This document shows, in pieces, positions 1 through 64,000 of a stretch of DNA of 64,000 nt (its first letter is position 1; every line of letters begins with the position of its first letter). The stretch spans positions 648,387 through 712,386 of the forward strand of contig NZ_FRFA01000001.1 of assembly GCF_900143535.1 (NCBI RefSeq), written 5' to 3'. A program made the translations under genes and the position numbers. This stretch comes from Tateyamaria sp. Alg231-49. GTDB lineage: Bacteria; Pseudomonadota; Alphaproteobacteria; Rhodobacterales; Rhodobacteraceae. Below the pieces are notes generated by a model, which saw only the letters and a program-made list of their open reading frames with translations, was not told where the DNA came from and ran no database searches.

Positions 1-1167
1 GAGGATGCGGTTGAGGACAAGCGTACAGCCGCCATCGCACATGCAGACGGTGCGTTGGTCAATATCGTGGACAATCTGGCCGACAGCCAGTTCATCACCC
101 CTGCTATCGTGGATCGTGATCCCGTGACCGTCGCCATCGGGACCGAAGGGGCTGCCCCCGTTTTGGCCCGCGCGATCAAGGCTGATCTGGAAGAAAAACT
201 GCCCACGTCGCTGGGCACCCTCGCCGCCATTGGCAAGACGTTCCGCAAGGCGGCAGACGCCCTGCCCTTTGGCCGCGCGCGCCGCGATTTCTGGCGCGAC
301 TATTATTTCAATGCAGGACCCAAAGCGATCGCGAGCGGCGTTGAGGCGGTACAACCTGCTCTTGATGCTTTGCTGGGCGACCACCTGATGAAAGAGACCC
401 GTCAAGGCCACGTCGCCTTTGTTGGCGCAGGTCCGGGCGATCTTGAACTGCTGACCCTAAAGGCCCGCAAGGCGCTCGATGAGGCTGATGTGGTTATCTA
501 TGACCGCCTGATCAGCCCCGAAATCCTCGAACTTGCCCGCCGCGAGGCACAAATGATCGACGTGGGCAAAGAAGCGTTTGGTCCCTCCACACCCCAAGAG
601 GTGATCAACGCGTTGATCGTCGAACATGGGCATAAAGGGGCTCAGGTTGTCCGCCTCAAATCAGGGGATGCCACCGTGTTTGGCCGTCTGGATGAAGAGA
701 TCGACGCGGTCACGGATGCAGGCATCGACTGGCATATCGTTCCCGGCATCACGTCCGCTTCGGCGGCCGTCGCCAGCCTTGGCCAGTCGCTGACCAAACG
801 CGGGCGCAATACGTCTGTTCGGTTCCTTACAGGTCACGACATGCAGGGATTTGCCGATCACGACTGGCGCGCCTTGGCCAACCCGGGCGAGGTCGCGGCC
901 ATCTACATGGGTAAGAAATCTGCACGCTTCATTCAGGGCCGACTGCTGATGCACGGCATTGATCCGGCCACACCCGTAAGCGTCATTGAAAACGCAAGCC
1001 GTGCTGATCAACGCGTTCTGTCCACAACCGTCGCCCAGATGGAGCCGACGATTTCGCAAGCTGGTCTTTCGGGCCCTGCCCTCACCTTCATCGGTCTTGC
1101 GCCCCGCAATGCCGTCGCCGCCCTTCCCGACCTTACCATCCCGCAGCCCGCGCAGGAGGCCCGATAA
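1..1167 (+). CDS. cysG: Siroheme synthase CysG, C-terminal part (gene begins before the window)
   Basis: The reading frame is open from base 1, so the gene starts upstream. About 388 residues are visible. The first ~110 belong to the precorrin-2 dehydrogenase/ferrochelatase half (the stretch around PAIVDRDPVTVAIGTEG and the helical dimerisation segment). From visible residue ~138 comes a uroporphyrinogen-III C-methyltransferase domain, with the glycine-rich FVGAGPGDLELLTL start and the VRLKSGDATVFGR motif. The full enzyme makes siroheme from uroporphyrinogen III by SAM-dependent methylation, oxidation and iron insertion. Siroheme is the cofactor of the sulfite reductase encoded two genes downstream. 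The stop codon directly abuts the next ATG, with an AGGAGG ribosome site inside the cysG end, so the cluster is translated as an operon. Confidence 0.94.
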   Translation, partial: EDAVEDKRTAAIAHADGALVNIVDNLADSQFITPAIVDRDPVTVAIGTEGAAPVLARAIKADLEEKLPTSLGTLAAIGKTFRKAADALPFGRARRDFWRDYYFNAGPKAIASGVEAVQPALDALLGDHLMKETRQGHVAFVGAGPGDLELLTLKARKALDEADVVIYDRLISPEILELARREAQMIDVGKEAFGPSTPQEVINALIVEHGHKGAQVVRLKSGDATVFGRLDEEIDAVTDAGIDWHIVPGITSASAAVASLGQSLTKRGRNTSVRFLTGHDMQGFADHDWRALANPGEVAAIYMGKKSARFIQGRLLMHGIDPATPVSVIENASRADQRVLSTTVAQMEPTISQAGLSGPALTFIGLAPRNAVAALPDLTIPQPAQEAR

Positions 1168-1467
1168 ATGTCCAAGCCCTTCACCCCCAAAGTTGTCACC
1201 GCGAATCACCTGCTGGCCGGCGACGTGATCTATCAGACCGCTTCTGGCTGGACGCGCGACCTTGCTCAAGCCGAAGTGCTGACTGACGAGGCCGACGCCG
1301 ACCTGCGTCTGATCGAAGCAAGCCAGCAAGTTGACGTCGTCGTTGGCGCGTACCTTGCCGATGTCGCCTTGGACGAAGGCACCCCGGTCCCCACACATTT
1401 TCGCGAAACATTCCGCGCCACAGGGCCCAGCAACTACGCCCATGGCAAGCAAGTGGAGCTCTCCTGA
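1168..1467 (+). CDS. DUF2849 family protein of the sulfite reductase operon
   Basis: A 99-residue soluble protein with no signal peptide or membrane segment. The sequence (ANHLLAGDVIYQT near the N-terminus, then alternating beta-type segments) fits DUF2849, a small family that I know as a regular neighbour of cysG and cysI in alphaproteobacteria. Its biochemical role is not established. The position suggests a part in assembly or activity of the siroheme sulfite reductase, which is inference. ATG follows the cysG stop without a gap, and its own TGA overlaps the ATG of cysI (TGATG), so translation of all three is probably coupled. Confidence 0.85.
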   Translation: MSKPFTPKVVTANHLLAGDVIYQTASGWTRDLAQAEVLTDEADADLRLIEASQQVDVVVGAYLADVALDEGTPVPTHFRETFRATGPSNYAHGKQVELS

Positions 1468-3131
1468 TGTACAGCTATTCCGAATTTGACACCGCATTTC
1501 TCGCGCAGCGCAACGCCCAGTTCCGCGCCCAAGTCGAACGCCGCATCGCGGGCAACCTGACCGAGGATGAATTCAAGCCCCTGCGCCTGATGAACGGCCT
1601 TTATTTGCAGCTGCACGCCTATATGCTGCGGGTCGCCATCCCCTATGGCACGCTGGACAGCGCCAAAATGCGCAAACTGGCCGAATTGGCCGAGCGGTGG
1701 GACAAAGGCTATGGCCACTTCACCACGCGCCAGAACATTCAGTACAACTGGCCTGAGCTGAAAGATGTGCCAGACATGCTGGACGCGCTGGCAGAAGTTG
1801 GGATGCACGCCATCCAGACCAGCGGCAATACGATCCGCAACGTGACAGCCGACCACTTTGCAGGTGCTGCCGCAGACGAGATTGCCGATCCGCGCCCTGT
1901 CGCCGAATTGCTGCGTCAATGGTCCACCGACCACCCAGAATTCCAGTTCATGCCGCGTAAGTTCAAAATCGCTGTAACAGGTTCTCCGAATGATCGCGCG
2001 GTGACAAAGGCCCATGATATCGGCCTGCGGATGCTGGAACGCGACGGCGCGCGCGGCTTTGAAGTCATCGTTGGTGGTGGGCTTGGCCGCACCCCGATGA
2101 TCGGCAAGGTTATCAATGACTTCCTGCCCGAAGCTGATCTATTGCCTTACCTTGAGGCCGTGGTATCCGTCTGGAACCAGATCGGGCGACGCGACAACAA
2201 GTACAAGGCGCGCATCAAGATCACGGTGCACGAACACGGCATCGATGAAATCCGTCGTTTGGTCGAAGAACGGTTTGTCGAAACCCGCAAAACCTTCTCG
2301 GGCGTGGATCAGCAAATGTTGAGCGAGATCGAGGCGCATTTTGCAGCGCCCGCGTTCAAAACGGCGTCTGAGGCGTCGTTCAAAGACGCTTATCACAATG
2401 ATCCCGCTTTCCGTTCCTGGGCTGATACGAACCTGACGGCGCACCGGGCACCCGGCTATAAAATCGTCTCCATCTCTCTGAAAAAGCACGGGGATACGCC
2501 CGGTGACGCAAGCGCAGACCAAATGCGTCTCATGGCTGACCTTGCTGAGGCCTACGGCCATGACGAACTGCGCATCAGCCACGAGCAAAACGTGATCCTG
2601 CCCCATGTGCATGTGTCCGACTTGCCAGCGATCCATGCGCGCTTGAAAGAAGCCGGTCTGGCGACGGCCAACATTGGCCTGATCAGCGATATCATCGCCT
2701 GCCCCGGTATGGACTATTGCGCGCTGGCCACCGCCCGCTCGATCCCCATCGCCCAAGAGATCGCGACCGCCTTTGATGACCTCAAACGCGAGCATGACAT
2801 TGGCGAGCTGAAGATCAAAATTTCGGGCTGCATCAACGCCTGCGGACACCATCATGTCGGTCACATCGGCATTCTGGGGTTGGACCGCGCCGGGGTCGAA
2901 AACTACCAGATCACGCTGGGCGGCGATCATAGGGAAACCGCCAAAGTGGGCGACCGCGTTGGCCCCGGTTTTTCTGCCGATGATATCGTTCCGGCGGTTG
3001 AACGGATCGTGGACACCTACCTTGATCTGCGCACAAGTGGTGATGAGGCATTCATCGACACCTACAATCGCACAGGTCTCGCCCCGTTCAAGGCCGCACT
3101 CTATCCCGAAGCCAAAGTCGCAGCGGAGTAA
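1467..3131 (+). CDS. cysI: Siroheme/[4Fe-4S] sulfite (or nitrite) reductase hemoprotein
   Basis: A 554-residue protein with the two ferredoxin-like/siroheme domain repeats of the nitrite/sulfite reductase family. The four cysteines that hold the [4Fe-4S]-siroheme centre are visible as Cys412/Cys418 (CPGMDYC) and Cys455/Cys459 (GCINACGHHH). It catalyses six-electron reduction of sulfite to sulfide in cysteine synthesis. Sulfite rather than nitrite is favoured by the neighbours: siroheme synthase upstream, and APS reductase and a ferredoxin-NADP reductase downstream. No CysJ flavoprotein is present, so electrons probably come from ferredoxin via the Fpr-type enzyme encoded at 4.4 kb. Start ATG overlaps the preceding stop by one base. 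Confidence 0.93.
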   Translation: MYSYSEFDTAFLAQRNAQFRAQVERRIAGNLTEDEFKPLRLMNGLYLQLHAYMLRVAIPYGTLDSAKMRKLAELAERWDKGYGHFTTRQNIQYNWPELKDVPDMLDALAEVGMHAIQTSGNTIRNVTADHFAGAAADEIADPRPVAELLRQWSTDHPEFQFMPRKFKIAVTGSPNDRAVTKAHDIGLRMLERDGARGFEVIVGGGLGRTPMIGKVINDFLPEADLLPYLEAVVSVWNQIGRRDNKYKARIKITVHEHGIDEIRRLVEERFVETRKTFSGVDQQMLSEIEAHFAAPAFKTASEASFKDAYHNDPAFRSWADTNLTAHRAPGYKIVSISLKKHGDTPGDASADQMRLMADLAEAYGHDELRISHEQNVILPHVHVSDLPAIHARLKEAGLATANIGLISDIIACPGMDYCALATARSIPIAQEIATAFDDLKREHDIGELKIKISGCINACGHHHVGHIGILGLDRAGVENYQITLGGDHRETAKVGDRVGPGFSADDIVPAVERIVDTYLDLRTSGDEAFIDTYNRTGLAPFKAALYPEAKVAAE

Positions 3132-3137
3132 ACTCCC

Positions 3138-3884
3138 ATGCTTCACCTCGCTCAAAAAACACCCCCCGGAGGGCCAATATTTCCCGAAGCCAACGTGATG
3201 GTCAGCGCGCTTAACGCGCGCCTGACCCATCACGGCGCGACGGATGTATTGCGCACGGCGTTCGACGCAGTCCCGGACCTTGCGTTGGTGTCCAGTTTTG
3301 GGGCGGAGTCAGTGGTCCTGTTGCACCTCGCTGCCATGGTAAACCGGGACGTGCCAGTGATCTTTATCGACACCGAAATGCTGTTTGCCGAAACACTGGT
3401 CTATCAGCAGGAGGTCGCTGAACGGCTGCGCCTGCGTAATGTGCGCATCATCCGGGCAGACGATTCCGAGGCCCGCGACCCAAGCCGCAGCATGCACAAG
3501 CACAACGTCGATGCATGTTGCGCAATGCGCAAAGTCGCACCGCTGCGCCGCGCCTTGGCCGATCACAGCGGTTGGATCACCGGGCGCAAGCGGTACCAGT
3601 CTGGCACCCGTGCAAACCTTGAGTTCTTTGAGGTCGAGACGGGCAAGATCAAGGTCAACCCGCTGGCCCGCTGGGCGCAGCAGGACATCCGCGACTACAT
3701 GGACGAAAACCGCCTGCCCCGGCATCCGCTTGTGGCCCAAGGGTATCCTTCGATTGGATGTGCACCCTGCACGTCGAAGGTGGAGGCTGGCGAAGACCCC
3801 CGTTCGGGGCGCTGGCGGGATCAGGACAAAGACGAATGTGGCATCCACTTCGTAAACGGAAAACTCGTAAGAGCAGGAACCTAA
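3138..3884 (+). CDS. cysH: Assimilatory adenylyl-sulfate (APS) reductase, iron-sulfur type
   Basis: 248 residues of the PAPS reductase/ATP pyrophosphatase-like fold, with the SSFGAES phosphate-binding segment near residue 52. The [4Fe-4S] ligands typical of the APS-using, plant/bacterial branch are present: Cys127-Cys128 (DACCAMRK) and Cys208/Cys211 (GCAPC). The catalytic cysteine of the C-terminal ECGIH motif is Cys234. PAPS-specific enzymes such as that of E. coli lack the first four cysteines, so the substrate here is most likely APS. The product is sulfite, the substrate of CysI just upstream. Six bases separate it from cysI and three from the next gene. Confidence 0.93.
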   Translation: MLHLAQKTPPGGPIFPEANVMVSALNARLTHHGATDVLRTAFDAVPDLALVSSFGAESVVLLHLAAMVNRDVPVIFIDTEMLFAETLVYQQEVAERLRLRNVRIIRADDSEARDPSRSMHKHNVDACCAMRKVAPLRRALADHSGWITGRKRYQSGTRANLEFFEVETGKIKVNPLARWAQQDIRDYMDENRLPRHPLVAQGYPSIGCAPCTSKVEAGEDPRSGRWRDQDKDECGIHFVNGKLVRAGT

Positions 3885-3887
3885 GAC

Positions 3888-4298
3888 ATGACAATTCTTG
3901 TGACAGATCAGGGCTTTGGCCCGGACACTTGGGATCGCGGTTACACGCCCTTGGGCGAAGCCGCGAACGACGCGGTGGCGCTGGACGTCCCTGCGGATGC
4001 GGACCCCGCTGCCGTGCCGCTGAGCGCGGATATCATCCGTGTGGATTTCCCCAGCTTTGCTGATGGGCGCGGGTTCACCATTGCGCGCATGTTGCGTCTG
4101 CGCGGCTATCAGGGACGCCTGCGCGCCCGTGGACACGTGATCTCTGATCAGTACGCGATGGCGCGCCGCTCAGGCTTTGACGAGGTCGAAATCAGCCAAT
4201 CGTTGGCCGCCCGTCAGCCCGAAGATCAGTGGCTGTTCCGTGCCGACTGGCAAGAGCATGATTACCACGCCCGCGTGCGCGGCGTCTCAAATCACTAA
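3888..4298 (+). CDS. DUF934 family protein
   Basis: A 136-residue soluble protein of the DUF934 family. The conserved central part (LRLRGYQGRLRARGHVISDQYAMARRSGFDEVEI) is characteristic. The family is nearly always found directly after cysI/cysH in proteobacteria and is often called an oxidoreductase in annotations, but I see no recognisable cofactor motif. The link with sulfite reduction rests on gene order: ATG lies three bases after the cysH stop. A GC-rich hairpin without a T-run (about 4320-4341) follows in the gap to the next gene. Confidence 0.87.
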   Translation: MTILVTDQGFGPDTWDRGYTPLGEAANDAVALDVPADADPAAVPLSADIIRVDFPSFADGRGFTIARMLRLRGYQGRLRARGHVISDQYAMARRSGFDEVEISQSLAARQPEDQWLFRADWQEHDYHARVRGVSNH

Positions 4299-4407
4299 AA
4301 CAGACCTGACCCAGATCAAAGCGGCGCGGACTGCGCCGCCTTACAACATCCCCAGAATTCCCTTTCTTATTGGAGCAGTGCAGGTGTAAACCCGCGCTGA
4401 CACTGAC

Positions 4408-5259
4408 ATGACCGAGCAAAGCCCCGTGAACCAAGCCACCGCCCAAAAGGCCACCCCGACCCTGCCCGATGCCCAGACCGTAACAGAGATCGAGCATTAC
4501 ACTGATCGTCTGTTCCGCTTTCGCTGCACACGGCCTGCCTCTTTGCGCTTTCGCTCCGGCGAATTCGTCATGATCGGCCTGATGGGCGATCCGCACCCTG
4601 AAACGGGCAAGCAAAAGCCGCTGTTGCGCGCGTATTCCATCGCCTCACCGTCTTGGGATGAGGAACTGGAATTCTACTCAATCAAAGTGCAGGACGGCCC
4701 GCTGACCTCAAAACTTCAGCACATCCAGCCGGGCGATGAGATCATCCTGCGCCCCAAGCCAGTGGGCACATTGGTCCACGACGCGCTCTTGCCGGGCAAG
4801 CGCATCTGGTTCTTTGCCACAGGCACAGGATTTGCGCCCTTTGCTTCGCTGCTGCGCGAACCGCAGACTTATGAGGATTATGACGAAGTCATCATCACCC
4901 ATACATGCCGTGAAGTGGGTGAGTTGACCTATGGCCGGAATTTGATTGAGGCGCTCAAAGATGACGAGTTGCTGAACGAAGTTATCGGCGACGGGTTTTG
5001 GAAGAAGATCAAATACTACCCCACCACCACTCGCGAAGAGAGCCCCAAAATGGGCCGCATCACGGACCTGATGAAGTCCGGCGAAGCGTTTAGTGATCTT
5101 GCGGTGCCGGTGCTGAACCCTGACACCGATCGCGCGATGATTTGCGGCAACCTGGCCTTTAACCTCGAACTCAAGGCGATGTTCGAAGACTATGGTCTGG
5201 AGGAAGGTGCCAATTCCAAGCCAGCCCACTACGTCGTGGAAAAAGCATTCTTGGACTAA
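4408..5259 (+). CDS. fpr: Ferredoxin--NADP(+) reductase
   Basis: 283 residues with an N-terminal FAD-binding beta-barrel and a C-terminal NADP-binding Rossmann half. The FAD motif RAYS lies at residues 74-77 and is followed by FYSIKVQDGPLTSKLQ. The pyridine-nucleotide segment reads FATGTGFAPFASLLRE. The C-terminus YVVEKAFLD matches the bacterial subclass I Fpr enzymes, whose end covers the flavin. It moves electrons between NADPH and ferredoxin or flavodoxin. At the end of the sulfate-assimilation cluster it is the probable electron source for CysI, although Fpr enzymes also serve oxidative-stress roles. Start ATG chosen at 4408; a later start would cut into the barrel. Confidence 0.92.
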   Translation: MTEQSPVNQATAQKATPTLPDAQTVTEIEHYTDRLFRFRCTRPASLRFRSGEFVMIGLMGDPHPETGKQKPLLRAYSIASPSWDEELEFYSIKVQDGPLTSKLQHIQPGDEIILRPKPVGTLVHDALLPGKRIWFFATGTGFAPFASLLREPQTYEDYDEVIITHTCREVGELTYGRNLIEALKDDELLNEVIGDGFWKKIKYYPTTTREESPKMGRITDLMKSGEAFSDLAVPVLNPDTDRAMICGNLAFNLELKAMFEDYGLEEGANSKPAHYVVEKAFLD

Positions 5260-5298
5260 TGCCGATGCGGGCGCGGGATACCTGCGCCCTACTCACCC

Positions 5299-6141
5299 TC
5301 ACCCAAGGCGCTGGGTGTCTGGCGCCCAAGGCTCCAAACCAGAGCCTTCGACAGTGATGCGATGCATCAGACGGGCATGGCCAGCATAGTCCGCAGTTGC
5401 GTAATGTTGCACCAGCCGATTGTCCCAAAGCACAACCATGCCCGGTTCCCACACAATCCTGCAGGTCAAAATTGGCTGCGTGCAAAACCGGTAGAGATAG
5501 GCAAGCAGCGGCGCGCTTTCCTCGACGGTCCAACCATCGAAATGGGTGGTAAAGTCCCCGTTCACATAGAGCGCCACCGCACCGGTGGCCGGGTGTTTGA
5601 TGATTACAGGGTGGCGTACCCCGCCCTTGTAAGCCTCTGGATCCTGATTCATTTCCAGTGCACTGCCTGCAAAACTGGCATCAGAATGCCATGCCCACAT
5701 CCCGCTTAACGTCGCGCGCAATCCCGGCGACAGGGCGTCAAACGCAGCCGTTTGAGATGCAAAATGCGTGTCTCCGCCAAAGGGCGGCAAGGTACGGGCC
5801 GACAGAATCGAAATTGCAGCCGGGGCCGGGTCATAGGAATGATCGGTGTGCCACGTCCCTCCAATGACCGCTGATTGATCCGGGTTCGTGCGCACTTCGG
5901 CAATGTGGGGGTGTTCCGGTACGGGTGTGAAAAAACGATTGATATTGATCTCACCCAGGGCTTGAGCCAGAGCGGTATGGGCCTCGGGCGTCAGGTGCTG
6001 ATCCGGAACGCACAACACGCCATGGGCAAAAAGCGCATTTTTCACCGCATCTACGGTTTGCGCATTGAGGTCAGCAAGCGATCCACCGGTCAGGCGCGCG
6101 CCACAATGACCGGCGAGTTTCGTGACATTCCACTTCTGCAC
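5299..6141 (-). CDS. TauD/TfdA-family Fe(II)/2-oxoglutarate dioxygenase
   Basis: 281 residues from a GTG start at 6141, chosen because AGGAGAG sits eight bases upstream and homology begins there. An upstream start at 6204 would add 21 residues. The metal-binding facial triad is visible as His98-x-Asp100 (WHTDHSYD) and His246 (VQHYATADY), with the 2-oxoglutarate-binding Arg257 in HARLMHR. Family members hydroxylate taurine, 2,4-D, alkylsulfates and other small acids. Substrate cannot be fixed from sequence. Nearness to sulfate assimilation makes a sulfonate possible, but no ABC sulfonate transporter is adjacent. The gene converges on fpr with 39 bases between stops. Confidence 0.85.
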   Translation of the reverse strand: MQKWNVTKLAGHCGARLTGGSLADLNAQTVDAVKNALFAHGVLCVPDQHLTPEAHTALAQALGEININRFFTPVPEHPHIAEVRTNPDQSAVIGGTWHTDHSYDPAPAAISILSARTLPPFGGDTHFASQTAAFDALSPGLRATLSGMWAWHSDASFAGSALEMNQDPEAYKGGVRHPVIIKHPATGAVALYVNGDFTTHFDGWTVEESAPLLAYLYRFCTQPILTCRIVWEPGMVVLWDNRLVQHYATADYAGHARLMHRITVEGSGLEPWAPDTQRLG

Positions 6142-6202
6142 CGAAATCTCTCCTGCTGACCGAACAAAGAAACGGTGACACGCTAACACTCGATCCCGCA
6201 AC

Positions 6203-6236
6203 AAAAAAAACCGCGCCCAAAGTTGGGGCGCGGTTT
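6203..6236 (-). terminator. Rho-independent terminator after the Ala-rich gene
   Basis: A ten-base stem (AACCGCGCCC / GGGCGCGGTT, 6209-6218 with 6226-6235) is followed on the minus strand by a run of eight T. It lies 27 bases past the stop of the Ala-rich gene. Confidence 0.85.
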
Positions 6237-6262
6237 GGTCTTCGCAAACTGCGTTGACTGGG

Positions 6263-6964
6263 TTAGAGGCCCAAAGCCTCTTTCACTGCATCCAACGCAC
6301 CAGACAGTGCTTCGGGGTTGTCCTGCACTGTCTGCAGGCCTGTTTTCAGTGTTGTTTTGGTCGCAATATCGAGGTCCGAGCCGTCGATCATCTCTGTTAC
6401 TTTGTCCAGAGCAAACCCGTCCACGCTCAGCAACTCAAGTACATCGGCATCAGTTGCTGCGGCGGCCACGTCTGTGGCGTCAGACGCGGTATCTGTTGCG
6501 CCTTCCAAGGCCTCTGTCGCGCTCTCTGCGGCGTCTGTGACGGCGTCTGCTGCGGCCACGGCGGCAGCAGCGGCGGCCGCTTTTGTGGCTTCGGCGGCTT
6601 CGGTCGCAGTCTCGGTTGCAGCGTCCACAGCATCACTGGCTGCCTCTGTCGCATCTTCAACGGCGGCCGTCGCCGCCTCTGTGGCTGTTTCAGCGGCATC
6701 CGCAACAGAATCCATCGCCTCTTCGGCAGCTTCACTCGCGGCCTGAGCCGTTTCTTCTGCCACTTCTTTTGCAGCTTCAACAGCGTCGGTCACCGCCTCT
6801 TCAGCGGCCTCCACTGCATCGACGACACTTTCGCTTGCGCTTTCAGTGCCGCTTACGGCGTCTGAAGCCTGATCGATTGCCTCTTTTGGGGTCTGCCCGG
6901 AGTAAAGCAGGTAAGCCCCGCCCGCCACGACAACTGCCACAACGATCCAAATCAGATTTTTCAT
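6263..6964 (-). CDS. Membrane-anchored Ala/Glu-rich repeat protein, unknown function
   Basis: 233 residues. Residues ~4-24 form one hydrophobic segment (IWIVVAVVVAGGAYLL). About 140 residues of extremely Ala-, Glu-, Thr- and Ser-rich sequence follow, with few large hydrophobics, in loose 7-11-residue periods such as EAAEEAMDSVADAAETATEAA. This predicts a long amphipathic or extended helix resembling LEA/apolipoprotein repeats. The last ~55 residues (LLSVDGFALDKVTEMIDGSDL onward) are a compositionally normal small domain, probably the conserved functional part. I do not recognise a named family. Topology suggests an inner-membrane anchor with a periplasmic rod. It has its own terminator. The low-complexity region makes similarity searches unreliable. 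Confidence 0.75.
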   Translation of the reverse strand: MKNLIWIVVAVVVAGGAYLLYSGQTPKEAIDQASDAVSGTESASESVVDAVEAAEEAVTDAVEAAKEVAEETAQAASEAAEEAMDSVADAAETATEAATAAVEDATEAASDAVDAATETATEAAEATKAAAAAAAVAAADAVTDAAESATEALEGATDTASDATDVAAAATDADVLELLSVDGFALDKVTEMIDGSDLDIATKTTLKTGLQTVQDNPEALSGALDAVKEALGL

Positions 6965-7167
6965 GTTTTTTCCCTTTTTCGATGGCTTTGCGCAAAACGC
7001 GCATGCCCTGCCATTGGTTCTCGCGTCTCAGATGCGCGCCGAAAAGGAAAGGTTCAAGGGGGAAAATGTCGGATTTCGGCGCAGGATAGCTTATTTCGTG
7101 GGTTGAAGAAGCGGGTGCAGACGTCTACGTTCTGGCCTCGAAATTCTGCAATAATCCAAGGACAACC

Positions 7168-7722
7168 ATCATCGCTCGCAGACCACACAATGCGCCGCCG
7201 CAACGCGACACCGGCCCGCGCGTCAACGACAAGATCCGTAGCACAGAAATACGCCTGATCGGCGCAGACGGCGAAAACGTCGGCGTTGTTTCCCCGGAAA
7301 GAGCCATGGAAATGGCCGACGACGCCGGGCTGGATCTGGTAGAAATCTCTCCAAATGCCTCGCCGCCCGTGTGCAAGATCATGGATTTCGGCAAGTTCAA
7401 ATACGAGACGCAAAAGCGCGAGGCCGAGGCCCGCAAAAAGCAAAAGATCATCGAGATCAAAGAGGTCAAGTTCCGTCCGAATACGGACACCAATGACTAT
7501 GACGTCAAGATGCGCAACGTGTTCAAGTTTCTGGAAAACGGCGACAAGGTAAAGATCACCCTGCGCTTCCGTGGTCGAGAAATGGCGCACCAAAATCTGG
7601 GACGTGAGTTGCTGGAACGTGTGGCTGAAGACACCAAAGAACATGGCAAGGTCGAGAACTTCCCTAAAATGGAAGGCCGCCAGATGGTTATGCTGATCGG
7701 ACCGATGCCCACCAAAGGGTAA
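7168..7722 (+). CDS. infC: Translation initiation factor IF-3, ATC start
   Basis: Homology to IF-3 extends upstream of the first in-frame ATG (7306). The residues [20 protein letters not shown] at 7171-7230 are the normal N-terminus of alphaproteobacterial IF-3. No ATG, GTG or TTG occurs there. The best start is ATC at 7168 (or the next ATC, 7171), with AAGGA at 7158-7162 in front, giving 184 residues. IF-3 binds the 30S subunit, prevents 50S joining and proofreads start codons. In E. coli, infC starts at AUU and IF-3 represses itself by discriminating against that codon; ATC here probably serves the same feedback. The N-domain ([15 protein letters not shown]) and C-domain ([16 protein letters not shown]) are both intact. 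A terminator follows. Confidence 0.95.
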
Positions 7723-7742
7723 CGACCACACACAATTGAATT

Positions 7743-7772
7743 CAAGGGCGCCCTTTGCGGCGCTCTTTTTTG
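7743..7772 (+). terminator. Terminator after infC
   Basis: Stem GGGCGCC / GGCGCTC (7746-7752 with 7759-7765, one G-T pair), followed by six or more T. It is about 24 bases past the infC stop. Confidence 0.8.
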
Positions 7773-7810
7773 TTTCCGAGCCTGTTTTGCAAACCTTGGG
7801 CAGGGATACA

Positions 7811-7845
7811 AAAAAGGCCCCGCACCAAACTGATGCGGAGCCCTT
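7811..7845 (-). terminator. Terminator after the cox operon
   Basis: On the minus strand a stem of nine bases with one mismatch (7816-7824 with 7834-7842) is followed by a run of T. It sits 23 bases beyond the coxM stop. Confidence 0.78.
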
Positions 7846-7867
7846 AACGTTAATCGTTTCAAACCCG

Positions 7868-8653
7868 TCAGGCAGCAGCAACCGCTCGTTTGGTCATCAC
7901 AGCACACAGATGCGCGCGGTACTCGCCCGTGCCGTGCAGATCCGAAATCATGTCGTCTCCGCTCAAGGAAAGCCCATCAAGCGCACTGGCCGAAAAATTC
8001 GCCGAGAGCGCTGCTTCGGCTTCTGCCCAGCGGAATACACCGTCATTGGATGCACCCGTGATCGCGACACGCACGCCATCCGCGTATTTCGCAACATAGA
8101 CCCCTACCAGCGCAAAGCGGGACGCCGGTTGGACGAACTTTTGATAGTTGGCTTTTTCCGGCACTGGAAAGCGCACCTCGGTGATGATCTCGCCCTCGTC
8201 CAGTGCAGTGGTGAACATGCCCTGAAAATAATCATCCGCCGCGATCTGGCGCGCATTGGTGACGATGGTAGCCCCCGAGCCCAAAGCCGCAGCAGGATAG
8301 CAGGCCGAGGGGTCATTGTTGGCAAGTGAGCCACCAATGGTACCGCGATTGCGCACCGCAGGGTCACCAATATGGGCCGCTGTGTCCGCAAGTGCCGGGT
8401 AAGCGCCCGCCTCTGCCGCGACGGTTGCATGGTTCGTCGCACCGCCAATGCAGACCGATCCATCATCGCCCATACAAACGCCCTGCATTTCGGCAATGCC
8501 TTTCAGGCTCACCAAAGTCGACGGGCTTGCCAATCGCTGTTTCAGTGTCGGGATCAACGTCTGCCCACCGCCAAGGGCTTGGGCTTCTTCACCTTGAAGC
8601 GCAGCAATGGCATCCGCAACGCTTTCCGGTTTTTCAAAATCGAAGTTGTACAT
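7868..8653 (-). CDS. coxM: Aerobic CO dehydrogenase-type FAD-binding subunit
   Basis: 261 residues of the medium, FAD-binding subunit of the xanthine dehydrogenase family. The two flavin motifs are visible: GGGQTLIP near residue 33 and the segment around NRGTIGGSLANNDPSA near residue 105. It passes electrons from the [2Fe-2S] subunit to the quinone pool or another acceptor. It is the third gene of a coxS-coxL-coxM set on the minus strand, 98 bases after coxL, and ends before a terminator. Form I CO dehydrogenases are usually ordered M-S-L; the S-L-M order here is that of form II enzymes. Confidence 0.9.
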   Translation of the reverse strand: MYNFDFEKPESVADAIAALQGEEAQALGGGQTLIPTLKQRLASPSTLVSLKGIAEMQGVCMGDDGSVCIGGATNHATVAAEAGAYPALADTAAHIGDPAVRNRGTIGGSLANNDPSACYPAAALGSGATIVTNARQIAADDYFQGMFTTALDEGEIITEVRFPVPEKANYQKFVQPASRFALVGVYVAKYADGVRVAITGASNDGVFRWAEAEAALSANFSASALDGLSLSGDDMISDLHGTGEYRAHLCAVMTKRAVAAA

Positions 8654-8751
8654 CTTTCAGACCTTTCGCTCGGCAATCTGATCCATCTTCATCTTGCCAA
8701 ATAAACTCCGGGGAGCGCGAGGACCTGGCCCCTCGCTCCCGCAATTTCATC

Positions 8752-11112
8752 CTATTGCATTGCTGCCCAGACACGATCAGGGCTTAGCGGCATGTCCACA
8801 TGGGTCACGTCCTTGCCCGCAGATTGCAGCGCATCGACAACCGCATTCACCACCGCTGGCGGCGAGCCAATCGCCCCGGCCTCACCGCAGCCCTTCACCC
8901 CAAGTGGGTTGTGGGTGCACGGCGTCTGGCAGGAATGATCCACATCAAACATCGGCAGATCATCGGCACGCGGCATGGCATAGTCCATGTAAGACGCGCT
9001 CAGCAGTTGGCCGTTCTCGTCATAGGCACAGTTCTCGAGCAGCGCCTGCCCGATCCCCTGCGCCAGACCGCCGTGGACCTGGCCTGTCACGATCATCGGA
9101 TTGATGATGTTGCCAAAGTCATCCGCCGCAATAAAGCGTTCGATACTCACTTTTCCGGTGTCCGGATCCACTTCAACTTCGCAGGCATAAGCCCCTGAAG
9201 GATATGTGAAGTTTGACGGATCATAGAACGCCGTTTCTTCAAGCCCAGGCTCGATATCCTCAAGCGGGTAGTTGTGTGGCACGTAGGCTGCCAGAGTCAC
9301 ATCACCCCACGCCACCGATTTGTCGGTGCCGGCCACGCTGAACGCGCCGTCCTTCAATTCGATGTCGGTTTCCGAGGCTTCGAGCAGGTGCGAGGCGATC
9401 TTTTTGGCCTTGTTGATGATTTTTTCTGTGGCGCGGACCATGGCCGACCCACCAACCGCGATAGACCGCGACCCGTAGGTGCCCATGCCCATCGGCACTT
9501 TGGAGGTGTCACCGTGGACAATCTCGATCATCGACTCATCAATGCCAATCATATCCGCCACGACTTGGGCAAAGGAGGTTTCGTGCCCCTGCCCGTGACT
9601 GTGACTGCCGGTCATCACAACCAGACCGCCGGTGGCATTCACCCGCACTGTGGCGGATTCATACAGACCTGCACGCGCGCCCAACTGACCAACAAGGTTT
9701 GACGGCGCAATGCCGCAGGCCTCGATATAGCAGTTCACGCCAAGCCCACGCAGCTTGCCTTTGGCTTCACTCTCTGCCCGACGCGCTGCGAAACCGGCGA
9801 AATCGCCCATCTCTTCCAGCTTGTCCATCGTGGCGTTGTAATCCCCGGTGTCGTACTCGACCGCCACAGGCGTGGCATAAGGGAATTCGGTGATGAAGTT
9901 CTGGCGACGCAGTGCGATGGGATCGACGCCCAGTTCACGGGCTGCCTTGTCTACCACGCGTTCCAACTGGAACGTCGCCTCGGGGCGGCCTGCCCCGCGA
10001 TAGGCATCGACAGGCACCGTGTTGGTGAACACAGCCTTTACGTTCACATAGATCAGCGGGGTCTTGTAGTTCCCTGCCATCAGTGTGCCGTGCAGCCATG
10101 TTGGCACGGAAGGTGCAAAGGTGCTGAGATACGCGCCCATGTTGGCGTGGGTTTCGGTGCGCAGTGCGGTAAAGTTGTTGTCTGCGTCGAGCGCCAGTTC
10201 GATCTTTGTGACGTGATCGCGGCCATGGGCGTCCGACATGAACGCCTCAGTCCGGGATGAAGTCCATTTGACCGCGCGGTTACAGGCTTTGGCGGCAAAT
10301 GTGCAAAACGCCTCTTCCTGATAATGGAAGATCTTGGTGCCAAAACCACCGCCCACGTCCGGCGCGACAACGCGCAGTTTATGCTCGGGGATACCGAGCA
10401 CGAACGCGCCCATAAGCAGGCGGATCACGTGAGGGTTCTGGGACGTGGTATACAGCGTGTGTTCATCCGTGCCGCGGGCATAGTCGCCGACGGCGACGCG
10501 CGGTTCCATCGGGTTCGCAACCAAACGGTTGTTGACCAGTTCCAGCGATGTCACATGCGCCGCCGCCTCAAAGGCCGCATCCGTCGCCGCCTTGTTTTCC
10601 TCAACAAAGCCCCAGTCATAACAAAGGTTGTTTGAAAGATCGTCATGCACTTTGGCTGACCCATCTGCGAGGGCTGCCTTCATATCCACGACAGCAGGCA
10701 GTTCGGCAATATCAACGTTGATGGCTTCGGCCGCATCACGGGCCTGTTCCAGCGTTTCGGCCACAACAGCCGCGATGGGTTCACCCACATGGCGTACTTT
10801 ACCCGTAGCCAGAACCGGGTGCGCCGGTTCCTGCATCGGCTCACCGTGCTTGTCTGTGATTTGCCAGCCGCAGGGGATCGATCCGACACCGGCAAAGTCG
10901 TCACCGGTGAAAATCCTGACCACACCGGGCATGCCGGATGCCGCGGTCGTATCCACAGAGTTCAGCGTTCCGTGTGCGATGTCCGAGCGCAGGAAAAACA
11001 CATGCGCTTGTCCGTGAATATTGATGTCGTCCGTGTAGTTCCCGACCCCTGTCAGAAACCGTACGTCCTCGCGCCGTTTGCTACTGGCGCCGATGCCTCC
11101 GTCTTTTGGCAT
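8752..11112 (-). CDS. coxL: CO dehydrogenase-like molybdenum hydroxylase large subunit, form II
   Basis: 786 residues, the usual length for the molybdopterin-cytosine-dinucleotide subunit. The active-site loop reads AYRGAGR at residues 370-376. This is the signature of form II ("BMS") enzymes; true form I CO dehydrogenases have AYRCSFR with the copper-binding cysteine. Other family motifs are present ([13 protein letters not shown] for cofactor binding, and [19 protein letters not shown] near the C-terminus with the catalytic glutamate). Form II proteins are abundant in roseobacters, but strains with only form II have generally not been shown to oxidise CO, so the substrate may be another small carbonyl or N-heterocyclic compound. 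The next gene upstream is coxS. Confidence 0.92.
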
Positions 11113-11197
11113 GTCATTCCTCCCTGATGTGGTGGCGAATTGGAATCCGCCTTACGGCCTGTGTTTGAGGCGGATTTCGATCCGCCCAACCCGGCCC

Positions 11198-11683
11198 TTA
11201 TTCTGCAGCGATGGCTCCAACATCCTGACCGGATGCCGCCATGATCGCCTTGACGATGTTGTGATACCCGGTGCAACGGCAGATATTGCCTTCAAGGTAG
11301 TCGCGCACTTCTTGCTCGGACGGTTTCGGATTGTCCTTGAGCAGTGCAGCCGCGGACATCACCATGCCCGGGGTGCAAAATCCACATTGCAGCCCGTGAT
11401 GGTCTTGAAACGCCTGCTGGATCACGTTCAGCGATCCATCTGCATTGGCCTGACCTTCGATGGTGGATACGTCCGCGCCATCTGCTTCTGCCGCCAACAT
11501 GGTGCAGGATTTGACTGCAATTCCGTCCACGTGAACCACGCAAGCCCCACATTGAGACGTGTCACACCCTACGTGAGTACCCGTCAATTTCAGCTCATCC
11601 CGCAAGAAAGACGACAACAGCGTGCGTCCCTCAACTTGGCCAGACGCAGCTTTTCCGTTCACGGTCATTGAGACCTGTGTCAT
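11198..11683 (-). CDS. coxS: CO dehydrogenase-type [2Fe-2S] small subunit
   Basis: 161 residues with both iron-sulfur motifs of the family. The plant-ferredoxin-type cluster ligands are in [16 protein letters not shown], plus a later cysteine (VKSC). The molybdenum-proximal cluster is in [11 protein letters not shown] and [12 protein letters not shown]. It carries electrons from the Mo site of CoxL to the flavin of CoxM. It is the first gene of the three-subunit operon; ATG at 11683, preceded on the minus strand by GGGAG. 85 bases separate it from coxL. Confidence 0.92.
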
Positions 11684-11780
11684 GGCATACTCCCTTGTTT
11701 GCCGTTTTGTTGCGTCGAGTTAAACACGTGGTCGCCGCCATGAGAACCGAAATTTTCGCGCAAGCGGCGAAAACGCAGGA

Positions 11781-12794
11781 TCATGCACCACCCTGTCCCG
11801 CTCCGGATGCGCGTGGCCTGGGACGTGTCGGGATTTCCTTGAGCAACCCGCCGACCCCCATGGCCGAAATGTCGGCCTGTTTCAGAGGCACACCACAAAC
11901 CAGCCGTTCCAACACCCAATCTGCTCCATTAAGAGCGGGCGAGCGCGCGCAGCCCGGCAAGCCGATCACAGGTTTGCCCGCCACTTCGCCAAAAAACAGC
12001 AGGTTGCCCGGATCAACCGGCATGCCATACGCCTCGACCCGGCCACCGGCAATGCGCAGCGCTTCGGGGGCAACATCACGCGGATCGGATGTCGCAGACG
12101 CTGTAAGGATAAACAGAATGTCGCCCGGCGCATCCGCTATTGCGGCCGCGATCGCTGTACTGTTGTGGCGCACGATTACGCGCTCAGTCATCGTCAGGCC
12201 CAGTCGTTCGGTGCGCGCAATCATTGCCTCGCGCCCCTTGGATGCCGGTGTATCCTTGCCCACATGGGTTTCGATCAGCGTGGCCTGCGAAAACTCAGAA
12301 CCAAGAACACCAAGCGCGTGACGACTGGCAGCGCACGCCGCCTCAAGTGCGCGGGCGGGCACGGCATAGGAAATGATCTTGATCGTAGCCAGCATCGTGC
12401 CTGCATCCGCCCGGTGAAAGTTGGGCACGGTGGCCACCGTGATCATCGGATCCACAGCGTTGATGGCGGCTACCTTTTCGGCTGAAATCTCTGCCACGCC
12501 CGGGCAGGTGGCATAAAGGTTCACCCGCCCCGCACCGGCTGCACTGATCCGCACGTTTTGACTGGCGGCGTCTTGCACGATAGCGCGGGCCAATGTTTCG
12601 GCCGCTTGGTTTTCCTCGACATCACCGACTTCTAGCTGCGCCACGGTCACTTCGGTATGTCCAGCCTGCAAAAGGGCCGTCACGTGGGTTTTGGTCAATA
12701 GAGTTCCCTTGGCGATGCGGGTGGATTGAGACGTCATTGAGTGGGCCAAGACCGCCCCCTCGGCCTCTGCCACCGGAACGGGCCCAAAGATCAT
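11781..12794 (-). CDS. MoeA/MoaB-like molybdopterin-binding protein
   Basis: 337 residues. The N-terminus (FGPVPVAEAEGAVLAHSM) resembles the start of MoeA-type proteins. The C-terminal half carries a MoCF-biosynthesis (molybdopterin-binding) domain with conserved small-residue motifs such as LTASATSDPRDVAPEALRIAGG and GKPVIGLPGCARSPALNGADW. Such proteins accompany molybdenum hydroxylases and are thought to take part in cofactor metal insertion or nucleotide attachment; the exact step is not known. Its start ATG overlaps the end of the preceding xdhC-like gene by four bases, so both are co-translated. They lie immediately upstream of coxSLM on the same strand, which supports a dedicated role. 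Confidence 0.82.
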   Translation of the reverse strand: MIFGPVPVAEAEGAVLAHSMTSQSTRIAKGTLLTKTHVTALLQAGHTEVTVAQLEVGDVEENQAAETLARAIVQDAASQNVRISAAGAGRVNLYATCPGVAEISAEKVAAINAVDPMITVATVPNFHRADAGTMLATIKIISYAVPARALEAACAASRHALGVLGSEFSQATLIETHVGKDTPASKGREAMIARTERLGLTMTERVIVRHNSTAIAAAIADAPGDILFILTASATSDPRDVAPEALRIAGGRVEAYGMPVDPGNLLFFGEVAGKPVIGLPGCARSPALNGADWVLERLVCGVPLKQADISAMGVGGLLKEIPTRPRPRASGAGQGGA

Positions 12795-13771
12795 GCAGGC
12801 CTCCGCAGGGCCTGCACCATCTGAGCAAGGATCGACACTGCAATTTCCGAAGGGCTGGCCGCCCCGATATCAAGACCCACAGGGCCGCGAATGCGCGCAA
12901 TTTGCTCAGGAGTAAATCCAGCCTCCGCCAAGCGTTCGACCCGTTTTGCATGGGTCCGGGTCGATCCAAGCGCTCCGATATAGAATGCATCCGAGCCAAG
13001 CGCGACATGGAGCGCGGGATCATCAAGCTTTGGATCGTGGGTCAGCAGCACGAGGGCCGTGCGGGCATCAAGCCCGACCTCTGCCAGTGCCTCGTCAGGC
13101 CAATCCTCGATCAGCGTCTCGCCCGGAAAGCGGGCGGCAGACCCAAAAGCCGCGCGCGGGTCGATGATCACCGGATCATAGCCAGCGACGCGCGCCATTG
13201 GCACAAGCGCCTGAGCGATATGTACGGCCCCCACAATTGCGAGCCGCAAAGGTGGGTTGTGAATGGCGACAAAACTGTGCCCGCCCTCTTCTATACCGCT
13301 TCGATCATTGACAAAACGCGCGGTATGTCCGGTGTGGTCAAGCCGGCGGTCCCACGTGTCAACGTCGACAACATAGGCGACCGGTGTGCGCGAAGCGCGT
13401 GCCGTCACAAGACCCTCTAGCAGATCAATCGGCATCGCCGTCCCGATGGGTTCGACCAGCACCTTGATGGTGCCACCACAGGCCAGCCCGACGGCAAAGG
13501 CATCCCCATCGCTCACCCCATATTCCAAAAGCCGCGGTGTGCCATCTTCCAGCGCTTCAAGCGCCTCAACAACAACCGCACCTTCCACACAGCCGCCAGA
13601 GACCGAGCCGAACATCTCGCCGTCGCCGGAGACAACCATTTGTGCGCCCGCGCGGCGCGGTGCGCTGCCCCAAGTCTGCACAACTGTCGCCAGTGCCGCG
13701 CCCTGCCCGTCCTTGGCCCAGATCAATGCTTGCTCTGGTGCATTCTCAAACGTGTCCATCGCGCCCTCCAC
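12791..13771 (-). CDS. XdhC/CoxI-family molybdenum cofactor maturation protein
   Basis: 326 residues with an N-terminal XdhC-CoxI domain (ALATVVQTWGSAPRRAGAQMVV, then GSVSGGCVEGAVV). A C-terminal Rossmann-like XdhC_C domain (AIVGAVHIAQALVPMARVAGYDPVIIDPR, later GALGSTRTHAKRVERL) follows. XdhC proteins bind molybdenum cofactor, promote its sulfuration and deliver it to xanthine-dehydrogenase-type apoenzymes. It is the first gene of a minus-strand run xdhC-moeA-like, then coxSLM. The 300 bases upstream (13772-14071) contain no gene I can support. Confidence 0.88.
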   Translation of the reverse strand: MEGAMDTFENAPEQALIWAKDGQGAALATVVQTWGSAPRRAGAQMVVSGDGEMFGSVSGGCVEGAVVVEALEALEDGTPRLLEYGVSDGDAFAVGLACGGTIKVLVEPIGTAMPIDLLEGLVTARASRTPVAYVVDVDTWDRRLDHTGHTARFVNDRSGIEEGGHSFVAIHNPPLRLAIVGAVHIAQALVPMARVAGYDPVIIDPRAAFGSAARFPGETLIEDWPDEALAEVGLDARTALVLLTHDPKLDDPALHVALGSDAFYIGALGSTRTHAKRVERLAEAGFTPEQIARIRGPVGLDIGAASPSEIAVSILAQMVQALRRPA

Positions 13772-14071
13772 ATCTGCTGGTTCGCAACCGACTTGGAAAG
13801 ATTGCTGTCAGACAATACGACCCGCCGTGGCCAAGTGAAATCGACGTGCGTCCCGTCGCAGGGACGCGGCAGTTTTACCTAGGCGGCGTGGGGCGATCTG
13901 TCAGGCAAGCGATCATTCGAGAGTGGGTCTGAACCTGCTGGTTTGGTGAGCCGGAAGCCTAAACCCCGCACATCCCCAAGTTCAACCCCACACGCTATGC
14001 TGCGCTAACGCTTGCACCCCCGCCCCCGCCGCCCTAAATCTGGAACAACAGCAGATTGGAGACACGACCAT

Positions 14072-14314
14072 ATGCCCATGCAAGCCCAGGAAATCGAGGA
14101 TCTGATCCGCGAGACCTTTCCTTCCGCAAAAATCACGATCACAGACCTTGCAGGGGACGGCAATCATTACTCTGCCGAGGTGATTGATGCATCCTTTGAA
14201 GGTATGAACAGAGTGCAGCAGCACCGCGCCGTTACCAAAGCCCTGAAGGGAAAGATGGACGGCAGCCATGGAGAATTGCATGCCTTGGCGCTGACCACAA
14301 AGGCGCCTGGATGA
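14072..14314 (+). CDS. BolA family protein
   Basis: 80 residues from the ATG at 14072, chosen because TTGGAGA lies about ten bases upstream and homology starts at IEDLIRETFP. A longer frame from 14012 has no ribosome site. The BolA core is clear: DGNHYSAEVIDASFEGMNRVQQHRAVTKALKG, with the conserved His in the HxxV segment. BolA proteins pair with monothiol CGFS glutaredoxins to hold or pass [2Fe-2S] clusters, and exactly such a glutaredoxin is encoded two genes downstream. The stop overlaps the next ATG (ATGA). Confidence 0.9.
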   Translation: MPMQAQEIEDLIRETFPSAKITITDLAGDGNHYSAEVIDASFEGMNRVQQHRAVTKALKGKMDGSHGELHALALTTKAPG

Positions 14315-14625
14315 ACGCATTGCTTTCTTTCCTTTCGGCCCCATTTCGACGTGGGACACGGCGTCCGCTTTCGGCGCGCCAACCCGGACGTGCAGAAATG
14401 GGACAGGTGCGCGATGTACCCTTGGGAATGGAAGCTACAAATCTGGACCTGATCGATCAGGTAAACCGACGCAACGACGCCCTTGAACGGGTCAACACTA
14501 TTGCCGGGCAACGGAGTACCAAAGGCAGCTTTGCGGCCGCCGCAAGCACCCGCATTGACCCCATGCCCGAAGATGAAACCTATGCCGCGCGCTATCACCG
14601 CGCCTATATCGAGAAAGATGACTGA
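14311..14625 (+). CDS. Small hypothetical protein between bolA and glutaredoxin
   Basis: 104 residues, basic N-terminus ([20 protein letters not shown]), no membrane segment or known motif. Short conserved-looking pieces are [18 protein letters not shown] and [19 protein letters not shown]. It overlaps bolA by four bases and the glutaredoxin gene by eight, so all three are almost certainly translationally coupled. Codon use resembles the neighbours. No function is assigned; an accessory role in iron-sulfur handling is possible from position only. Confidence 0.72.
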
Positions 14626-14989
14626 CATGAGCGACGCAAACGCACAAATCGCCGATACGATCAAAGCCAACGACGTGGTGCTTTTCATGAAAGGCACGAA
14701 ATCCATGCCGCAATGCGGGTTTTCCAGCCGTGTGGCGGGTGTGCTGAACTATATGGGCGTCGATTTTGCGGACGTGAACGTTTTGGCCGACGAAGGCATT
14801 CGGTCAGGCATCAAAGAATTCTCGGACTGGCCCACCATCCCGCAGCTGTATGTGAAGGGCGAATTTGTGGGCGGATGCGACATCATCACTGAAATGACCT
14901 TGTCGGGTGAGCTGGACACGCTGTTTTCGGAAAACAACGTCACTTTCGACAAAGACGCCGCTGATAAGATCCGCGAAGCCAACGGCTGA
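14618..14989 (+). CDS. grxD: Monothiol glutaredoxin, Grx4/GrxD type
   Basis: 123 residues from ATG 14618 (a second ATG at 14627 is equally possible; both overlap or abut the preceding stop). The CGFS active site is in [19 protein letters not shown], and the glutathione-binding [19 protein letters not shown] stretch is intact. CGFS glutaredoxins bind a [2Fe-2S] cluster with glutathione and transfer it, often as heterodimers with BolA, to apoproteins or iron regulators. The bolA gene three hundred bases upstream in the same operon supports this pairing. Confidence 0.92.
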
Positions 14990-14993
14990 GCGA

Positions 14994-15419
14994 TCAGGGG
15001 CGGCGCATGACCATTCCATGCTTGTCGGTGTCGTCAAAGCCGACTTTGCGATAGAACCCTTGCGCGCCCCGGGCCGTCCCGGTCAATAGCATGACCTTGT
15101 AGGCATGCGCCTTCCACGCCATGTCGATCAGTCGGGTAAGCACCAACCGCCCGACACCCCTGCGCTGGTGGCTGCGCGCCGTCACAACATTTTCGATCAA
15201 TCCGTAGGGGCGGCCACCGTAGGTCATGTTGGGCAGGATGTGCAGGGTCGCCATGCCTGCCAGTTCGTCTTGGTCAAACGCCCCAAGGACGGTGGTTCCG
15301 GGATGCGCCAGCACGCGGGCAAACTGCGCTCCATCCGCGACCTGCCCGCTTCGGGTCAATTCGAGGTATAGGGCACATGCGGCTGGCGCGTCGTCTGCGC
15401 TCAAGGCCCGAAGGATCAT
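14994..15419 (-). CDS. GNAT-family N-acetyltransferase
   Basis: 141 residues from ATG 15419. The acetyl-CoA loop is visible in SHQRRGVGRLVLTRLIDMAW (Q/RxxGxG/A type), followed by KVMLLTGTARGAQGFYRKVGF, typical of GNAT enzymes. The substrate cannot be predicted. The start lies one base past the zapA stop, so it belongs to the minus-strand coiled-coil/zapA/GNAT run. It converges with grxD, with only four bases between stops and no clear terminator. Confidence 0.85.
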   Translation of the reverse strand: MILRALSADDAPAACALYLELTRSGQVADGAQFARVLAHPGTTVLGAFDQDELAGMATLHILPNMTYGGRPYGLIENVVTARSHQRRGVGRLVLTRLIDMAWKAHAYKVMLLTGTARGAQGFYRKVGFDDTDKHGMVMRRP

Positions 15420-15420
15420 G

Positions 15421-15813
15421 TCAGCCCGTTTTTTCCTCGACATCTGCGGCCAGTGCCTCAGCGCGGGCCGCAAGTTCGGCCAGTGTTTCAGTCACAGATT
15501 GTGGGACCACAGGCACCTCGATGCGTTCCGGCTCAGGCGCGCCCAAGGTGCGCAGCCCTTCGAGTTCCGCCTCGCGTTCGGCCAGTGATGCTTCCATTTC
15601 GCGCATGCGATCTTCGACGCTTGCTGTTTTGTCAGCCAAAAGCAGACCCGCCATCAACAGCATCCGCGTCTCGGGCATGCGCCCCGCTTGCGCCGCCAGC
15701 GCCTGTGCCTCGTCATCCAGCATTTTGGCTGCGGCATGCAGATAGCTTTCCTCGCCGTCCTGACAGGCCACCGCAAAATCACGGCCACCGATGGAAATGG
15801 TCACCTCAGGCAT
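15421..15813 (-). CDS. zapA: Cell division protein ZapA
   Basis: 130 residues from ATG 15813, where homology begins (PEVTISIGGRDFAVACQDGEE). The N-terminal ZapA globular domain is followed by a coiled coil (MREMEASLAEREAELEGLRTL). The C-terminal Ala/Glu-rich helix is longer than in E. coli ZapA. ZapA tetramers cross-link FtsZ filaments in the Z-ring. The start overlaps the end of the preceding coiled-coil gene by eight bases, which suggests coupled translation and possibly a joint role. Confidence 0.88.
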   Translation of the reverse strand: MPEVTISIGGRDFAVACQDGEESYLHAAAKMLDDEAQALAAQAGRMPETRMLLMAGLLLADKTASVEDRMREMEASLAEREAELEGLRTLGAPEPERIEVPVVPQSVTETLAELAARAEALAADVEEKTG

Positions 15814-16297
15814 CCGCGTTCTCCTCACCCTGAACGTCAATCTGGTCCAGCAGCGGCCCAAGCGCACCTAGAATGCTGGAAGCTTCAGCGACATCTGCGG
15901 CCCGTGCGGCGCGCAGGCCTTCTAGTTCGGCCATCATCGCTTTATTGATCAGGTGCGGTTCGCCGACACCTTCTTGGTTTGCCGTGCGCAGTGCAGCATT
16001 TGACTCGCGCAGCTGGTCGTTGGCTTTGCGCAGGCGCTGCAATTCCAAATCCATCGCAGCCACACGGGTTTGCGTCGCTTCGGCGGCTGCACGCGCTTCG
16101 GCGAGTGCCTCCTCTTGCCGATCTGACATTTTGCGCACGCGCTCAGTCAGTTGCGCGTTGGCGGTCTTTTCATCGTCAAGGGCTGCCTGAAGCTCAGCCG
16201 TATTGCCCCCTTGTGCCGCCCCCAAGGCGCTTGCCCCGGCTCCAATCCGGTCCATGGCCGCGGTTAACCGCTGTTGTAGTGCATCAATCTCGCTCAT
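15806..16297 (-). CDS. Coiled-coil protein coupled to zapA
   Basis: 163 residues, almost entirely predicted coiled coil (heptad-rich from residue ~35 to ~135, e.g. LQRLRKANDQLRESNAALRTAN), no signal peptide, acidic C-terminus. It is not similar enough to E. coli ZapB (81 residues) to be called by that name, but a coiled-coil partner encoded directly before zapA makes a ZapB-like scaffold role an attractive guess. It is the first gene of the operon, divergent from transketolase. Confidence 0.78.
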   Translation of the reverse strand: MSEIDALQQRLTAAMDRIGAGASALGAAQGGNTAELQAALDDEKTANAQLTERVRKMSDRQEEALAEARAAAEATQTRVAAMDLELQRLRKANDQLRESNAALRTANQEGVGEPHLINKAMMAELEGLRAARAADVAEASSILGALGPLLDQIDVQGEENADA

Positions 16298-16571
16298 GGC
16301 GAAGCCTATCTCCCGTTTTGCTCCGACCCTTGGGCGGGCCCGTCAAATCCCAATGGCGCGAATCGCTGCACCGTTTGGTTAATGAACAGTTTATCCAATG
16401 CTTTTTGGAAATGCGCCCCCCTTTGCGATCAATCACTTGCAGGTCGGCGTTGAAGTGTCGCATCCACTCACGCCGCCGAAACGATGTGTTCTACTGCATT
16501 ACTGCGGCTTGATCTTTGCCTCTTGCCTGATATTGAGCGCCAAATCTCTTGATCCAAAGGACATCTGCATC

Positions 16572-18587
16572 GTGGACCTGACCGCTCTTCGCACCGCCCA
16601 TCCCGACCATTGGAAGAAGGCCACGGCCATCCGCGCCCTGACACTGGACGCTGTGGCTGCGGCAAATTCCGGCCACTCCGGCATGCCAATGGGGATGGCT
16701 GACGTCGCCACTGTCCTGTTTGAAAAGCACCTGAAGTTCGATGCCTCTGCTCCAAACTGGCCAGATCGCGACCGGTTCATCCTGTCGGCAGGCCATGGCT
16801 CCATGCTTCTTTATTCCCTGCTGCACCTGACGGGCTATGCCGACATGACGTTGGAGCAGATCAAGAATTTCCGCCAATGGGGCGCCATCACGGCGGGCCA
16901 TCCGGAATACGGACATGCAGACGGGATCGAGACCACGACAGGCCCGCTCGGACAAGGCATCGCGAACTCTGTTGGATTTGCCATGGCCGAAGAATCCCTG
17001 CGTGCCCATTACGGCAAGAAGATCATGGATCACTATACCTATGTCATCGCAGGCGACGGTTGCCTGATGGAGGGTGTGAGCCAGGAGGCAATCACCCTCG
17101 CCGGCCGGCATCGCTTGGGCAAGCTGATCGTGTTCTGGGACAACAACAACATCACTATTGATGGCCCTGTCACGCTGTCTGACACAACTGACCAGCCGCA
17201 GCGTTTCAAATCCGCAGGCTGGGCCGTGATTGAAATCGACGGCCATGACCCCGAGGCCATTGATGCCGCCATCATCAAGGCCAAGAAACAGAACAAGCCG
17301 ACGATGATTGCCTGCAAAACGCATATCGCGCTGGGCCACGCCGCGCAGGACACGTCCAAAGGCCACGGCGCGCTGACCGATGCCGATCAGATGGCCGCTG
17401 CCAAGGCCGCCTATGGCTGGACCACCGGACCCTTTGATGTCCCTGCCGATGTGAAATCCGCGTGGGAAGCGATCGGGTCCCAAGGTTCTGAGGCCCGCGC
17501 TGAATGGGAGGCCCGATTTGCTTCTGTCTCTGGCCGCAAACAGGCGGAATTCAACCGCGTGATGGCCCGCGAAGTGCCCAAGAAGCTGTCGGCAACTGTC
17601 AAAGCGTTCAAAAAGCAGATGTCGGAAAGCGCACCCAAAGTAGCGACGCGTGCGGCATCCGAAAAGGCGCTTGAGGTGCTGAACCCGGTCTTGAGCGAGA
17701 CCATTGGCGGCTCGGCGGACCTGACAGGCTCAAACAACACCAAAACAACCGATCTGGGCGTGTTTGATGTGGAAAACCGTGGCGGGCGTTATGTCTATTG
17801 GGGCGTTCGCGAGCACGGAATGGCCGCGGCGATGAACGGCATGGTGCTGCACGGTGGCATCCGCGCTTATGGCGGCACGTTCATGTGTTTCACCGATTAT
17901 GCGCGCCCAGCCATGCGCCTGGCCGCCTTGATGAAGATCCCCACGGTCTTTGTGATGACACACGATTCAATCGGTCTGGGCGAAGATGGTCCAACCCACC
18001 AGCCGGTCGAGCATCTGGCGATTAGCCGCGCGACACCGAACACCCACGTGTTCCGCCCGGCCGACGCAATCGAGACAGCCGAAGCATGGGAACTGGCGTT
18101 TTCTTCGCCCTCCACCCCATCCGTGCTGTCCCTGACCCGTCAGGGTCTGCCCACAGTGCGCACCGAGCACAAGCTGAAGAACATGAGCGCGCAAGGTGCC
18201 TATGTTCTCGCCGAAGCGACGGGCAAACGTCAGGTCATCCTGATCGCCACAGGCTCCGAAGTGTCTGTCGCAATGGACGCCCGCGAAGCACTGCAAGAGG
18301 CCGGTATCGGCTGCCGCGTGGTGTCGATGCCCTGCATGGAGCTGTTTGCACAGCAGGACGAAGCATACCGTCGCAAAGTCCTGCCCGCTGGCACTGTCCG
18401 CATCGGGATCGAAGCGGCGGTACGCCAAGGTTGGGATCAGTGGTTGCTGGGCGAACGCGGCAACGCCAAAAAGGCCGATTTCGTCGGCATGGATGATTTC
18501 GGAGCCTCTGCCCCGGCCAATGTCTTGTTCGAAAAGTTTGGGATTACAGCGGCCAATGTGGTCGAAAAAGCCAAAGCTCTGCTGTAA
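16572..18587 (+). CDS. tkt: Transketolase
   Basis: 671 residues from GTG at 16572, preceded by AAAGGA; no in-frame ATG lies between this point and well inside the conserved domain. Domains in order: thiamine-diphosphate-binding domain ([11 protein letters not shown] near residue 36, [12 protein letters not shown] near 160), pyrimidine-binding domain ([32 protein letters not shown]), and a C-terminal domain. It interconverts sugar phosphates in the pentose phosphate pathway. It stands alone, divergent from the zapA operon, 5' of the gap genes 2.3 kb away, and ends at a strong terminator. Confidence 0.95.
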
Positions 18588-18603
18588 TCACACACAGTGT
18601 CTG

Positions 18604-18636
18604 AAAAAGCCCCTGCATCTGCGGGGGCTTTTTTTA
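18604..18636 (+). terminator. Terminator after tkt
   Basis: Stem AGCCCCTGC / GCGGGGGCT (18608-18616 with 18621-18629), four-base loop, then seven T. It is 17 bases after the tkt stop. Confidence 0.88.
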
Positions 18637-18638
18637 TT

Positions 18639-19371
18639 GGCGAAAGCCTTGGCCAAATTCGCCGTGCCGGTTCTGTAGATCGGGAGTGATACTCCGACCG
18701 CTCCCGCGGTCGCTAGACGGCCACGATGCGTGCTGCGATGTCATTGACATACGGCGCGATCAACCGATCAATCGCGGAACGTTTCGGGCGGCTGTGAGCC
18801 GCTGAAATGACAAGGCTGGCCACAAGACTGCAATGCGCGTGCATCATCGAGACAAACAGGAATGACAACTCTTCGCAGGAATGGCCGTCAACATCAGGAG
18901 GGGTGATGGCCAGTTCGGGTAGGACCACCTGACCGGGGGCTTTTGCTCTACAGGTCCATAGCGGCAAAGTTGTGCTCGCTGTCAGGATTTACGTGGATTT
19001 GTCTTTGGTCTGATCACCCATGCTGAGAAGTGCTTTGGAAATGTATGTTTAATAAGCTGAAAAGTTGTCTTGATATCAAAATAGATTTCCCTCCTGCGCC
19101 AAAGAAAACGCTGACCCCATTTAAGCGATCACTCCACCTTGGGTGAGACGATCTGCGAAGCCGAGTTGCAAGAAATTTGAGCGTTCAAGCACCCAAGCCT
19201 GTGAAACTTTTCCGTAGCGGGTGGGCAGTAGGCGGATCTCCGCTCGCATCGCCGCAATACAACCATAGGTAGGCCATAATCTGCTCATCCAAATTAATGC
19301 TTTGGTAAGAATCTGCCACGTACTGTTTGGTCAATCTCAATAAGGTGGGATGAGAAAAACAGGCGGAAAAA
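18639..19371. other. Gene-poor intergenic stretch with no supported gene
   Basis: About 730 bases. Short open frames exist (84 codons on the minus strand ending at 18713; 79 codons minus ending at 19185), but they have no ribosome site, recognisable domain or roseobacter-like codon pattern. The middle part (about 19020-19110) is more AT-rich than its surroundings. A short tract near 19111-19160 (CTGACCCCATTTAAGCGATC) has the look of a decayed insertion-sequence end, but no partner end or transposase fragment was found. Confidence 0.5.
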
Positions 19372-19671
19372 ATGCTTGGCGGTTTACTAATTTCGATATT
19401 TGCAGGAAGCCTGTTGGGCGTCATAGCGTTGTTGGCGGGGTTCGGGTTTTGGTGGTCGTTGCTGATCTATTCGACGAGTGGCGTGTGCATCTTCTTAGTT
19501 GTCGCAGGTTGCGCCGTGCTGCGAAAAACCAATGTCGCAGAACATGATCGTAAGACTTCCAGCATTGATCCAAATCCGGCCACGGGCATGCACACTGCAC
19601 GCGCTCCGGTTCTGGTACCTATGCAACAAGTCCGCGGGATCGTTGCAACCGAGGCGCGCCGCGCAAACTGA
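19372..19671 (+). CDS. Small membrane protein, unknown function
   Basis: 99 residues with two closely spaced hydrophobic segments (residues ~3-25 and ~28-50: GGLLISIFAGSLLGVIALLA; WWSLLIYSTSGVCIFLVVAG). A hydrophilic tail follows, giving a helical-hairpin inner-membrane topology. No family recognised. The ribosome site is weak (AGGCGG). It ends base-to-base against the convergent DUF808 gene. The regular topology argues that it is real, but evidence is moderate. Confidence 0.5.
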   Translation: MLGGLLISIFAGSLLGVIALLAGFGFWWSLLIYSTSGVCIFLVVAGCAVLRKTNVAEHDRKTSSIDPNPATGMHTARAPVLVPMQQVRGIVATEARRAN

Positions 19672-20634
19672 TTAAACGCTTTTCTTGCTTGGCGAGATAC
19701 TGCGCCAGATCGGAGTGATCACTTTCTCTCCCACCGGTATCAGCAAGAAGCCAAGGCCAAGGCCCAGCAGCCCGTCGATACCCGCTTTGACCGCCCATTC
19801 GATGAAACCTGATCCAGCCGCGACTGTCTTTGCGATGCCGTAAATCAGGTGTTCGGGGCCGTGCCATCCAAGCACGGCCAACCCATGAACGATAATTGAC
19901 CCACCAACCCACAGCATTGCGGCAGTGCCCACAATTGTTAGCACCTTCATAAAGCCGGGCATGACCCGCACGATCCCGCGACCCAGCGCACGGGTAGCAC
20001 CCAGTCGCCCACCCGACGCCAACGCCAGACCGACATCATCCGCCTTAACGATAAGCGCCACTGACCCGTAGACAGCGACGGTAATCATGACTGCAACCGC
20101 CGCGAGTGTGGCCGCCTCAAACCAAAAGTTGCTGTCCGGGATCGCCGCCAGAGAGATCGTCATGATCTCGGCAGACAGAATGAAGTCCGTCTTGATCGCG
20201 CCCGCCGCCTTCTGCTCTTCGAGATGTGCCGGATCCTGCACCTCGGCTGCCTTGCCCGGGTAGTCATCGTGCCCATGTCCCCACCCCAGCACATTCGCAA
20301 CTTTTTCGGCGCCCTCAAAGCACAGATAGGCCCCGCCCAGCATCAACAGAGGCGGAATCGCCCATGGTGCAAAGTTCGCCAGAAATAGGCCCACAGGAAG
20401 CAGATAGAGCAACTTGTTCTTGAGCGAGCCCTTGGTGATGCGCCAGATGATCGGCAATTCGCGTTCGGCCGCAAACCCCTGCACATATTTGGGAGTAACG
20501 GCAGCATCGTCGATCACAGCGCCGGCCGCTTTGGAGCCAGACTTGACCGCCTGCCCGATCACATCATCAACGCTTGCGGCCGCCACTTTCGCGATTCCCG
20601 CAACGTCATCCAAAAGCGCCAATAATCCGCTCAT
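19672..20634 (-). CDS. DUF808 family inner-membrane protein (YedI-like)
   Basis: 320 residues. It begins SGLLALLDDVAGIAKVAAASVDDV and continues KSGSKAAGAVIDDAAVTPKYV, the diagnostic DUF808 opening. Several hydrophobic stretches follow (around 85-105, 165-200, 225-260 and 285-310), consistent with a polytopic membrane protein. E. coli YedI is the reference member and its function is unknown. Length matches the family. The gene is divergent from gap1 with a 217-base spacer that contains candidate operator sites. Confidence 0.87.
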   Translation of the reverse strand: MSGLLALLDDVAGIAKVAAASVDDVIGQAVKSGSKAAGAVIDDAAVTPKYVQGFAAERELPIIWRITKGSLKNKLLYLLPVGLFLANFAPWAIPPLLMLGGAYLCFEGAEKVANVLGWGHGHDDYPGKAAEVQDPAHLEEQKAAGAIKTDFILSAEIMTISLAAIPDSNFWFEAATLAAVAVMITVAVYGSVALIVKADDVGLALASGGRLGATRALGRGIVRVMPGFMKVLTIVGTAAMLWVGGSIIVHGLAVLGWHGPEHLIYGIAKTVAAGSGFIEWAVKAGIDGLLGLGLGFLLIPVGEKVITPIWRSISPSKKSV

Positions 20635-20698
20635 CGCACCCGCTCCTGCGTCATGTTCTTACGTTAGCGCATAACATGCACGAAAGCGCAGGTACACT

Positions 20699-20740
20699 GT
20701 TAGCGCCAACTTCACACGGTCGCACACGTTTATCGCTAAC
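20699..20740. promoter_or_regulatory. Candidate operator half-sites upstream of first gap gene
   Basis: GTTAGCGCCAAC (20699-20710) and TTTATCGCTAAC (20729-20740) are imperfect copies of a CG-centred TTARC-GYTAA palindrome; GTTAGCGCATAAC at 20663 is a further variant. They lie 110-190 bases before gap1 and resemble the sites before gap2, pdhA and lpd. The CG centre is typical of LacI-family operators. The assignment is inference. Confidence 0.35.
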
Positions 20741-20851
20741 ACTCTGTAATATCGCCACTTTCGCCCTTCTCAGAACGCACCATTGCGACTAACACATCCT
20801 CAATCAAGGACCCAATCAAGACGTGGCGTAGCGTAAAAAGGACAATCAGGT

Positions 20852-21853
20852 ATGACGATCAAAGTTGGCATCAACGGATTTGGCCGGATCGGTCGCTGCA
20901 CTCTGTCTCATATCGCAACTTCCATGCGCAACGATGTCGACGTGGTTGCAATCAACGCGACCGGCCCGTTGGAAACCTCTGCTCACCTGATGCGCTATGA
21001 CAGCATTCATGGCCGCTTTCCCGGCACGATCACCTTGTCCAACAATGCGATGGACCTCGGCCGTGGTCCGATCCGCATGATGTCCACGTATGACATGAAT
21101 GAATTGGACTGGACCGGCGTTGACGTTGTTCTGGAATGCACTGGCAAGTTCAATGACGGGCACAAGGCCGCCGTCCATCTGGAGCGCGGCGCGCGCAAGG
21201 TGTTGCTGTCTGCCCCGGGCAAAAACGTAGACAAGACCGTGGTCTTTGGTGTCAATCACCGCGAATTGGCCGCCAACGACCGGATGATTTCGAACGGGTC
21301 TTGCACCACCAACTGCCTTGCCCCGCTGGCCAAGGTACTGGACAACGCATTCGGAATTGAATCCGGCATTATGACCACAATCCACAGCTATACCGGGGAT
21401 CAGCCAACGCTCGACCGCCGCCACGATGATCTATATCGCGCGCGGGCAGCGGCCATGGCCATGATCCCAACATCGACCGGCGCGGCCAAGGCATTGGGTG
21501 AAGTGCTGCCGAACCTCGCAGGCAAGCTGGACGGCACCGCGATGCGCGTCCCCACCCCCAATGTCAGCGCGGTTGACCTGACCTTTACCGCTGGCCGCGA
21601 CGTGACCGCTCAAGAGGTGAACGCCGCCGTGGCCGAGGCCGCACGGGGCGAGATGGGCCGAGTGCTTGCCTATGATGACGAGCACAAAGTGTCCGTTGAC
21701 TTCAACCATACGGACCACTCCTCGATCTTTGCACCGGACCAGACCAAGGTTGTCGGCAACCGGCTTGTGAGAGTTCTTGCGTGGTATGACAATGAATGGG
21801 CGTTTTCCGTACGCATGGCCGATGTGGCCGTGGCCATGGGTCGCCTTAGCTGA
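20852..21853 (+). CDS. Glyceraldehyde-3-phosphate dehydrogenase, probably NADP-preferring (GapB-like)
   Basis: 333 residues, complete GAPDH. The nucleotide-binding start is INGFGRIGR and the catalytic cysteine is Cys151 in SNGSCTTNC; STGAAKA and WYDNEWAFS are intact. At position 36, where NAD-specific enzymes have the ribose-binding Asp (VAIND), this copy has Ala (VAINATGPLE). Bacillus subtilis GapB, a gluconeogenic NADP-dependent GAPDH, has the same change. I therefore infer NADP use and an anabolic role. AAGGACAATCAGGT provides the ribosome site. A 47-codon gene and a second, Asp36-containing gap gene follow on the same strand. Confidence 0.93.
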   Translation: MTIKVGINGFGRIGRCTLSHIATSMRNDVDVVAINATGPLETSAHLMRYDSIHGRFPGTITLSNNAMDLGRGPIRMMSTYDMNELDWTGVDVVLECTGKFNDGHKAAVHLERGARKVLLSAPGKNVDKTVVFGVNHRELAANDRMISNGSCTTNCLAPLAKVLDNAFGIESGIMTTIHSYTGDQPTLDRRHDDLYRARAAAMAMIPTSTGAAKALGEVLPNLAGKLDGTAMRVPTPNVSAVDLTFTAGRDVTAQEVNAAVAEAARGEMGRVLAYDDEHKVSVDFNHTDHSSIFAPDQTKVVGNRLVRVLAWYDNEWAFSVRMADVAVAMGRLS

Positions 21854-21918
21854 TCCCTTGCGCGTCTGAAGCGAGGCTGGCACAAGACGGTTCACGTTCT
21901 TCAACCCTAGCGGGCTTT

Positions 21919-22062
21919 ATGACCAACCGCGGCGCTCTTTTACTTGCAGTGTTCATCCTTGTGGCCATCGGCGTGGATGTGATGATCTACGGATCAGAGC
22001 ATCTGGTATTCCTCGGCAAAAAGTTCACCGACCTGCTCGAATACATGGCATTTTGGCGCTAG
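21919..22062 (+). CDS. 47-residue membrane peptide between the two gap genes
   Basis: ATG at 21919 opens a 47-codon frame: MTNRGALLLAVFILVAIGVD, a single transmembrane helix, then an amphipathic tail ending EYMAFWR. I recall similar short proteins ending in LxFWR or AFWR next to gap in other Rhodobacteraceae, which supports reality. No function known. It is 65 bases after gap1 and 134 before gap2. The ribosome site is weak (CTAGCGGGC). Confidence 0.62.
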   Translation: MTNRGALLLAVFILVAIGVDVMIYGSEHLVFLGKKFTDLLEYMAFWR

Positions 22063-22115
22063 CAGCCCGCGCCGCGTGCGCCCTGCCCGGTTGACATCTG
22101 GCCCCAGATGCCTTT

Positions 22116-22127
22116 GTTAGCGGTAAC
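22116..22127. promoter_or_regulatory. Candidate operator upstream of second gap gene
   Basis: GTTAGCGGTAAC, a CG-centred palindrome with one mismatch, lies 70 bases before the gap2 start. It is 19 bases downstream of a perfect TTGACA (22091-22096), so it would overlap the -10 region of that promoter and fit a repressor site. It is related to the longer palindromes upstream of pdhA and lpd. Confidence 0.42.
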
Positions 22128-22196
22128 GGCGCTCGCCCGCATTTGGGCCGAGCGTTTCAGACTGAACCTGACATTTTTCAGCAGACGGGAAACACC

Positions 22197-23201
22197 ATGG
22201 CGATCAAAGTTGCAATCAATGGATTTGGCCGGATCGGCCGTAATGTACTGCGCGCAATCGTGGAAAGCGGGCGCACCGATATCGAGGTCGTTGCGATCAA
22301 CGATCTGGGCCCGGTTGAGACGAACGCACACCTTTTGCAATACGATTCTGTCCACGGTCGGTTCCCCGTGAAGGTGACGACAGGCGCGGACAGCATTGAC
22401 GTGGGTGGTGGCCCGATCAAAGTCACAGCAGAACGCAATCCAGCAGACTTGCCTTGGGCCCATGTGGATATCGTGTTGGAATGCACCGGTATCTTCACCT
22501 CGAAAGACGCCTGTCAGGCGCATCTTGAGAACGGGTCCAGCCGGGTGCTGATTTCGGCTCCCGGTAAGGATGCCGACAAGACCATTGTATACGGCGTGAA
22601 CCATCAGACCCTTAGCGGTGATGACATCGTGGTGTCCAACGCTTCTTGCACAACCAACTGCCTCAGCCCTGTGGCGCACGTGCTGCACAACGAAATCGGG
22701 ATCGTCAAAGGGTTCATGACCACGATCCACAGCTACACAGGCGATCAGCCAACGCTCGATACCATGCATAAGGATCTGTACCGCGCACGCGCGGCGGCGC
22801 TGTCCATGATCCCCACCTCGACAGGTGCGGCCAAGGCTGTCGGGCTCGTGCTGCCTGATCTGGCTGGTAAGCTGGATGGTGTCGCCATCCGCGTCCCTAC
22901 CCCGAACGTATCCGTCGTCGACCTGACATTCGAAGCATCGCGCGCTACAACGGTCGAAGAAATCAACGGGGCGATCAAGGCTGCTGCCGGTGCAGGCCCG
23001 CTTCAGGGCGTGCTGGGTTACACGGACGCGCCTCTGGTCAGTACGGATTTCAACCATGACCCTCATTCGTCGATCTTTGCCACTGATCAAACCAAGGTAA
23101 TGGACGGCACGATGGTGCGGATTTTGACCTGGTATGACAACGAATGGGGCTTTTCCAACCGGATGGCGGACACCGCCGTGGAGATGGGCAAATACCTCTG
23201 A
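22197..23201 (+). CDS. gap: Glyceraldehyde-3-phosphate dehydrogenase, NAD type
   Basis: 334 residues from ATG 22197. The upstream in-frame start at 22143 would add 18 residues without homology. Position 36 is Asp ([10 protein letters not shown]), the ribose-binding residue of NAD-specific enzymes. The catalytic Cys151 is in SNASCTTNC, and the [15 protein letters not shown] and [12 protein letters not shown] motifs are intact. It catalyses oxidative phosphorylation of glyceraldehyde-3-phosphate in glycolysis, or the reverse. It is the second of two tandem gap genes and is followed by a terminator. The different residue 36 in the first copy suggests division of labour between NAD and NADP. Confidence 0.95.
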
Positions 23202-23230
23202 CGGGCAACTCCCCGCTAAAAACTTATGTC

Positions 23231-23260
23231 AGGGCGTCCCACTGGGACGCCCTTTTCTTT
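23231..23260 (+). terminator. Terminator after gap2
   Basis: Perfect ten-base stem AGGGCGTCCC / GGGACGCCCT (23231-23240 with 23244-23253) with a three-base loop and a T-rich tail. Confidence 0.88.
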
Positions 23261-23348
23261 TGGCTTTACGTTGCAAGCATTGCGATTGTTTCACGACATA
23301 GCTGCGGAGTTATAGGTTGACGTCCTATGGCATCCCGAAGACCATCTG

Positions 23349-25664
23349 GTGCCCAAAGACACTTTCAAAAAAAGGATATTGGCTTTGCTCCGCTCAGTTC
23401 TCTACATCACTGCTTTTATTACCAGCTGCTTTGCCTCTGCCGCCGTAGCTTCCCAGGTAGCAAACCCCGCCGCCGCGTATTGCATCGAACAAGGCGGGGC
23501 ATATTCCACAGAAGACACAGACGAAGGTCAGCGCGGTCTGTGCACGTTGGCGGATGGTTCTGTGGTCGATGCATGGGCGCACTTTCGAGAGCAACATAGC
23601 GCCGCTCCCTCGGGCAGCACGCAACTGGCAAACCCCGCTGCTGTGTATTGCATCGAACAAGGTGGGACATACTCCATCGAAAACACTGACGAAGGACAGC
23701 GCGGATGGTGCACGTTGTCTGATGGAACTGTGGTCGACGCATGGGAGTATTTTCGAGAGCAACACGCCCTTGCAACAGAACCAAACGGCCCGGTTATCGC
23801 AGACCGCATTTGGACGGGAGGCCCAATCCTGACAATGGATGACAAACAAATGCGGGCCGAAGCTTTGGCAGAAAAAGACGGCGTCATTGTTGGTGTCGGC
23901 AAAGCAGACGACATAATGAAGCTGCGCGGCCCCAGCACCGAGATGATTGATCTGGCAGGCCGCGCGATGATCCCCGGCCTCGTTGACGCTCACGGCCACG
24001 TGTTCATGACGGGTATTCAGGCGCTGTCGGCGAACTTGCTCCCGGCGCCCGACGGCGAAGTGAACGATATCCCCACGTTGCAGCGTGTACTGCGCGACTT
24101 TGCAGACGCCCAACCTGAACGCGTTGCTGCTGCCGGCTTGATCCTCGGGTTTGGCTATGATGATGCGCAACTGGCAGAGCTACGTCACCCCACCCGCGAT
24201 GAACTGGATGCGGTGTCATCCGACATTGCGGTTTATGTCATGCACCAATCCGGACACTTCGGAGTGGCAAACACCAAGGCATTGGAACTTGGCGGTATCA
24301 CGGCGGACACCCCTGATCCGGCCGGTGGGGTCATTCGACGCCGTGAAGGCAGCAATGAGCCCAATGGCGTGCTCGAAGAGAACGCAACAGCGCCCGTTCT
24401 TGCGGCCTTGCTGAGTGGACTTGATGTAGAGGCAAACCGTGCAATTTTTCTCGCAGGCACAGAGCTTTACGCCTCGTTCGGCTATACCACCGCGCAAGAA
24501 GGCCGCTCGGTTCCTGCGGTGAGCAGACTCATGCAATCGGTGGCAACAGAAGACGGCCTTGATATCGATGTCGTGACCTACCCCGACGTGTTGGTGGACC
24601 GGGACTATATCCTTGAAAACCAGTCCCGCACGTACACAGACCGGTTTCGTGTAGGTGGGGCAAAGCTCACGATTGACGGTTCGCCGCAAGGGTTCACTGC
24701 GCTGCGCGACCGCCCTTACTACAACCCGCCAGAAGGCTTTCGAGCGGATTATGCAGGTTATGCGTCAGCCACTGGCGATCAGGTTTTTGATGCGGTCGAC
24801 TGGGCCTTCGAAAACGGAGTTCAGATCCTTGTGCATTCAAATGGCGAGGGCGCCTCAGACATCTTGATCGGCGCGGTCGATACCGCCACTCAGGCGCATG
24901 GAGAGGCAGACCGCCGCCCTGTTCTGATCCACGGACAGTTCCTGCGCGAAGATCAGGTGGACGCCTTTAACAGTCTTGATGTGTTCCCGTCGCTGTTTCC
25001 GATGCACACGTTTTATTGGGGTGACTGGCACCGCGACCGTACAGTTGGCCCCGCCGCGGCAGACAACATTTCCCCCACAGGATGGGTCCGCGATCGCGGC
25101 ATGATGTTTTCAAGTCATCACGACGCACCCGTGGCCTTTCCGGATTCGATGCGCATTCTGGATGCGACAGTCACCCGCCGCTCGCGTTCCAACGACATTA
25201 TCGGTCCAGCGCATCGCGTGGATGTCATCACAGCACTCAAGGCCATGACAATCTGGCCCGCCTATCAGCACTTTGAAGAAGACCGGAAGGGATCACTGGA
25301 GAAAGGCAAACTTGCCGATCTGGTGATCTTGTCCAATGACCCCACGGCCATCGACCCTGAAACGCTCGACAGCATCACCGTTGTCGAGACGATCAAGGAG
25401 GGCGAAACCGTCTATGCCGCCAACGCTCAGGAAGGATTTTTGAACTACCGGCCTCGAAAAGACGGAACCGATCCTTACGCGGATTTCCTGCGCCTTGTTG
25501 CGGTGACGCAGGACATGCAAGGATCGCCCGGGGCATTGGGCCGCTTGTCGCCCTCGATAATGGCCAGGGCGCCACATTCAGGTGCCTGCGAGGCGCGCAC
25601 ATTGGGTGATCTGATAACAGCGTCCGTTGTCACCGCAGATCTTGGAGAACAGATTATCAAATAG
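23349..25664 (+). CDS. Secreted YtcJ-type amidohydrolase with two N-terminal DUF333 repeats
   Basis: 771 residues from GTG 23349. The start is a signal peptide (basic KKR, then hydrophobic LYITAFITSCFASAAVA). Two tandem DUF333 units follow (residues ~38-83 and ~94-139), each of the form ANPAAxYCIEQGG ... GWCTLSDGTVVDAWEYFREQ. After that comes an Amidohydro_3 domain of the YtcJ family. Metal-binding motif VDAHGHVFMTG is near residue 215, and later histidines lie in LIHGQFLREDQ and SSHHDAPVAFP. YtcJ-like proteins hydrolyse amide or related bonds, natural substrate unknown. DUF333 is a small Cys-containing secreted domain also found in putative haemolysins. This fusion is unusual. The gene stands alone between two terminator-bounded units. 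Confidence 0.87.
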   Translation: MPKDTFKKRILALLRSVLYITAFITSCFASAAVASQVANPAAAYCIEQGGAYSTEDTDEGQRGLCTLADGSVVDAWAHFREQHSAAPSGSTQLANPAAVYCIEQGGTYSIENTDEGQRGWCTLSDGTVVDAWEYFREQHALATEPNGPVIADRIWTGGPILTMDDKQMRAEALAEKDGVIVGVGKADDIMKLRGPSTEMIDLAGRAMIPGLVDAHGHVFMTGIQALSANLLPAPDGEVNDIPTLQRVLRDFADAQPERVAAAGLILGFGYDDAQLAELRHPTRDELDAVSSDIAVYVMHQSGHFGVANTKALELGGITADTPDPAGGVIRRREGSNEPNGVLEENATAPVLAALLSGLDVEANRAIFLAGTELYASFGYTTAQEGRSVPAVSRLMQSVATEDGLDIDVVTYPDVLVDRDYILENQSRTYTDRFRVGGAKLTIDGSPQGFTALRDRPYYNPPEGFRADYAGYASATGDQVFDAVDWAFENGVQILVHSNGEGASDILIGAVDTATQAHGEADRRPVLIHGQFLREDQVDAFNSLDVFPSLFPMHTFYWGDWHRDRTVGPAAADNISPTGWVRDRGMMFSSHHDAPVAFPDSMRILDATVTRRSRSNDIIGPAHRVDVITALKAMTIWPAYQHFEEDRKGSLEKGKLADLVILSNDPTAIDPETLDSITVVETIKEGETVYAANAQEGFLNYRPRKDGTDPYADFLRLVAVTQDMQGSPGALGRLSPSIMARAPHSGACEARTLGDLITASVVTADLGEQIIK
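23460..23596 (+). repeat. Tandem repeat unit 1 (DUF333 coding)
   Basis: 137 bases similar to 23628-23764 at an offset of 168 bases (56 codons). Long identical tracts include GTATTGCATCGAACAAGG and TTTCGAGAGCAACA. Indicates a fairly recent in-frame duplication of one DUF333 domain. Confidence 0.9.
23628..23764 (+). repeat. Tandem repeat unit 2 (DUF333 coding)
   Basis: Second copy of the 137-base unit at 23460. Differences are mostly at third codon positions plus a few replacements, so both copies seem to be kept functional. Confidence 0.9.
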
Positions 25665-25827
25665 GGTCACTTCCTGACGAACCATGCGCGGTTCGGAGTG
25701 TTGGTCAGGCTGCTTTGTCACAGGCTGAGACCCTTTCAGGTCTCGGGCAGCTGTTGAAGCTCTGCGGCGAGCCCTTGGGTCTATGCTTCGCGAAGGTGGT
25801 TTGGCCTAACGTTTGGATACTTGCGGG

Positions 25828-26319
25828 TCACGCAAACCGTTCTTGCAGGGCTTTGTTCACAAGCGGGGTGACAAAAGTGCTGACATCCCCGCCCAGCCGA
25901 GCGATTTCCTTGACCAGTTTGGACGCAATAGCCTGGTGTTGGGCCTCGGCCATCAGGAATACCGTTTCGATACTGTCGTTGAGTTTGCGGTTCATGCCGA
26001 CCATTTGGAATTCATACTCAAAGTCCGCCACCGCGCGCAGTCCGCGAAAGATAATCTGCGCGCCCACGTCTGCGGCGCAGTCAATCAATAGGTTTTCGAA
26101 GGGATGCGCGACGATTTCGGTCCCCGTTTGCTCGCTCAGTACGGCACATTCTGCCTCGATCATCGCAACGCGTTCTTCCAAAGAAAACAGCGGCCCCTTG
26201 TCCCGATTGATCGCCACACCAATCACGAGGCGGTCCACCATCGGACTGGCGCGACGAATGATGTCCATATGCCCCAGCGTGATGGGATCGAAGGTGCCAG
26301 GGTATAGGCCGGTACGCAT
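25828..26319 (-). CDS. coaD: Phosphopantetheine adenylyltransferase
   Basis: 163 residues, the normal CoaD length. The nucleotidyltransferase motif GTFDPITLGHMDIIRRA is near the N-terminus (the T/HxGH-type ATP site). FRGLRAVADFEYEFQM and the C-terminal part fit the family. It transfers AMP from ATP to 4'-phosphopantetheine, the penultimate step of coenzyme A synthesis. Converges on the amidohydrolase gene, with 163 bases between them in which I see nothing. Confidence 0.95.
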   Translation of the reverse strand: MRTGLYPGTFDPITLGHMDIIRRASPMVDRLVIGVAINRDKGPLFSLEERVAMIEAECAVLSEQTGTEIVAHPFENLLIDCAADVGAQIIFRGLRAVADFEYEFQMVGMNRKLNDSIETVFLMAEAQHQAIASKLVKEIARLGGDVSTFVTPLVNKALQERFA

Positions 26320-26347
26320 TGGGGCGCCTTTCGCAAGTCGAATTACG

Positions 26348-26376
26348 GCAATCCAACATTTACGTTAATGGATTGC
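26348..26376. repeat. Inverted repeat between the CBS gene and coaD
   Basis: GCAATCC (26348-26354) and GGATTGC (26370-26376) form a perfect seven-base inverted repeat around AACATTTACGTTAAT, itself partly palindromic. There is no T-run, so it is a weak terminator for the CBS gene or an operator in front of coaD. Confidence 0.45.
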
Positions 26377-26385
26377 AAGGCGGCT

Positions 26386-26820
26386 TTAGTGCCCCATGAT
26401 CATGCCCTCAAGGGCATCTTTCTCCATCGCCAACTCTGTCAGTCGCGCCTTGACCGCGTCACCCAGCGTGATCAGTCCGATCAACTGTCCGTCTTCCAGA
26501 ACAGGCATGTGCCGAAATCGCCCGTCCGTCATCTTTTGTAGAACGCTGTCGGCGCTGTCTTCGCGCGCGCATGTCACCAGTTTGGACGTCATGTAGGCGT
26601 CCACACGGTCATTCAGAATGGACCCGCCCCTTTGGGACAGCATCCGGACAATGTCGCGTTCCGACAGTATCCCATCTGCGCGCAGCCCGTCCGTGGAGAT
26701 CACAACGGTACCGATCTTACGCTCCGCCAAGATGTTCACCGCTTCGGAAACCAATGCACCCGGCTTGACCGTGACCACTGTATCGTCCGATTTCGATTTA
26801 AGAATCTGATGAACAAGCAT
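26386..26820 (-). CDS. Two-CBS-domain protein
   Basis: 144 residues made of a pair of CBS motifs (residues ~10-65 and ~75-130: VSEAVNILAERKIGTVVIS and ADSVLQKMTDGRFRHMPVLEDG). A Bateman module binds adenine nucleotides. No catalytic domain is attached, so it is a free-standing energy or ligand sensor of unknown target, common in alphaproteobacteria. Divergent from mmsA, with a 384-base spacer. Confidence 0.88.
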   Translation of the reverse strand: MLVHQILKSKSDDTVVTVKPGALVSEAVNILAERKIGTVVISTDGLRADGILSERDIVRMLSQRGGSILNDRVDAYMTSKLVTCAREDSADSVLQKMTDGRFRHMPVLEDGQLIGLITLGDAVKARLTELAMEKDALEGMIMGH

Positions 26821-27204
26821 GGTTTGGTCCTCTGTATTGGTTGTGTTGTCCCGTCAGCGTCGGGTGCGAGGGCGCCTTGTGTCAAGGGTGCAGTGCATTC
26901 TAAGGCCAGTCGGCGCTTTTTCGTGCCGGGTGGGCGCAAGATCGGGCCGCGCGTTTTGGAGAGTGTAGACAAAGTTCCAGCCTACCAAGTGCCTACGCCA
27001 AACCGGGACCGGCCCCCAGTCCATTCGAAACAAATGGCCCGTGATGCGCGTTGAGCGGGAAAACACGGACTTGCCCCTTTTACCCCACGTTTTGCGGCGC
27101 TATCGTGCGCGCAAGCGCGGTTTGTCGCGCTCTGTGCCCGCGCTGCGGTTCAGGTACAGATAGCCCCACACAGATCTGCGCGTCGCTGCGCAACAGGAGA
27201 CTGC
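26821..27204. other. Intergenic region before mmsA, no gene supported
   Basis: 384 bases between two divergent genes. Only short frames without ribosome sites. The mmsA ribosome site (ACAGGAGA) is at 27191-27198. No clear promoter or operator was recognised. Confidence 0.5.
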
Positions 27205-28704
27205 ATGCAAGACCTCACCCACTATATCAATGGCGCCCATGTCGCTGGCACTTCTGGCCGCTTTGCGGATGTGATGAACCCGGCGACGGGTGAGGCGCAG
27301 GCGCGTGTGCCGCTGGCCTCAACCGCCGAGGTCGCTCACGCCGTAGAGATCGCCGCCGCAGCACAGCCCGCATGGGCCGCTGTGAACCCACAGCGCCGCG
27401 CGCGCGTGATGATGAAATTTGTAGCCCTGCTCAACCGCGATATGGACAAGCTCGCCGAAGCGCTAAGCCGCGAACATGGCAAGACGCTGCCGGATGCTGC
27501 AGGTGATGTGCAGCGCGGTCTTGAGGTGGTCGAGTACTGCATCGGAGCGCCGCACCTGTTGAAGGGTGAGTATACGGACTCCGCTGGTCCCGGCATCGAC
27601 ATGTACTCGATGCGTCAGGCGCTGGGTGTGACGGCCGGCATCACCCCGTTCAACTTTCCAGCCATGATCCCGATGTGGATGTTTGCGCCCGCGATTGCGT
27701 GCGGCAACGCATTTATCCTGAAACCATCCGAGCGGGATCCGTCTGTGCCGCTGATGCTGGCCGAGTTGATGGAGGAAGCAGGCCTGCCCAAAGGTATCTT
27801 GCAGGTCGTCAACGGGGACAAAGAAGCAGTGGATGCAATCCTGCACCACGATGTCATCCAGTCCATCGGTTTTGTCGGATCAACTCCGATTGCGGAATAC
27901 ATCTATGGCACCGGCTGTGCGAACGGCAAACGGGTGCAGTGTTTCGGTGGGGCCAAAAACCATATGATCATCATGCCCGACGCGGATATGGATCAGGCCG
28001 CAGACGCCTTGATTGGCGCGGGATACGGGGCTGCTGGCGAACGTTGCATGGCGATCTCGGTTGCCGTGCCTGTGGGCGATGAAACGGCCGACCGCCTGAT
28101 CGAAAAACTGGTGCCACGCATCGAAAAGCTGAAAGTCGGCCCCTACACCGCTGGCAATGACGTCGACTACGGGCCTGTGGTCACAGCGGCCGCCAAAGCC
28201 AACATCGAACGTCTGGTACAGACGGGTATCGATCAGGGGGCCAAGCTGGTTGTCGATGGACGCAACTTTAATCTTCAGGGCTATGAAGATGGCTTTTTCG
28301 TCGGCCCACACCTGTTTGATCACGTGACCAAAGATATGGACATCTACACTCAGGAAATCTTTGGCCCCGTTCTGTCGACAGTGCGCGCCCAAAGCTATGA
28401 AGAGGCCATCGGCCTTGCAATGGACCATGAATACGGCAACGGCACCGCGATCTTTACCCGCGACGGCGATGCGGCACGCGATTTCGCGAACCGGATCAAC
28501 ATCGGGATGGTGGGCATCAACGTGCCAATCCCAGTGCCGCTGGCCTATCACACCTTTGGCGGGTGGAAGAAATCAGTGTTTGGGGATCTAAACCAGCACG
28601 GGCCGGACGCGTTCAAATTCTATACGCGAACCAAGACGGTCACGGCGCGCTGGCCGTCCGGCATCAAGGAAGGCGGAGAATTTTCAATTCCCGTTATGGA
28701 GTAA
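27205..28704 (+). CDS. mmsA: Methylmalonate-semialdehyde dehydrogenase (acylating)
   Basis: 499 residues of the aldehyde dehydrogenase superfamily, MMSDH branch. The cofactor-binding ILKPSERDPSVPLMLAELM and the catalytic Cys281 in GERCMAIS (rather than the GQxC of general ALDHs) are diagnostic. The C-terminal FGGWKKSVFGDLNQHGPDAF is intact. It converts methylmalonate semialdehyde to propionyl-CoA in valine catabolism (and malonate semialdehyde to acetyl-CoA in inositol or beta-alanine breakdown). Other valine genes lie 3.2 kb downstream on the same strand. AGGAGA lies upstream of the ATG. Confidence 0.94.
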   Translation: MQDLTHYINGAHVAGTSGRFADVMNPATGEAQARVPLASTAEVAHAVEIAAAAQPAWAAVNPQRRARVMMKFVALLNRDMDKLAEALSREHGKTLPDAAGDVQRGLEVVEYCIGAPHLLKGEYTDSAGPGIDMYSMRQALGVTAGITPFNFPAMIPMWMFAPAIACGNAFILKPSERDPSVPLMLAELMEEAGLPKGILQVVNGDKEAVDAILHHDVIQSIGFVGSTPIAEYIYGTGCANGKRVQCFGGAKNHMIIMPDADMDQAADALIGAGYGAAGERCMAISVAVPVGDETADRLIEKLVPRIEKLKVGPYTAGNDVDYGPVVTAAAKANIERLVQTGIDQGAKLVVDGRNFNLQGYEDGFFVGPHLFDHVTKDMDIYTQEIFGPVLSTVRAQSYEEAIGLAMDHEYGNGTAIFTRDGDAARDFANRINIGMVGINVPIPVPLAYHTFGGWKKSVFGDLNQHGPDAFKFYTRTKTVTARWPSGIKEGGEFSIPVME

Positions 28705-28705
28705 T

Positions 28706-29134
28706 TTGCCCCTTTCCTTCCGCATAATTCCGGAGCGCGGTCTTGTCGTGGTCGAGTTCACTGGATACTCGACCATCGACGATTTCATGCGCGCATCGGC
28801 CGCTTATGTGGCGCACCCGGATTATGTGGCGGGGCAGAAACAGCTGGTCGACATGACCCGCATCACCGGCTTTGAAAAAGACTATGTTCGCTTCATGGAG
28901 ATACAAGCGGCCAAAGCAGAACGCCTGGCGGGTGCGGGCGTGCAATCGCTGTGCGTCTATGTGGCCCCCACCTCGGTCGCCAAAGAGATCGCCATCCTGT
29001 TCACCCGCACATGGGCGGACATCACCAATGTTGTGATTATGGTGCAAGACACCGAGGCCGAAGCGCTGACTTTGCTTGGCCAACCAGAGGGCAGCATTGA
29101 TGAAATGCTGCGCGCCACAGGGGTTCAAACTTAG
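28706..29134 (+). CDS. SpoIIAA/STAS-like fold protein following mmsA, function unknown
   Basis: 142 residues from a TTG codon one base after the mmsA stop. The sequence (FRIIPERGLVVVEFTGYSTIDDFMRASAAYVAHPDYVAGQKQLVDM) has the alternating beta-alpha pattern of SpoIIAA-like/STAS proteins, but no phosphorylatable motif can be assigned. Translational coupling to mmsA is likely because no separate ribosome site exists (GGAG lies in the mmsA end). Function unknown; the fold call is tentative. Confidence 0.72.
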   Translation: MPLSFRIIPERGLVVVEFTGYSTIDDFMRASAAYVAHPDYVAGQKQLVDMTRITGFEKDYVRFMEIQAAKAERLAGAGVQSLCVYVAPTSVAKEIAILFTRTWADITNVVIMVQDTEAEALTLLGQPEGSIDEMLRATGVQT

Positions 29135-29662
29135 AGAGGCGAGCAAGGGAATGACAGCCTCGGGAGTTCAACATAATCAACCAACTCGCGGCATAAGCCA
29201 AAACGAGCCGGATAGTCCAATCGCTGAACCAAAACGGTAACGGCTTGCTGGACCATCGCCACTAAGAAAAACTGCAATTCTATCCACTCTTGTGACGGAA
29301 CAGCGAGGGCGTGGATACAATGAGATTTCCGAGGACACTTGCGTCTCATTTTATGACAGGACTGCGGCAGTTTACAGCGAGAATCAGTCAGCAACAGGGC
29401 GGGCATTCTAGTAAGCTGTCAATTGATGGATACGCGGTCGCACTACCAATACGTGCAATTTTACGGTTGCAAATCTAGCTTTGAGCCACTTTACGCCGAT
29501 AGCACCACCCCAAATAGCAAAGCACACTACCCTTAGCAGAATCCGGTAATGGAATGGACTTACGGTTTGTTGTTTGTGCCAAATTGTGTCAATTTAGCGG
29601 CAATTATGACATATTATGCAAATACGGGACTTTTGATCCCGGGTGATTGGGAGTGGCGATTT
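29135..29662. other. AT-richer intergenic region, no gene supported
   Basis: About 530 bases of lower GC content than the flanking valine genes. A 91-codon minus-strand frame (29131-29406) has no ribosome site or recognisable domain and overlaps the stop of the preceding gene. The part from about 29460 on is rich in A/T tracts and probably holds the promoter of the next gene (TATTAT at 29612-29617). Confidence 0.5.
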
Positions 29663-30460
29663 ATGTTTGGCCTAAAAACAACTTGGTCCGGAGCGCTGGC
29701 GTTGGCGGTTGCGGCGGTCTTTTCATTTAGTTCGGATGGTCATGCTGCAACCATTGGTCCCTGCTCTGACTTTTCTCCGGATGTTTCCGGCGCAGTCGTT
29801 GCGACAAACGGCACCGTAGCCGGATGTGTAGTAACTGATATTGCTAACGAAGACGCAACCAACATCGACGGACTGTTTGGCGCAGTTGTTGGAGATCTAT
29901 CCGCTGATTGGCAAGGTGACAAAACAGACAGCAAAGTCGATGGGGCCTTTGGGACAAGTTCTTTGGGGTCGTATCTGACGATCTCCGCGAACTCGAACCC
30001 TGATCCATTTGATGTCGCGGGTGACTGGGAAATTTCAGCTTCTTTCTTTGACGTGTACAAATATGGACTTCTCTTATTCAAGAGCGGCAACGAAGCCTTC
30101 CCCGGCACGGTGATTGGCTACCTGATTACAGAAGACGACAGTGCCGACGGTGCCGAGGGTACGTATAATGGCCCTCAGATGTTCTACAACTTTCAAAAAT
30201 GTAATGGTGCCAACGCGCCAGATCCATGCGATCCGACCTCCGCTGGCGGCGCCAAAGGGGACCCTGTTAGCCATATATCAGTTTATGGATTTGGCACACC
30301 TCCCGAGGACTGCCCTCCAGGCCAAATTCGCCTGAACGGTGTTTGTACCACTGGGACGGGTGAACCGCCCGCGGTACCACTTCCAGCTGGCCTTCCGCTC
30401 ATGCTCACTGCAATCGGTGCAGGCGCATACCTGCGCAGACGCGCGCGGAAATCCGCTTAA
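29663..30460 (+). CDS. VPLPA-CTERM surface protein
   Basis: 265 residues from ATG 29663, where a signal peptide begins (KTTWSGALALAVAAVF, cleavage probably after GHAA). A frame from 29549 would put 38 extra residues before it. The C-terminus has the complete sorting signal: VPLPAGLPLMLTAIGAGAYL followed by RRRARKSA, i.e. VPLPA motif, hydrophobic helix and basic tail. Such proteins are cut and anchored by an exosortase of the XrtD type encoded elsewhere. The mature part contains CSDFSPDVSGAV at its start and Cys pairs (CNGANAPDPC; CPPGQIRLNGVC), with no known catalytic domain. Composition is less GC-rich than its neighbours. Probably an extracellular or matrix protein. Confidence 0.85.
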   Translation: MFGLKTTWSGALALAVAAVFSFSSDGHAATIGPCSDFSPDVSGAVVATNGTVAGCVVTDIANEDATNIDGLFGAVVGDLSADWQGDKTDSKVDGAFGTSSLGSYLTISANSNPDPFDVAGDWEISASFFDVYKYGLLLFKSGNEAFPGTVIGYLITEDDSADGAEGTYNGPQMFYNFQKCNGANAPDPCDPTSAGGAKGDPVSHISVYGFGTPPEDCPPGQIRLNGVCTTGTGEPPAVPLPAGLPLMLTAIGAGAYLRRRARKSA

Positions 30461-30485
30461 ACTTCTAAATTAGACAGCATTAAGG

Positions 30486-30514
30486 AAGGCGCCCTGTGAG
30501 GCGCCTTTTTTTTG
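30486..30514 (+). terminator. Terminator after the VPLPA-CTERM gene
   Basis: Stem AGGCGCC / GGCGCCT (30487-30493 with 30500-30506), six-base loop, then eight T. Confidence 0.88.
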
Positions 30515-30578
30515 CCCTACTGTCCTCTCAATCACCGCGCACCCAAGACACGGTCAAGAATTGAGCGGAGCAATCAGA

Positions 30579-31853
30579 ATGAGCAAACCGAACCCAATGG
30601 GTGGCCAAAACGGCCATGCACCCGACCGTCTTTTGCCTCTGGCGTTTGACGAAAACATTGTCACTGGTTTTTTCGCAAAAGGTAAAAGCCTCGGCAAACA
30701 GGTCAAAGACATTCTGGAGACCAATACAGGCGCAGACGTGGCTTCCATCGGAACGCACGTGTCTGCTGCAGCGGCCAAATTGATCAAGAACGCTGAAACG
30801 CCCGAGAACGAGGCGCACGAGGGCAGCAGCATTGAACTCAGCGGCTATCTGTCGACAGATGAGGCCGATCTGATGGGTCACATGGATGACCATGATCACA
30901 CTCATGACGACCATGAACATTCCGAGCTGGACCATTCCGACCTTGACGGCTTCGCAGAGGCCCGTGGCGGCAAAGGCGGCAAAAAAACAGATGACGGCAC
31001 CACATCAGACGGTGGTGGTGGCAAAGGAAGAGGCAAAAACAAAGTCGTTGAGGAAACCGACGAAGTCGAACCAGCGCCGGAGCCAGAGCCAGAACCAACG
31101 CCAGAACCAGAACCCACACCTGAGCCTGAGCCTGAGCCAGAGCCTGAGCCTGAGCCAGAACCCACACCTGAGCCCGAGCCAACCCCTGCCCCGTCCACTG
31201 AATTTGGCTGGTTGAATGCGAATACCTACTTAAGCGGAGGCGATACACCGGATGGCTTCAATGTGGAATTGGTGTTCGACGGTTTCTGGACTGACTCGCA
31301 GAAAGAAATGGGGGCTCAACAGGCTGAAATTCTGAGCGACATTATCATCGGTGATCTGCCGAACTATGGTGACATCGACGACGTTCGAATTGAGATCAGC
31401 ACGTGGGAAATTGACGGTTCGGGCGGGACATGGGGCCTCGGCGGATACTCCCAGCTCAGAGCCGATGGCATGGTAGCCGAGGGTGGCATATTTCTGGACC
31501 CAGCGGACATCGGTACAGCCGAAAGTCGGGAGATGCTGGACGAGTTGATGATGCACGAAATGATGCACGCCATCGGATTCGGCACCACATGGGACCAGAA
31601 CGGGCTCACATCAAACGGCACCTTTATCGGAGAATACGCCGTCGATGTATACGGTAGCTCGGTCCCGATCGACAACTCAGGCCATCTATCAGAAGCGGTC
31701 GGCGACGAGATGGGAACCACCTATATCTCTAACAATGCAGAACCGATCACCGATCTGACGCTCGCCATACTCGAAGATATGGGTTTCGAAACAATCTACG
31801 AACCACCTGTCGAAGAGGAAGAAGAGACTGTCGACGACTTCATGTTGTTCTAG
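30579..31853 (+). CDS. Putative secreted zinc metallopeptidase, M8/metzincin-like, with Pro-Glu linker
   Basis: 424 residues from ATG 30579 (GCGGAG nine bases upstream). No signal peptide. Order: an N-terminal region of ~110 residues; a His/Asp tract ([20 protein letters not shown]); a KGGKK-rich part; a linker of ~45 residues made of (T)PEPEP repeats (31063-31195); and a catalytic domain with [10 protein letters not shown] (HExxHxxG) and a downstream [13 protein letters not shown] segment that resembles leishmanolysin-type third-ligand regions. The protein ends [12 protein letters not shown]: an acidic stretch, then Asp and four hydrophobics, as in type I-secreted proteases. I therefore infer export by a type I system, although RTX repeats are absent. 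Bounded by terminators on both sides. Confidence 0.8.
31063..31195 (+). repeat. Pro-Glu codon repeat (PEPEP linker)
   Basis: Repeated six-base units of the type GAGCCA or GAGCCT interspersed with ACACCT or ACGCCA, encoding a rigid acidic spacer between the His-rich region and the peptidase domain. Probably variable in length between strains by slippage. Confidence 0.85.
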
Positions 31854-31876
31854 TCGCGACTAAAGCACCACAAGCA

Positions 31877-31902
31877 AAGGCAGCTCTCGGGCTGCCTTTT
31901 TT
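31877..31902 (+). terminator. Terminator after the metallopeptidase gene
   Basis: Stem AGGCAGC / GCTGCCT (31878-31884 with 31891-31897), then six T, 24 bases past the stop. Confidence 0.87.
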
Positions 31903-31959
31903 ATGGGAGTTCCATTCCCCTGCGAACATGGCATATTCCAGCCAAACACAGGAGGATAC

Positions 31960-33102
31960 ATGGATTTCGCCCTGACAGAGGAACAGACCGCCATCTTTGA
32001 TATGGCGCACGCATTTGGGCAGGACAACATCGCGCCCCACGCCCGCGATTGGGAAGCCCAAGGTACTATTCCAAAAGAACTCTGGCCCGAGGTCGGCGCG
32101 CTGGGTTTTGCCTCGCTCTATGTGTCCGAAGACGCAGGCGGCTCCGGTCTGTCCCGGTTGGATGCGACGCTGGTGTTCGAGGCTCTCAGCATGGCCTGCC
32201 CGTCTGTCGCGGCATTCCTTTCGATCCACAACATGTGCGCCAAGATGCTCGACAACTTCGCCAGCGATGATCTGAAGGCCCGGGTCATGCCCGGCGTTCT
32301 CAGCATGGACACGGTGCTCAGCTATTGCCTGACAGAACCCGGCAGCGGGTCGGACGCCTCTGCCCTGCGCACCCGCGCCGAGCGCACAAACGAGGGTTAC
32401 GTTGTGAACGGCACCAAGGCGTTCATTTCGGGTGGCGGATATTCGGACGCATATGTCTGCATGGTCCGCACTGGCGAGGATGGGCCAAAGGGCGTGTCGT
32501 GCATCTACGTGGATGACGGTGTGGATGGGCTGAGTTTCGGTGCTTTGGAAGACAAAATGGGCTGGCGCAGCCAACCTACGGCGCAGGTGCAGTTCGACAA
32601 TTGCAACATTTCTTCGGCTAATCTTGTCGGTGAAGAGGGTCAGGGTTTCAAATATGCGATGATGGGGCTGGATGGCGGACGTCTGAACATTGCCGCCTGC
32701 TCGCTTGGGGCTGCACAGACGGCCCTCAACAGCACTCTGGCCTATATGGGCGAACGCAAGGCCTTTGGTCAGCCCATTGATCAGTTTCAGGGGCTGCAAT
32801 GGCGCCTTGCGGATATGGAGATCGAGTTGCAGGCGGCCCGCACTTTCCTGCGCCAGGCAGCATGGAAGCTTGATACCGGCGCGCCTGACGCGACCAAGTT
32901 CTGCGCCATGGCCAAGAAGTTCGTGACCGAAGCCGGGTCGCGTATTGTGGACCAGTGCCTGCAACTGCATGGCGGCTACGGATACCTTGCCGATTACGGG
33001 ATCGAAAAGCTGGTGCGCGATCTGCGCGTCCACCAGATCCTTGAAGGCACGAATGAGATCATGCGCGTGATTGTAGCCCGAGACATGTTGAAGAACCGAT
33101 GA
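31960..33102 (+). CDS. Acyl-CoA dehydrogenase, probably isobutyryl-CoA dehydrogenase
   Basis: 380 residues from ATG 31960, with CAGGAGGA upstream. A typical acyl-CoA dehydrogenase: N-terminal helical domain, then the FAD/substrate segment YCLTEPGSGSDASALRTRA. The C-terminal helical domain includes LQLHGGYGYLADYGIEKLVRD, and the catalytic base is Glu362 in ILEGTNEIMR. Gene order (overlap with 3-hydroxyisobutyryl-CoA hydrolase, 3-hydroxyisobutyrate dehydrogenase next) points to the valine intermediate isobutyryl-CoA as substrate, giving methacrylyl-CoA. It overlaps the next gene by four bases (ATGA). Confidence 0.9.
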   Translation: MDFALTEEQTAIFDMAHAFGQDNIAPHARDWEAQGTIPKELWPEVGALGFASLYVSEDAGGSGLSRLDATLVFEALSMACPSVAAFLSIHNMCAKMLDNFASDDLKARVMPGVLSMDTVLSYCLTEPGSGSDASALRTRAERTNEGYVVNGTKAFISGGGYSDAYVCMVRTGEDGPKGVSCIYVDDGVDGLSFGALEDKMGWRSQPTAQVQFDNCNISSANLVGEEGQGFKYAMMGLDGGRLNIAACSLGAAQTALNSTLAYMGERKAFGQPIDQFQGLQWRLADMEIELQAARTFLRQAAWKLDTGAPDATKFCAMAKKFVTEAGSRIVDQCLQLHGGYGYLADYGIEKLVRDLRVHQILEGTNEIMRVIVARDMLKNR

Positions 33103-35012
33103 GCGATATTTCTATCCGCATCGAGGGGTGCGCCGGCCGTATCACCTTGCAGCGCCCCGAAGCACTCAACGCCATGACATACGAGATGTGCGTGGCGATT
33201 GAGCAGGCCTTTGATGAATGGGCACAGGACGACGCAGTAACACTGGTGGTGTTGGACGCCGAAGGCGACCGTGCGTTTTGCTCAGGCGGTGATATTGCCG
33301 AACTGTACGAGACCGGCACTAAAGGCGACTATGCCTACGGCCAGAAATTCTGGGCTGACGAATACCGCCTGAACCACAAGATTTTCCAATATCCCAAACC
33401 TGTTGTGAGCTTTCTGCAGGGCTTTACCATGGGTGGCGGGGTTGGGCTTGGCTGCCACGGCTCGCACCGGATTGTGGGGGAAAGCAGCCAGATCGCAATG
33501 CCGGAATGCGGGATCGGGTTGATGCCCGATGTAGGGGGCACGCTGATGCTGGCCCTCGCGCCCGGCCGGCTTGGGGAATACCTTGGGACAACGGCGGCAC
33601 GGATGGATGCGGGGGATGCGATTTTTGCAGGCTTTGCGGATCACTTTATCCCGCAAGCGCAATGGCTGGACCTGATCGCCACCCTCGAACAGACCGGCGA
33701 TATTGCCCGCATCGCAGGCGCTGCCGCGCGCCCCACCCCCGGTCCGTTACAAGCGGCGATGCCAGACATCGACCGGCACTTTCATGGGGCCGCCCTTGGC
33801 GATGTTTTCACCACCTTGCGCGCCGAAGACAGCGACTTTGCCCGCGACACGCTGAAAAAGATGGGGCGCAACAGTCCATTGTCTATGGCCTGTACGATCG
33901 AGGCATTGCACCGTTTACGTGGTCCAACCCTAACCTTGGAAAAGGCGCTGGATCTGGAATACCGTTTCACCGCACGCGCGATGGAGCATGGCGATTTCCT
34001 CGAAGGAATCCGCGCGGCTATCATCGACAAGGATCGAAATCCAAAGTGGCAGTTTGCCGATGGTGCAGTGCCTGCCACAGCCGTGGCCAAGATGCTGATG
34101 CCGCTGGGGGAAATGGCGTTGAAATTGGGAGAGACGGGCATGAAAATTGGGTTTATCGGACTTGGAAATATGGGCGCGCCTATGGCTGCCAATCTGGCGG
34201 CTGCGGGGCACGATGTCTCTGGCTTTGATGTTGCGGGCACGACGGCCAAAGGTGTTAGTTCTGCCACCAGCGCTGTTGAGGTCGCTGACGGCGCAGACAT
34301 CGTGATCGCGATGCTGCCAAACGGAGACATCCTGCGCGCCGTCGCAGCGGAAGTAATCCCCACCATGCGCGCAGGCACCACTTTCATTGATTGCTCGACC
34401 GTGGATGTAGACAGCGCGCGTGCCGTTGCTGATATGGCCGAGGCAGCGGGTATCTTATGCGTCGACGCGCCTGTATCGGGCGGCATTGGTGGGGCCGCAG
34501 GCGGCACGCTCACCTTTATGGCGGGCGGGAGCGAAGCCGCATTTGCCAGCGCAGCCCCCCTATTCGACATCATGGGTCAAAAGGCTGTGCATTGCGGCGA
34601 TGCAGGCGCCGGTCAAGCCGCCAAGATTTGCAACAACATGATCCTTGGCGCCACGATGATCGCCACCTGCGAGGCCTTTGCGTTGGCCGACAAGCTGGGG
34701 TTAGAGCGCCAAAAGATGTTTGACGTTGTCAGCACGTCGTCGGGGTTCAGTTGGTCAATGAACACCTACTGCCCTGCCCCCGGCGTTGGTCCAACCAGCC
34801 CTGCGGACAACGGATACACCCCCGGCTTTGCAGCCGAACTGATGCTCAAGGACCTTGGCTTGAGCCAGCAAGCGGCTGCGGCCGTGGATGCGGACACGCC
34901 GATGGGCCAACGCGCGCTGGAATTGTACCGTCAGTTCGTCGAGGACGAAGACGGAAAAGGCAAGGATTTCAGCGCAATGCTGCCCCGGTTTGAAACGCGC
35001 GGACGCTCCTGA
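33099..35012 (+). CDS. Fused 3-hydroxyisobutyryl-CoA hydrolase / 3-hydroxyisobutyrate dehydrogenase
   Basis: One uninterrupted frame of 637 residues. Residues 1-347 are an enoyl-CoA hydratase/isomerase-family 3-hydroxyisobutyryl-CoA hydrolase: FCSGGDIAELYETG, GFTMGGGVGLGCHGSHRIV, MPECGIGLMPDVGGT. Residues 348-637 are a complete 3-hydroxyisobutyrate dehydrogenase (MmsB) starting MKIGFIGLGNMGAPMAANLA, with the substrate signature DAPVSGGIGGAAGGTLTFMAGG and catalytic Lys509 in GQAAKICNN. The two enzymes act in sequence in valine breakdown and are normally separate, adjacent genes. No stop codon lies between them. The ATG of the second part (34140) keeps its own ribosome site, so free MmsB may also be made. 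It ends four bases before the stop of the convergent small gene. Confidence 0.88.
   Translation: MSDISIRIEGCAGRITLQRPEALNAMTYEMCVAIEQAFDEWAQDDAVTLVVLDAEGDRAFCSGGDIAELYETGTKGDYAYGQKFWADEYRLNHKIFQYPKPVVSFLQGFTMGGGVGLGCHGSHRIVGESSQIAMPECGIGLMPDVGGTLMLALAPGRLGEYLGTTAARMDAGDAIFAGFADHFIPQAQWLDLIATLEQTGDIARIAGAAARPTPGPLQAAMPDIDRHFHGAALGDVFTTLRAEDSDFARDTLKKMGRNSPLSMACTIEALHRLRGPTLTLEKALDLEYRFTARAMEHGDFLEGIRAAIIDKDRNPKWQFADGAVPATAVAKMLMPLGEMALKLGETGMKIGFIGLGNMGAPMAANLAAAGHDVSGFDVAGTTAKGVSSATSAVEVADGADIVIAMLPNGDILRAVAAEVIPTMRAGTTFIDCSTVDVDSARAVADMAEAAGILCVDAPVSGGIGGAAGGTLTFMAGGSEAAFASAAPLFDIMGQKAVHCGDAGAGQAAKICNNMILGATMIATCEAFALADKLGLERQKMFDVVSTSSGFSWSMNTYCPAPGVGPTSPADNGYTPGFAAELMLKDLGLSQQAAAAVDADTPMGQRALELYRQFVEDEDGKGKDFSAMLPRFETRGRS
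34127..34142 (+). promoter_or_regulatory. Internal ribosome site and ATG at the hydrolase/MmsB junction
   Basis: GGGAGAG lies seven bases before ATG 34140, which is exactly where stand-alone MmsB proteins begin. It would permit independent initiation of a 290-residue dehydrogenase from within the fused frame. Confidence 0.5.
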
Positions 35013-35015
35013 GCC

Positions 35016-35261
35016 CTACTTGCCAACCGTGATCAACAGCAAGACCGTGAACATCACGGGCACAAGGCACAACGCCACGATGATCAGTGCCGGATAACCC
35101 CATGTGGCGATGGCGAGGCCCCAGGTCACGATTAGCGTAAAAACAAGCAGAAACACCCGCAGCTCTGTCCCAAACAAGGTCGGTCCAAAGGTGTTCGCCA
35201 AGTCGCTTGGGCTTTGTGCCTGGGCAACTGGTACAGCGACGTTCGTGGTGTTGGTGGTCAT
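35016..35261 (-). CDS. Small two-helix membrane protein
   Basis: 81 residues with two predicted transmembrane helices (FLLVFTLIVTWGLAIAT; ALIIVALCLVPVMFTVLLLI) and a hydrophilic N-terminus. GGAGAG precedes the ATG. No family recognised. It converges on the valine operon with three bases between stops and stands downstream of uvrA's neighbourhood on the same strand only incidentally. Confidence 0.68.
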   Translation of the reverse strand: MTTNTTNVAVPVAQAQSPSDLANTFGPTLFGTELRVFLLVFTLIVTWGLAIATWGYPALIIVALCLVPVMFTVLLLITVGK

Positions 35262-35371
35262 CGGTCATCTCTCCATCTGATGTTAGGATGGAGATAGTGC
35301 GGCTGTCACACTGCGGAATGCGGCATTCTGACTGAAACAGTCGGGATTAATTCTCCCCCGTAGGCCCGCCG

Positions 35372-38254
35372 CTACTCTGCGGCGACCTTGCGGGATGTCA
35401 GCATCGACTTGAGGTAGTGGCCCGTGTGGCTGTCGGTGATCTCGGCCACTTCTTCGGGTGTGCCAGTGGCCACAACTTTCCCGCCGCCATCCCCACCTTC
35501 GGGACCGATATCGATGATATGATCAGCCGTTTTGACCACGTCCAGATTGTGTTCGATCACCACCACGGAATTGCCCTGATCCACAAGTTCATGAAGCACT
35601 TCCAACAACTTACGCACATCTTCAAAGTGAAGACCTGTCGTGGGTTCATCCAAAATATAAAGTGTGCGCCCGGTCGAACGTTTGCTGAGTTCTTTGGATA
35701 GCTTTACCCGCTGCGCCTCACCGCCCGATAGGGTCGTCGCTTGCTGACCAACCTTGATGTAGCCAAGACCCACCCGCATCAGCGCATCCATTTTTTCGCG
35801 GATGGTTGGAACAGCCTGAAAGAAGGTTTGCGCGTCTTCAACCGTCATGTCCAAAACGTCGGCGATGGACTTGCCCTTGAATTTGATCTCAAGCGTTTCG
35901 CGGTTGTAACGCGCGCCTTTGCAGGTTTCGCATTCGACATAGACATCGGGAAGGAAGTGCATCTCGATCTTGATCACACCGTCGCCCTGACAAGCCTCGC
36001 AACGCCCGCCTTTGACGTTAAAACTGAAGCGTCCGGGCTTGTACCCGCGCGCCTTGGCTTCGGGCAGCCCTGCGAACCAGTCGCGGATTGGGGTGAAGGC
36101 CCCGGTGTACGTGGCAGGGTTGGACCGTGGCGTGCGCCCGATTGGGCGCTGATCGATATCAATCACCTTGTCGAGGTGTTCGAGCCCTTTGATCGTCTCA
36201 CATGGCGCAGGCGTCTGGCGTGCCCCGTTCAAGCGCATCGAGGCCGTCTTGAACAGCGTTTCGATGGTCAGCGTGGATTTCCCCCCGCCCGACACACCTG
36301 TGACACAGACGAATTTTCCCAGTGGAAAATCAACGGTCACGTTCTGCAAGTTGTTGCCCGTCGCTTTGACCACTGTGACCTTCTTGTTGCCCTTCTTGCC
36401 TTTGCGCCGCGTGGCGGGCACTGCAATTTCGCGCACGCCGGACAGGTAGTCGCCAGTGATCGAACCACTGGCTGTGACCTCGGCCGGAGTGCCGTGGGCG
36501 ACAACTTCGCCGCCATGCACGCCAGCACCGGGGCCAATGTCGAACACGTAGTCCGCCTCTCGAATTGCCTCTTCGTCATGTTCAACCACGATCACGGTAT
36601 TGCCCTGATCGCGCAGGTTTTTGAGCGTGCCAAGCAATCGATCATTGTCGCGCTGATGCAGGCCGATCGACGGTTCGTCCAAGACATAAAGCACGCCTGT
36701 CAAACCAGAGCCGATTTGAGATGCAAGCCGGATCCGCTGGCTCTCTCCACCACTTAACGTACCGCTTGAGCGGGAAAGCGTAAGGTATTCCAAACCCACA
36801 TTATTCAGGAACCCAAGGCGCTCGCGGATTTCCTTGAGAATGGCCCGCGCAATCTCATTTTTCTGCGATGTCAGATACTCAGGCACGGCAGAGCACCAGT
36901 CATAGGCCTCGCGGATCGACATCTGCACAACCTGGCCTGCGTGCAGCAGTTTGTCCGGGTCATCAGCGGGGCCGATCTTGACCGCCAACGCCTCGGCGCG
37001 CAGACGGTAACCGTTGCACGTCCCGCAGGGGCGGTTGTTTTGATAGCGTTCAAACTCTTCGCGGATCCAGTTGCTGTCTGTCTCGCGGTAACGCCGTTCC
37101 ATATTGGGGATGACCCCTTCGAAGACGCGCGTGACTTGGTACACCCGTCCACCTTCGTCGTAGCGGAACGGGATTTCCTCATCGCCAGAGCCGTAGAGGA
37201 AGACTTGTTGCACAAAGGCTGGCAGGTCTTTCCACTTGGTTTGCTGGTCGAATTCGTAATGTTTGGCGATAGCTTCGATGGTTTGCAGGAAATACGGGGA
37301 TTTGCCTTTGCGCCATGGGGCCAGCGCGCCATCGTAGATTTTCAGGTTCTGGTCAGGCACGACGAGGCGTTCGTCAAAGAACAGCTCTGCCCCCAACCCG
37401 TCGCAGGATGGGCATGCACCGAAGGGCGCGTTGAACGAGAACAGGCGTGGTTCGATCTCTGGGATGGTAAATCCACTGACCGGACATGCGAATTTTTCTG
37501 AAAACGTCAGGCGTTCGGGATCGCCCTCTGCTGGAGCGGTTTCCAGAACGGCAATGCCATCGGCCAGATCCAGCGCTGTGCGCAAGCTGTCCGCCAGCCG
37601 AGTTTCCAATCCTTCCCGCACCACGATCCGGTCCACGACAACGTCGATGTCATGGCGGAATTTCTTGTCGAGCGTGGGCGGTTCGTCGAGTTCGTAAAAG
37701 GTACCGTCGACTTTGACACGTTGGAACCCTTGCTTGCGCAACTCAATGAATTCCTTGCGGTATTCGCCCTTTCGATCACGAATGATTGGCGCAAGCAGAT
37801 AGGCACGTGTGCCCTCTTCAAGGCCCATCACCCGGTCCACCATGTCTTGTACCTGCTGCGCCTCGATTGGCTTGCCCGTTTCGGGGGAATACGGCGTGCC
37901 GACGCGCGCGAACAGCAGTCGCATGTAGTCGTAAATCTCGGTCACGGTGCCGACGGTCGAACGGGGGTTCTTCGACGTCGTCTTTTGTTCAATCGAGATG
38001 GCAGGGCTCAGGCCGCTGATGTGATCCACATCCGGTTTCTGCATCATGTCGAGGAACTGGCGCGCATAGGCGGACAGTGATTCCACATAGCGACGCTGGC
38101 CCTCGGCATAGATCGTATCAAACGCCAGCGACGACTTGCCTGACCCCGAAAGCCCAGTGATCACAACCAGTTGGTCGCGCGGAATATCCACGTCGATGGA
38201 CTTAAGGTTATGCTCGCGCGCGCCGCGCACCTCGATGTTCTTTAGCTCGGCCAT
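35372..38254 (-). CDS. uvrA: UvrABC system protein A
   Basis: 960 residues from ATG 38254 (start of the conserved [17 protein letters not shown]; a longer frame to 38395 runs through the SOS box region and is not credible). Two ABC ATPase modules are present: Walker A GLSGSGKS at residues 34-41, and [15 protein letters not shown] in the second half. Signature sequences [16 protein letters not shown] and [14 protein letters not shown] are intact, as are zinc-binding segments CEACQGDG and CETCKG. UvrA recognises bulky DNA lesions with UvrB in nucleotide excision repair. An SOS box 66 bases upstream indicates LexA control. Confidence 0.97.
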
Positions 38255-38319
38255 GATCAGCCCCCCGGTTAACACTTCGTACATAGGCCAGAGGCGCTGT
38301 CGGGCCAATGGAAAAATGA

Positions 38320-38334
38320 GAACATGGCGTGAAC
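38320..38334 (-). promoter_or_regulatory. LexA (SOS) box upstream of uvrA
   Basis: GAAC-ATGGCGT-GAAC on the plus strand, i.e. GTTC-N7-GTTC reading toward uvrA. This is an exact match to the alphaproteobacterial LexA consensus (direct repeat GTTC with seven-base spacing). It lies 66 bases before the uvrA ATG. Confidence 0.85.
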
Positions 38335-38357
38335 ATGCGCGTTGCTGCCATGGGATG

Positions 38358-39512
38358 TCAGTGGCGACGGCGCATCGCCATCCATGCGTGCACAAAAAAG
38401 CCGCCCATAAGCACGAATATCGCTGTCCAAATCATGCCTGCGTACCCGGCCACCCCAAGAATTGCCAAAAGCGCAGGCGTTCCGATGGTGTTGCCCAAGT
38501 TGCCGGTCTGGGCCAGCGCGCCGTAGGCCTGGGCCTGCGTGTTAGGCGTCGTGTTCAGTTGTGGGATCGATGCGAATGTCGCCCCCTGCACCAGCCCCAG
38601 CCCCGCTGCAAGCCCAAGGCAGGCAGCTGGCAGCCCCGGTGCCATCAGCAACCAAATGAGCGCTGCGACGCTGCACACAAAACCCACTTGCGTGAGCTGT
38701 ACCGCCGAAATCATGCGCAGCGCCCAAACCCCCAGTGTCATTGATACCGCAATCGACACCAAAGGCATCGCCCCGATGACCCACGCCCGCCACTCTGGTG
38801 CAATGTAGGGCGGCAAAACCGTCAGAATGGCGAGGAAACAGAAGGTATAGAACAACCAGCCTGCCCCGGGTGCTGCAATGCGCGGCGAACGGTAGATGGT
38901 GAGGTGATCAGACAGCAGACCACGCAAGGACAGAGCGCCCTCAGCTCGGTCCTGTATTGGGCTAAGAAACCGCGTCAACACAATCGCAAAAACAGCCATC
39001 CAAATGGCATGAGCGATGAAGAGCGCCGGCACCCCGTATGCGGCAACCAGCGGTAGGCCGAGCGCGACCAAAAGAGTGAAGGCGACGCCGAAAAACGTGC
39101 TCCAAAGCGTGAGGGTGAAACCGGTGTGGCGCGCCGCGCTTAGGCTAGCGATGAGTGTGGGGGCCGCGACGACGATGGCGAGGTGCGACATCCCCTCAAC
39201 CACACGGCTGGCCAACATCAGGGGCAGCGCAGGCAATGTGGCCTGAAACAGCGACATCGCCACCCCAGCCCAAAGCGCCCACAGCATCGCACGCCGATAC
39301 CGGATGCGCGCGACGACAAGGCCCGCAACGACGCCCAGAAGAATACCGACAAAGCCGACAAGAGACACCATAAACCCAAGTGCAGCCCCAGCATCCGGAT
39401 AGACGGGCCCGAGTTGGTCAAAGATCACGCTGATCTTGGCATATTGCCCAGCTGCACCCAGCCCTGCCCCCCAAAGGATAAAAACGAAGGGAAAGTTGGT
39501 GTGCTGGGTCAT
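38358..39512 (-). CDS. MFS transporter
   Basis: 384 residues with about 12 hydrophobic helices. The first-loop basic pair of the major facilitator superfamily is seen in [14 protein letters not shown] central loop ([20 protein letters not shown]) separates the two six-helix halves. Substrate not predictable. It is divergently placed relative to nothing obvious: same strand as uvrA and lpd, with 24 bases between its stop and the SOS box. Confidence 0.82.
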
Positions 39513-39562
39513 AGACCCCGGCTACGCCTCACGCGCCGGGGCTTCAAGTTGTGATTTAGTCT

Positions 39563-39582
39563 CCCATGCCGTCAAGCATGGG
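39563..39582. repeat. Hairpin downstream of lpd
   Basis: CCCATGC / GCATGGG, seven-base perfect inverted repeat with a six-base loop, just past the lpd stop. It has no T-run in either direction, so it is at best a weak terminator or RNA-stabilising hairpin. Confidence 0.4.
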
Positions 39583-39588
39583 CCTCAC

Positions 39589-40986
39589 TTAAAAGTGGAT
39601 GGCACGGTCGTAGGCATCCAAAACGCTTTCGTGCATCATTTCTGACAGCGTTGGGTGCGGGAAGACGGTGTGCATCAGGTCTTCTTCTGTGGTTTCGAGC
39701 GCCTGACCCACCACATAGCCCTGGATCAGTTCCGTCACTTCGGCGCCGATCATGTGCGCGCCCAAAAGCTCACCTGTTTTGGCGTCAAAGACGGTTTTGA
39801 TAAGCCCCTCAGGCTCGCCCAAAGCGATCGCCTTGCCGTTGCCGATGAACGGAAATTTACCGACCTTAATGGCGTAACCCGCTTCTTTGGCTTTGGCCTC
39901 GGACAGGCCCACGCTTGCCACCTGCGGATGGCAATAGGTGCACCCCGCAATGGAGTTGGGTTTGATCGGGTGCACGTCGTTTTTGCCTGCAATCAACTCT
40001 GCAACCATTGTTCCCTCATGGGACGCCTTGTGTGCCAGCCAAGGGGCGCCCGCGATGTCGCCGATGGCATAGAGCCCATCAATGCCGGTGCGGCAGTATT
40101 CATCTGTAACCACGTGGGTGCGGTCGATTTTCACCCCGAGGGCTTCGAGACCCAGATTTTCGACGTTGCCGACGATGCCGACGGCAGAAATCACGGTGTC
40201 AAAGTCGTGCTTTTCGACCTTGCCGCCCACTTCGATATGGGCCGTGACTTTGCCTTTGGCGCGGTCCAGCTGTTTGACCATCGCTTTTTGCATGATCTTC
40301 ATGCCCTGCTTTTCAAAAGACTTTTTCGCGAAAGCGCTGATTTCTTCGTCTTCGACAGGCAACACCCGGTCCATGACTTCGACCACAGTCGTGTCGGCGC
40401 CCAGCGTGTTGTAAAAGCTCGCAAATTCGATGCCAATGGCCCCGGATCCAATGACCAGCAGTTTCTTTGGCATCCGTTTAGGTGTCAGCGCCGCTTTGTA
40501 CGTCCAGACCAGTTCGCCATCCGCTTCCAAACCCGGCAACTCGCGCGCGCGCGCGCCGGTTGCGAGTATAATGTTTTTGGCAGTCAGTTCTTCGGTGCCC
40601 TTGTCGGTTTTGACGGACACTTTGCCTTTGGCGAGGATCGTGCCCTCGCCCATAATCACGGTCACCTTGTTCTTTTTCAGCAGATGGCCGATGCCGCCTG
40701 ACAATTGGCCCGCAACCTGACGCGAGCGTTTGACCACAGCGTCCAGATCGTAGCTTACATTGTCTGCCTTCAGGCCAAATTCCTTGGCGCGATGCATCAG
40801 GTGGAACACTTCGGACGAGCGCAACATCGCTTTGGTCGGGATGCAGCCCCAGTTCAGGCAGATGCCGCCCAAATGTTCGCGTTCCACCACGCAGGTGCTC
40901 AGACCCAATTGTGCCGCACGTATTGCCGCCACATATCCGCCTGGGCCGGAGCCAACCACCACCACGTCAAAGGATTTTGCTGCCAT
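39589..40986 (-). CDS. lpdA: Dihydrolipoyl dehydrogenase (E3)
   Basis: 465 residues from ATG 40986, chosen because GAGGA lies eight bases before it; an in-frame TTG at 41004 has no such site. FAD motif VVVGSGPGGYVAAIRAA is at residues ~9-25. The redox disulfide is Cys43/Cys48 in GGICLNWGCIPTK. The NAD domain (LVIGSGAIGIEFASFYNTLG) and the C-terminal HPHPTLSEMMHESV with the catalytic His are present. It reoxidises lipoyl groups of 2-oxoacid dehydrogenase complexes. The E1/E2 genes of pyruvate dehydrogenase lie 14 kb away, but both loci carry the same palindrome upstream. Confidence 0.95.
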   Translation of the reverse strand: MAAKSFDVVVVGSGPGGYVAAIRAAQLGLSTCVVEREHLGGICLNWGCIPTKAMLRSSEVFHLMHRAKEFGLKADNVSYDLDAVVKRSRQVAGQLSGGIGHLLKKNKVTVIMGEGTILAKGKVSVKTDKGTEELTAKNIILATGARARELPGLEADGELVWTYKAALTPKRMPKKLLVIGSGAIGIEFASFYNTLGADTTVVEVMDRVLPVEDEEISAFAKKSFEKQGMKIMQKAMVKQLDRAKGKVTAHIEVGGKVEKHDFDTVISAVGIVGNVENLGLEALGVKIDRTHVVTDEYCRTGIDGLYAIGDIAGAPWLAHKASHEGTMVAELIAGKNDVHPIKPNSIAGCTYCHPQVASVGLSEAKAKEAGYAIKVGKFPFIGNGKAIALGEPEGLIKTVFDAKTGELLGAHMIGAEVTELIQGYVVGQALETTEEDLMHTVFPHPTLSEMMHESVLDAYDRAIHF

Positions 40987-41018
40987 GTCTCGTGTCCTCG
41001 TCAAACTCTGATCAGAAT

Positions 41019-41036
41019 TAGTTTAACGGTAAACTA
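41019..41036. promoter_or_regulatory. Candidate operator upstream of lpd (shared with pdhA)
   Basis: TAGTTTAACGGTAAACTA, an 18-base palindrome with a CG centre, 33 bases before the lpd ATG. It differs at one base from the site upstream of pdhA (55159-55176). Confidence 0.6.
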
Positions 41037-41100
41037 CTTTTGATCAGACCTCAACGTACGACATGCGCGACACTTCGACCTCAATGGAGCACGGTCAGAT

Positions 41101-41682
41101 TTAGGCGGCCGCGGCCGCCTCTTGCAGTTCGCGCAGGATTTCGCCGTAGCCACCCAGATCAAGGAACGCTTGTTCTGCGCCCGTGGTTTTGCGCCCCAGA
41201 CTGGCATTGCGATGTGGGAACCGGCCAAACCGGCGGATCACTTCGCGGTGGGCACGGGCGTGTAGCAGAAATGTCGCATCGCCCATCCGCTCGCTGATCA
41301 GACGCACAGCGCGGTCCTGATCCGTAAGGTTTTCCGAATGCTCGAGCGGCAAATAAAAGAAAACGCGAGCGGGCGGGTCGACACGTAGGTCCCAGCCCTT
41401 TGCGATGGCCGACTTTGCAGCAGCCAGTGCGGCCCGGTCGGTGGCAAAAGCCTGGCAAGAGTCCCGGAAAATGTTACGCGACATCTGATCTGTGAGGATC
41501 GTATAGGCCAGCGCCCCGTTGGGATAAGTCAGCCAGAGCGCGTATTGCCCTTCGGATGCCCCTTGCAATGCACGCCCAAAACGCTGGCGTACGGTGTCGT
41601 CGAAGTCAGCATCCATCCTGAACCAGTGTTCCGGTGTGCACTCATCCAACCAGAACTTTAGTATTTCATCCGGACCTACCAT
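41101..41682 (-). CDS. DUF924 family protein
   Basis: 193 residues from ATG 41682 (AGGAG eight bases upstream). The DUF924 hallmarks are present: an N-terminal ILKFWLDECTPEHWFRMDADFD, the central LTDQMSRNIFRDSCQAFATD (in many members LxDQxxRNxxR), and FFYLPLEHSENLTDQ. The fold is tetratricopeptide-like and function is unknown; no catalytic motif is assigned. Stands alone on the minus strand, with its stop about 115 bases from the lpd start. Confidence 0.87.
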   Translation of the reverse strand: MVGPDEILKFWLDECTPEHWFRMDADFDDTVRQRFGRALQGASEGQYALWLTYPNGALAYTILTDQMSRNIFRDSCQAFATDRAALAAAKSAIAKGWDLRVDPPARVFFYLPLEHSENLTDQDRAVRLISERMGDATFLLHARAHREVIRRFGRFPHRNASLGRKTTGAEQAFLDLGGYGEILRELQEAAAAA

Positions 41683-41762
41683 GGTTTTCACTCCTGCTCC
41701 CATGCCCCGTTATCAAATCGTTACACGTCAATATGTGGTCCGCCCAATCACGAAATACAACA

Positions 41763-43031
41763 TTATGCAGCTTTACCGTCATCATCTCCGGCCTGATCAG
41801 CGCTGATGGCGTATTCTTGTGCAATTTCCATTGAAACGGGCGTTACCGCACTCTGCGCCATCGCCACGTAGGCACCGGTTTCCGTGACCGAGATCGCGTC
41901 GCGTTGCGTGGTGCGATACATGGCGTAACCTGCGAGGACGGCAAACAAAACAGCAATGAACAGATAAAACCCGCTTGGTCCAATGTTCTCCATCAGTGCC
42001 CCCACCACAAGCGGGCCAAACACAGCACCCAAACCACTGATAAAAACCAGTCCGCCAGAGGCTGCGGCCATGTCTTCATGCTCCAGATAGTCATTCGTGT
42101 GTGCCAACAGCAGCGAATAGGCTGGGTTCGACATTCCCCCCACCACAAAGGCTGAGATCAGCAACCATATGAGGTTCGGGCCCAACAGTATGCCTGCGAC
42201 AGCGCCTGCAAGGCCTATGGCTGAGACGACAATGATCAACTGCCGCCTATCCATCCGGTCAGATATCCATCCGATCGGGTATTGCAGCACCATAGCCCCG
42301 ACAAAAAAGGTCGCAACGAAAGTCGAAATCTCGGCAACGCTCAGACCCACCTGCGCCCCGTAAACAGACGACATGCCAAACTGCGCCGAAAACACGCCGC
42401 CCAGCAGCAACATCCCGAAACAGCCCAGAGGCGACTTGCCAAAAAGGTCGCGCAGGGTCATCGGTTTGGTTGAATCAAAGGCCGGCGTCGGTGTGATCGA
42501 CAATAGAATTGGCGTGATCGCAAGAGACACGAGCACTGACGGAATCACAAACAACACAAAACCGGACGGGTCCGCCGTCAGCAAAAGGGCCTGACTGATC
42601 ACGATCCCCGATGTCTGCACGATCATGTAAAGCGAAAGGGCCTTGCCCCGGTTCGAGTTGTCAGCAGCATCGTTCAGCCAGCTTTCGGCCGTGACGTACA
42701 CAGCCGAAAATCCGAACCCGATCACCACACGGCCCAGTGCCCAGACCCACGGATTGGCGAATGTCGGATACAGCAGGATGACAGCCGAAATCAGCGAGGC
42801 GAGGGCCGCAAAGACCCGCACATGCCCCACCCGTCGGATCATGTTTGGGGCCATACGGCTTCCGAACAGGAACCCGGCGAAATAGGCCGACATCACGATA
42901 GACATCTCGAGCGTCGAGAATCCTTCGATCTCGCCCCGGATGCCCAACAGCGTGCCCTGCATGCCGTTGCCCACCATCAAAAGGCACATGCCCAAGAGCA
43001 GCGCCCACGCGCTTGTGATGACCTGGATCAT
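41763..43031 (-). CDS. MFS transporter (YcaD-like)
   Basis: 422 residues with 12 predicted helices. The opening helices and loop (MSAYFAGFLFGSRMAPNMIRRVGHVRVFAAL) resemble the YcaD branch of the major facilitator superfamily, whose substrates are unknown. The second half (GWISDRMDRRQLIIVVSAIGLAGA) repeats the loop motif. It ends in a ~50-residue hydrophilic tail. Located 69 bases downstream of queA on the same strand; co-transcription is possible. Confidence 0.84.
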   Translation of the reverse strand: MIQVITSAWALLLGMCLLMVGNGMQGTLLGIRGEIEGFSTLEMSIVMSAYFAGFLFGSRMAPNMIRRVGHVRVFAALASLISAVILLYPTFANPWVWALGRVVIGFGFSAVYVTAESWLNDAADNSNRGKALSLYMIVQTSGIVISQALLLTADPSGFVLFVIPSVLVSLAITPILLSITPTPAFDSTKPMTLRDLFGKSPLGCFGMLLLGGVFSAQFGMSSVYGAQVGLSVAEISTFVATFFVGAMVLQYPIGWISDRMDRRQLIIVVSAIGLAGAVAGILLGPNLIWLLISAFVVGGMSNPAYSLLLAHTNDYLEHEDMAAASGGLVFISGLGAVFGPLVVGALMENIGPSGFYLFIAVLFAVLAGYAMYRTTQRDAISVTETGAYVAMAQSAVTPVSMEIAQEYAISADQAGDDDGKAA

Positions 43032-43100
43032 GACGCTCGTCTCCTGCGCGCTGTGTCAGAGTCACCGATGGCATGGCCTGCGCGATTGAGTCGCCGCATA

Positions 43101-44183
43101 TTACGACTTTGTCGTGTCGGTTTTGTCTGTGTGCGTCTCGGGCAGCAGCAACGACGCATCGCCGTATGAAAAGAACCGATAGCCCTGTGTTACCGCATGT
43201 TCGTAGATGCGTTTTATCCGGTTTTGCCCCATCAGCGCGGCCACCAGCATCATCAGTGTCGATTTGGGCAGGTGAAAGTTGGTCATCAACCCGTCGGCGA
43301 CTCGGAAAGGAAAGCCGGGGTAGATGAAGATATCCGTCTCCCCCTCCCACGGGCTTACCCCGTTGTCCCGCGCCATGGTTTCGATCAGTCGGAGCGCTGT
43401 GGTGCCCACGGGAATTACGCGCCCACCCTGCGCCTTTGCGGCTGCGATGTCCTGTGCGGCGCGCGCGCTGACCTGCCCCCATTCGGCATGCATCTTGTGG
43501 GTGGAGACGTCGTCGACCTTGACGGGCAGAAACGTGCCTGCGCCCACGTGCAGCGTAACATAGGTCGTCGCAACGCCCCGCGCCCTCAGCGCGTCCATCA
43601 AAGCGGCGTCAAAGTGCAGCGACGCCGTCGGGGCAGCAACGGCCCCGCTGTTGGCCGCCCAGATGGTTTGATAATCCACCTTGTCGCGTGCATCGGCCGC
43701 GCGTTTGGCAGCAATGTAGGGCGGCAATGGCATGGCCCCGGCTTGGGCAAGCGCCGCATCAAAGTCATCGCCAGTCAGGTTAAACTGCAAGTGGCCCTGC
43801 CCGTCTGCGGTACCGGCCAGCGTCGCCGACAAATCTACGGACAAACGCACCTCCTCGCCTACCCGCAGTTTCTTGAGCGGTTTGACCAGCGCCGACCATT
43901 TGCCGTCGCTGCGCGGTTCCAGCAGCGTGACTTCGATCCTTGCCGTCGTTTCACCCTGTGCAGAGGTCCGCGCGCGGGTGCCGAAAAGGCGCGCCGGGAT
44001 GACCTTGGTGTCGTTCAGCACCAGCAGATCACCGGGGCGCAGCCAATCCACCAGATCGGTGACATGCTGATCGTGGATAGTGTCAGCCTCCGCAACCAGC
44101 AGGCGCGCTGAGGAGCGCGGCACCGCAGGCCGTGTCGCAATCAGGGTTTCAGGTAGATCAAAGTCAAAATCGCTGAGTTTCAT
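43101..44183 (-). CDS. queA: S-adenosylmethionine:tRNA ribosyltransferase-isomerase
   Basis: 360 residues, the usual length. Diagnostic motifs: [18 protein letters not shown] at the start, [37 protein letters not shown] with [14 protein letters not shown], and [16 protein letters not shown]. It transfers the ribosyl part of SAM to 7-aminomethyl-7-deazaguanine in tRNA to form epoxyqueuosine. Lies between a YhdP-like gene (stop 21 bases away) and an MFS gene, all on the minus strand. Confidence 0.96.
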
Positions 44184-44204
44184 GCCCGCGCTCTACACCG
44201 GCCC

Positions 44205-47200
44205 TCAGCGGCTGTCACTCGCTTCCTGACGCAGGCGCATCCGTCGTTGGGCTTCTGTCTCAACAGGCTCGCTCAAGTCGCTCTCTTTGGGTTCGCTCAA
44301 CGCGCTTGCCTCAGGAACCACTGGGTCGATTTCGTTTGTAACGGTTGGCAACGTGGGGGGTTGGGCGCGGAAAACTTCACGGAACATACCCGGAGTGAGG
44401 GCCGAGAGAGGATTGACCTGCACCTGAGGATTGGAAGCCGCCCCGCGCAAAGCGTAGTTGAACCCAATCAGCCCCTCGCCTTTGCGCGTAAGGATACTGC
44501 CGATCCCGTTGATCAGGTACAAAGGCGAGATGACGCCCTGCATATCAAGAATTGAGCGGTTCACATCGTAGGTGCCAAACATGGAAAGCCCCATGGACGG
44601 CCCGACAGCACTGGCCTGTGTCAGCGTCATAATCGATGGGGTCAGGCGAAAGGCGGCCTCGACTTCCTGAAAATGAATGCCCGGCCCGCCCATCTGTTCC
44701 AGAAGGCCCACGATGCTAAGCGCATTCAAAAGGGCGGCAATGGCAGGCGCATCCTGAATACGGGTTTCACGGATGCTGAGACTACCATCAAAGCTCGCCG
44801 AGCCCACGGGCCGCAGGGTCAGCGATAATGTCCCCCCGCGCGCCTGCTTGAGGATCGCAGCAGAGGCCGCAACCCCACCGGCATCATCCGACGTGATGCG
44901 GATGGCGCTGCGCCCGTTTTCCGGCAGAACCTCACCGCGAATGGGCGTCGCCCCGTTGATGCGGGCCTGAAATTTGCCGCTCAGGCCGCGCGCCATGTCA
45001 AACTCGCCCGCAAGACCGGTGAGCCGGATGGTGTCAGTGATCAGCAACTGATCCAGCGTCAGGTTAAGTGGCCCACCGCCCTGCCCGCCTGCGCTGCCTG
45101 ATCCGGAGCCGCCAAAATCAGCTTGCCGCAAGTCAAGCTTGCCGCCCCGCACATTGATCGCCGGGGGCACATTTACGCCCCGCCCGACCAGATCAACCGG
45201 GGCATCCAGCCACTGACCGACCTGCACCCGGTCAAACCGGGCACGCTCTAACCCGCCATCCGGGCGCAGAGTAATGGCGCCGCTGGCACGCAACCCCGGC
45301 GCGTCCAACTCGAGCCGATCCACCCGCGGGGTTTCTCCCAACTGCCCGGTGACCGACAAAATCGCCGGGGTTTGGGCCGCTTTGCTCCATCCCAATGGCG
45401 GGGAAGACAGGCGGATACCACGCAAATCCGATTCAACCTGAAATGTCGGGACCGTGTCGTCCGCTGGCAGGGTCACTCGGATACGTCCCGTACCCTGCCC
45501 CGTCAACAAGCCCGGCGGAAGTCCCAGACCCAGCACTGTTTCGGTGCGCTCGGACAGTTCCATCGTACCAGTGACGTTGCTCGGCTGCGGACCCGTGCCA
45601 ATGGGTTGCTCCCATATGGCCTGAAATGGGATTCCGTCGAGCGTGCCAAGGCCCGAAATCTCCACACCCGCGTTGTTCGCCACGACCTCAAGCGTGCTTG
45701 TGGCAAGGGTGCGCCCTTCGATCAGGCGGGTACTTGTCACTTCGCGCGCAGTCCCGCGGGCGTCAAATATCAACTCGCCCGGCTTCAATCCCTTGCGCAA
45801 AGACAGCGCCAGTGTCCCTTCGGCTTGCAGATATCCGTCAGCGATGGCAGTCGGCAGATCCGCCTTAGACATTATGCTCAGCGGTGGGGCATCCAGCATG
45901 GCCAGTGCTGCGGTGACGGTGCCGCGAGTTTGCAGGCGGACGATCGCGGGCGGGTTCGGCTTTGCGCGCACATCCGGGATGATAAATGACGAACTCGCCA
46001 CATCAATCGCCCCGCCCTCGGGCGCGATCACCTTGCCTGCGTCCACCGTCACCACAAACCGATTATCAAGCAGGCTGGCCGTACCCCGCGCCTCAGTGAT
46101 CGGCGGCAACGTCTTGGTATAGCGCACATGGGCGTCTTCGAAGTCAAAGCTGATAAACGCATTGAGCGGCGACCCGGGCGCATCCCGCAACACAGCGTCC
46201 ATGTTTCTGAGTCTGCCCCCCAACAGATTATCTACAAGCCATGCCCGCGTTTTTGGAACTGCCCCATGCGGCCATAGGGCAAGCAACCGTTCGGGCAAAA
46301 TGCCGTCCATTTGCGCGTCCAGACCATAGCTCCACCCTTCCGGGCCCGCCTCAAGCACACCGCGCGCAAGCACGGTTTGGCCCTGATCCTGAAACACCGC
46401 CTGCCCTACATCCAAGCGAAAGGGATCAAGACCAAGGCGGAAATCCATCTCTGCAGCCTCAAAACTGACAGGCGCGTCATAGAGGTTGTCGGGATTGGCT
46501 GTCAGCGTAGACGAGCGGAATTGCCCCACCAGATCATTGAGCTGCCCATCCGCAGTGAGCCCAAGAACCGTCTGTCCTTCGATCCGGCCAGTGATCCAAG
46601 CACTGTCGACGGAGAGTTCATCAAACGTAAGCACGCGCGCGGCGGGGTCGTAGTTGAAATAGCTGCGCGCCGAGGAAAACGGTACAGGCCGGGCGGCGTC
46701 GTTGGGCTGGATCACGCCTGCCCCGATGGTGAGTGTCGCATTAAGAGGGGCAAGCGTTCCGTCGGTGTTGACCCCTGCGCGCATTGCGCCTGAGATCGGC
46801 GCACGCAATACGTTGAGCCACGCGAATGGGGGGGCAAGCGTTGCGATGTCGCCCGCATCTATTCCTTCGATTGATGCCCCGAACGTGGCGGCCACATCGC
46901 CCATACGGCTTTCATAGTTCGCCGCCAGCGTCGCGACCCCCTGCCCGCCGCTCAGCAATGCGAGGTCGGTGGTGATGCGCACGGCCTCGCCCGCTCGGGT
47001 CAGCTGTGCGCGCCCGCCGTCGATCGTCCAGGCCCGATTGGCCCGCACATCTTCGACCTGCAGTGTTAAGGCACGGATTTCAGCAGAGCGCAGCGCGTCA
47101 AAACCGGGGTGTGAAAGGATCGTATCGATCCCTGCGATCAGTTCGGCCAGGGTGGCGGCCTGCCTGTTGGGGGCCGACAGATCCAGCCCACCCGACAACA

Positions 47201-47639
47201 CAACGGTGCCATCCATCTGCCGACGCAACCGGGCAAAGACGCCGCTGACAGACAAATGTGTGGGCTGCATCTTGCCGTTCAACAGGCCTGCGAAAGACAA
47301 GTTGGCGCGCATTTCACCAAAGGCCGCAATTTCGGCACCGGTGTCCGAGATCAATTGCACATTTGTCATGCGCACCTGCGGATGGGCGCCATCCTCAACC
47401 ACCAGATCGAGCGCATCAAACCGCATACTCGCGGCCCCAAGCGCGTCAGCGACCCGTGTCTCGATCTCTGTACGCAACCAGACAGGCGCCGAAACGGGCC
47501 GCCCAATCATTACATAAACCAAAGCTCCCAAAAGAGCCGTAAACATCAAAGTCGTCAGCAGACTACCAACCCGGTGGCGACGCCACAGGTTCTTGCGCCG
47601 CACGTTGGGCGCGACGGATGTTGGTTCAGAACTGCTCAT
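44205..47639 (-). CDS. Large AsmA/YhdP-like envelope protein (DUF3971)
   Basis: 1144 residues. An N-terminal membrane helix (SLLTTLMFTALLGALVYVMIG, residues ~26-46) follows a short cytoplasmic stretch with RRKNLWRRHR. The remainder is beta-rich repetitive periplasmic sequence with a DUF3971 region in the middle and an AsmA-like C-terminal part (LNALSIVGLLEQMGGPGIHF, then SAVGPSMGLSMFGTYDVN). YhdP/TamB-type proteins bridge inner and outer membranes and carry phospholipids. Length and architecture fit that group. Divergent from the peroxiredoxin gene with 75 bases between starts. Confidence 0.87.
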   Translation of the reverse strand: MSSSEPTSVAPNVRRKNLWRRHRVGSLLTTLMFTALLGALVYVMIGRPVSAPVWLRTEIETRVADALGAASMRFDALDLVVEDGAHPQVRMTNVQLISDTGAEIAAFGEMRANLSFAGLLNGKMQPTHLSVSGVFARLRRQMDGTVVLSGGLDLSAPNRQAATLAELIAGIDTILSHPGFDALRSAEIRALTLQVEDVRANRAWTIDGGRAQLTRAGEAVRITTDLALLSGGQGVATLAANYESRMGDVAATFGASIEGIDAGDIATLAPPFAWLNVLRAPISGAMRAGVNTDGTLAPLNATLTIGAGVIQPNDAARPVPFSSARSYFNYDPAARVLTFDELSVDSAWITGRIEGQTVLGLTADGQLNDLVGQFRSSTLTANPDNLYDAPVSFEAAEMDFRLGLDPFRLDVGQAVFQDQGQTVLARGVLEAGPEGWSYGLDAQMDGILPERLLALWPHGAVPKTRAWLVDNLLGGRLRNMDAVLRDAPGSPLNAFISFDFEDAHVRYTKTLPPITEARGTASLLDNRFVVTVDAGKVIAPEGGAIDVASSSFIIPDVRAKPNPPAIVRLQTRGTVTAALAMLDAPPLSIMSKADLPTAIADGYLQAEGTLALSLRKGLKPGELIFDARGTAREVTSTRLIEGRTLATSTLEVVANNAGVEISGLGTLDGIPFQAIWEQPIGTGPQPSNVTGTMELSERTETVLGLGLPPGLLTGQGTGRIRVTLPADDTVPTFQVESDLRGIRLSSPPLGWSKAAQTPAILSVTGQLGETPRVDRLELDAPGLRASGAITLRPDGGLERARFDRVQVGQWLDAPVDLVGRGVNVPPAINVRGGKLDLRQADFGGSGSGSAGGQGGGPLNLTLDQLLITDTIRLTGLAGEFDMARGLSGKFQARINGATPIRGEVLPENGRSAIRITSDDAGGVAASAAILKQARGGTLSLTLRPVGSASFDGSLSIRETRIQDAPAIAALLNALSIVGLLEQMGGPGIHFQEVEAAFRLTPSIMTLTQASAVGPSMGLSMFGTYDVNRSILDMQGVISPLYLINGIGSILTRKGEGLIGFNYALRGAASNPQVQVNPLSALTPGMFREVFRAQPPTLPTVTNEIDPVVPEASALSEPKESDLSEPVETEAQRRMRLRQEASDSR

Positions 47640-47714
47640 ACCTTTATTCTTGTCTGTGCTGACCTATCATGCCAGTCACAACTTCTTCTTTTTTGTGACG
47701 AAAAGGTCAAAATC

Positions 47715-48176
47715 ATGCTCGATATCGCAACACCAGCCCCCGATTTCACGCTGCCGGACGGTACCGGCACCGATGTGACCCTGTCCGGCCTGCAAGGAGG
47801 TGCCGTGATTTTGTACTTTTATCCCCGCGATGACACCCCCGGATGCACAAAAGAATCCATCGCCTTTTCCGAACATTTGGCCGCGTTCGAGGCCGCTGGC
47901 GCCAAAGTGTTCGGCATCTCGAAAGACTCTGTGGCCAGCCACGCCAAGTTCGCAGCCAAGAAGGAACTGACAGTTCCACTGCTGTCTGACGAACATGGCA
48001 GCGTGTGTGAGGATTACGGCGTGTGGAAGGAAAAGAACATGTACGGCAAGAAGTACATGGGGATCGAACGCACAACATACCTGATCGATGCGAACGGTCA
48101 CATCGCTATGGTCTGGCCAAAGGTCAAAGTTCCCGGTCACGCCGAGGCTGTTCTTGCCGCGGTTCAGGCCCTGTGA
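47715..48176 (+). CDS. bcp: Thioredoxin-dependent peroxiredoxin, Bcp/PrxQ type
   Basis: 153 residues from ATG 47715. Peroxidatic Cys44 lies in RDDTPGCTKE. The usual PrxQ resolving cysteine five residues later is absent (Ile49), and the only other cysteine is Cys98 (SVCEDYGVW), so it is either an atypical two-cysteine or a one-cysteine enzyme. ERTTYLIDANG is the conserved distal motif. It reduces hydroperoxides. The stop overlaps the ATG of the DUF455 gene (TGATG). Confidence 0.93.
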   Translation: MLDIATPAPDFTLPDGTGTDVTLSGLQGGAVILYFYPRDDTPGCTKESIAFSEHLAAFEAAGAKVFGISKDSVASHAKFAAKKELTVPLLSDEHGSVCEDYGVWKEKNMYGKKYMGIERTTYLIDANGHIAMVWPKVKVPGHAEAVLAAVQAL

Positions 48177-48985
48177 TGCAGTCTCTTGCGCAGATGGCAG
48201 ACGCAGTGCTGCGCACGGCGGACGGGCGGGAAAAGACGGCTCTGTCGCGCAAGTTGGCAGCGCAGTGGCGTGAGGCGCGCGCGACAGGTGCGCGCCCAGA
48301 AATTGGGCACGCCGATCCGCCAATGCATCCCGCGCGCCCGGCTGCCCCAGAATTGCTCAGCCCCCGTGACGTACCTCGCCGCCGCCCCGGCAGCCCCGAC
48401 GGTCGCATCGCGTTGTTGCATGCGGTGGCACATATCGAACTCAACGCAGTAGACTTGCACTGGGACATTATCGCCCGGTTTACGGACGTCGCGATGCCCA
48501 TCGGGTTCTATGATGATTGGGTAAAGGCGGCAGATGAGGAATCCAAGCATTTCAACTTGATGTGCGACTGCCTTGAAGCCGCAGGAAGTCACTATGGCGC
48601 CTTACCTGCCCATGCTGGCATGTGGCGAGCAGCGGAAGACACAGCCGGGGATTTTATGGGCCGATTGGCTGTTGTGCCCATGGTGTTGGAGGCTCGCGGG
48701 CTGGATGTCACTCCGGGGATGATCGAGGTGTTCCGCAAGGCCAAGGCAGATCAGGCGGTCGCGGCACTTGAGACGATCTATGCCGAGGAAGTTGCGCATG
48801 TGGCCTATGGGTCCAAATGGTTTCACTTTTTGTGTGGCCGCCACGAGATGGACCCCAAAGACGCGTTCCATGAACTGGTGCAGCGATATTTCCACAGCCC
48901 ACTCAAACCTCCGTTCAACGAGGAAAAGCGGGCAGAGGCCGGACTGCCCCCTGATTTTTACTGGCCTCTGGCAGTAGCAGACTAG
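48176..48985 (+). CDS. DUF455 ferritin-like protein
   Basis: 269 residues from ATG 48176, which overlaps the bcp stop. DUF455 members adopt a ferritin-like four-helix fold. The candidate metal ligands are visible in LLHAVAHIELNAVDLHWD, AADEESKHFNLM and IYAEEVAHVAYG (Glu/His pairs ExxH). Suggested to be a di-iron protein, with no established reaction. Coupling to a peroxiredoxin hints at a redox or stress role. Confidence 0.86.
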   Translation: MQSLAQMADAVLRTADGREKTALSRKLAAQWREARATGARPEIGHADPPMHPARPAAPELLSPRDVPRRRPGSPDGRIALLHAVAHIELNAVDLHWDIIARFTDVAMPIGFYDDWVKAADEESKHFNLMCDCLEAAGSHYGALPAHAGMWRAAEDTAGDFMGRLAVVPMVLEARGLDVTPGMIEVFRKAKADQAVAALETIYAEEVAHVAYGSKWFHFLCGRHEMDPKDAFHELVQRYFHSPLKPPFNEEKRAEAGLPPDFYWPLAVAD

Positions 48986-49159
48986 TTCGTATGGTCGTTT
49001 TGCACATTTTTTAAGCACTCACTCACAGTTTACCGCCAATTTTGCACAAGTAAAAAGGATGGCCCTTGCCGCATGAAGTCCACCACTTTATGCACGCGCC
49101 CTAAGACACCGGGTTGGGGGACGTGAGTGTCGCGATTGGGACGGGACAAGGAACACGTA

Positions 49160-50491
49160 GTGCGGACACGTATCGGCATCAAAGTGCACGGACTTCTGGA
49201 ACACTATTTTCCGGAACGGCGCGTCTTCTTGAAATCCGACAACGACACACGGTTCATTCGATTGAAACCCAGCACGCAACTGTTTGCGTTTGCGGGCGGA
49301 TCTTTCGTTATTGCATGGGCAATCGTTGCGACCGCGATCCTGCTGATGGACAGCATTGGGGCTGGAAACTTTCGGGAACAAGCCAAACGCGATCAACGCA
49401 CCTATCAGGCGCGCCTGAACGACCTGTCCGGACAGCGCGATAGCCGTGCCGAAGAAGCGCTGGCTGCTCAGGAACGGTTCAACGCCGCTTTGTCACAGAT
49501 TTCCGTGATGCAGACCGAACTGCTGGCCTCTGAAACACGTCGCCGTGAGTTGGAAACAGGGATCGAGGTTATTCAGGCCACCCTGCGCGACACTATGCAA
49601 GCCCGGGAAGAGGCACGGACGCAACTTGCCGCCCTTGAAACACAACTTGAATCTGGTGGCGCGGTGAGCCCGCTGGTGGCGGGTGGCGCAAATGCGCCGA
49701 TGGATTTCGTGGCAGACGCGCTGGCGAAAACGGCGGCAGAGCGTGATCAGGTTGTCGAAGATGCACAGGAAGCGCTGCTGGCGGCCGATGAAATGGCGAC
49801 TGAAATCGCGCTGATGCAGGAACAAAACGACCAGATTTTCCGCCAGCTTGAAGAAGCGATGACCGTATCGGTGGCCCCGCTGGACAAGATGTTCCGGGCC
49901 GCAGGAATGCCAACTGAGCGCATTATCGAACAGGTGCGTCAGGGCTATTCCGGTCAGGGCGGGCCCCTTACACCGCTCAGCTTTTCCACCAGCGGAGAAG
50001 AACCCAGCCCAGACACAATGCGCGCAAATCGGCTTCTAAATCAGATGGATACGCTCAATCTGTACAGGATCGCTGCACAAAAAGCGCCCTTTGCAACACC
50101 TGTAAAGTCGTCCTTTCGCTTTACGTCGTCATTCGGGTTCCGACGTGATCCCAAGACTGGTGGGCGGCGCATGCACAATGGAGTGGATTTTGCCTCATCA
50201 CTTGGCACGCCACTATACGCGACAGCGGATGGTGTCGTGACCCACGCGGGGTGGCTCGGGGGGTTTGGACGGCTTGTAAAAATTCAGCACGAGTTCGGAA
50301 TCGAGACCCGTTACGCGCACCTGTCGCGACTTAATGTTAAAGTTGGTCAAAGGGTCTCGCGCGGGGATAGAATTGGTGATATGGGAGCATCTGGACGGGT
50401 GACAGGCGTGCATTTGCACTATGAGGTGCGCGTTGGCGGCAAGGCCGTAAACCCGATGATCTATATCAAGGCAGCGAACGATGTTTTCTAA
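49160..50491 (+). CDS. M23 (LytM-type) peptidase with coiled coil
   Basis: 443 residues from GTG 49160 (AAGGA seven bases before it; an in-frame GTG at 49127 would add 11). One membrane helix (LFAFAGGSFVIAWAIVATAILL, residues ~38-59). A long periplasmic coiled coil follows (about residues 70-230). The C-terminal M23 domain has His339/Asp343 in HNGVDF and His418-x-His420 in HLHYEV, the full zinc-site set. It is expected to cut peptidoglycan cross-links or activate amidases. The end overlaps the bactofilin gene by 11 bases, a pairing seen widely in proteobacteria and linked with cell-shape control. Confidence 0.9.
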   Translation: MRTRIGIKVHGLLEHYFPERRVFLKSDNDTRFIRLKPSTQLFAFAGGSFVIAWAIVATAILLMDSIGAGNFREQAKRDQRTYQARLNDLSGQRDSRAEEALAAQERFNAALSQISVMQTELLASETRRRELETGIEVIQATLRDTMQAREEARTQLAALETQLESGGAVSPLVAGGANAPMDFVADALAKTAAERDQVVEDAQEALLAADEMATEIALMQEQNDQIFRQLEEAMTVSVAPLDKMFRAAGMPTERIIEQVRQGYSGQGGPLTPLSFSTSGEEPSPDTMRANRLLNQMDTLNLYRIAAQKAPFATPVKSSFRFTSSFGFRRDPKTGGRRMHNGVDFASSLGTPLYATADGVVTHAGWLGGFGRLVKIQHEFGIETRYAHLSRLNVKVGQRVSRGDRIGDMGASGRVTGVHLHYEVRVGGKAVNPMIYIKAANDVF

Positions 50492-50972
50492 AAGCAAAAT
50501 CAACGAACCTGGTCCAAGTGCGGACGCAAGCAAACCTGCAACTCCGGCGAGCCCTGCCCCTGCGGCACCTAAGGCAAGCGAATTCAAGGCAAGTGCCCCC
50601 AAGGCCAAGCCTCCTGCTTCGCTTTTGTCAGCAGACCTGCACATCACAGGCAACATGAAAACCACCGGCGACATCAACGTCGAAGGCACGGTCGAAGGGG
50701 ACATCCGCGCCCACTTGCTGACAATCGGTGAATCCGCAACGATCAAAGGCGAAGTCATCGCAGATGATGTTGTCGTGAATGGCCGCGTCGTCGGCCGCGT
50801 GCGTGGCCTCAAAGTCCGCCTGACATCGACCGCACGGGTCGAAGGCGACATCATTCACAAGACAATCGCCATCGAATCCGGCGCCCATTTCGAGGGCTCG
50901 GTTCAGCGTCAGGACGATCCGCTGAATTCCGGCGGCAAGGGTGCTGTTGCACCAGCGGCCAAAGCCGAATAG
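50481..50972 (+). CDS. Bactofilin
   Basis: 163 residues. The central bactofilin (DUF583) beta-helix runs from about residue 50 to 130 (LHITGNMKTTGDINVEGTVEGDI through ARVEGDIIHKTIAIESGA). It is flanked by a Pro/Ala/Lys-rich N-terminal tail and a short C-terminal tail. Bactofilins polymerise without nucleotide and position peptidoglycan enzymes. The M23 peptidase encoded just before, with overlapping codons, is the likely partner. A strong terminator follows. Confidence 0.92.
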   Translation: MFSKSKINEPGPSADASKPATPASPAPAAPKASEFKASAPKAKPPASLLSADLHITGNMKTTGDINVEGTVEGDIRAHLLTIGESATIKGEVIADDVVVNGRVVGRVRGLKVRLTSTARVEGDIIHKTIAIESGAHFEGSVQRQDDPLNSGGKGAVAPAAKAE

Positions 50973-50990
50973 TCCAACCGGTCAACCCAT

Positions 50991-51029
50991 AAAAAAAGGG
51001 CGCTGCATTTGCCATGCAGCGCCCTTTTT
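50991..51029. terminator. Bidirectional terminator between bactofilin and cyclophilin genes
   Basis: Long perfect stem AGGGCGCTGCAT / ATGCAGCGCCCT, flanked by A7 on one side and T5 on the other. It serves both convergent transcripts. Confidence 0.9.
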
Positions 51030-51046
51030 GTTGCCCTGTCAGAGGA

Positions 51047-51601
51047 TTAGTCTGTCACGCTGACGTTGGTCATCATATCGGGCGCACCTTCAATTGCACC
51101 TGACTGCCGGTCCCCGCGCTTGATCGCATCCAGCACGTCCAAGCCAGAGGTCACCTGCCCCACCACCGTGTATTGCCCGTCCAGAAACGGGCCCGGTGCA
51201 AACATGATGAAGAACTGGCTGTTGGCCGAGTTCGGATCGCTGCTGCGCGCCATGCCGACAACGCCACGGTCAAACGTGATCTCGGAGAACTCGGCACTCA
51301 GGTTGCCCATGTCCGATCCACCCCGCCCAGCCTGACGCGCATCATACCCATCGATTTGCCCAAACTTCACATCGCCAGTTTGCGCCATGAACCCGTCAAT
51401 CACCCGGTGAAAGACGACGCCGTCATACTTCCCCGACTCAGCCAATGTCGTAATGCGCTCAACATGGCCGGGGGCCACGTCCTCGAACAGATCGACAGAG
51501 ATCACGCCGTTGGCCTCGCCCGTCACCGTTATATCGATGCCGGTGGCCAACGCCGGTGAGGCAACCATCAGAGCGAGCAGAGCCGTAGTCTTACGCAACA
51601 T
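51047..51601 (-). CDS. Periplasmic peptidyl-prolyl cis-trans isomerase (cyclophilin)
   Basis: 184 residues with an N-terminal signal peptide (LRKTTALLALMVASPALATG). The cyclophilin core has FHRVIDGFMAQTGDV (catalytic Arg) and SANSQFFIMF. It accelerates proline isomerisation in envelope protein folding. It overlaps the preceding cytosolic cyclophilin gene by 11 bases, so the two paralogues form one operon. Confidence 0.92.
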   Translation of the reverse strand: MLRKTTALLALMVASPALATGIDITVTGEANGVISVDLFEDVAPGHVERITTLAESGKYDGVVFHRVIDGFMAQTGDVKFGQIDGYDARQAGRGGSDMGNLSAEFSEITFDRGVVGMARSSDPNSANSQFFIMFAPGPFLDGQYTVVGQVTSGLDVLDAIKRGDRQSGAIEGAPDMMTNVSVTD

Positions 51602-52100
51602 CGGCGGCCACCTTGACGCTGATCATCCGATCGGGTTCGGCAGGTGGCTCGCCCCGCGCGATCGCGTCCACATGTTCCATACCTTCGATCACCTGACCGT
51701 AGACAGTGTATTGACCGTTGAGGAAGTCGTTGTCTTTGAAGTTGATAAAGAACTGGCTGTTGGCACTGTCCGGGTTCGACGAGCGTGCCGCACCCAAAGA
51801 CCCACGCGCATGGGGGATCTTGGAGAATTCGGCAGGCACGTCCGGCTTGTCCGACCCACCTGTTCCGGCCATGCGGATGTTAAACCCGTCTTCCATGTCG
51901 CCGTGCTGCACATCGCCAGTTTGCGCCATGAATCCGTCGATCACGCGGTGAAAGGCGACGTTGTCATACTCGCCTGCGCGCGCCAGCTCTTTCATACGTT
52001 CGGTATGTTGTGGGGCCACGTCCGGCATAAGCGCGATGGTGACGGTGCCACCCTTGAGTTCCACAAGGATCGTGTTTTCGGGGTCTTTGATTTCGGCCAT
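51591..52100 (-). CDS. ppiB: Cytosolic peptidyl-prolyl cis-trans isomerase (cyclophilin)
   Basis: 169 residues, no signal peptide, beginning with the KDPENTILVELKGGTVTIALMPDVAP strand. Catalytic FHRVIDGFMAQTGDVQ and SANSQFFINF are the same motifs as in its exported paralogue. A pair with and without signal peptide divides cytosol and periplasm. First gene of the pair; AGGAG upstream of the ATG. Confidence 0.93.
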   Translation of the reverse strand: MAEIKDPENTILVELKGGTVTIALMPDVAPQHTERMKELARAGEYDNVAFHRVIDGFMAQTGDVQHGDMEDGFNIRMAGTGGSDKPDVPAEFSKIPHARGSLGAARSSNPDSANSQFFINFKDNDFLNGQYTVYGQVIEGMEHVDAIARGEPPAEPDRMISVKVAADVA

Positions 52101-52250
52101 GTCGGCGCTCCTGTATTTGTGTTTGGGCGGACCCTATTACGGTTGAAGCATAGTGAAAAGGGTGACGCGGTCTTTCCTTTATACGGTCCCAGAAATGTCG
52201 AGATTTAGCCGTATCAGCGTCCTTGCCACTGTGAACAGAAAGCTGCCAAC

Positions 52251-52628
52251 ATGTTCCAATATTCCGGCTTTGAACTGCTGTTGTTTTGCGCCGCATTACA
52301 AATCGTCGGCGCGCTTTTGGGCGCGTTCCAAGGGGCGATGAAGGCCCACATCGCGCATGTCGGTCGCGACCATCGCCCTGCGATGTTCAAGCGTCACAGT
52401 GCTGCCCTGGCGACTATGAGAATTAGGATCGCAGGCGGGATTGCAGGTGCACTATCGGCGCTGACCCTTCTAGGATTTGCTGGAATGCAAACGGCGGTCT
52501 TAAGCCTGCTCTTCATCGCAAATTCGGTTCTGCCAATTTTGGGCTGCGTGTTGTTCATGCTTCCGGCTTGGGCGTTTTTCTCTGGATTTGTCGCCCACAG
52601 CATGCAGCCGGTTGACGCCGCCGCCTAA
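52251..52628 (+). CDS. Small polytopic membrane protein, unknown function
   Basis: 125 residues with about four hydrophobic segments (GFELLLFCAALQIVGALLGAF; IAGALSALTLLGFAGM; AVLSLLFIANSVLPILGCVL; FMLPAWAFFSGF). No family recognised. The stop is 43 bases before the pgk start, on the same strand. Confidence 0.65.
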   Translation: MFQYSGFELLLFCAALQIVGALLGAFQGAMKAHIAHVGRDHRPAMFKRHSAALATMRIRIAGGIAGALSALTLLGFAGMQTAVLSLLFIANSVLPILGCVLFMLPAWAFFSGFVAHSMQPVDAAA

Positions 52629-52671
52629 CTTGGGGTCATAACGTTCCTGCATGAGCAATGGAGCGGGACTG

Positions 52672-53859
52672 ATGGGCTGGAATACACTGGACGATATTGA
52701 TCTGAAGAATAAACGCGTGCTGACGCGTGTGGACATCAACGTCCCTGTCGAAGACGGCCAGGTCACTGACGCCACCCGGATCGAACGGATTGCCCCCACC
52801 ATTGCCGACATCCGCGCCAAGGGGGGCAGCCCGGTGCTTCTGGCCCATTTTGGACGGCCCAAGGGGCAATACGTGCCCGAGATGTCGCTTAAACCGTTGG
52901 TCCCTGCCCTTGAAGACGCCTTTGGCTGTTCGGTGGTGTTTGTGGAACGTCCATCCCGAGACTTTATCGACGCCCAAGCCAGTGATGCAGTGATTATGGT
53001 CGAGAACACGCGCTTTTCGTCTATGGAAGAGGCCAATGATCCGCAAATGGCACAGTTCCTCGCCACTCTTGGCGATGTGTTCTGCAACGACGCATTTTCG
53101 GCCGCACATCGTGCACATGCATCAACGACAGGTGTTGCGCATCTGCTGCCCAACTGTGCAGGCCGTCTGATGCAGGCCGAACTACAAGCATTGGAGGCCG
53201 CACTTTCCGCGCCCAAGCGCCCGGTCGGCGCCGTTGTGGGTGGGGCCAAAGTATCGACCAAGCTCGATTTGCTGGAAAACCTTGTCAAAAAGATCGACGT
53301 GCTCGTGATTGGCGGGGGCATGGCCAATACGTTCCTGGCCGCCCAAGGCGCTGATTTGGGCGCTTCGCTGCAAGAGGCGGACCTGCACAGCACCGCGCGC
53401 GATATCATGGCGGCGGCAGCAGACGCAGGTTGCACTGTCATCCTGCCCGTTGATGGGCGCGTGGCGCGTGAATTTGCGGCCCATGCGGCCCATGAAGTGG
53501 TGACATTGAACGCCGACACGTCTCTTGAAGCCGATCAGATGGTCTTGGATGCCGGGGACGCATCAGCGGCACAAATCGCCCAAACCTTTGGCACGCTCAA
53601 AACCTTGATCTGGAATGGTCCCCTTGGCGCATTTGAAATTCCGCCCTTTGACACGGCGACGGTGGCGGCAGCGCGCGCAGCGGCCGATCTGACCAATTCA
53701 GGCGACCTTGTCACTGTCGCGGGCGGCGGGGACACTGTTGCGGCTCTCAATCAGGCAGGAGTTGCTGAAAGTTTCACCTATATCTCTACCGCCGGGGGGG
53801 CATTTTTGGAGTGGATGGAGGGCAAGGAGTTGCCTGGTGTCGCAGCCTTGATGCAATAA
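52672..53859 (+). CDS. pgk: Phosphoglycerate kinase
   Basis: 395 residues from ATG 52672 (GGAG eight bases upstream; an ATG at 52651 is possible but lies before homology begins). Motifs: [14 protein letters not shown] at the start, [35 protein letters not shown], and the C-terminal [17 protein letters not shown]. It interconverts 1,3-bisphosphoglycerate and 3-phosphoglycerate with ATP. Not clustered with the gap genes 30 kb away. Confidence 0.95.
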
Positions 53860-53906
53860 TATAGTCGGCGCGCGACGTCGCACAAAACCAAGTAGCGGCT
53901 TACAAG

Positions 53907-54695
53907 ATGGCGGGTTGGACGCTGATCACCGGTGCATCGGAAGGTTTAGGTGTGGAATTCGCCCACATCGCCGCTAGGGAAAATCGCAACGTGATCCTCG
54001 CCGCCCGGTCCAAGGATAAGTTGGAAAAAGTGGCCAGCGACCTGCGCGAATTGGGCGTCAAAGCCGTGGTGATCCCCGCAGATTTGTCCAACATGACCGA
54101 GGTGGACCGCCTGTGGTCCGATGCGACTGACGGGCGCAACGTCGATGTGCTGGTGAACAACGCCGGGCTCGCCTTCAACGGCGCCTTTGCGGATGCCGAA
54201 GGATGGGAGCGTGAGACAAGTTCGATCAACGTCAACATGCTTGCCCTGACACGCCTTATGAAACTGGCAATCCCACATATGAAACAGCTGGAGAAAGGCC
54301 GCATCCTGAATGTCGCCTCTATCGCTGGTTTTGCGCCCGGTCCCGGCATGGCGGTCTACTGCGCGACAAAAGCATATGTTTTGTCTCTCTCCGAAGCGGT
54401 GGGCAATGAATTGAAGGGTACGAATGTGACTGTGACTGCCCTTTGCCCGGGCACGACAGCCACCAACTTTTTTGAAGATGCCAAGATGGCAGACGCCACG
54501 CTCCTCAAAATCGCCAAGCCTATGGACGCCAAAATTGTTGCTGAATTGGGCTGGCTTCAGTCCGCTATCGGCAAGCCCGTGGTGGTGCCCGGCGCCATGA
54601 ACAAGGTTTTCTCTTTTCTGCCGCGTATTGTGCCGCGCCGCCTGACAACGCTGGTGAATGGCAAAATAATGAATGATCACTGGGGCCTAGAGTAA
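53907..54695 (+). CDS. Short-chain dehydrogenase/reductase
   Basis: 262 residues, classical SDR. Cofactor motif TGASEGLG is at residues 8-15 and NNAG in DVLVNNAGLAFNG. The catalytic Tyr151-xxx-Lys155 is in AVYCATKAY, with the preceding Ser in NVASIAGF. Substrate unknown. The C-terminal part (FLPRIVPRRLTTLVNGKIM) is of the YqjQ/DltE type often assigned to fatty-acyl or sterol-like substrates. Lies 47 bases after pgk. Confidence 0.86.
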   Translation: MAGWTLITGASEGLGVEFAHIAARENRNVILAARSKDKLEKVASDLRELGVKAVVIPADLSNMTEVDRLWSDATDGRNVDVLVNNAGLAFNGAFADAEGWERETSSINVNMLALTRLMKLAIPHMKQLEKGRILNVASIAGFAPGPGMAVYCATKAYVLSLSEAVGNELKGTNVTVTALCPGTTATNFFEDAKMADATLLKIAKPMDAKIVAELGWLQSAIGKPVVVPGAMNKVFSFLPRIVPRRLTTLVNGKIMNDHWGLE

Positions 54696-54774
54696 GAAAA
54701 GGGATTCACAGACCGATTCGCATGTGCCATAGTGTCCAAAGCCGTCCTTGAGAGACGGGACAAAGGTTACAGGC

Positions 54775-55074
54775 ATGACCCGCACAGCACGCCCCGCATT
54801 GGGCACAGTCATTTTTTTTGCAGTCGCATTTGCGCTAGGCATTTATTTCACCTTTGCTGCGGTACAGGGCGACTACGGTCTGTTTCGGCGTGCAGAAATT
54901 GATGCAGAGGCGCGCGACTTGTCAGCCCAGTTGATGGCCGTGCAGTTCGAAGTTGCCGAGATGGAAAATCTGACGCAACGCTTGTCCGATGACTATCTCG
55001 ATCTAGACCTGCTCGACGAACAAGCCCGCAATGTTCTGGGTATGCTGCGCAGCGATGAAATCGTCATTCGCTAA
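54775..55074 (+). CDS. FtsB/DivIC-family septum formation protein
   Basis: 99 residues from ATG 54775 (AAAGG eight bases upstream). An N-terminal membrane helix (LGTVIFFAVAFALGIYFTFAA) is followed by a coiled coil (IDAEARDLSAQLMAVQFEVAEMENLTQRL) and a C-terminal piece (LLDEQARNVLGMLRSDEIVI) with the conserved DxARxxLG motif of FtsB/DivIC proteins. FtsB joins FtsL and FtsQ in the divisome. In alphaproteobacteria it is often beside pgk/eno and pdh genes, as here. Confidence 0.9.
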   Translation: MTRTARPALGTVIFFAVAFALGIYFTFAAVQGDYGLFRRAEIDAEARDLSAQLMAVQFEVAEMENLTQRLSDDYLDLDLLDEQARNVLGMLRSDEIVIR

Positions 55075-55158
55075 ATATAATTAAGATCAAGAGCTTACCA
55101 CTAAGCTGCCCCTGCGGCACATTCGCACTCGCCCCCGCGCTCCGAATCCTGTAATAGA

Positions 55159-55176
55159 TAGTTTAACGCTAAACTA
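55159..55176. promoter_or_regulatory. Candidate operator upstream of pdhA (shared with lpd)
   Basis: TAGTTTAACGCTAAACTA, an 18-base CG-centred palindrome 22 bases before the pdhA start. One base different from the site before lpd at 41019-41036. It overlaps the probable transcription start region, consistent with repression. Confidence 0.62.
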
Positions 55177-55197
55177 TATCTGTTGTGGAGGATGCCG

Positions 55198-56187
55198 ATG
55201 GCCGCGCGCAAAGCCAGAACCAAACCGAATGTGTCTGCGGAGGAGTTGAAAGCCTACTACAAAGACATGCTTTTGATCCGCCGGTTTGAAGAAAAAGCCG
55301 GTCAGTTGTACGGCATGGGCCTAATTGGCGGCTTTTGCCACCTCTACATCGGGCAAGAGGCCGTTGTTGTTGGCCTCGAGGCCGCGGCCAAAGAAGGCGA
55401 CAAGCGCATCACTTCCTACCGTGATCACGGCCACATGTTGGCCTGCGGCATGGACCCTAACGGCGTGATGGCCGAATTGACGGGCCGCGAGGGCGGGTAT
55501 TCCAAAGGCAAAGGCGGCTCCATGCACATGTTCTCGAAAGAGAAGCATTTCTATGGTGGTCACGGTATCGTTGCCGCGCAGGTGCCACTTGGGGCCGGTC
55601 TGGCCTTTTCCGACATGTACAAAGGCAACGACAATGTGACTTTCACCTATTTTGGTGACGGTGCTGCGAACCAGGGTCAGGTTTACGAGGCCTACAACAT
55701 GGCTGAACTGTGGATGCTGCCTGTGGTTTTTGTCATTGAAAACAACCAATACGCCATGGGTACCTCGACCAAACGATCGACCAAATCGCCCAGCTATTGG
55801 GAACGTGGGGCCGCGTACGGCATTCCGGGCGAAGAGGTTGACGGAATGGACGTACTGGCCGTCAAGGCCGCCGGTCAGAAGGCGGTCGAGCACTGCCGCG
55901 CAGGCAAAGGCCCATATATTCTGGAAATAAAGACCTACCGTTATCGCGGCCACTCGATGTCCGACCCGGCCAAGTATCGCACCCGCGAAGAGGTTCAAAA
56001 GATGCGTGATGAGCGTGACCCCATTGAAGCCGTGCGGTCCATGCTGCTGACCGGCAAGCACGCCACCGAAGATGACCTAAAGGCCATCGATAAACAGATC
56101 AAAGACGTCGTGAACGCCAGCGCCGAGTTCGCCAAGGAAAGCCCTGAACCGGCCCTCGACGAGCTTTGGACAGATATCTACGCGTAA
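55198..56187 (+). CDS. pdhA: Pyruvate dehydrogenase E1 component, alpha subunit
   Basis: 329 residues from ATG 55198 with GGAGG six bases upstream (an ATG at 55192 overlaps the ribosome site). Thiamine-diphosphate motif [20 protein letters not shown] ... NNQYAMGTS, and the phosphorylation-loop-type region [18 protein letters not shown], typical of alpha2beta2 E1 enzymes. It decarboxylates pyruvate and passes the acetyl group to lipoate. First gene of pdhA-pdhB-pdhC, 13 bases before pdhB. Confidence 0.96.
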
Positions 56188-56200
56188 AGGAGAGACGACA

Positions 56201-56470
56201 ATGGCAACCGAAATTCTCATGCCCGCCCTCTCTCCGACCATGGAAGAAGGCACATTGGCCAAATGGCTCGTCAAGGAAGGCGACACTGTCTCGTCTGGCG
56301 ACATCATGGCCGAAATTGAAACCGACAAGGCCACGATGGAATTCGAGGCTGTCGATGAGGGGATCATCGGCAAGATCCTGATCGAGGAAGGCACCGAAGG
56401 CGTAAAAGTGAACACCGCCATCGCGATCCTGATCGAAGAAGGGGAAAGCGTCGATGATGTCGCCAGCGCC
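56201..56470 (+). repeat. Lipoyl-domain coding repeat, copy 1
   Basis: About 265 bases similar to 57576-57845, encoding lipoyl domains that differ at only about a dozen of 85 residues. Runs of near-identity such as GAAACCGACAAGGCCACGAT suggest gene conversion between the two copies. Confidence 0.8.
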
Positions 56471-57565
56471 ACTGCCCCGGCGGCGGCTGCTGAAGCGGCC
56501 CCGGCCGCCGCTGCACCAGCGGCCTCTACAGCCCCCGCTGCGCCTTCTGTCGACACCAGCCCCGACTGGCCCGAAGGCACGCCAATGAAGCAGCAAACCG
56601 TCCGCGAAGCTTTGCGCGACGGCATGGCCGAAGAAATGCGCAGCGACGACAACGTGTTTCTGATGGGCGAAGAGGTTGCCGAATACCAAGGCGCCTACAA
56701 GATTTCGCAGGGCATGCTGGACGAATTCGGCCCCAAACGCGTGATGGACACGCCAATCACCGAACACGGCTTTGCTGGGATCGGTGTCGGTGCGGCCTTT
56801 GGCGGGCTCAAGCCTATCGTCGAGTTCATGACTTTCAACTTTGCCATGCAAGCGATCGACCACATTATCAACTCTGCGGCCAAGACGCTGTATATGTCTG
56901 GTGGTCAGATGGGCGCGCCCATGGTTTTCCGCGGCCCCAACGGCGCTGCGGCACGCGTCGGTGCCCAGCACTCGCAGGATTATGCGGCGTGGTACATGCA
57001 GATTCCAGGTCTGAAGGTCGTGATGCCCTATTCGGCCTCCGACTATAAAGGACTGATGAAAACGGCGATCCGCGATCCCAACCCTATCATCTTCCTTGAG
57101 AACGAAATTCTCTATGGCCGCACCTTTGATGTGCCTGACATGGACGACTACACCGTACCGTTCGGCAAGGCGCGCATCTGGCGTGAAGGCGATGATTGCA
57201 CGATCGTTTCCTTTGGCATCGGCATGCAATACGCATTGGCCGCAGCCGAAAAGCTGGCCGAAGAAGGGATCAATTGTGATGTCATCGATCTGCGTACACT
57301 GCGCCCGATGGACACCGGCGCGATCCTGAATTCCGTCATGAAAACAAATCGCTGTATCACTGTAGAAGAAGGTTGGCCGCAAGGCTCAGTCGGCAACTAC
57401 ATCAGTTCAGTCATCATGCAGGAAGCGTTTGACTACCTCGACGCACCGGTGATCAACTGTACCGGCAAGGACGTTCCAATGCCCTACGCCGCGAACCTCG
57501 AAAAACACGCGCTGTTGACGACCGACGAAGTGATCGCCGCCGTCAAACAAGTCACTTACCGCTAA
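56201..57565 (+). CDS. pdhB: Pyruvate dehydrogenase E1 beta subunit with N-terminal lipoyl domain
   Basis: 454 residues. Residues 1-80 are a lipoyl domain (lipoyl lysine Lys43 in [11 protein letters not shown]), followed by an Ala/Pro linker (residues ~86-125). The E1-beta domain follows: [55 protein letters not shown] lipoyl domain on E1-beta is typical of many alphaproteobacteria and lets E1-beta itself take part in acyl transfer. The lipoyl part is nearly identical to that of PdhC. Confidence 0.96.
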
Positions 57566-57575
57566 GGAGCCGGAG

Positions 57576-57845
57576 ATGCCTACAGAAATTCTCATGCCCG
57601 CCCTGTCACCCACGATGGAGGAAGGCACGCTTGCGAAGTGGCTGGTCAAAGAAGGGGATACGGTTGCCTCCGGTGATCTTCTGGCCGAGATTGAAACCGA
57701 CAAGGCCACGATGGAATTCGAGGCCGTGGACGAAGGGGTAGTTGGCAAGATCCTTGTCGCAGAGGGCACCGAAGGCGTGAAGGTCAACACCGCCATCGCT
57801 GTGCTGCTTGAGGACGGGGAAAGTGCGGACGATATTGGCTCCGCT
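57576..57845 (+). repeat. Lipoyl-domain coding repeat, copy 2
   Basis: Partner of the repeat at 56201-56470, in the same orientation at a spacing of 1375 bases. Confidence 0.8.
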
Positions 57846-58868
57846 CCCGCTGCGGCACATGCGGCAGCACCAGAGCCTGCAAGCCAACCCGAGGCCACGA
57901 GTGCGCCCGCTGCAACACCTGTTCCGGCAGCGCCCGCGTCGGCTGATGGGGCTCGTGTGTTCGCGTCGCCGCTTGCCCGACGGATTGCTGGGCAAAAAGG
58001 TTTGGACCTTAGCGCGATCAAGGGTTCAGGTCCACATGGCCGCATTGTCAAAGCAGACGTCGAAAACACCGCAGCCGCACCCGCCACCAAATCGGCCGCA
58101 CCAAGCGCGGATGCACCTACAGCCGCCGCACCGACAGGTCCATCCAGCGACGCTATTGCGCGGATGTATGAGGGCCGAGAGTACGAGGAAGTCAAACTCG
58201 ACGGAATGCGTAAAACCATCGCCGTACGCCTGACAGAAGCCAAACAAACGGTACCACATTTCTACCTGCGCCGGGATATTCAGCTCGACGCTCTCCTTGA
58301 ATTCCGCGGCACCCTGAACGGCCAGCTCGCAGATCGCGGTGTAAAGCTGTCGGTCAATGATTTCATCATCAAGGCGTGTGCGATTGCGCTGCAACAGGTG
58401 CCGGATGCCAATGCTGTATGGGCCGGTGACCGGATGCTGAAGCTGACTCCGTCAGACGTGGCCGTTGCAGTCGCGATAGAGGGCGGGCTGTTCACGCCTG
58501 TGCTGCAAGACGCCCATCAAAAGTCGCTGTCGGCCCTCTCTGCAGAGATGAAAGACTTGGCAACTCGCGCGCGCGATCGCAAGCTCGCGCCTCACGAATA
58601 CCAAGGCGGCAGTTTTGCTATCTCCAACCTCGGTATGTTCGGCATCGACAACTTCGATGCGGTGATCAACCCACCGCACGGTGCGATCCTCGCTGTAGGC
58701 GCCGGGGTAAAGAAACCGGTTGTTGGGAAGGATGGCGAGCTTGGCGTTGCGACAGTTATGTCCGTGACACTGTCTGTCGATCACCGCGTGATTGATGGGG
58801 CACTGGGTGCCCAGTTGCTCAATGCGATCAAGGAAAACCTTGAAAACCCGCTGGCAATGTTGGCGTAA
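57576..58868 (+). CDS. pdhC: Pyruvate dehydrogenase E2, dihydrolipoamide acetyltransferase
   Basis: 430 residues. One lipoyl domain (Lys43 in [11 protein letters not shown]) and a Pro/Ala linker. The E1/E3-binding domain is near residues 127-165 ([34 protein letters not shown]). After a second linker comes the catalytic domain with the active His/Asp in [13 protein letters not shown]. It forms the complex core and moves acetyl to CoA. Ten bases after pdhB. The E3 gene (lpd) lies elsewhere in the window. Confidence 0.96.
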
Positions 58869-58885
58869 TCAGCCACCAAAAACGT

Positions 58886-58922
58886 AAAAAAGGCCGGAGC
58901 GATTGCTCCGGCCTTTCTGTTT
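58886..58922. terminator. Terminator between pdhC and cysE
   Basis: Perfect ten-base stem AGGCCGGAGC / GCTCCGGCCT with a four-base loop (58891-58914). A-rich on the left and T-rich on the right, so it can serve both convergent genes. Confidence 0.88.
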
Positions 58923-58935
58923 TAGATCACTAAAA

Positions 58936-59745
58936 CTACTGATCCTTGCCCAGCATATGGTTCATGGACACCGCAGGCTGATCACATCCCGCCTCGCCCA
59001 CAATCCGTGCCGGTATACCAGCAACCGTTTTACAGGGTGGGACTTCCTCAAGAACGACGGATCCGGCGGCGATTCGACTGCAATTGCCCACCCGGATGTT
59101 TCCAAGAACCTTGGCCCCTGCCCCAATCAGAACGCCGTCGCCAATCTTTGGATGGCGGTCTTCTTCTTCCTTGCCTGTCCCGCCAAGCGTTACGGAATGC
59201 AGCATAGAGACATCGTTTCCCACCACCGCCGTCTCACCGATGACAATAGAATGGGCGTGATCAATCATGATCCCTTTCCCAATGGACGCCGCCGGGTGAA
59301 TGTCCACTCCGAAAATCTCCGACACCCGCATCTGGAAGAAATAAGCGAGGTCCTGATGCCCCTCCGTCCAAAGGAAATGGCCAACCCGATAAGCTTGGAT
59401 GGCCTGATAGCCTTTAAAGTACAGAATGGGCTGTACCAACCGGTGACACGCCGGATCACGCTCATAGACAGCTACCAAATCGGACCGGGCGGCATCGACC
59501 AACTCCGGAGACTTTTGATACGCCTCTTCCACAATTTCACGCACCACCACCATCGACATCTCGTTTGACGCCAGCTTTGCCGCGATGCGGTAAGATAACG
59601 CCTTTTCGATGGATTTGTGATGCAGAATACAAGCATGGACGAACCCACCGATCAGCGGTTCTTCCACAACCGCCTGACGAGCTTCATCATTTATTTGCTC
59701 CCACAGGGGATCAATCGCAGTAATATTTGTTTTGAGATAAGCCAT
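58936..59745 (-). CDS. cysE: Serine O-acetyltransferase
   Basis: 269 residues from ATG 59745 (AAGGA seven bases upstream). The N-terminal helical domain (WEQINDEARQAVVEEPLIGGFVHACIL) is typical of CysE. The left-handed beta helix of hexapeptide repeats carries the catalytic and binding HSVTLGGTGK and DRHPKIGDGVLIGAGAKVLGNI. It makes O-acetylserine, the acceptor for the sulfide produced by the cluster at 1-5 kb. In Rhodobacter relatives cysE is the gene that follows the GTA cluster, as it does here. Confidence 0.95.
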   Translation of the reverse strand: MAYLKTNITAIDPLWEQINDEARQAVVEEPLIGGFVHACILHHKSIEKALSYRIAAKLASNEMSMVVVREIVEEAYQKSPELVDAARSDLVAVYERDPACHRLVQPILYFKGYQAIQAYRVGHFLWTEGHQDLAYFFQMRVSEIFGVDIHPAASIGKGIMIDHAHSIVIGETAVVGNDVSMLHSVTLGGTGKEEEDRHPKIGDGVLIGAGAKVLGNIRVGNCSRIAAGSVVLEEVPPCKTVAGIPARIVGEAGCDQPAVSMNHMLGKDQ

Positions 59746-59830
59746 GACCCATCCTTTCGAGTGCTGCATACCCTAGATAAGACGTTTTTTCCAAACGCAA
59801 ACCTGTGATGCACACCATCTAAAGACGCGA

Positions 59831-60118
59831 TCAATGGTGAGAGCCATGTTCGACCAACTCCTGTAAAACCAAAATGAGGGCCTTGGCGAAGTCGGGAGTG
59901 CATGTCGGCGGCTCGGCACTCATACCTGCACCACGGGCCGCTCCTGCCAGCGTACCGTCCCCAAATTGAGCATGTCGCACCCCGGTGCTCTCTCTAAATC
60001 GGTCAGCGACACAGGCGTTACGCACCAATGCGCCCGCCATGTATGCCCGCGATTCCGGAGCAACCGCCAAAAGGGCGCGCCCCGCACAAAAAAGATCGGC
60101 CATGACCACCGGGCGCAT
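59831..60118 (-). CDS. Small conserved protein that follows the GTA cluster (DUF7742-like)
   Basis: 95 residues: MRPVVMADLFCAGRALLAVA at the start, VADRFRESTGVRHAQFGDGTLAGAARG in the middle, then ILVLQELVEHG. I recall proteins beginning MRPV and containing GDGTLMAAA directly after the last structural gene of the Rhodobacter GTA cluster, and this looks like the same family. Function unknown. Its ATG overlaps the stop of the gp15 remnant (TAATG), so the ancestral coupling at this end of the cluster is preserved. Confidence 0.78.
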   Translation of the reverse strand: MRPVVMADLFCAGRALLAVAPESRAYMAGALVRNACVADRFRESTGVRHAQFGDGTLAGAARGAGMSAEPPTCTPDFAKALILVLQELVEHGSHH

Positions 60119-60345
60119 TAGGGGTCTACCGTCAGGTTAGCAAATACCCCAATACCATAACGCGCCGAATTCTGAGCCACCGCAATTTCAAATGGGCCTG
60201 CCATGCCATCCGCCAAACGATCTGCGTCACTGTACATCCAGCTTGGCGCAGTCACGGTTTCTTCCCGAATGACGCCACCGTCCTGCAAGACCCGCACGGT
60301 GTAACTCTCTGTGTCTTCAGCCAACGGCACCCTGCATCTGCGCAC
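60118..60345 (-). pseudogene. C-terminal remnant of GTA tail protein gp15
   Basis: About 70 codons. The part from EDTESYTVRVLQDGG to the end (TAPSWMYSDADRLADGM; AVAQNSARYGIGVFANLTVDP) resembles the C-terminus of the large GTA host-specificity protein encoded by orfg15, which is normally over 1200 residues. Everything upstream of this piece is missing, and the frame runs instead into the truncated terminase gene in a different phase. A GTG at 60345 gives a formal start, but the product is very unlikely to fold. The family call rests on remembered sequence features and position. Confidence 0.68.
60300..60345. other. Probable deletion junction in the GTA cluster
   Basis: On the minus strand, terminase sequence is recognisable up to GIVVVGAQMQ (about base 60330) and stops at TGA 60319-60317. 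gp15-like sequence begins in another frame at about base 60316. The intervening structural genes (portal, capsid, tail; normally around 11-13 kb) are absent. Confidence 0.65.
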
Positions 60346-61219
60346 CCACTACAACAATCCCGCACTCATCGGCAGACTTTCCACTGGTGATTGCCGGGTC
60401 CACCCCAACAACAATACGGTCGAACTCGGCAGGCGCCTTACGATGACAAAGCTCCAACATCTCACCAGTCCAGAGCGCACCCTCAGCATCGCTCAACAAC
60501 ACACCGTCCAATTCCTGACGGCCCAGTCGCGTCCCGGCATATCGGGCCCTGACCTCTTCCAGAAACGACCCTGCCAGATTGGCAGCGTTGGCCTCGGTCG
60601 GGGCGTGAGTGGTAACGGTCGAAGGCAACTGAAGCAGCATTTTCAGCGCGCCTATATTGCGCGGCGTCGTCGTCACACAAACCTGCGGTTTCTCACCTAG
60701 ACGCAAAGCGAACTGCAACATGTCCCACGTGTCTTGCGCCTTCTTCCACTTGGCCATCTCATCGACCCAAGCAGCATCAAACTGCGGCCCCCGCAATCCC
60801 TCCGGGTCAAAAGCGGTATGTACGCTCGCCACAGCACCGTTCGGCCAGATCAAGCGTTTGCGGCTCGCCTCCCATTTCGGACGGCGATCGGGCGGTGAAC
60901 AGGCCAGAATGCCGCTTTCACCAAAAATCATAACTTCGCGCACCTGCTCGATGGTTTCGCCAACCAAGGCCACGCGGCGCGCGCGCCCTTTGTCAAACGG
61001 GGTCGCCCCTTCGACCTGAGATCGCACCCATTCGGCACCTGCGCGCGTCTTGCCCGCCCCGCGTCCCCCCATGATCACCCAAGTGCGCCAGTCGCCCTCA
61101 GGAGGCAATTGATGTGGCATCGCCCAGAACTCGAACAAAAAAGGGAGGGCGCACAAGGCGCCCTCTCCCAACTCACTCAGAAACGCGTCCTGCGCTTGCA
61201 CAGGTACGGAGGCGAGCAA
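60317..61219 (-). pseudogene. GTA large terminase (gp2), truncated: ATPase kept, nuclease lost
   Basis: A frame open from 61309 (330 codons). Homology and a reasonable TTG start at 61219 suggest about 300. In numbering from 61309, Walker A GGRGAGKT is 81-88, Walker B with Asp183-Glu184 is in FDAAWVDE, and the coupling motif TTTPRN is 213-218. The first nuclease aspartate (VVGVDPA, Asp304) is present, but the frame ends 26 residues later. Intact GTA terminases are about 430-490 residues, so most of the RNase H-like nuclease is gone. It overlaps gp1 upstream. The protein could at most be an ATPase fragment; DNA cutting and packaging should be lost. Confidence 0.8.
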
Positions 61220-61517
61220 GCGCGCACCGTACCTCAACTCCGGCAGCGTCAAGGTCCAAGGCATATCCGCCTTGGGCAATGCGACTGCGTTTTTGTCTGA
61301 CTTCTGCAAGCGTCGTCTCCAATCTTTGGCAACTCACAAGCACAGTGTTCAAATCCGTTCCTTTGGATTTGAGCTCAGTACCGCTGACGTCCTCCCCCGC
61401 TTCGACCCTTTCTTTGAGGGCCCTGAACTCACGACGAAGATCGCCGAGTGAGTTGTGCACGTCGAGCAGCAGCTCGTCCGTGCGAGCTTCTTCAAGCCCC
61501 GGGGTGATAAGTGTCAT
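61173..61517 (-). CDS. GTA gp1-like small terminase protein
   Basis: 114 residues from ATG 61517. Predicted coiled coil (DELLLDVHNSLGDLRREFRALKERVEAG), then LNTVLVSCQRLETTLAEVRQKRSRIAQGGYALDLDAA, which corresponds to orfg1 of the Rhodobacter GTA, a small terminase-like subunit. It is intact and in the ancestral position ahead of the terminase gene. With the remainder of the cluster gone, it is probably a relic kept by recency or by another role. Confidence 0.76.
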   Translation of the reverse strand: MTLITPGLEEARTDELLLDVHNSLGDLRREFRALKERVEAGEDVSGTELKSKGTDLNTVLVSCQRLETTLAEVRQKRSRIAQGGYALDLDAAGVEVRCALARLRTCASAGRVSE

Positions 61518-61564
61518 ATGTGCAAAACCTCTCATGCGTTGGGTATCCCCCGCACGAGCAAAAT

Positions 61565-61600
61565 GAAAAAGCGGCCCCGGATCACTCCGACGGCCGCTTA
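61565..61600 (-). terminator. Terminator between mltG and the GTA remnant
   Basis: Stem AAGCGGCC / GGCCGCTT (61569-61576 with 61592-61599) plus an inner CGG/CCG pair, followed on the minus strand by TTTTT. It lies 180 bases after mltG and 48 before gp1, so it separates the two or attenuates gp1 expression. Confidence 0.75.
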
Positions 61601-61779
61601 CCCACTTTTCCTACCTTGCCACAAGTTATACGTGTGACCGTGCGCAGAGTCAAGGAAAATCCGGTTCCCATCAACGGACGCACCGTGCGCTCCAGTTAAC
61701 AAAACCTTTATTTATCAGAACCCTGAGCGACTACCGCCTTGATAACGCGACACAACCCTAAAGTGTGTTACACCTCTAC

Positions 61780-62946
61780 TCAGCCGCCATCGCTCTGCGA
61801 CGCTCGCTCCGCTTCGATCTCACGCCAGCGGGCCACATTGCGATTGTGCTCGTCCAACGTCTCGGCAAAGGCATGGCCGCCGGTTCCATCCGCGACAAAG
61901 AAGACATAAGGCGTATCAGCCGGTTGAGCGGCAGCCATCAGGCTGGCCCGACCCGGATTTGCAATCGGCGTCGGCGGCAAACCTTCGATCACGTAGGTGT
62001 TCCAAGGGGTCACCGCACGCAGTTCGGAACGGCGCAATCCGCGGCCCAACACGCCCTGCCCTTTGGTGATGCCGTAAATCACCGTCGGGTCTGTCTGCAG
62101 CCGCATGCCACGATTCAGACGGTTGACAAAAACAGAGGATACTTGCGGCCTTTCGTCAGCCACCCCGGTTTCCTTTTCGATGATCGACGCAAGTGTCAGC
62201 AACTCTTCAGGGCTGTTCAAAGGCAGATCAGGATCACGCGCTTCCCAGGCGGCGGAGACCCACAATTCCTGCTGTTCGGCCATCTGCGCCAAAACGTCGG
62301 CCCGCTCATCCCCCTTACGGACCTCATAGCTGTCAGGAGCCAACGCCCCTTCCGGCGGGATCTCCTCGACAGCGCCCCGCAAAACGTCCATGCCACGCAA
62401 CGCAGTCACGATCTGCCAGCTGGTGACCCCTTCGGCCAACGCAATGCGATACCGGGTGTCCTGCGCGTCTCTCACTTCAGAATAAAGCGGAGGCGCCTCA
62501 TCAACACCGGGCTCAAATTCAACGCGCTCGACAAATCGGTTGGTGGTCGGATCCAATTCACGCACCAGCGCGCTCAATCGATTGACCCCAATGCGATAGA
62601 CGACCTCGGTACCGCAGGTGCTCGCCCCGCCGCGCGTGACCACATCTACGATCTCTTCCATTGAGGCACCGGGTTCAACCAAAAAGCTGCCGGCCTTCAA
62701 CTCGCCTGACTTGCCAGCATAATCAGCGCCCATCCGAAAAATCGACGCGCTTGAAACAGCCCCTTCGGCCGCCAAATCCTCGCTCACGCGTAGAAAGTTC
62801 GACCCGCGATCCACCTGCACACAAATCGCATCAGCAAGTGGCCCCGGCCCTTCATACTGGCCCCGGCCCCACAAGATCAGGCCACCAAGCACAAACAGGG
62901 CGACAATCAATAAGGTCAACGCGTTAGACGCGATGGATCGCCACAT
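61780..62946 (-). CDS. mltG: Endolytic murein transglycosylase MltG
   Basis: 388 residues. Short cytoplasmic N-terminus, one membrane helix (SNALTLLIVALFVLGGLILWG), then a LysM-like region and the YceG catalytic domain with the active-site Glu in LASIIEKETGVADERPQVSSVFVNRL and MRLQTDPTVIYGI. It cuts nascent glycan strands and limits their length. Its ATG overlaps the fabF stop (TAATG), giving a coupled fabF-mltG pair. Confidence 0.94.
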   Translation of the reverse strand: MWRSIASNALTLLIVALFVLGGLILWGRGQYEGPGPLADAICVQVDRGSNFLRVSEDLAAEGAVSSASIFRMGADYAGKSGELKAGSFLVEPGASMEEIVDVVTRGGASTCGTEVVYRIGVNRLSALVRELDPTTNRFVERVEFEPGVDEAPPLYSEVRDAQDTRYRIALAEGVTSWQIVTALRGMDVLRGAVEEIPPEGALAPDSYEVRKGDERADVLAQMAEQQELWVSAAWEARDPDLPLNSPEELLTLASIIEKETGVADERPQVSSVFVNRLNRGMRLQTDPTVIYGITKGQGVLGRGLRRSELRAVTPWNTYVIEGLPPTPIANPGRASLMAAAQPADTPYVFFVADGTGGHAFAETLDEHNRNVARWREIEAERASQSDGG

Positions 62947-64000
62947 TAGCTGACTTTCCCAAAGATCACGCTGGCATTCGTGCCACCAAAGCCAAAACTG
63001 TTGGAGAGGGCATAGTTTACCGTCCGCTCACGCTTGGCGTTGGGCGCCAGATCAATGGGCGTTTCCACAGCGGGGTTGTCGAGGTTGATAGTCGGTGGGC
63101 AAACCTGATCACGGATCGCAAGAATGGAGAATATTGCCTCAATCGCGCCAGCAGCTCCCAGCAAGTGTCCCGTAGCCGATTTGGTCGAGGACATGGTGAC
63201 ATTGCCCGCATGATCTCCAAGCATCCGCTGCACGGCACCCAATTCGATGGTATCCGCCATGGTCGAAGTGCCGTGAGCGTTGATATAGTCGATGTCCGAT
63301 GGCTCTAGACCCGCATTGCGCAGCGCTGCGCGCATAGACCGCTCACCGCCCTCACCATCTTCGGACGGGGCCGTGATGTGATAGGCATCGCCCGACAGGC
63401 CATAGCCGCAAACCTCGGCATAAATTTTCGCACCACGGGCCACCGCGTGCTCGTATTCTTCCAGCACCACAATGCCCGCACCCTCGCCCATGACAAACCC
63501 ATCCCGGTCTGCATCATAGGGGCGGCTGGCCTTGGTCGGCTCATCGCCTCGTTTGGTAGACAGGGCCTTACAGGCGTTAAAACCCGCGATCCCGATTTTA
63601 CAGATCGCCGCCTCGGCACCACCAGCAACCATGACATCTGCATCACCCAGCATGATCAGGCGGGCCGCGTCACCTATGGCATGAGCACCTGTGGAACATG
63701 CGGTGACCACCGAATGGTTCGGTCCCTTGAACTGATAACGGATACTGACCTGACCGGAAATCAGGTTGATCAGCGCCCCGGGTACAAAGAACGGGCTGAC
63801 GCGTCGCGGGCCCTTCTCTTCCATCATAACGGCGGTGTTGGCGATAGAATTCAGTCCACCAATACCGGAACCAATCAGGACGCCCGTGCGCTCGCGATCT
63901 TCACGCCCTTCTGGCATCCAACCGGAATCCTCAACCGCTTGCTGCGCAGCGGCCATGCCATAGAGAATAAAGGTATCGACCTTGCGCTGTTCCTTCGGCG
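62946..64000 (-). CDS. fabF: 3-oxoacyl-[acyl-carrier-protein] synthase II (gene begins beyond the window)
   Basis: About 351 residues visible; the frame stays open to the last base (KVDTFILYG before the first internal Met), so the N-terminus lies outside. Thiolase-fold condensing enzyme with nucleophile Cys in VTACSTGAHAIGDAARL and the two histidines in NAHGTSTMADTIELG and SATGHLLGAAGAIEA. It elongates fatty acyl chains with malonyl-ACP. The SNSFGFGGTNASVIF end is complete. Confidence 0.95.
   Translation of the reverse strand, partial: PKEQRKVDTFILYGMAAAQQAVEDSGWMPEGREDRERTGVLIGSGIGGLNSIANTAVMMEEKGPRRVSPFFVPGALINLISGQVSIRYQFKGPNHSVVTACSTGAHAIGDAARLIMLGDADVMVAGGAEAAICKIGIAGFNACKALSTKRGDEPTKASRPYDADRDGFVMGEGAGIVVLEEYEHAVARGAKIYAEVCGYGLSGDAYHITAPSEDGEGGERSMRAALRNAGLEPSDIDYINAHGTSTMADTIELGAVQRMLGDHAGNVTMSSTKSATGHLLGAAGAIEAIFSILAIRDQVCPPTINLDNPAVETPIDLAPNAKRERTVNYALSNSFGFGGTNASVIFGKVS

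Follow-up and report, generated by a model that had tools for sequence, protein, structure and literature searches.

In a window of 64,000 bases (positions 648387–712386 of a 740,553-base contig) from the marine bacterium Tateyamaria sp. Alg231-49, labelled G000 here, pieces of a gene transfer agent (GTA) cluster are preserved between intact flanking genes (Table 1). The genome is a draft of 39 contigs with a completeness of 99.98%, and the locus is situated ~32 kb from the contig end and is therefore not a contig-end feature. ORF listing and profile searches place all GTA pieces and their flanks, including cysE, on the minus strand: fabF and mltG lie on the gp1 side and cysE on the other. mltG adjoins the GTA locus in most annotated loci of other genomes, too.

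Table 1. Features of the GTA locus in the window (positions in the window) and, below them, the boundaries of gp2-to-gp15 joints (residues) other than the recurrent one.
Feature	Position	Strand	Evidence
mltG, intact left flank	61783..62946	-	TIGR00247 endolytic transglycosylase MltG, E=2e-66, above cut-off
gp1-like small terminase gene, open	61173..61535	-	ORF; tblastn, 50% identity to gp1 of G001
gp2 large terminase, 330 aa (residues 1-327 of ~471 plus 3 foreign codons, TGA)	60317..61309	-	Terminase_6N, E=2e-29; tblastn
gp2/gp15 junction of the probable deletion	60327..60331	-	blastn break at 60330 and pairwise alignments; at most ~3 nt shared
Last 69 codons of gp15 (megatron) with stop	60118..60327	-	matches to RcGTA gp15 and PHROG 4271; out of gp2 phase
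DUF7742 gene, after gp15	59831..60118	-	PF24891, E=3e-24; TAATG common to its start and the gp15 stop
cysE, intact right flank	58936..59769	-	TIGR01172, E=2e-67, above cut-off
Joint in G000	gp2 327 / gp15 ~1231-1240		tblastn boundaries
Joint in G119	gp2 417 / gp15 1158		tblastn boundaries
Joint in G022	gp2 375 / gp15 296		tblastn boundaries
Joint in G086	gp2 332 / gp15 1085		tblastn boundaries
Joint in G295	gp2 254 / gp15 1199		tblastn boundaries
Joint in G113	gp2 155 / gp15 1202		tblastn boundaries
Joint in G036	gp2 67 / gp15 811		tblastn boundaries

A preliminary description of the window had proposed an intact gp1-like gene, a large-terminase frame ending within the nuclease domain, about 65 codons in another phase resembling the end of gp15, the small gene that follows gp15 and finally cysE, with the overlaps at both edges retained, and our searches bear out each of these assignments. 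The frame of gp1, which corresponds to TerS of RcGTA (PMC6854486), is open and overlaps the gp2 ORF by 137 bases; the two ORFs likewise overlap in the congeneric loci L103, L108 and L114. The gp2 frame, whose full-length matches in congeners are 74–82% identical, stops inside the nuclease half, because residue 327 falls within the RcGTA TerL nuclease construct V253–L455 given in PMC6854486. It reads three foreign codons before its TGA, and the gp15 end is therefore out of phase with it. The gp15-derived codons, 69 in number, extend from ~60327 to 60121. The proposed search of the 75-residue product of 60118–60345 against gp15 proteins yielded a C-terminal match: this product aligns to residues 1234–1302 of 1304 in RcGTA gp15 (PDB 6TBA/6TEH; E=4e-13) and to positions 1234–1307 of 1309 in the PHROG 4271 tail protein (E=4e-9), and its GTG start at 60345 is located inside out-of-phase gp2 DNA, ahead of the gp15-derived codons. 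At the other edge, the gp15 stop and the DUF7742 start still share TAATG.

Congeneric clusters have the order gp1 to gp15 followed by cysE that had been stated for Rhodobacterales. The DNA of G000 aligns with these intact congeners down to 60330 and then resumes in the end of gp15 (left side aligned to G010, G012, G008 and G009; right side to G010, G012, G014 and G011), which makes a single internal deletion sufficient. The points that touch in G000 lie 12,610–12,827 bases apart in all 16 congeneric clusters measured; the edges are homologous to and collinear with the intact congeners and are separated by one gap, as is characteristic of a one-deletion GTA remnant. We are accordingly confident that the joining of the ends of a GTA cluster by one deletion, as the preliminary description had supposed, with a size of ~12.6–12.8 kb, is the best explanation of the window. 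Such a deletion would have taken the end of gp2, all of gp3–gp14 and ~95% of gp15, and would have left gp1, the truncated gp2, the out-of-phase 69-codon end of gp15, DUF7742 and cysE; it probably arose via short-homology (illegitimate) joining.

The remainder of the genome agrees with this picture. Neither the GTA-type portal (gp3) nor the GTA-type major capsid (gp5) has a match in G000, while each is present in 17 of the 20 genomes of the genus, the members without portal and capsid matches being G000, G006 and G014. A second gp2 yielded no match in the G000 genome, either, and the sole match for gp15 is the 66-residue scar itself; the search for missing genes covered portal, capsid and gp15. 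Intact gp3–gp14 next to a second gp2, which had been named as a sign of rearrangement or duplication, thus found no counterpart among the genes searched. Portal, capsid, full-length gp2 and full-length gp15, all required of a functional RcGTA-like cluster, are lacking in G000. The proposed loss of the GTA at this locus is supported by this anatomy together with the missing portal, capsid and other gp15 matches, as read from one genome assembly, and the strain presumably makes no GTA particles.

The collapse in G000 is not an isolated curiosity, as its sister species collapsed differently at the same locus. This sister, G014 (SH-aLRT 99 in the cysE+mltG tree), carries gp1, a single ORF of 838 aa (L107:2023-4539), DUF7742 and cysE. 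In the ORF, E184 of gp2 is fused in frame to E661 of gp15: the gp2 part reaches to the glutamate of AWVDE, and the gp15 part begins with the glutamate of WFTELGC (RcGTA gp15 E653). Pfam profiles detect positions 2–105 of 215, i.e., half, of Terminase_6N, the last third of GTA_TIM and nearly the whole of both Phage-tail_3 and Rcc01698_C. From query residue 174 onward the chimera aligns to RcGTA gp15 643–1301 (E=4e-213), with the first ten residues of this alignment being gp2-derived. The in-frame succession of W-x-D-E and x-G-C by which we define the chimera is found in G014 and 28 other genomes, but not at the G000 junction (gp2 327, out of phase). The chimera genomes keep gp1, the TerL lobe that carries Walker A and Walker B, the final stretch of the peripheral domain of the megatron and its central and fibre-binding domains, with domain limits as given in PMC7296036.

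To place these two loci among their relatives, a family sample of 395 genomes was surveyed, in which gp2 has a match in 367 and the portal in 336; 31 genomes have gp2 without portal. The re-searched set comprised 36 genomes, namely these 31 minus G000 plus six with weak portal matches, and the regions of 32 of them (G035, G057, G321 and G362 being left out) were annotated alongside G014 and the window. The exact G014 joint occurs in 17 of the 395 genomes, while seven gp2-to-gp15 loci, among them that of the window, are joined at other points, no two of them alike (Table 1). With the joint as query, a second sample of 390 genomes gave at least 18 full-length matches, 11 of them new among the matches listed, which brings the total including G014 to at least 29 of 630 genomes (G000–G629) in 22 genera. 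W-x-D-E-x-G-C is present at the joint in 29/29 chimeras, all in frame there, and the ORF is open throughout in 24 (G133 is cut by its contig; G067, G279, G345 and G524 are broken). The Walker A sequence is GGRGAGKT in 26 of the 29, with one change in G541 and a position outside the open frame in G345 and G524. A gp1 ORF lies beside the chimera in all 18 first loci, with match or motif support in eight of the 11 others. Fused and intact forms occur together within genera. Directly after the chimera, the loci L167, L168, L172, L180 and L181 (G214, G134, G193, G345 and G297) hold an ORF of 234–243 aa, which we take to resemble DUF2793-type fibre proteins.

Several further loci attracted attention in their own right. 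In G018 (L108, C7), a frameshift splits the gp2 of a cluster that is otherwise long; another contig (G018:C8:175599-179555) encodes a second gp15, 44% identical, perhaps in a GTA-related prophage. The gp15 of L103 (G012, 11413-15344) is split into frames of 256 and 1054 aa, and DUF7742 is missing there, since gp15 and cysE are ~127 bases apart; L103 may be a GTA cluster that is beginning to decay. L188 (G219) has a full-length gp2 (478-aa frame) directly before cysE; other GTA genes gave no match in this 18-kb region, nor did the portal anywhere in the genome. In L258 (G405, of the same genus as the fused G137), ~440 bases are inserted in frame at gp15 residue ~655, just ahead of the point at which chimeras are joined. 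Finally, genus g37 (L194, L241–L250) has extra DNA between gp2 and gp3: the gp3 start follows the gp2 start by 2.1–2.7 kb in 10 of 11 intact loci and by more in G566, compared with ~1.6 kb in L114.

Against this background, we weighed other readings of the window. gp1 and the truncated gp2 (ATPase half plus nuclease start) might be a selected working module that has undergone no pseudogenisation: both gp1 and gp2 1–327 are open, gp2 shows a dN/dS of ~0.09–0.15 versus congeners, RcGTA gp1 is a binding partner of the TerL ATPase domain (PMC6854486), and G000 still has an open frame for a GafA-type DUF6456 protein of 379 aa, which would fit a residual function of gp1 and the gp2 N-terminus. However, a recent deletion predicts an identical picture. 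Moreover, gp2 terminates in three foreign codons, the six other non-chimera gp2-to-gp15 junctions all differ and none matches that of G000, and retention of DUF6456 is uninformative, as it is also kept by six genomes in which none of the GTA queries tried had a match. We consider such a module improbable. A remnant of a G014-type chimera, with an ancestral gp2–gp15 fusion and a later deletion, is suggested by the sister relationship of G000 and G014 (SH-aLRT 99), one of which carries the chimera, yet G000 retains gp2 residues 185–327, which are absent from the chimera and which no deletion can restore; the two collapses are therefore separate events unless recombination intervened, and we judge this origin very improbable. 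That the cluster core lies elsewhere or was dropped by the assembler, as a 39-contig draft might allow, is hardly credible given that the scar lies within a 740-kb contig of a 99.98% complete genome without portal, capsid or second gp2 match, and that the family sample contains 30 other genomes with a gp2 but no portal match, five of them single-contig (G022, G067, G119, G237 and G393).

A single deletion thus remains our explanation of the window, and its age can be approached from the state of the pieces. Those of gp2 and gp15 in G000 contain neither frameshift nor stop. In simulations of unconstrained sequence with point changes only, 855, 255, 81 and 40 of 2000 copies were still stop-free at 0.02, 0.05, 0.08 and 0.10 substitutions per site, respectively, and the synonymous distance between G000 and G014 amounts to ~0.45–1.6 over gp1, gp2, mltG and cysE (converted from pS; the gp15 end, with a pS of 0.73 near saturation, was excluded). 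If the pieces are unconstrained, their stop-free state implies that the deletion is younger than most of the G000/G014 split, and it is probably young relative to the separation from the sister species. The description of the scar as datable was too optimistic: given neutrality, its age is bounded at most and apparently low, and dating by private substitutions of the G000 branch was dropped because their counts are too low to distinguish constraint from none.

For the recurrent chimera, we lean towards the reading that the GTA cluster in Rhodobacteraceae has repeatedly collapsed, at least ~14 times, via a codon-exact deletion of ~11 kb into one selected chimera, in which gp2 up to its Walker B glutamate continues into gp15 from a TIM-barrel glutamate onward. 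On this view, a virus-like element has given rise convergently to a new domesticated gene, which purifying selection then maintains next to gp1. An LG+G4 tree of 63 rows (26 fused), drawn from a 76-row set and leaving out G133, G297 and G458, has 15 label changes, of which 14 are forced (14–15 over bootstraps); the 76-row tree (27 fused), which leaves out G297, G099, G036, G295 and ten congeners, has 17, of which again 14 are forced. These changes count gains and losses alike, and a regain of 11 kb by a fused lineage is unlikely. The chimera label is clustered beyond chance (5 of 500 shuffles are as low in the 63-row tree), as expected if some clades inherited the chimera. The gp2 tree, with 15 changes of which two are forced, and the host (cysE+mltG) tree, with 13 of which seven are forced, give weaker support. 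Fused genes stand beside intact ones of their own genus with strong support in G067/G371, G134/G404, G137/G405 and G524/G451, and with uneven support in G443/G573 (98/55) and G014/G018 (96/59). A tree of gp15 columns 653–780 that united all fused rows in one clade (support 99) was rejected as an artefact, since columns 653–661 of the fused rows are gp2-derived; clean columns (663 on) reject the clade.

Convergence would be only apparent if one ancient deletion allele had been passed between lineages, its flanks being replaced by recombination up to the joint. Such a history would accommodate a joint that is identical at the codon level in 29/29 chimeras and the coexistence of intact and fused forms within genera; the gp2 tree, with two of 15 changes forced, is too weak to oppose it, and over the 45 bases to the right of the joint G014, G067 and G134 agree best with fused rows from other genera, though by no more than 1–2 bases, a margin that does not decide the matter. 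Nevertheless, a single clade is rejected in six of six clean windows, taken from either flank of the joint (AU p ≤ 1.3e-3; long or partial rows G297, G099, G295 and G036 left out), with p values of 7e-4 and 3e-5 in the ~100 codons adjoining it, and no obvious fused haplotype is apparent in the 60 bases on either side. In genus g37, the gp1 and gp15 trees put the five fused species in three separate positions, and one origin within the genus is rejected for gp1 (2e-4), gp2 (0.04) and the gp15 segments (0.003, 5e-5), although not by the cysE segment (p=0.125). GTA particles carry the DNA of their producer and fused cells cannot produce them, so that the chimera allele cannot spread by GTA. Viral spread was discarded as none of the best 80 of 553 viral-contig relatives matches the whole 194-aa joint query; these 80 start at residue 47 or later, and some slightly cross the joint, as intact gp15 genes do. 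Spread by plasmid or phage fared no better, given that no record of 14 plasmid and 141 phage matches covers 80% of the query, the best coverage being 70% among the 14 plasmid and 78% among the 15 phage matches listed. A Paracoccus plasmid match that ends at the joint belongs to a cluster with portal and capsid genes. We regard one shared origin as unlikely.

Similarly doubtful is a DNA-level breakage hot spot that remakes the same joint repeatedly without selection on the product. The two sites bear a weak similarity, with xPQxxxxWxxE in both the G014 gp2 part and RcGTA gp15: ~20 of 42 bases are alike, which at the median ranks within the best ~0.3% of gp2 × gp15 position pairs, for a 42-base window picked after the protein similarity had been seen. 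Furthermore, gp2 of G176 breaks at ~codon 180 with a different partner, and gp2 of G044 (L169) has an internal deletion from ~codon 182 (Walker B strand) to ~367 (nuclease half), both breaks lying within a few codons of the chimera joint in gp2. On the other hand, a typical genome offers thousands of equally similar pairs, and even the best one hundreds, and the longest exact match at the site measures 3–8 bases while gp2 and gp15 share 129–586 8-mers. In intact genomes, the joint sites are alike at ~10–11 of 24 bases. Microhomology as the sole cause was abandoned after 24-base and 21- to 90-base windows had given modest similarity and a mild bias. A further point against a hot spot without selection is that the fusion is in frame at the joint in every case, mostly open and of low dN/dS in two chimera-only clades.

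These clades, G055, G541, G595 and G332, G441, G413 (five pairs), have dN/dS values of 0.02–0.06 for gp2 50–184 and, where measurable, 0.02–0.16 for gp15 664–1305, similar to the 0.03–0.15 and 0.04–0.23 of the intact genes in the same comparison; the chimera figures are rough because many pS values lie at 0.5–0.7 and one of 15 is saturated. They refer to chimeras with a fused sister and assume one inherited fusion per clade. In the pair G107/G393 the gp2 part has 0.10 and the gp15 part a looser 0.12–0.38, and the whole gp15 C-terminal part has 0.25–0.31 in four fused pairs. Without selection, 20–29 stops per lineage are expected, and none of 500 simulated copies stayed stop-free in each of three cases. 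Given one inherited fusion per clade, on which the simulations depend as well, both halves of the chimera are under purifying selection in the two chimera-only clades.

What the product might do can be approached from the joint. Both cut sites presumably lie at the end of a β-strand, at a glutamate; with such folds, the joint would preserve the strand register and leave the Walker B motif complete, a possible reason for selection to fix exactly this joint. In RcGTA, the TerL ATPase domain, assayed as residues 27–258, is bound by the C-terminal helix of gp1 (PMC6854486), and the chimera, whose gp2 part stops at E184, therefore retains only part of the region assayed for gp1 binding. Our tentative guess, less likely right than wrong, is that the chimera interferes with packaging and tail assembly of GTA or related phages, for which it would use the gp1-binding ATPase lobe and the baseplate- and fibre-binding domains; a role unrelated to phages may be as possible. 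In a PADLOC search the chimera had no match, and gp1 had a single weak one (PbeC, E=0.001), which we take as chance.

The regulator GafA, homologues of which are annotated by the domain DUF6456 in PMC9638019, was considered as an additional sign of function. DUF6456 is present in 68 of 73 chosen genomes, among them G000 and all 29 chimera genomes, and is missing in G006, G071, G130, G153 and G591, all five without a hit to those GTA queries that were run against them. It is also retained in G135, G406, G475, G483, G485 and G612, where the GTA queries tried have no match, and in the other collapsed genomes searched. Since it is kept almost everywhere, its retention is no evidence for a function of the chimera or of the window pieces, and we dropped it as such. 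G006, which belongs to the genus of G000 and has a genome of 3.1 Mb, shows no gp2, portal, capsid, gp15 or DUF6456 match and has, by the standard of these searches, lost the GTA entirely, regulator included.

Producing GTA is lethal to the producing cell, and the G000 locus bears on the question of how such production is maintained or lost: nature has here made a clean knock-out in which both edges survive, and the sister species offers a second knock-out of another kind. If the same fusion arose many times and is under purifying selection, some aspect of losing the particle while retaining the fusion would be advantageous. The exactness of the joint raises the question of whether protein selection or a DNA mechanism fixes the same joint repeatedly.

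Among known systems, the congeneric clusters resemble the RcGTA-like cluster of Rhodobacter capsulatus (rcc01682–01698) in their order of gp1, gp2 to gp15 and cysE. The G000 gp2 N-terminus and gp15 C-terminus are homologous to phage and RcGTA proteins, and its gp1 to congeneric gp1; unlike the RcGTA cluster, the G000 locus is devoid of gp3–gp14 and most of gp15, and neither head nor tail can be made from it. PMC10883770 already states that pseudogenisation and complete GTA loss occur in several alphaproteobacterial lineages, and loss in itself is therefore not new. G000 is similar to these cases in that production genes were lost in single lineages; the general account in PMC10883770 differs from it by the single-deletion scar with both edges resolved, to which the recurrent in-frame chimera is added. 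We found no description of a gp2–gp15 fusion in the titles and abstracts of the literature searched, a scope that mostly excludes subscription papers. Compared with the RcGTA megatron (gp15, PDB 6TBA/6TEH) and TerL (gp2), the chimera matches parts of both, with neither parent complete: it ends TerL at the Walker B glutamate and adds the last part of the peripheral domain together with the central and fibre-binding domains.
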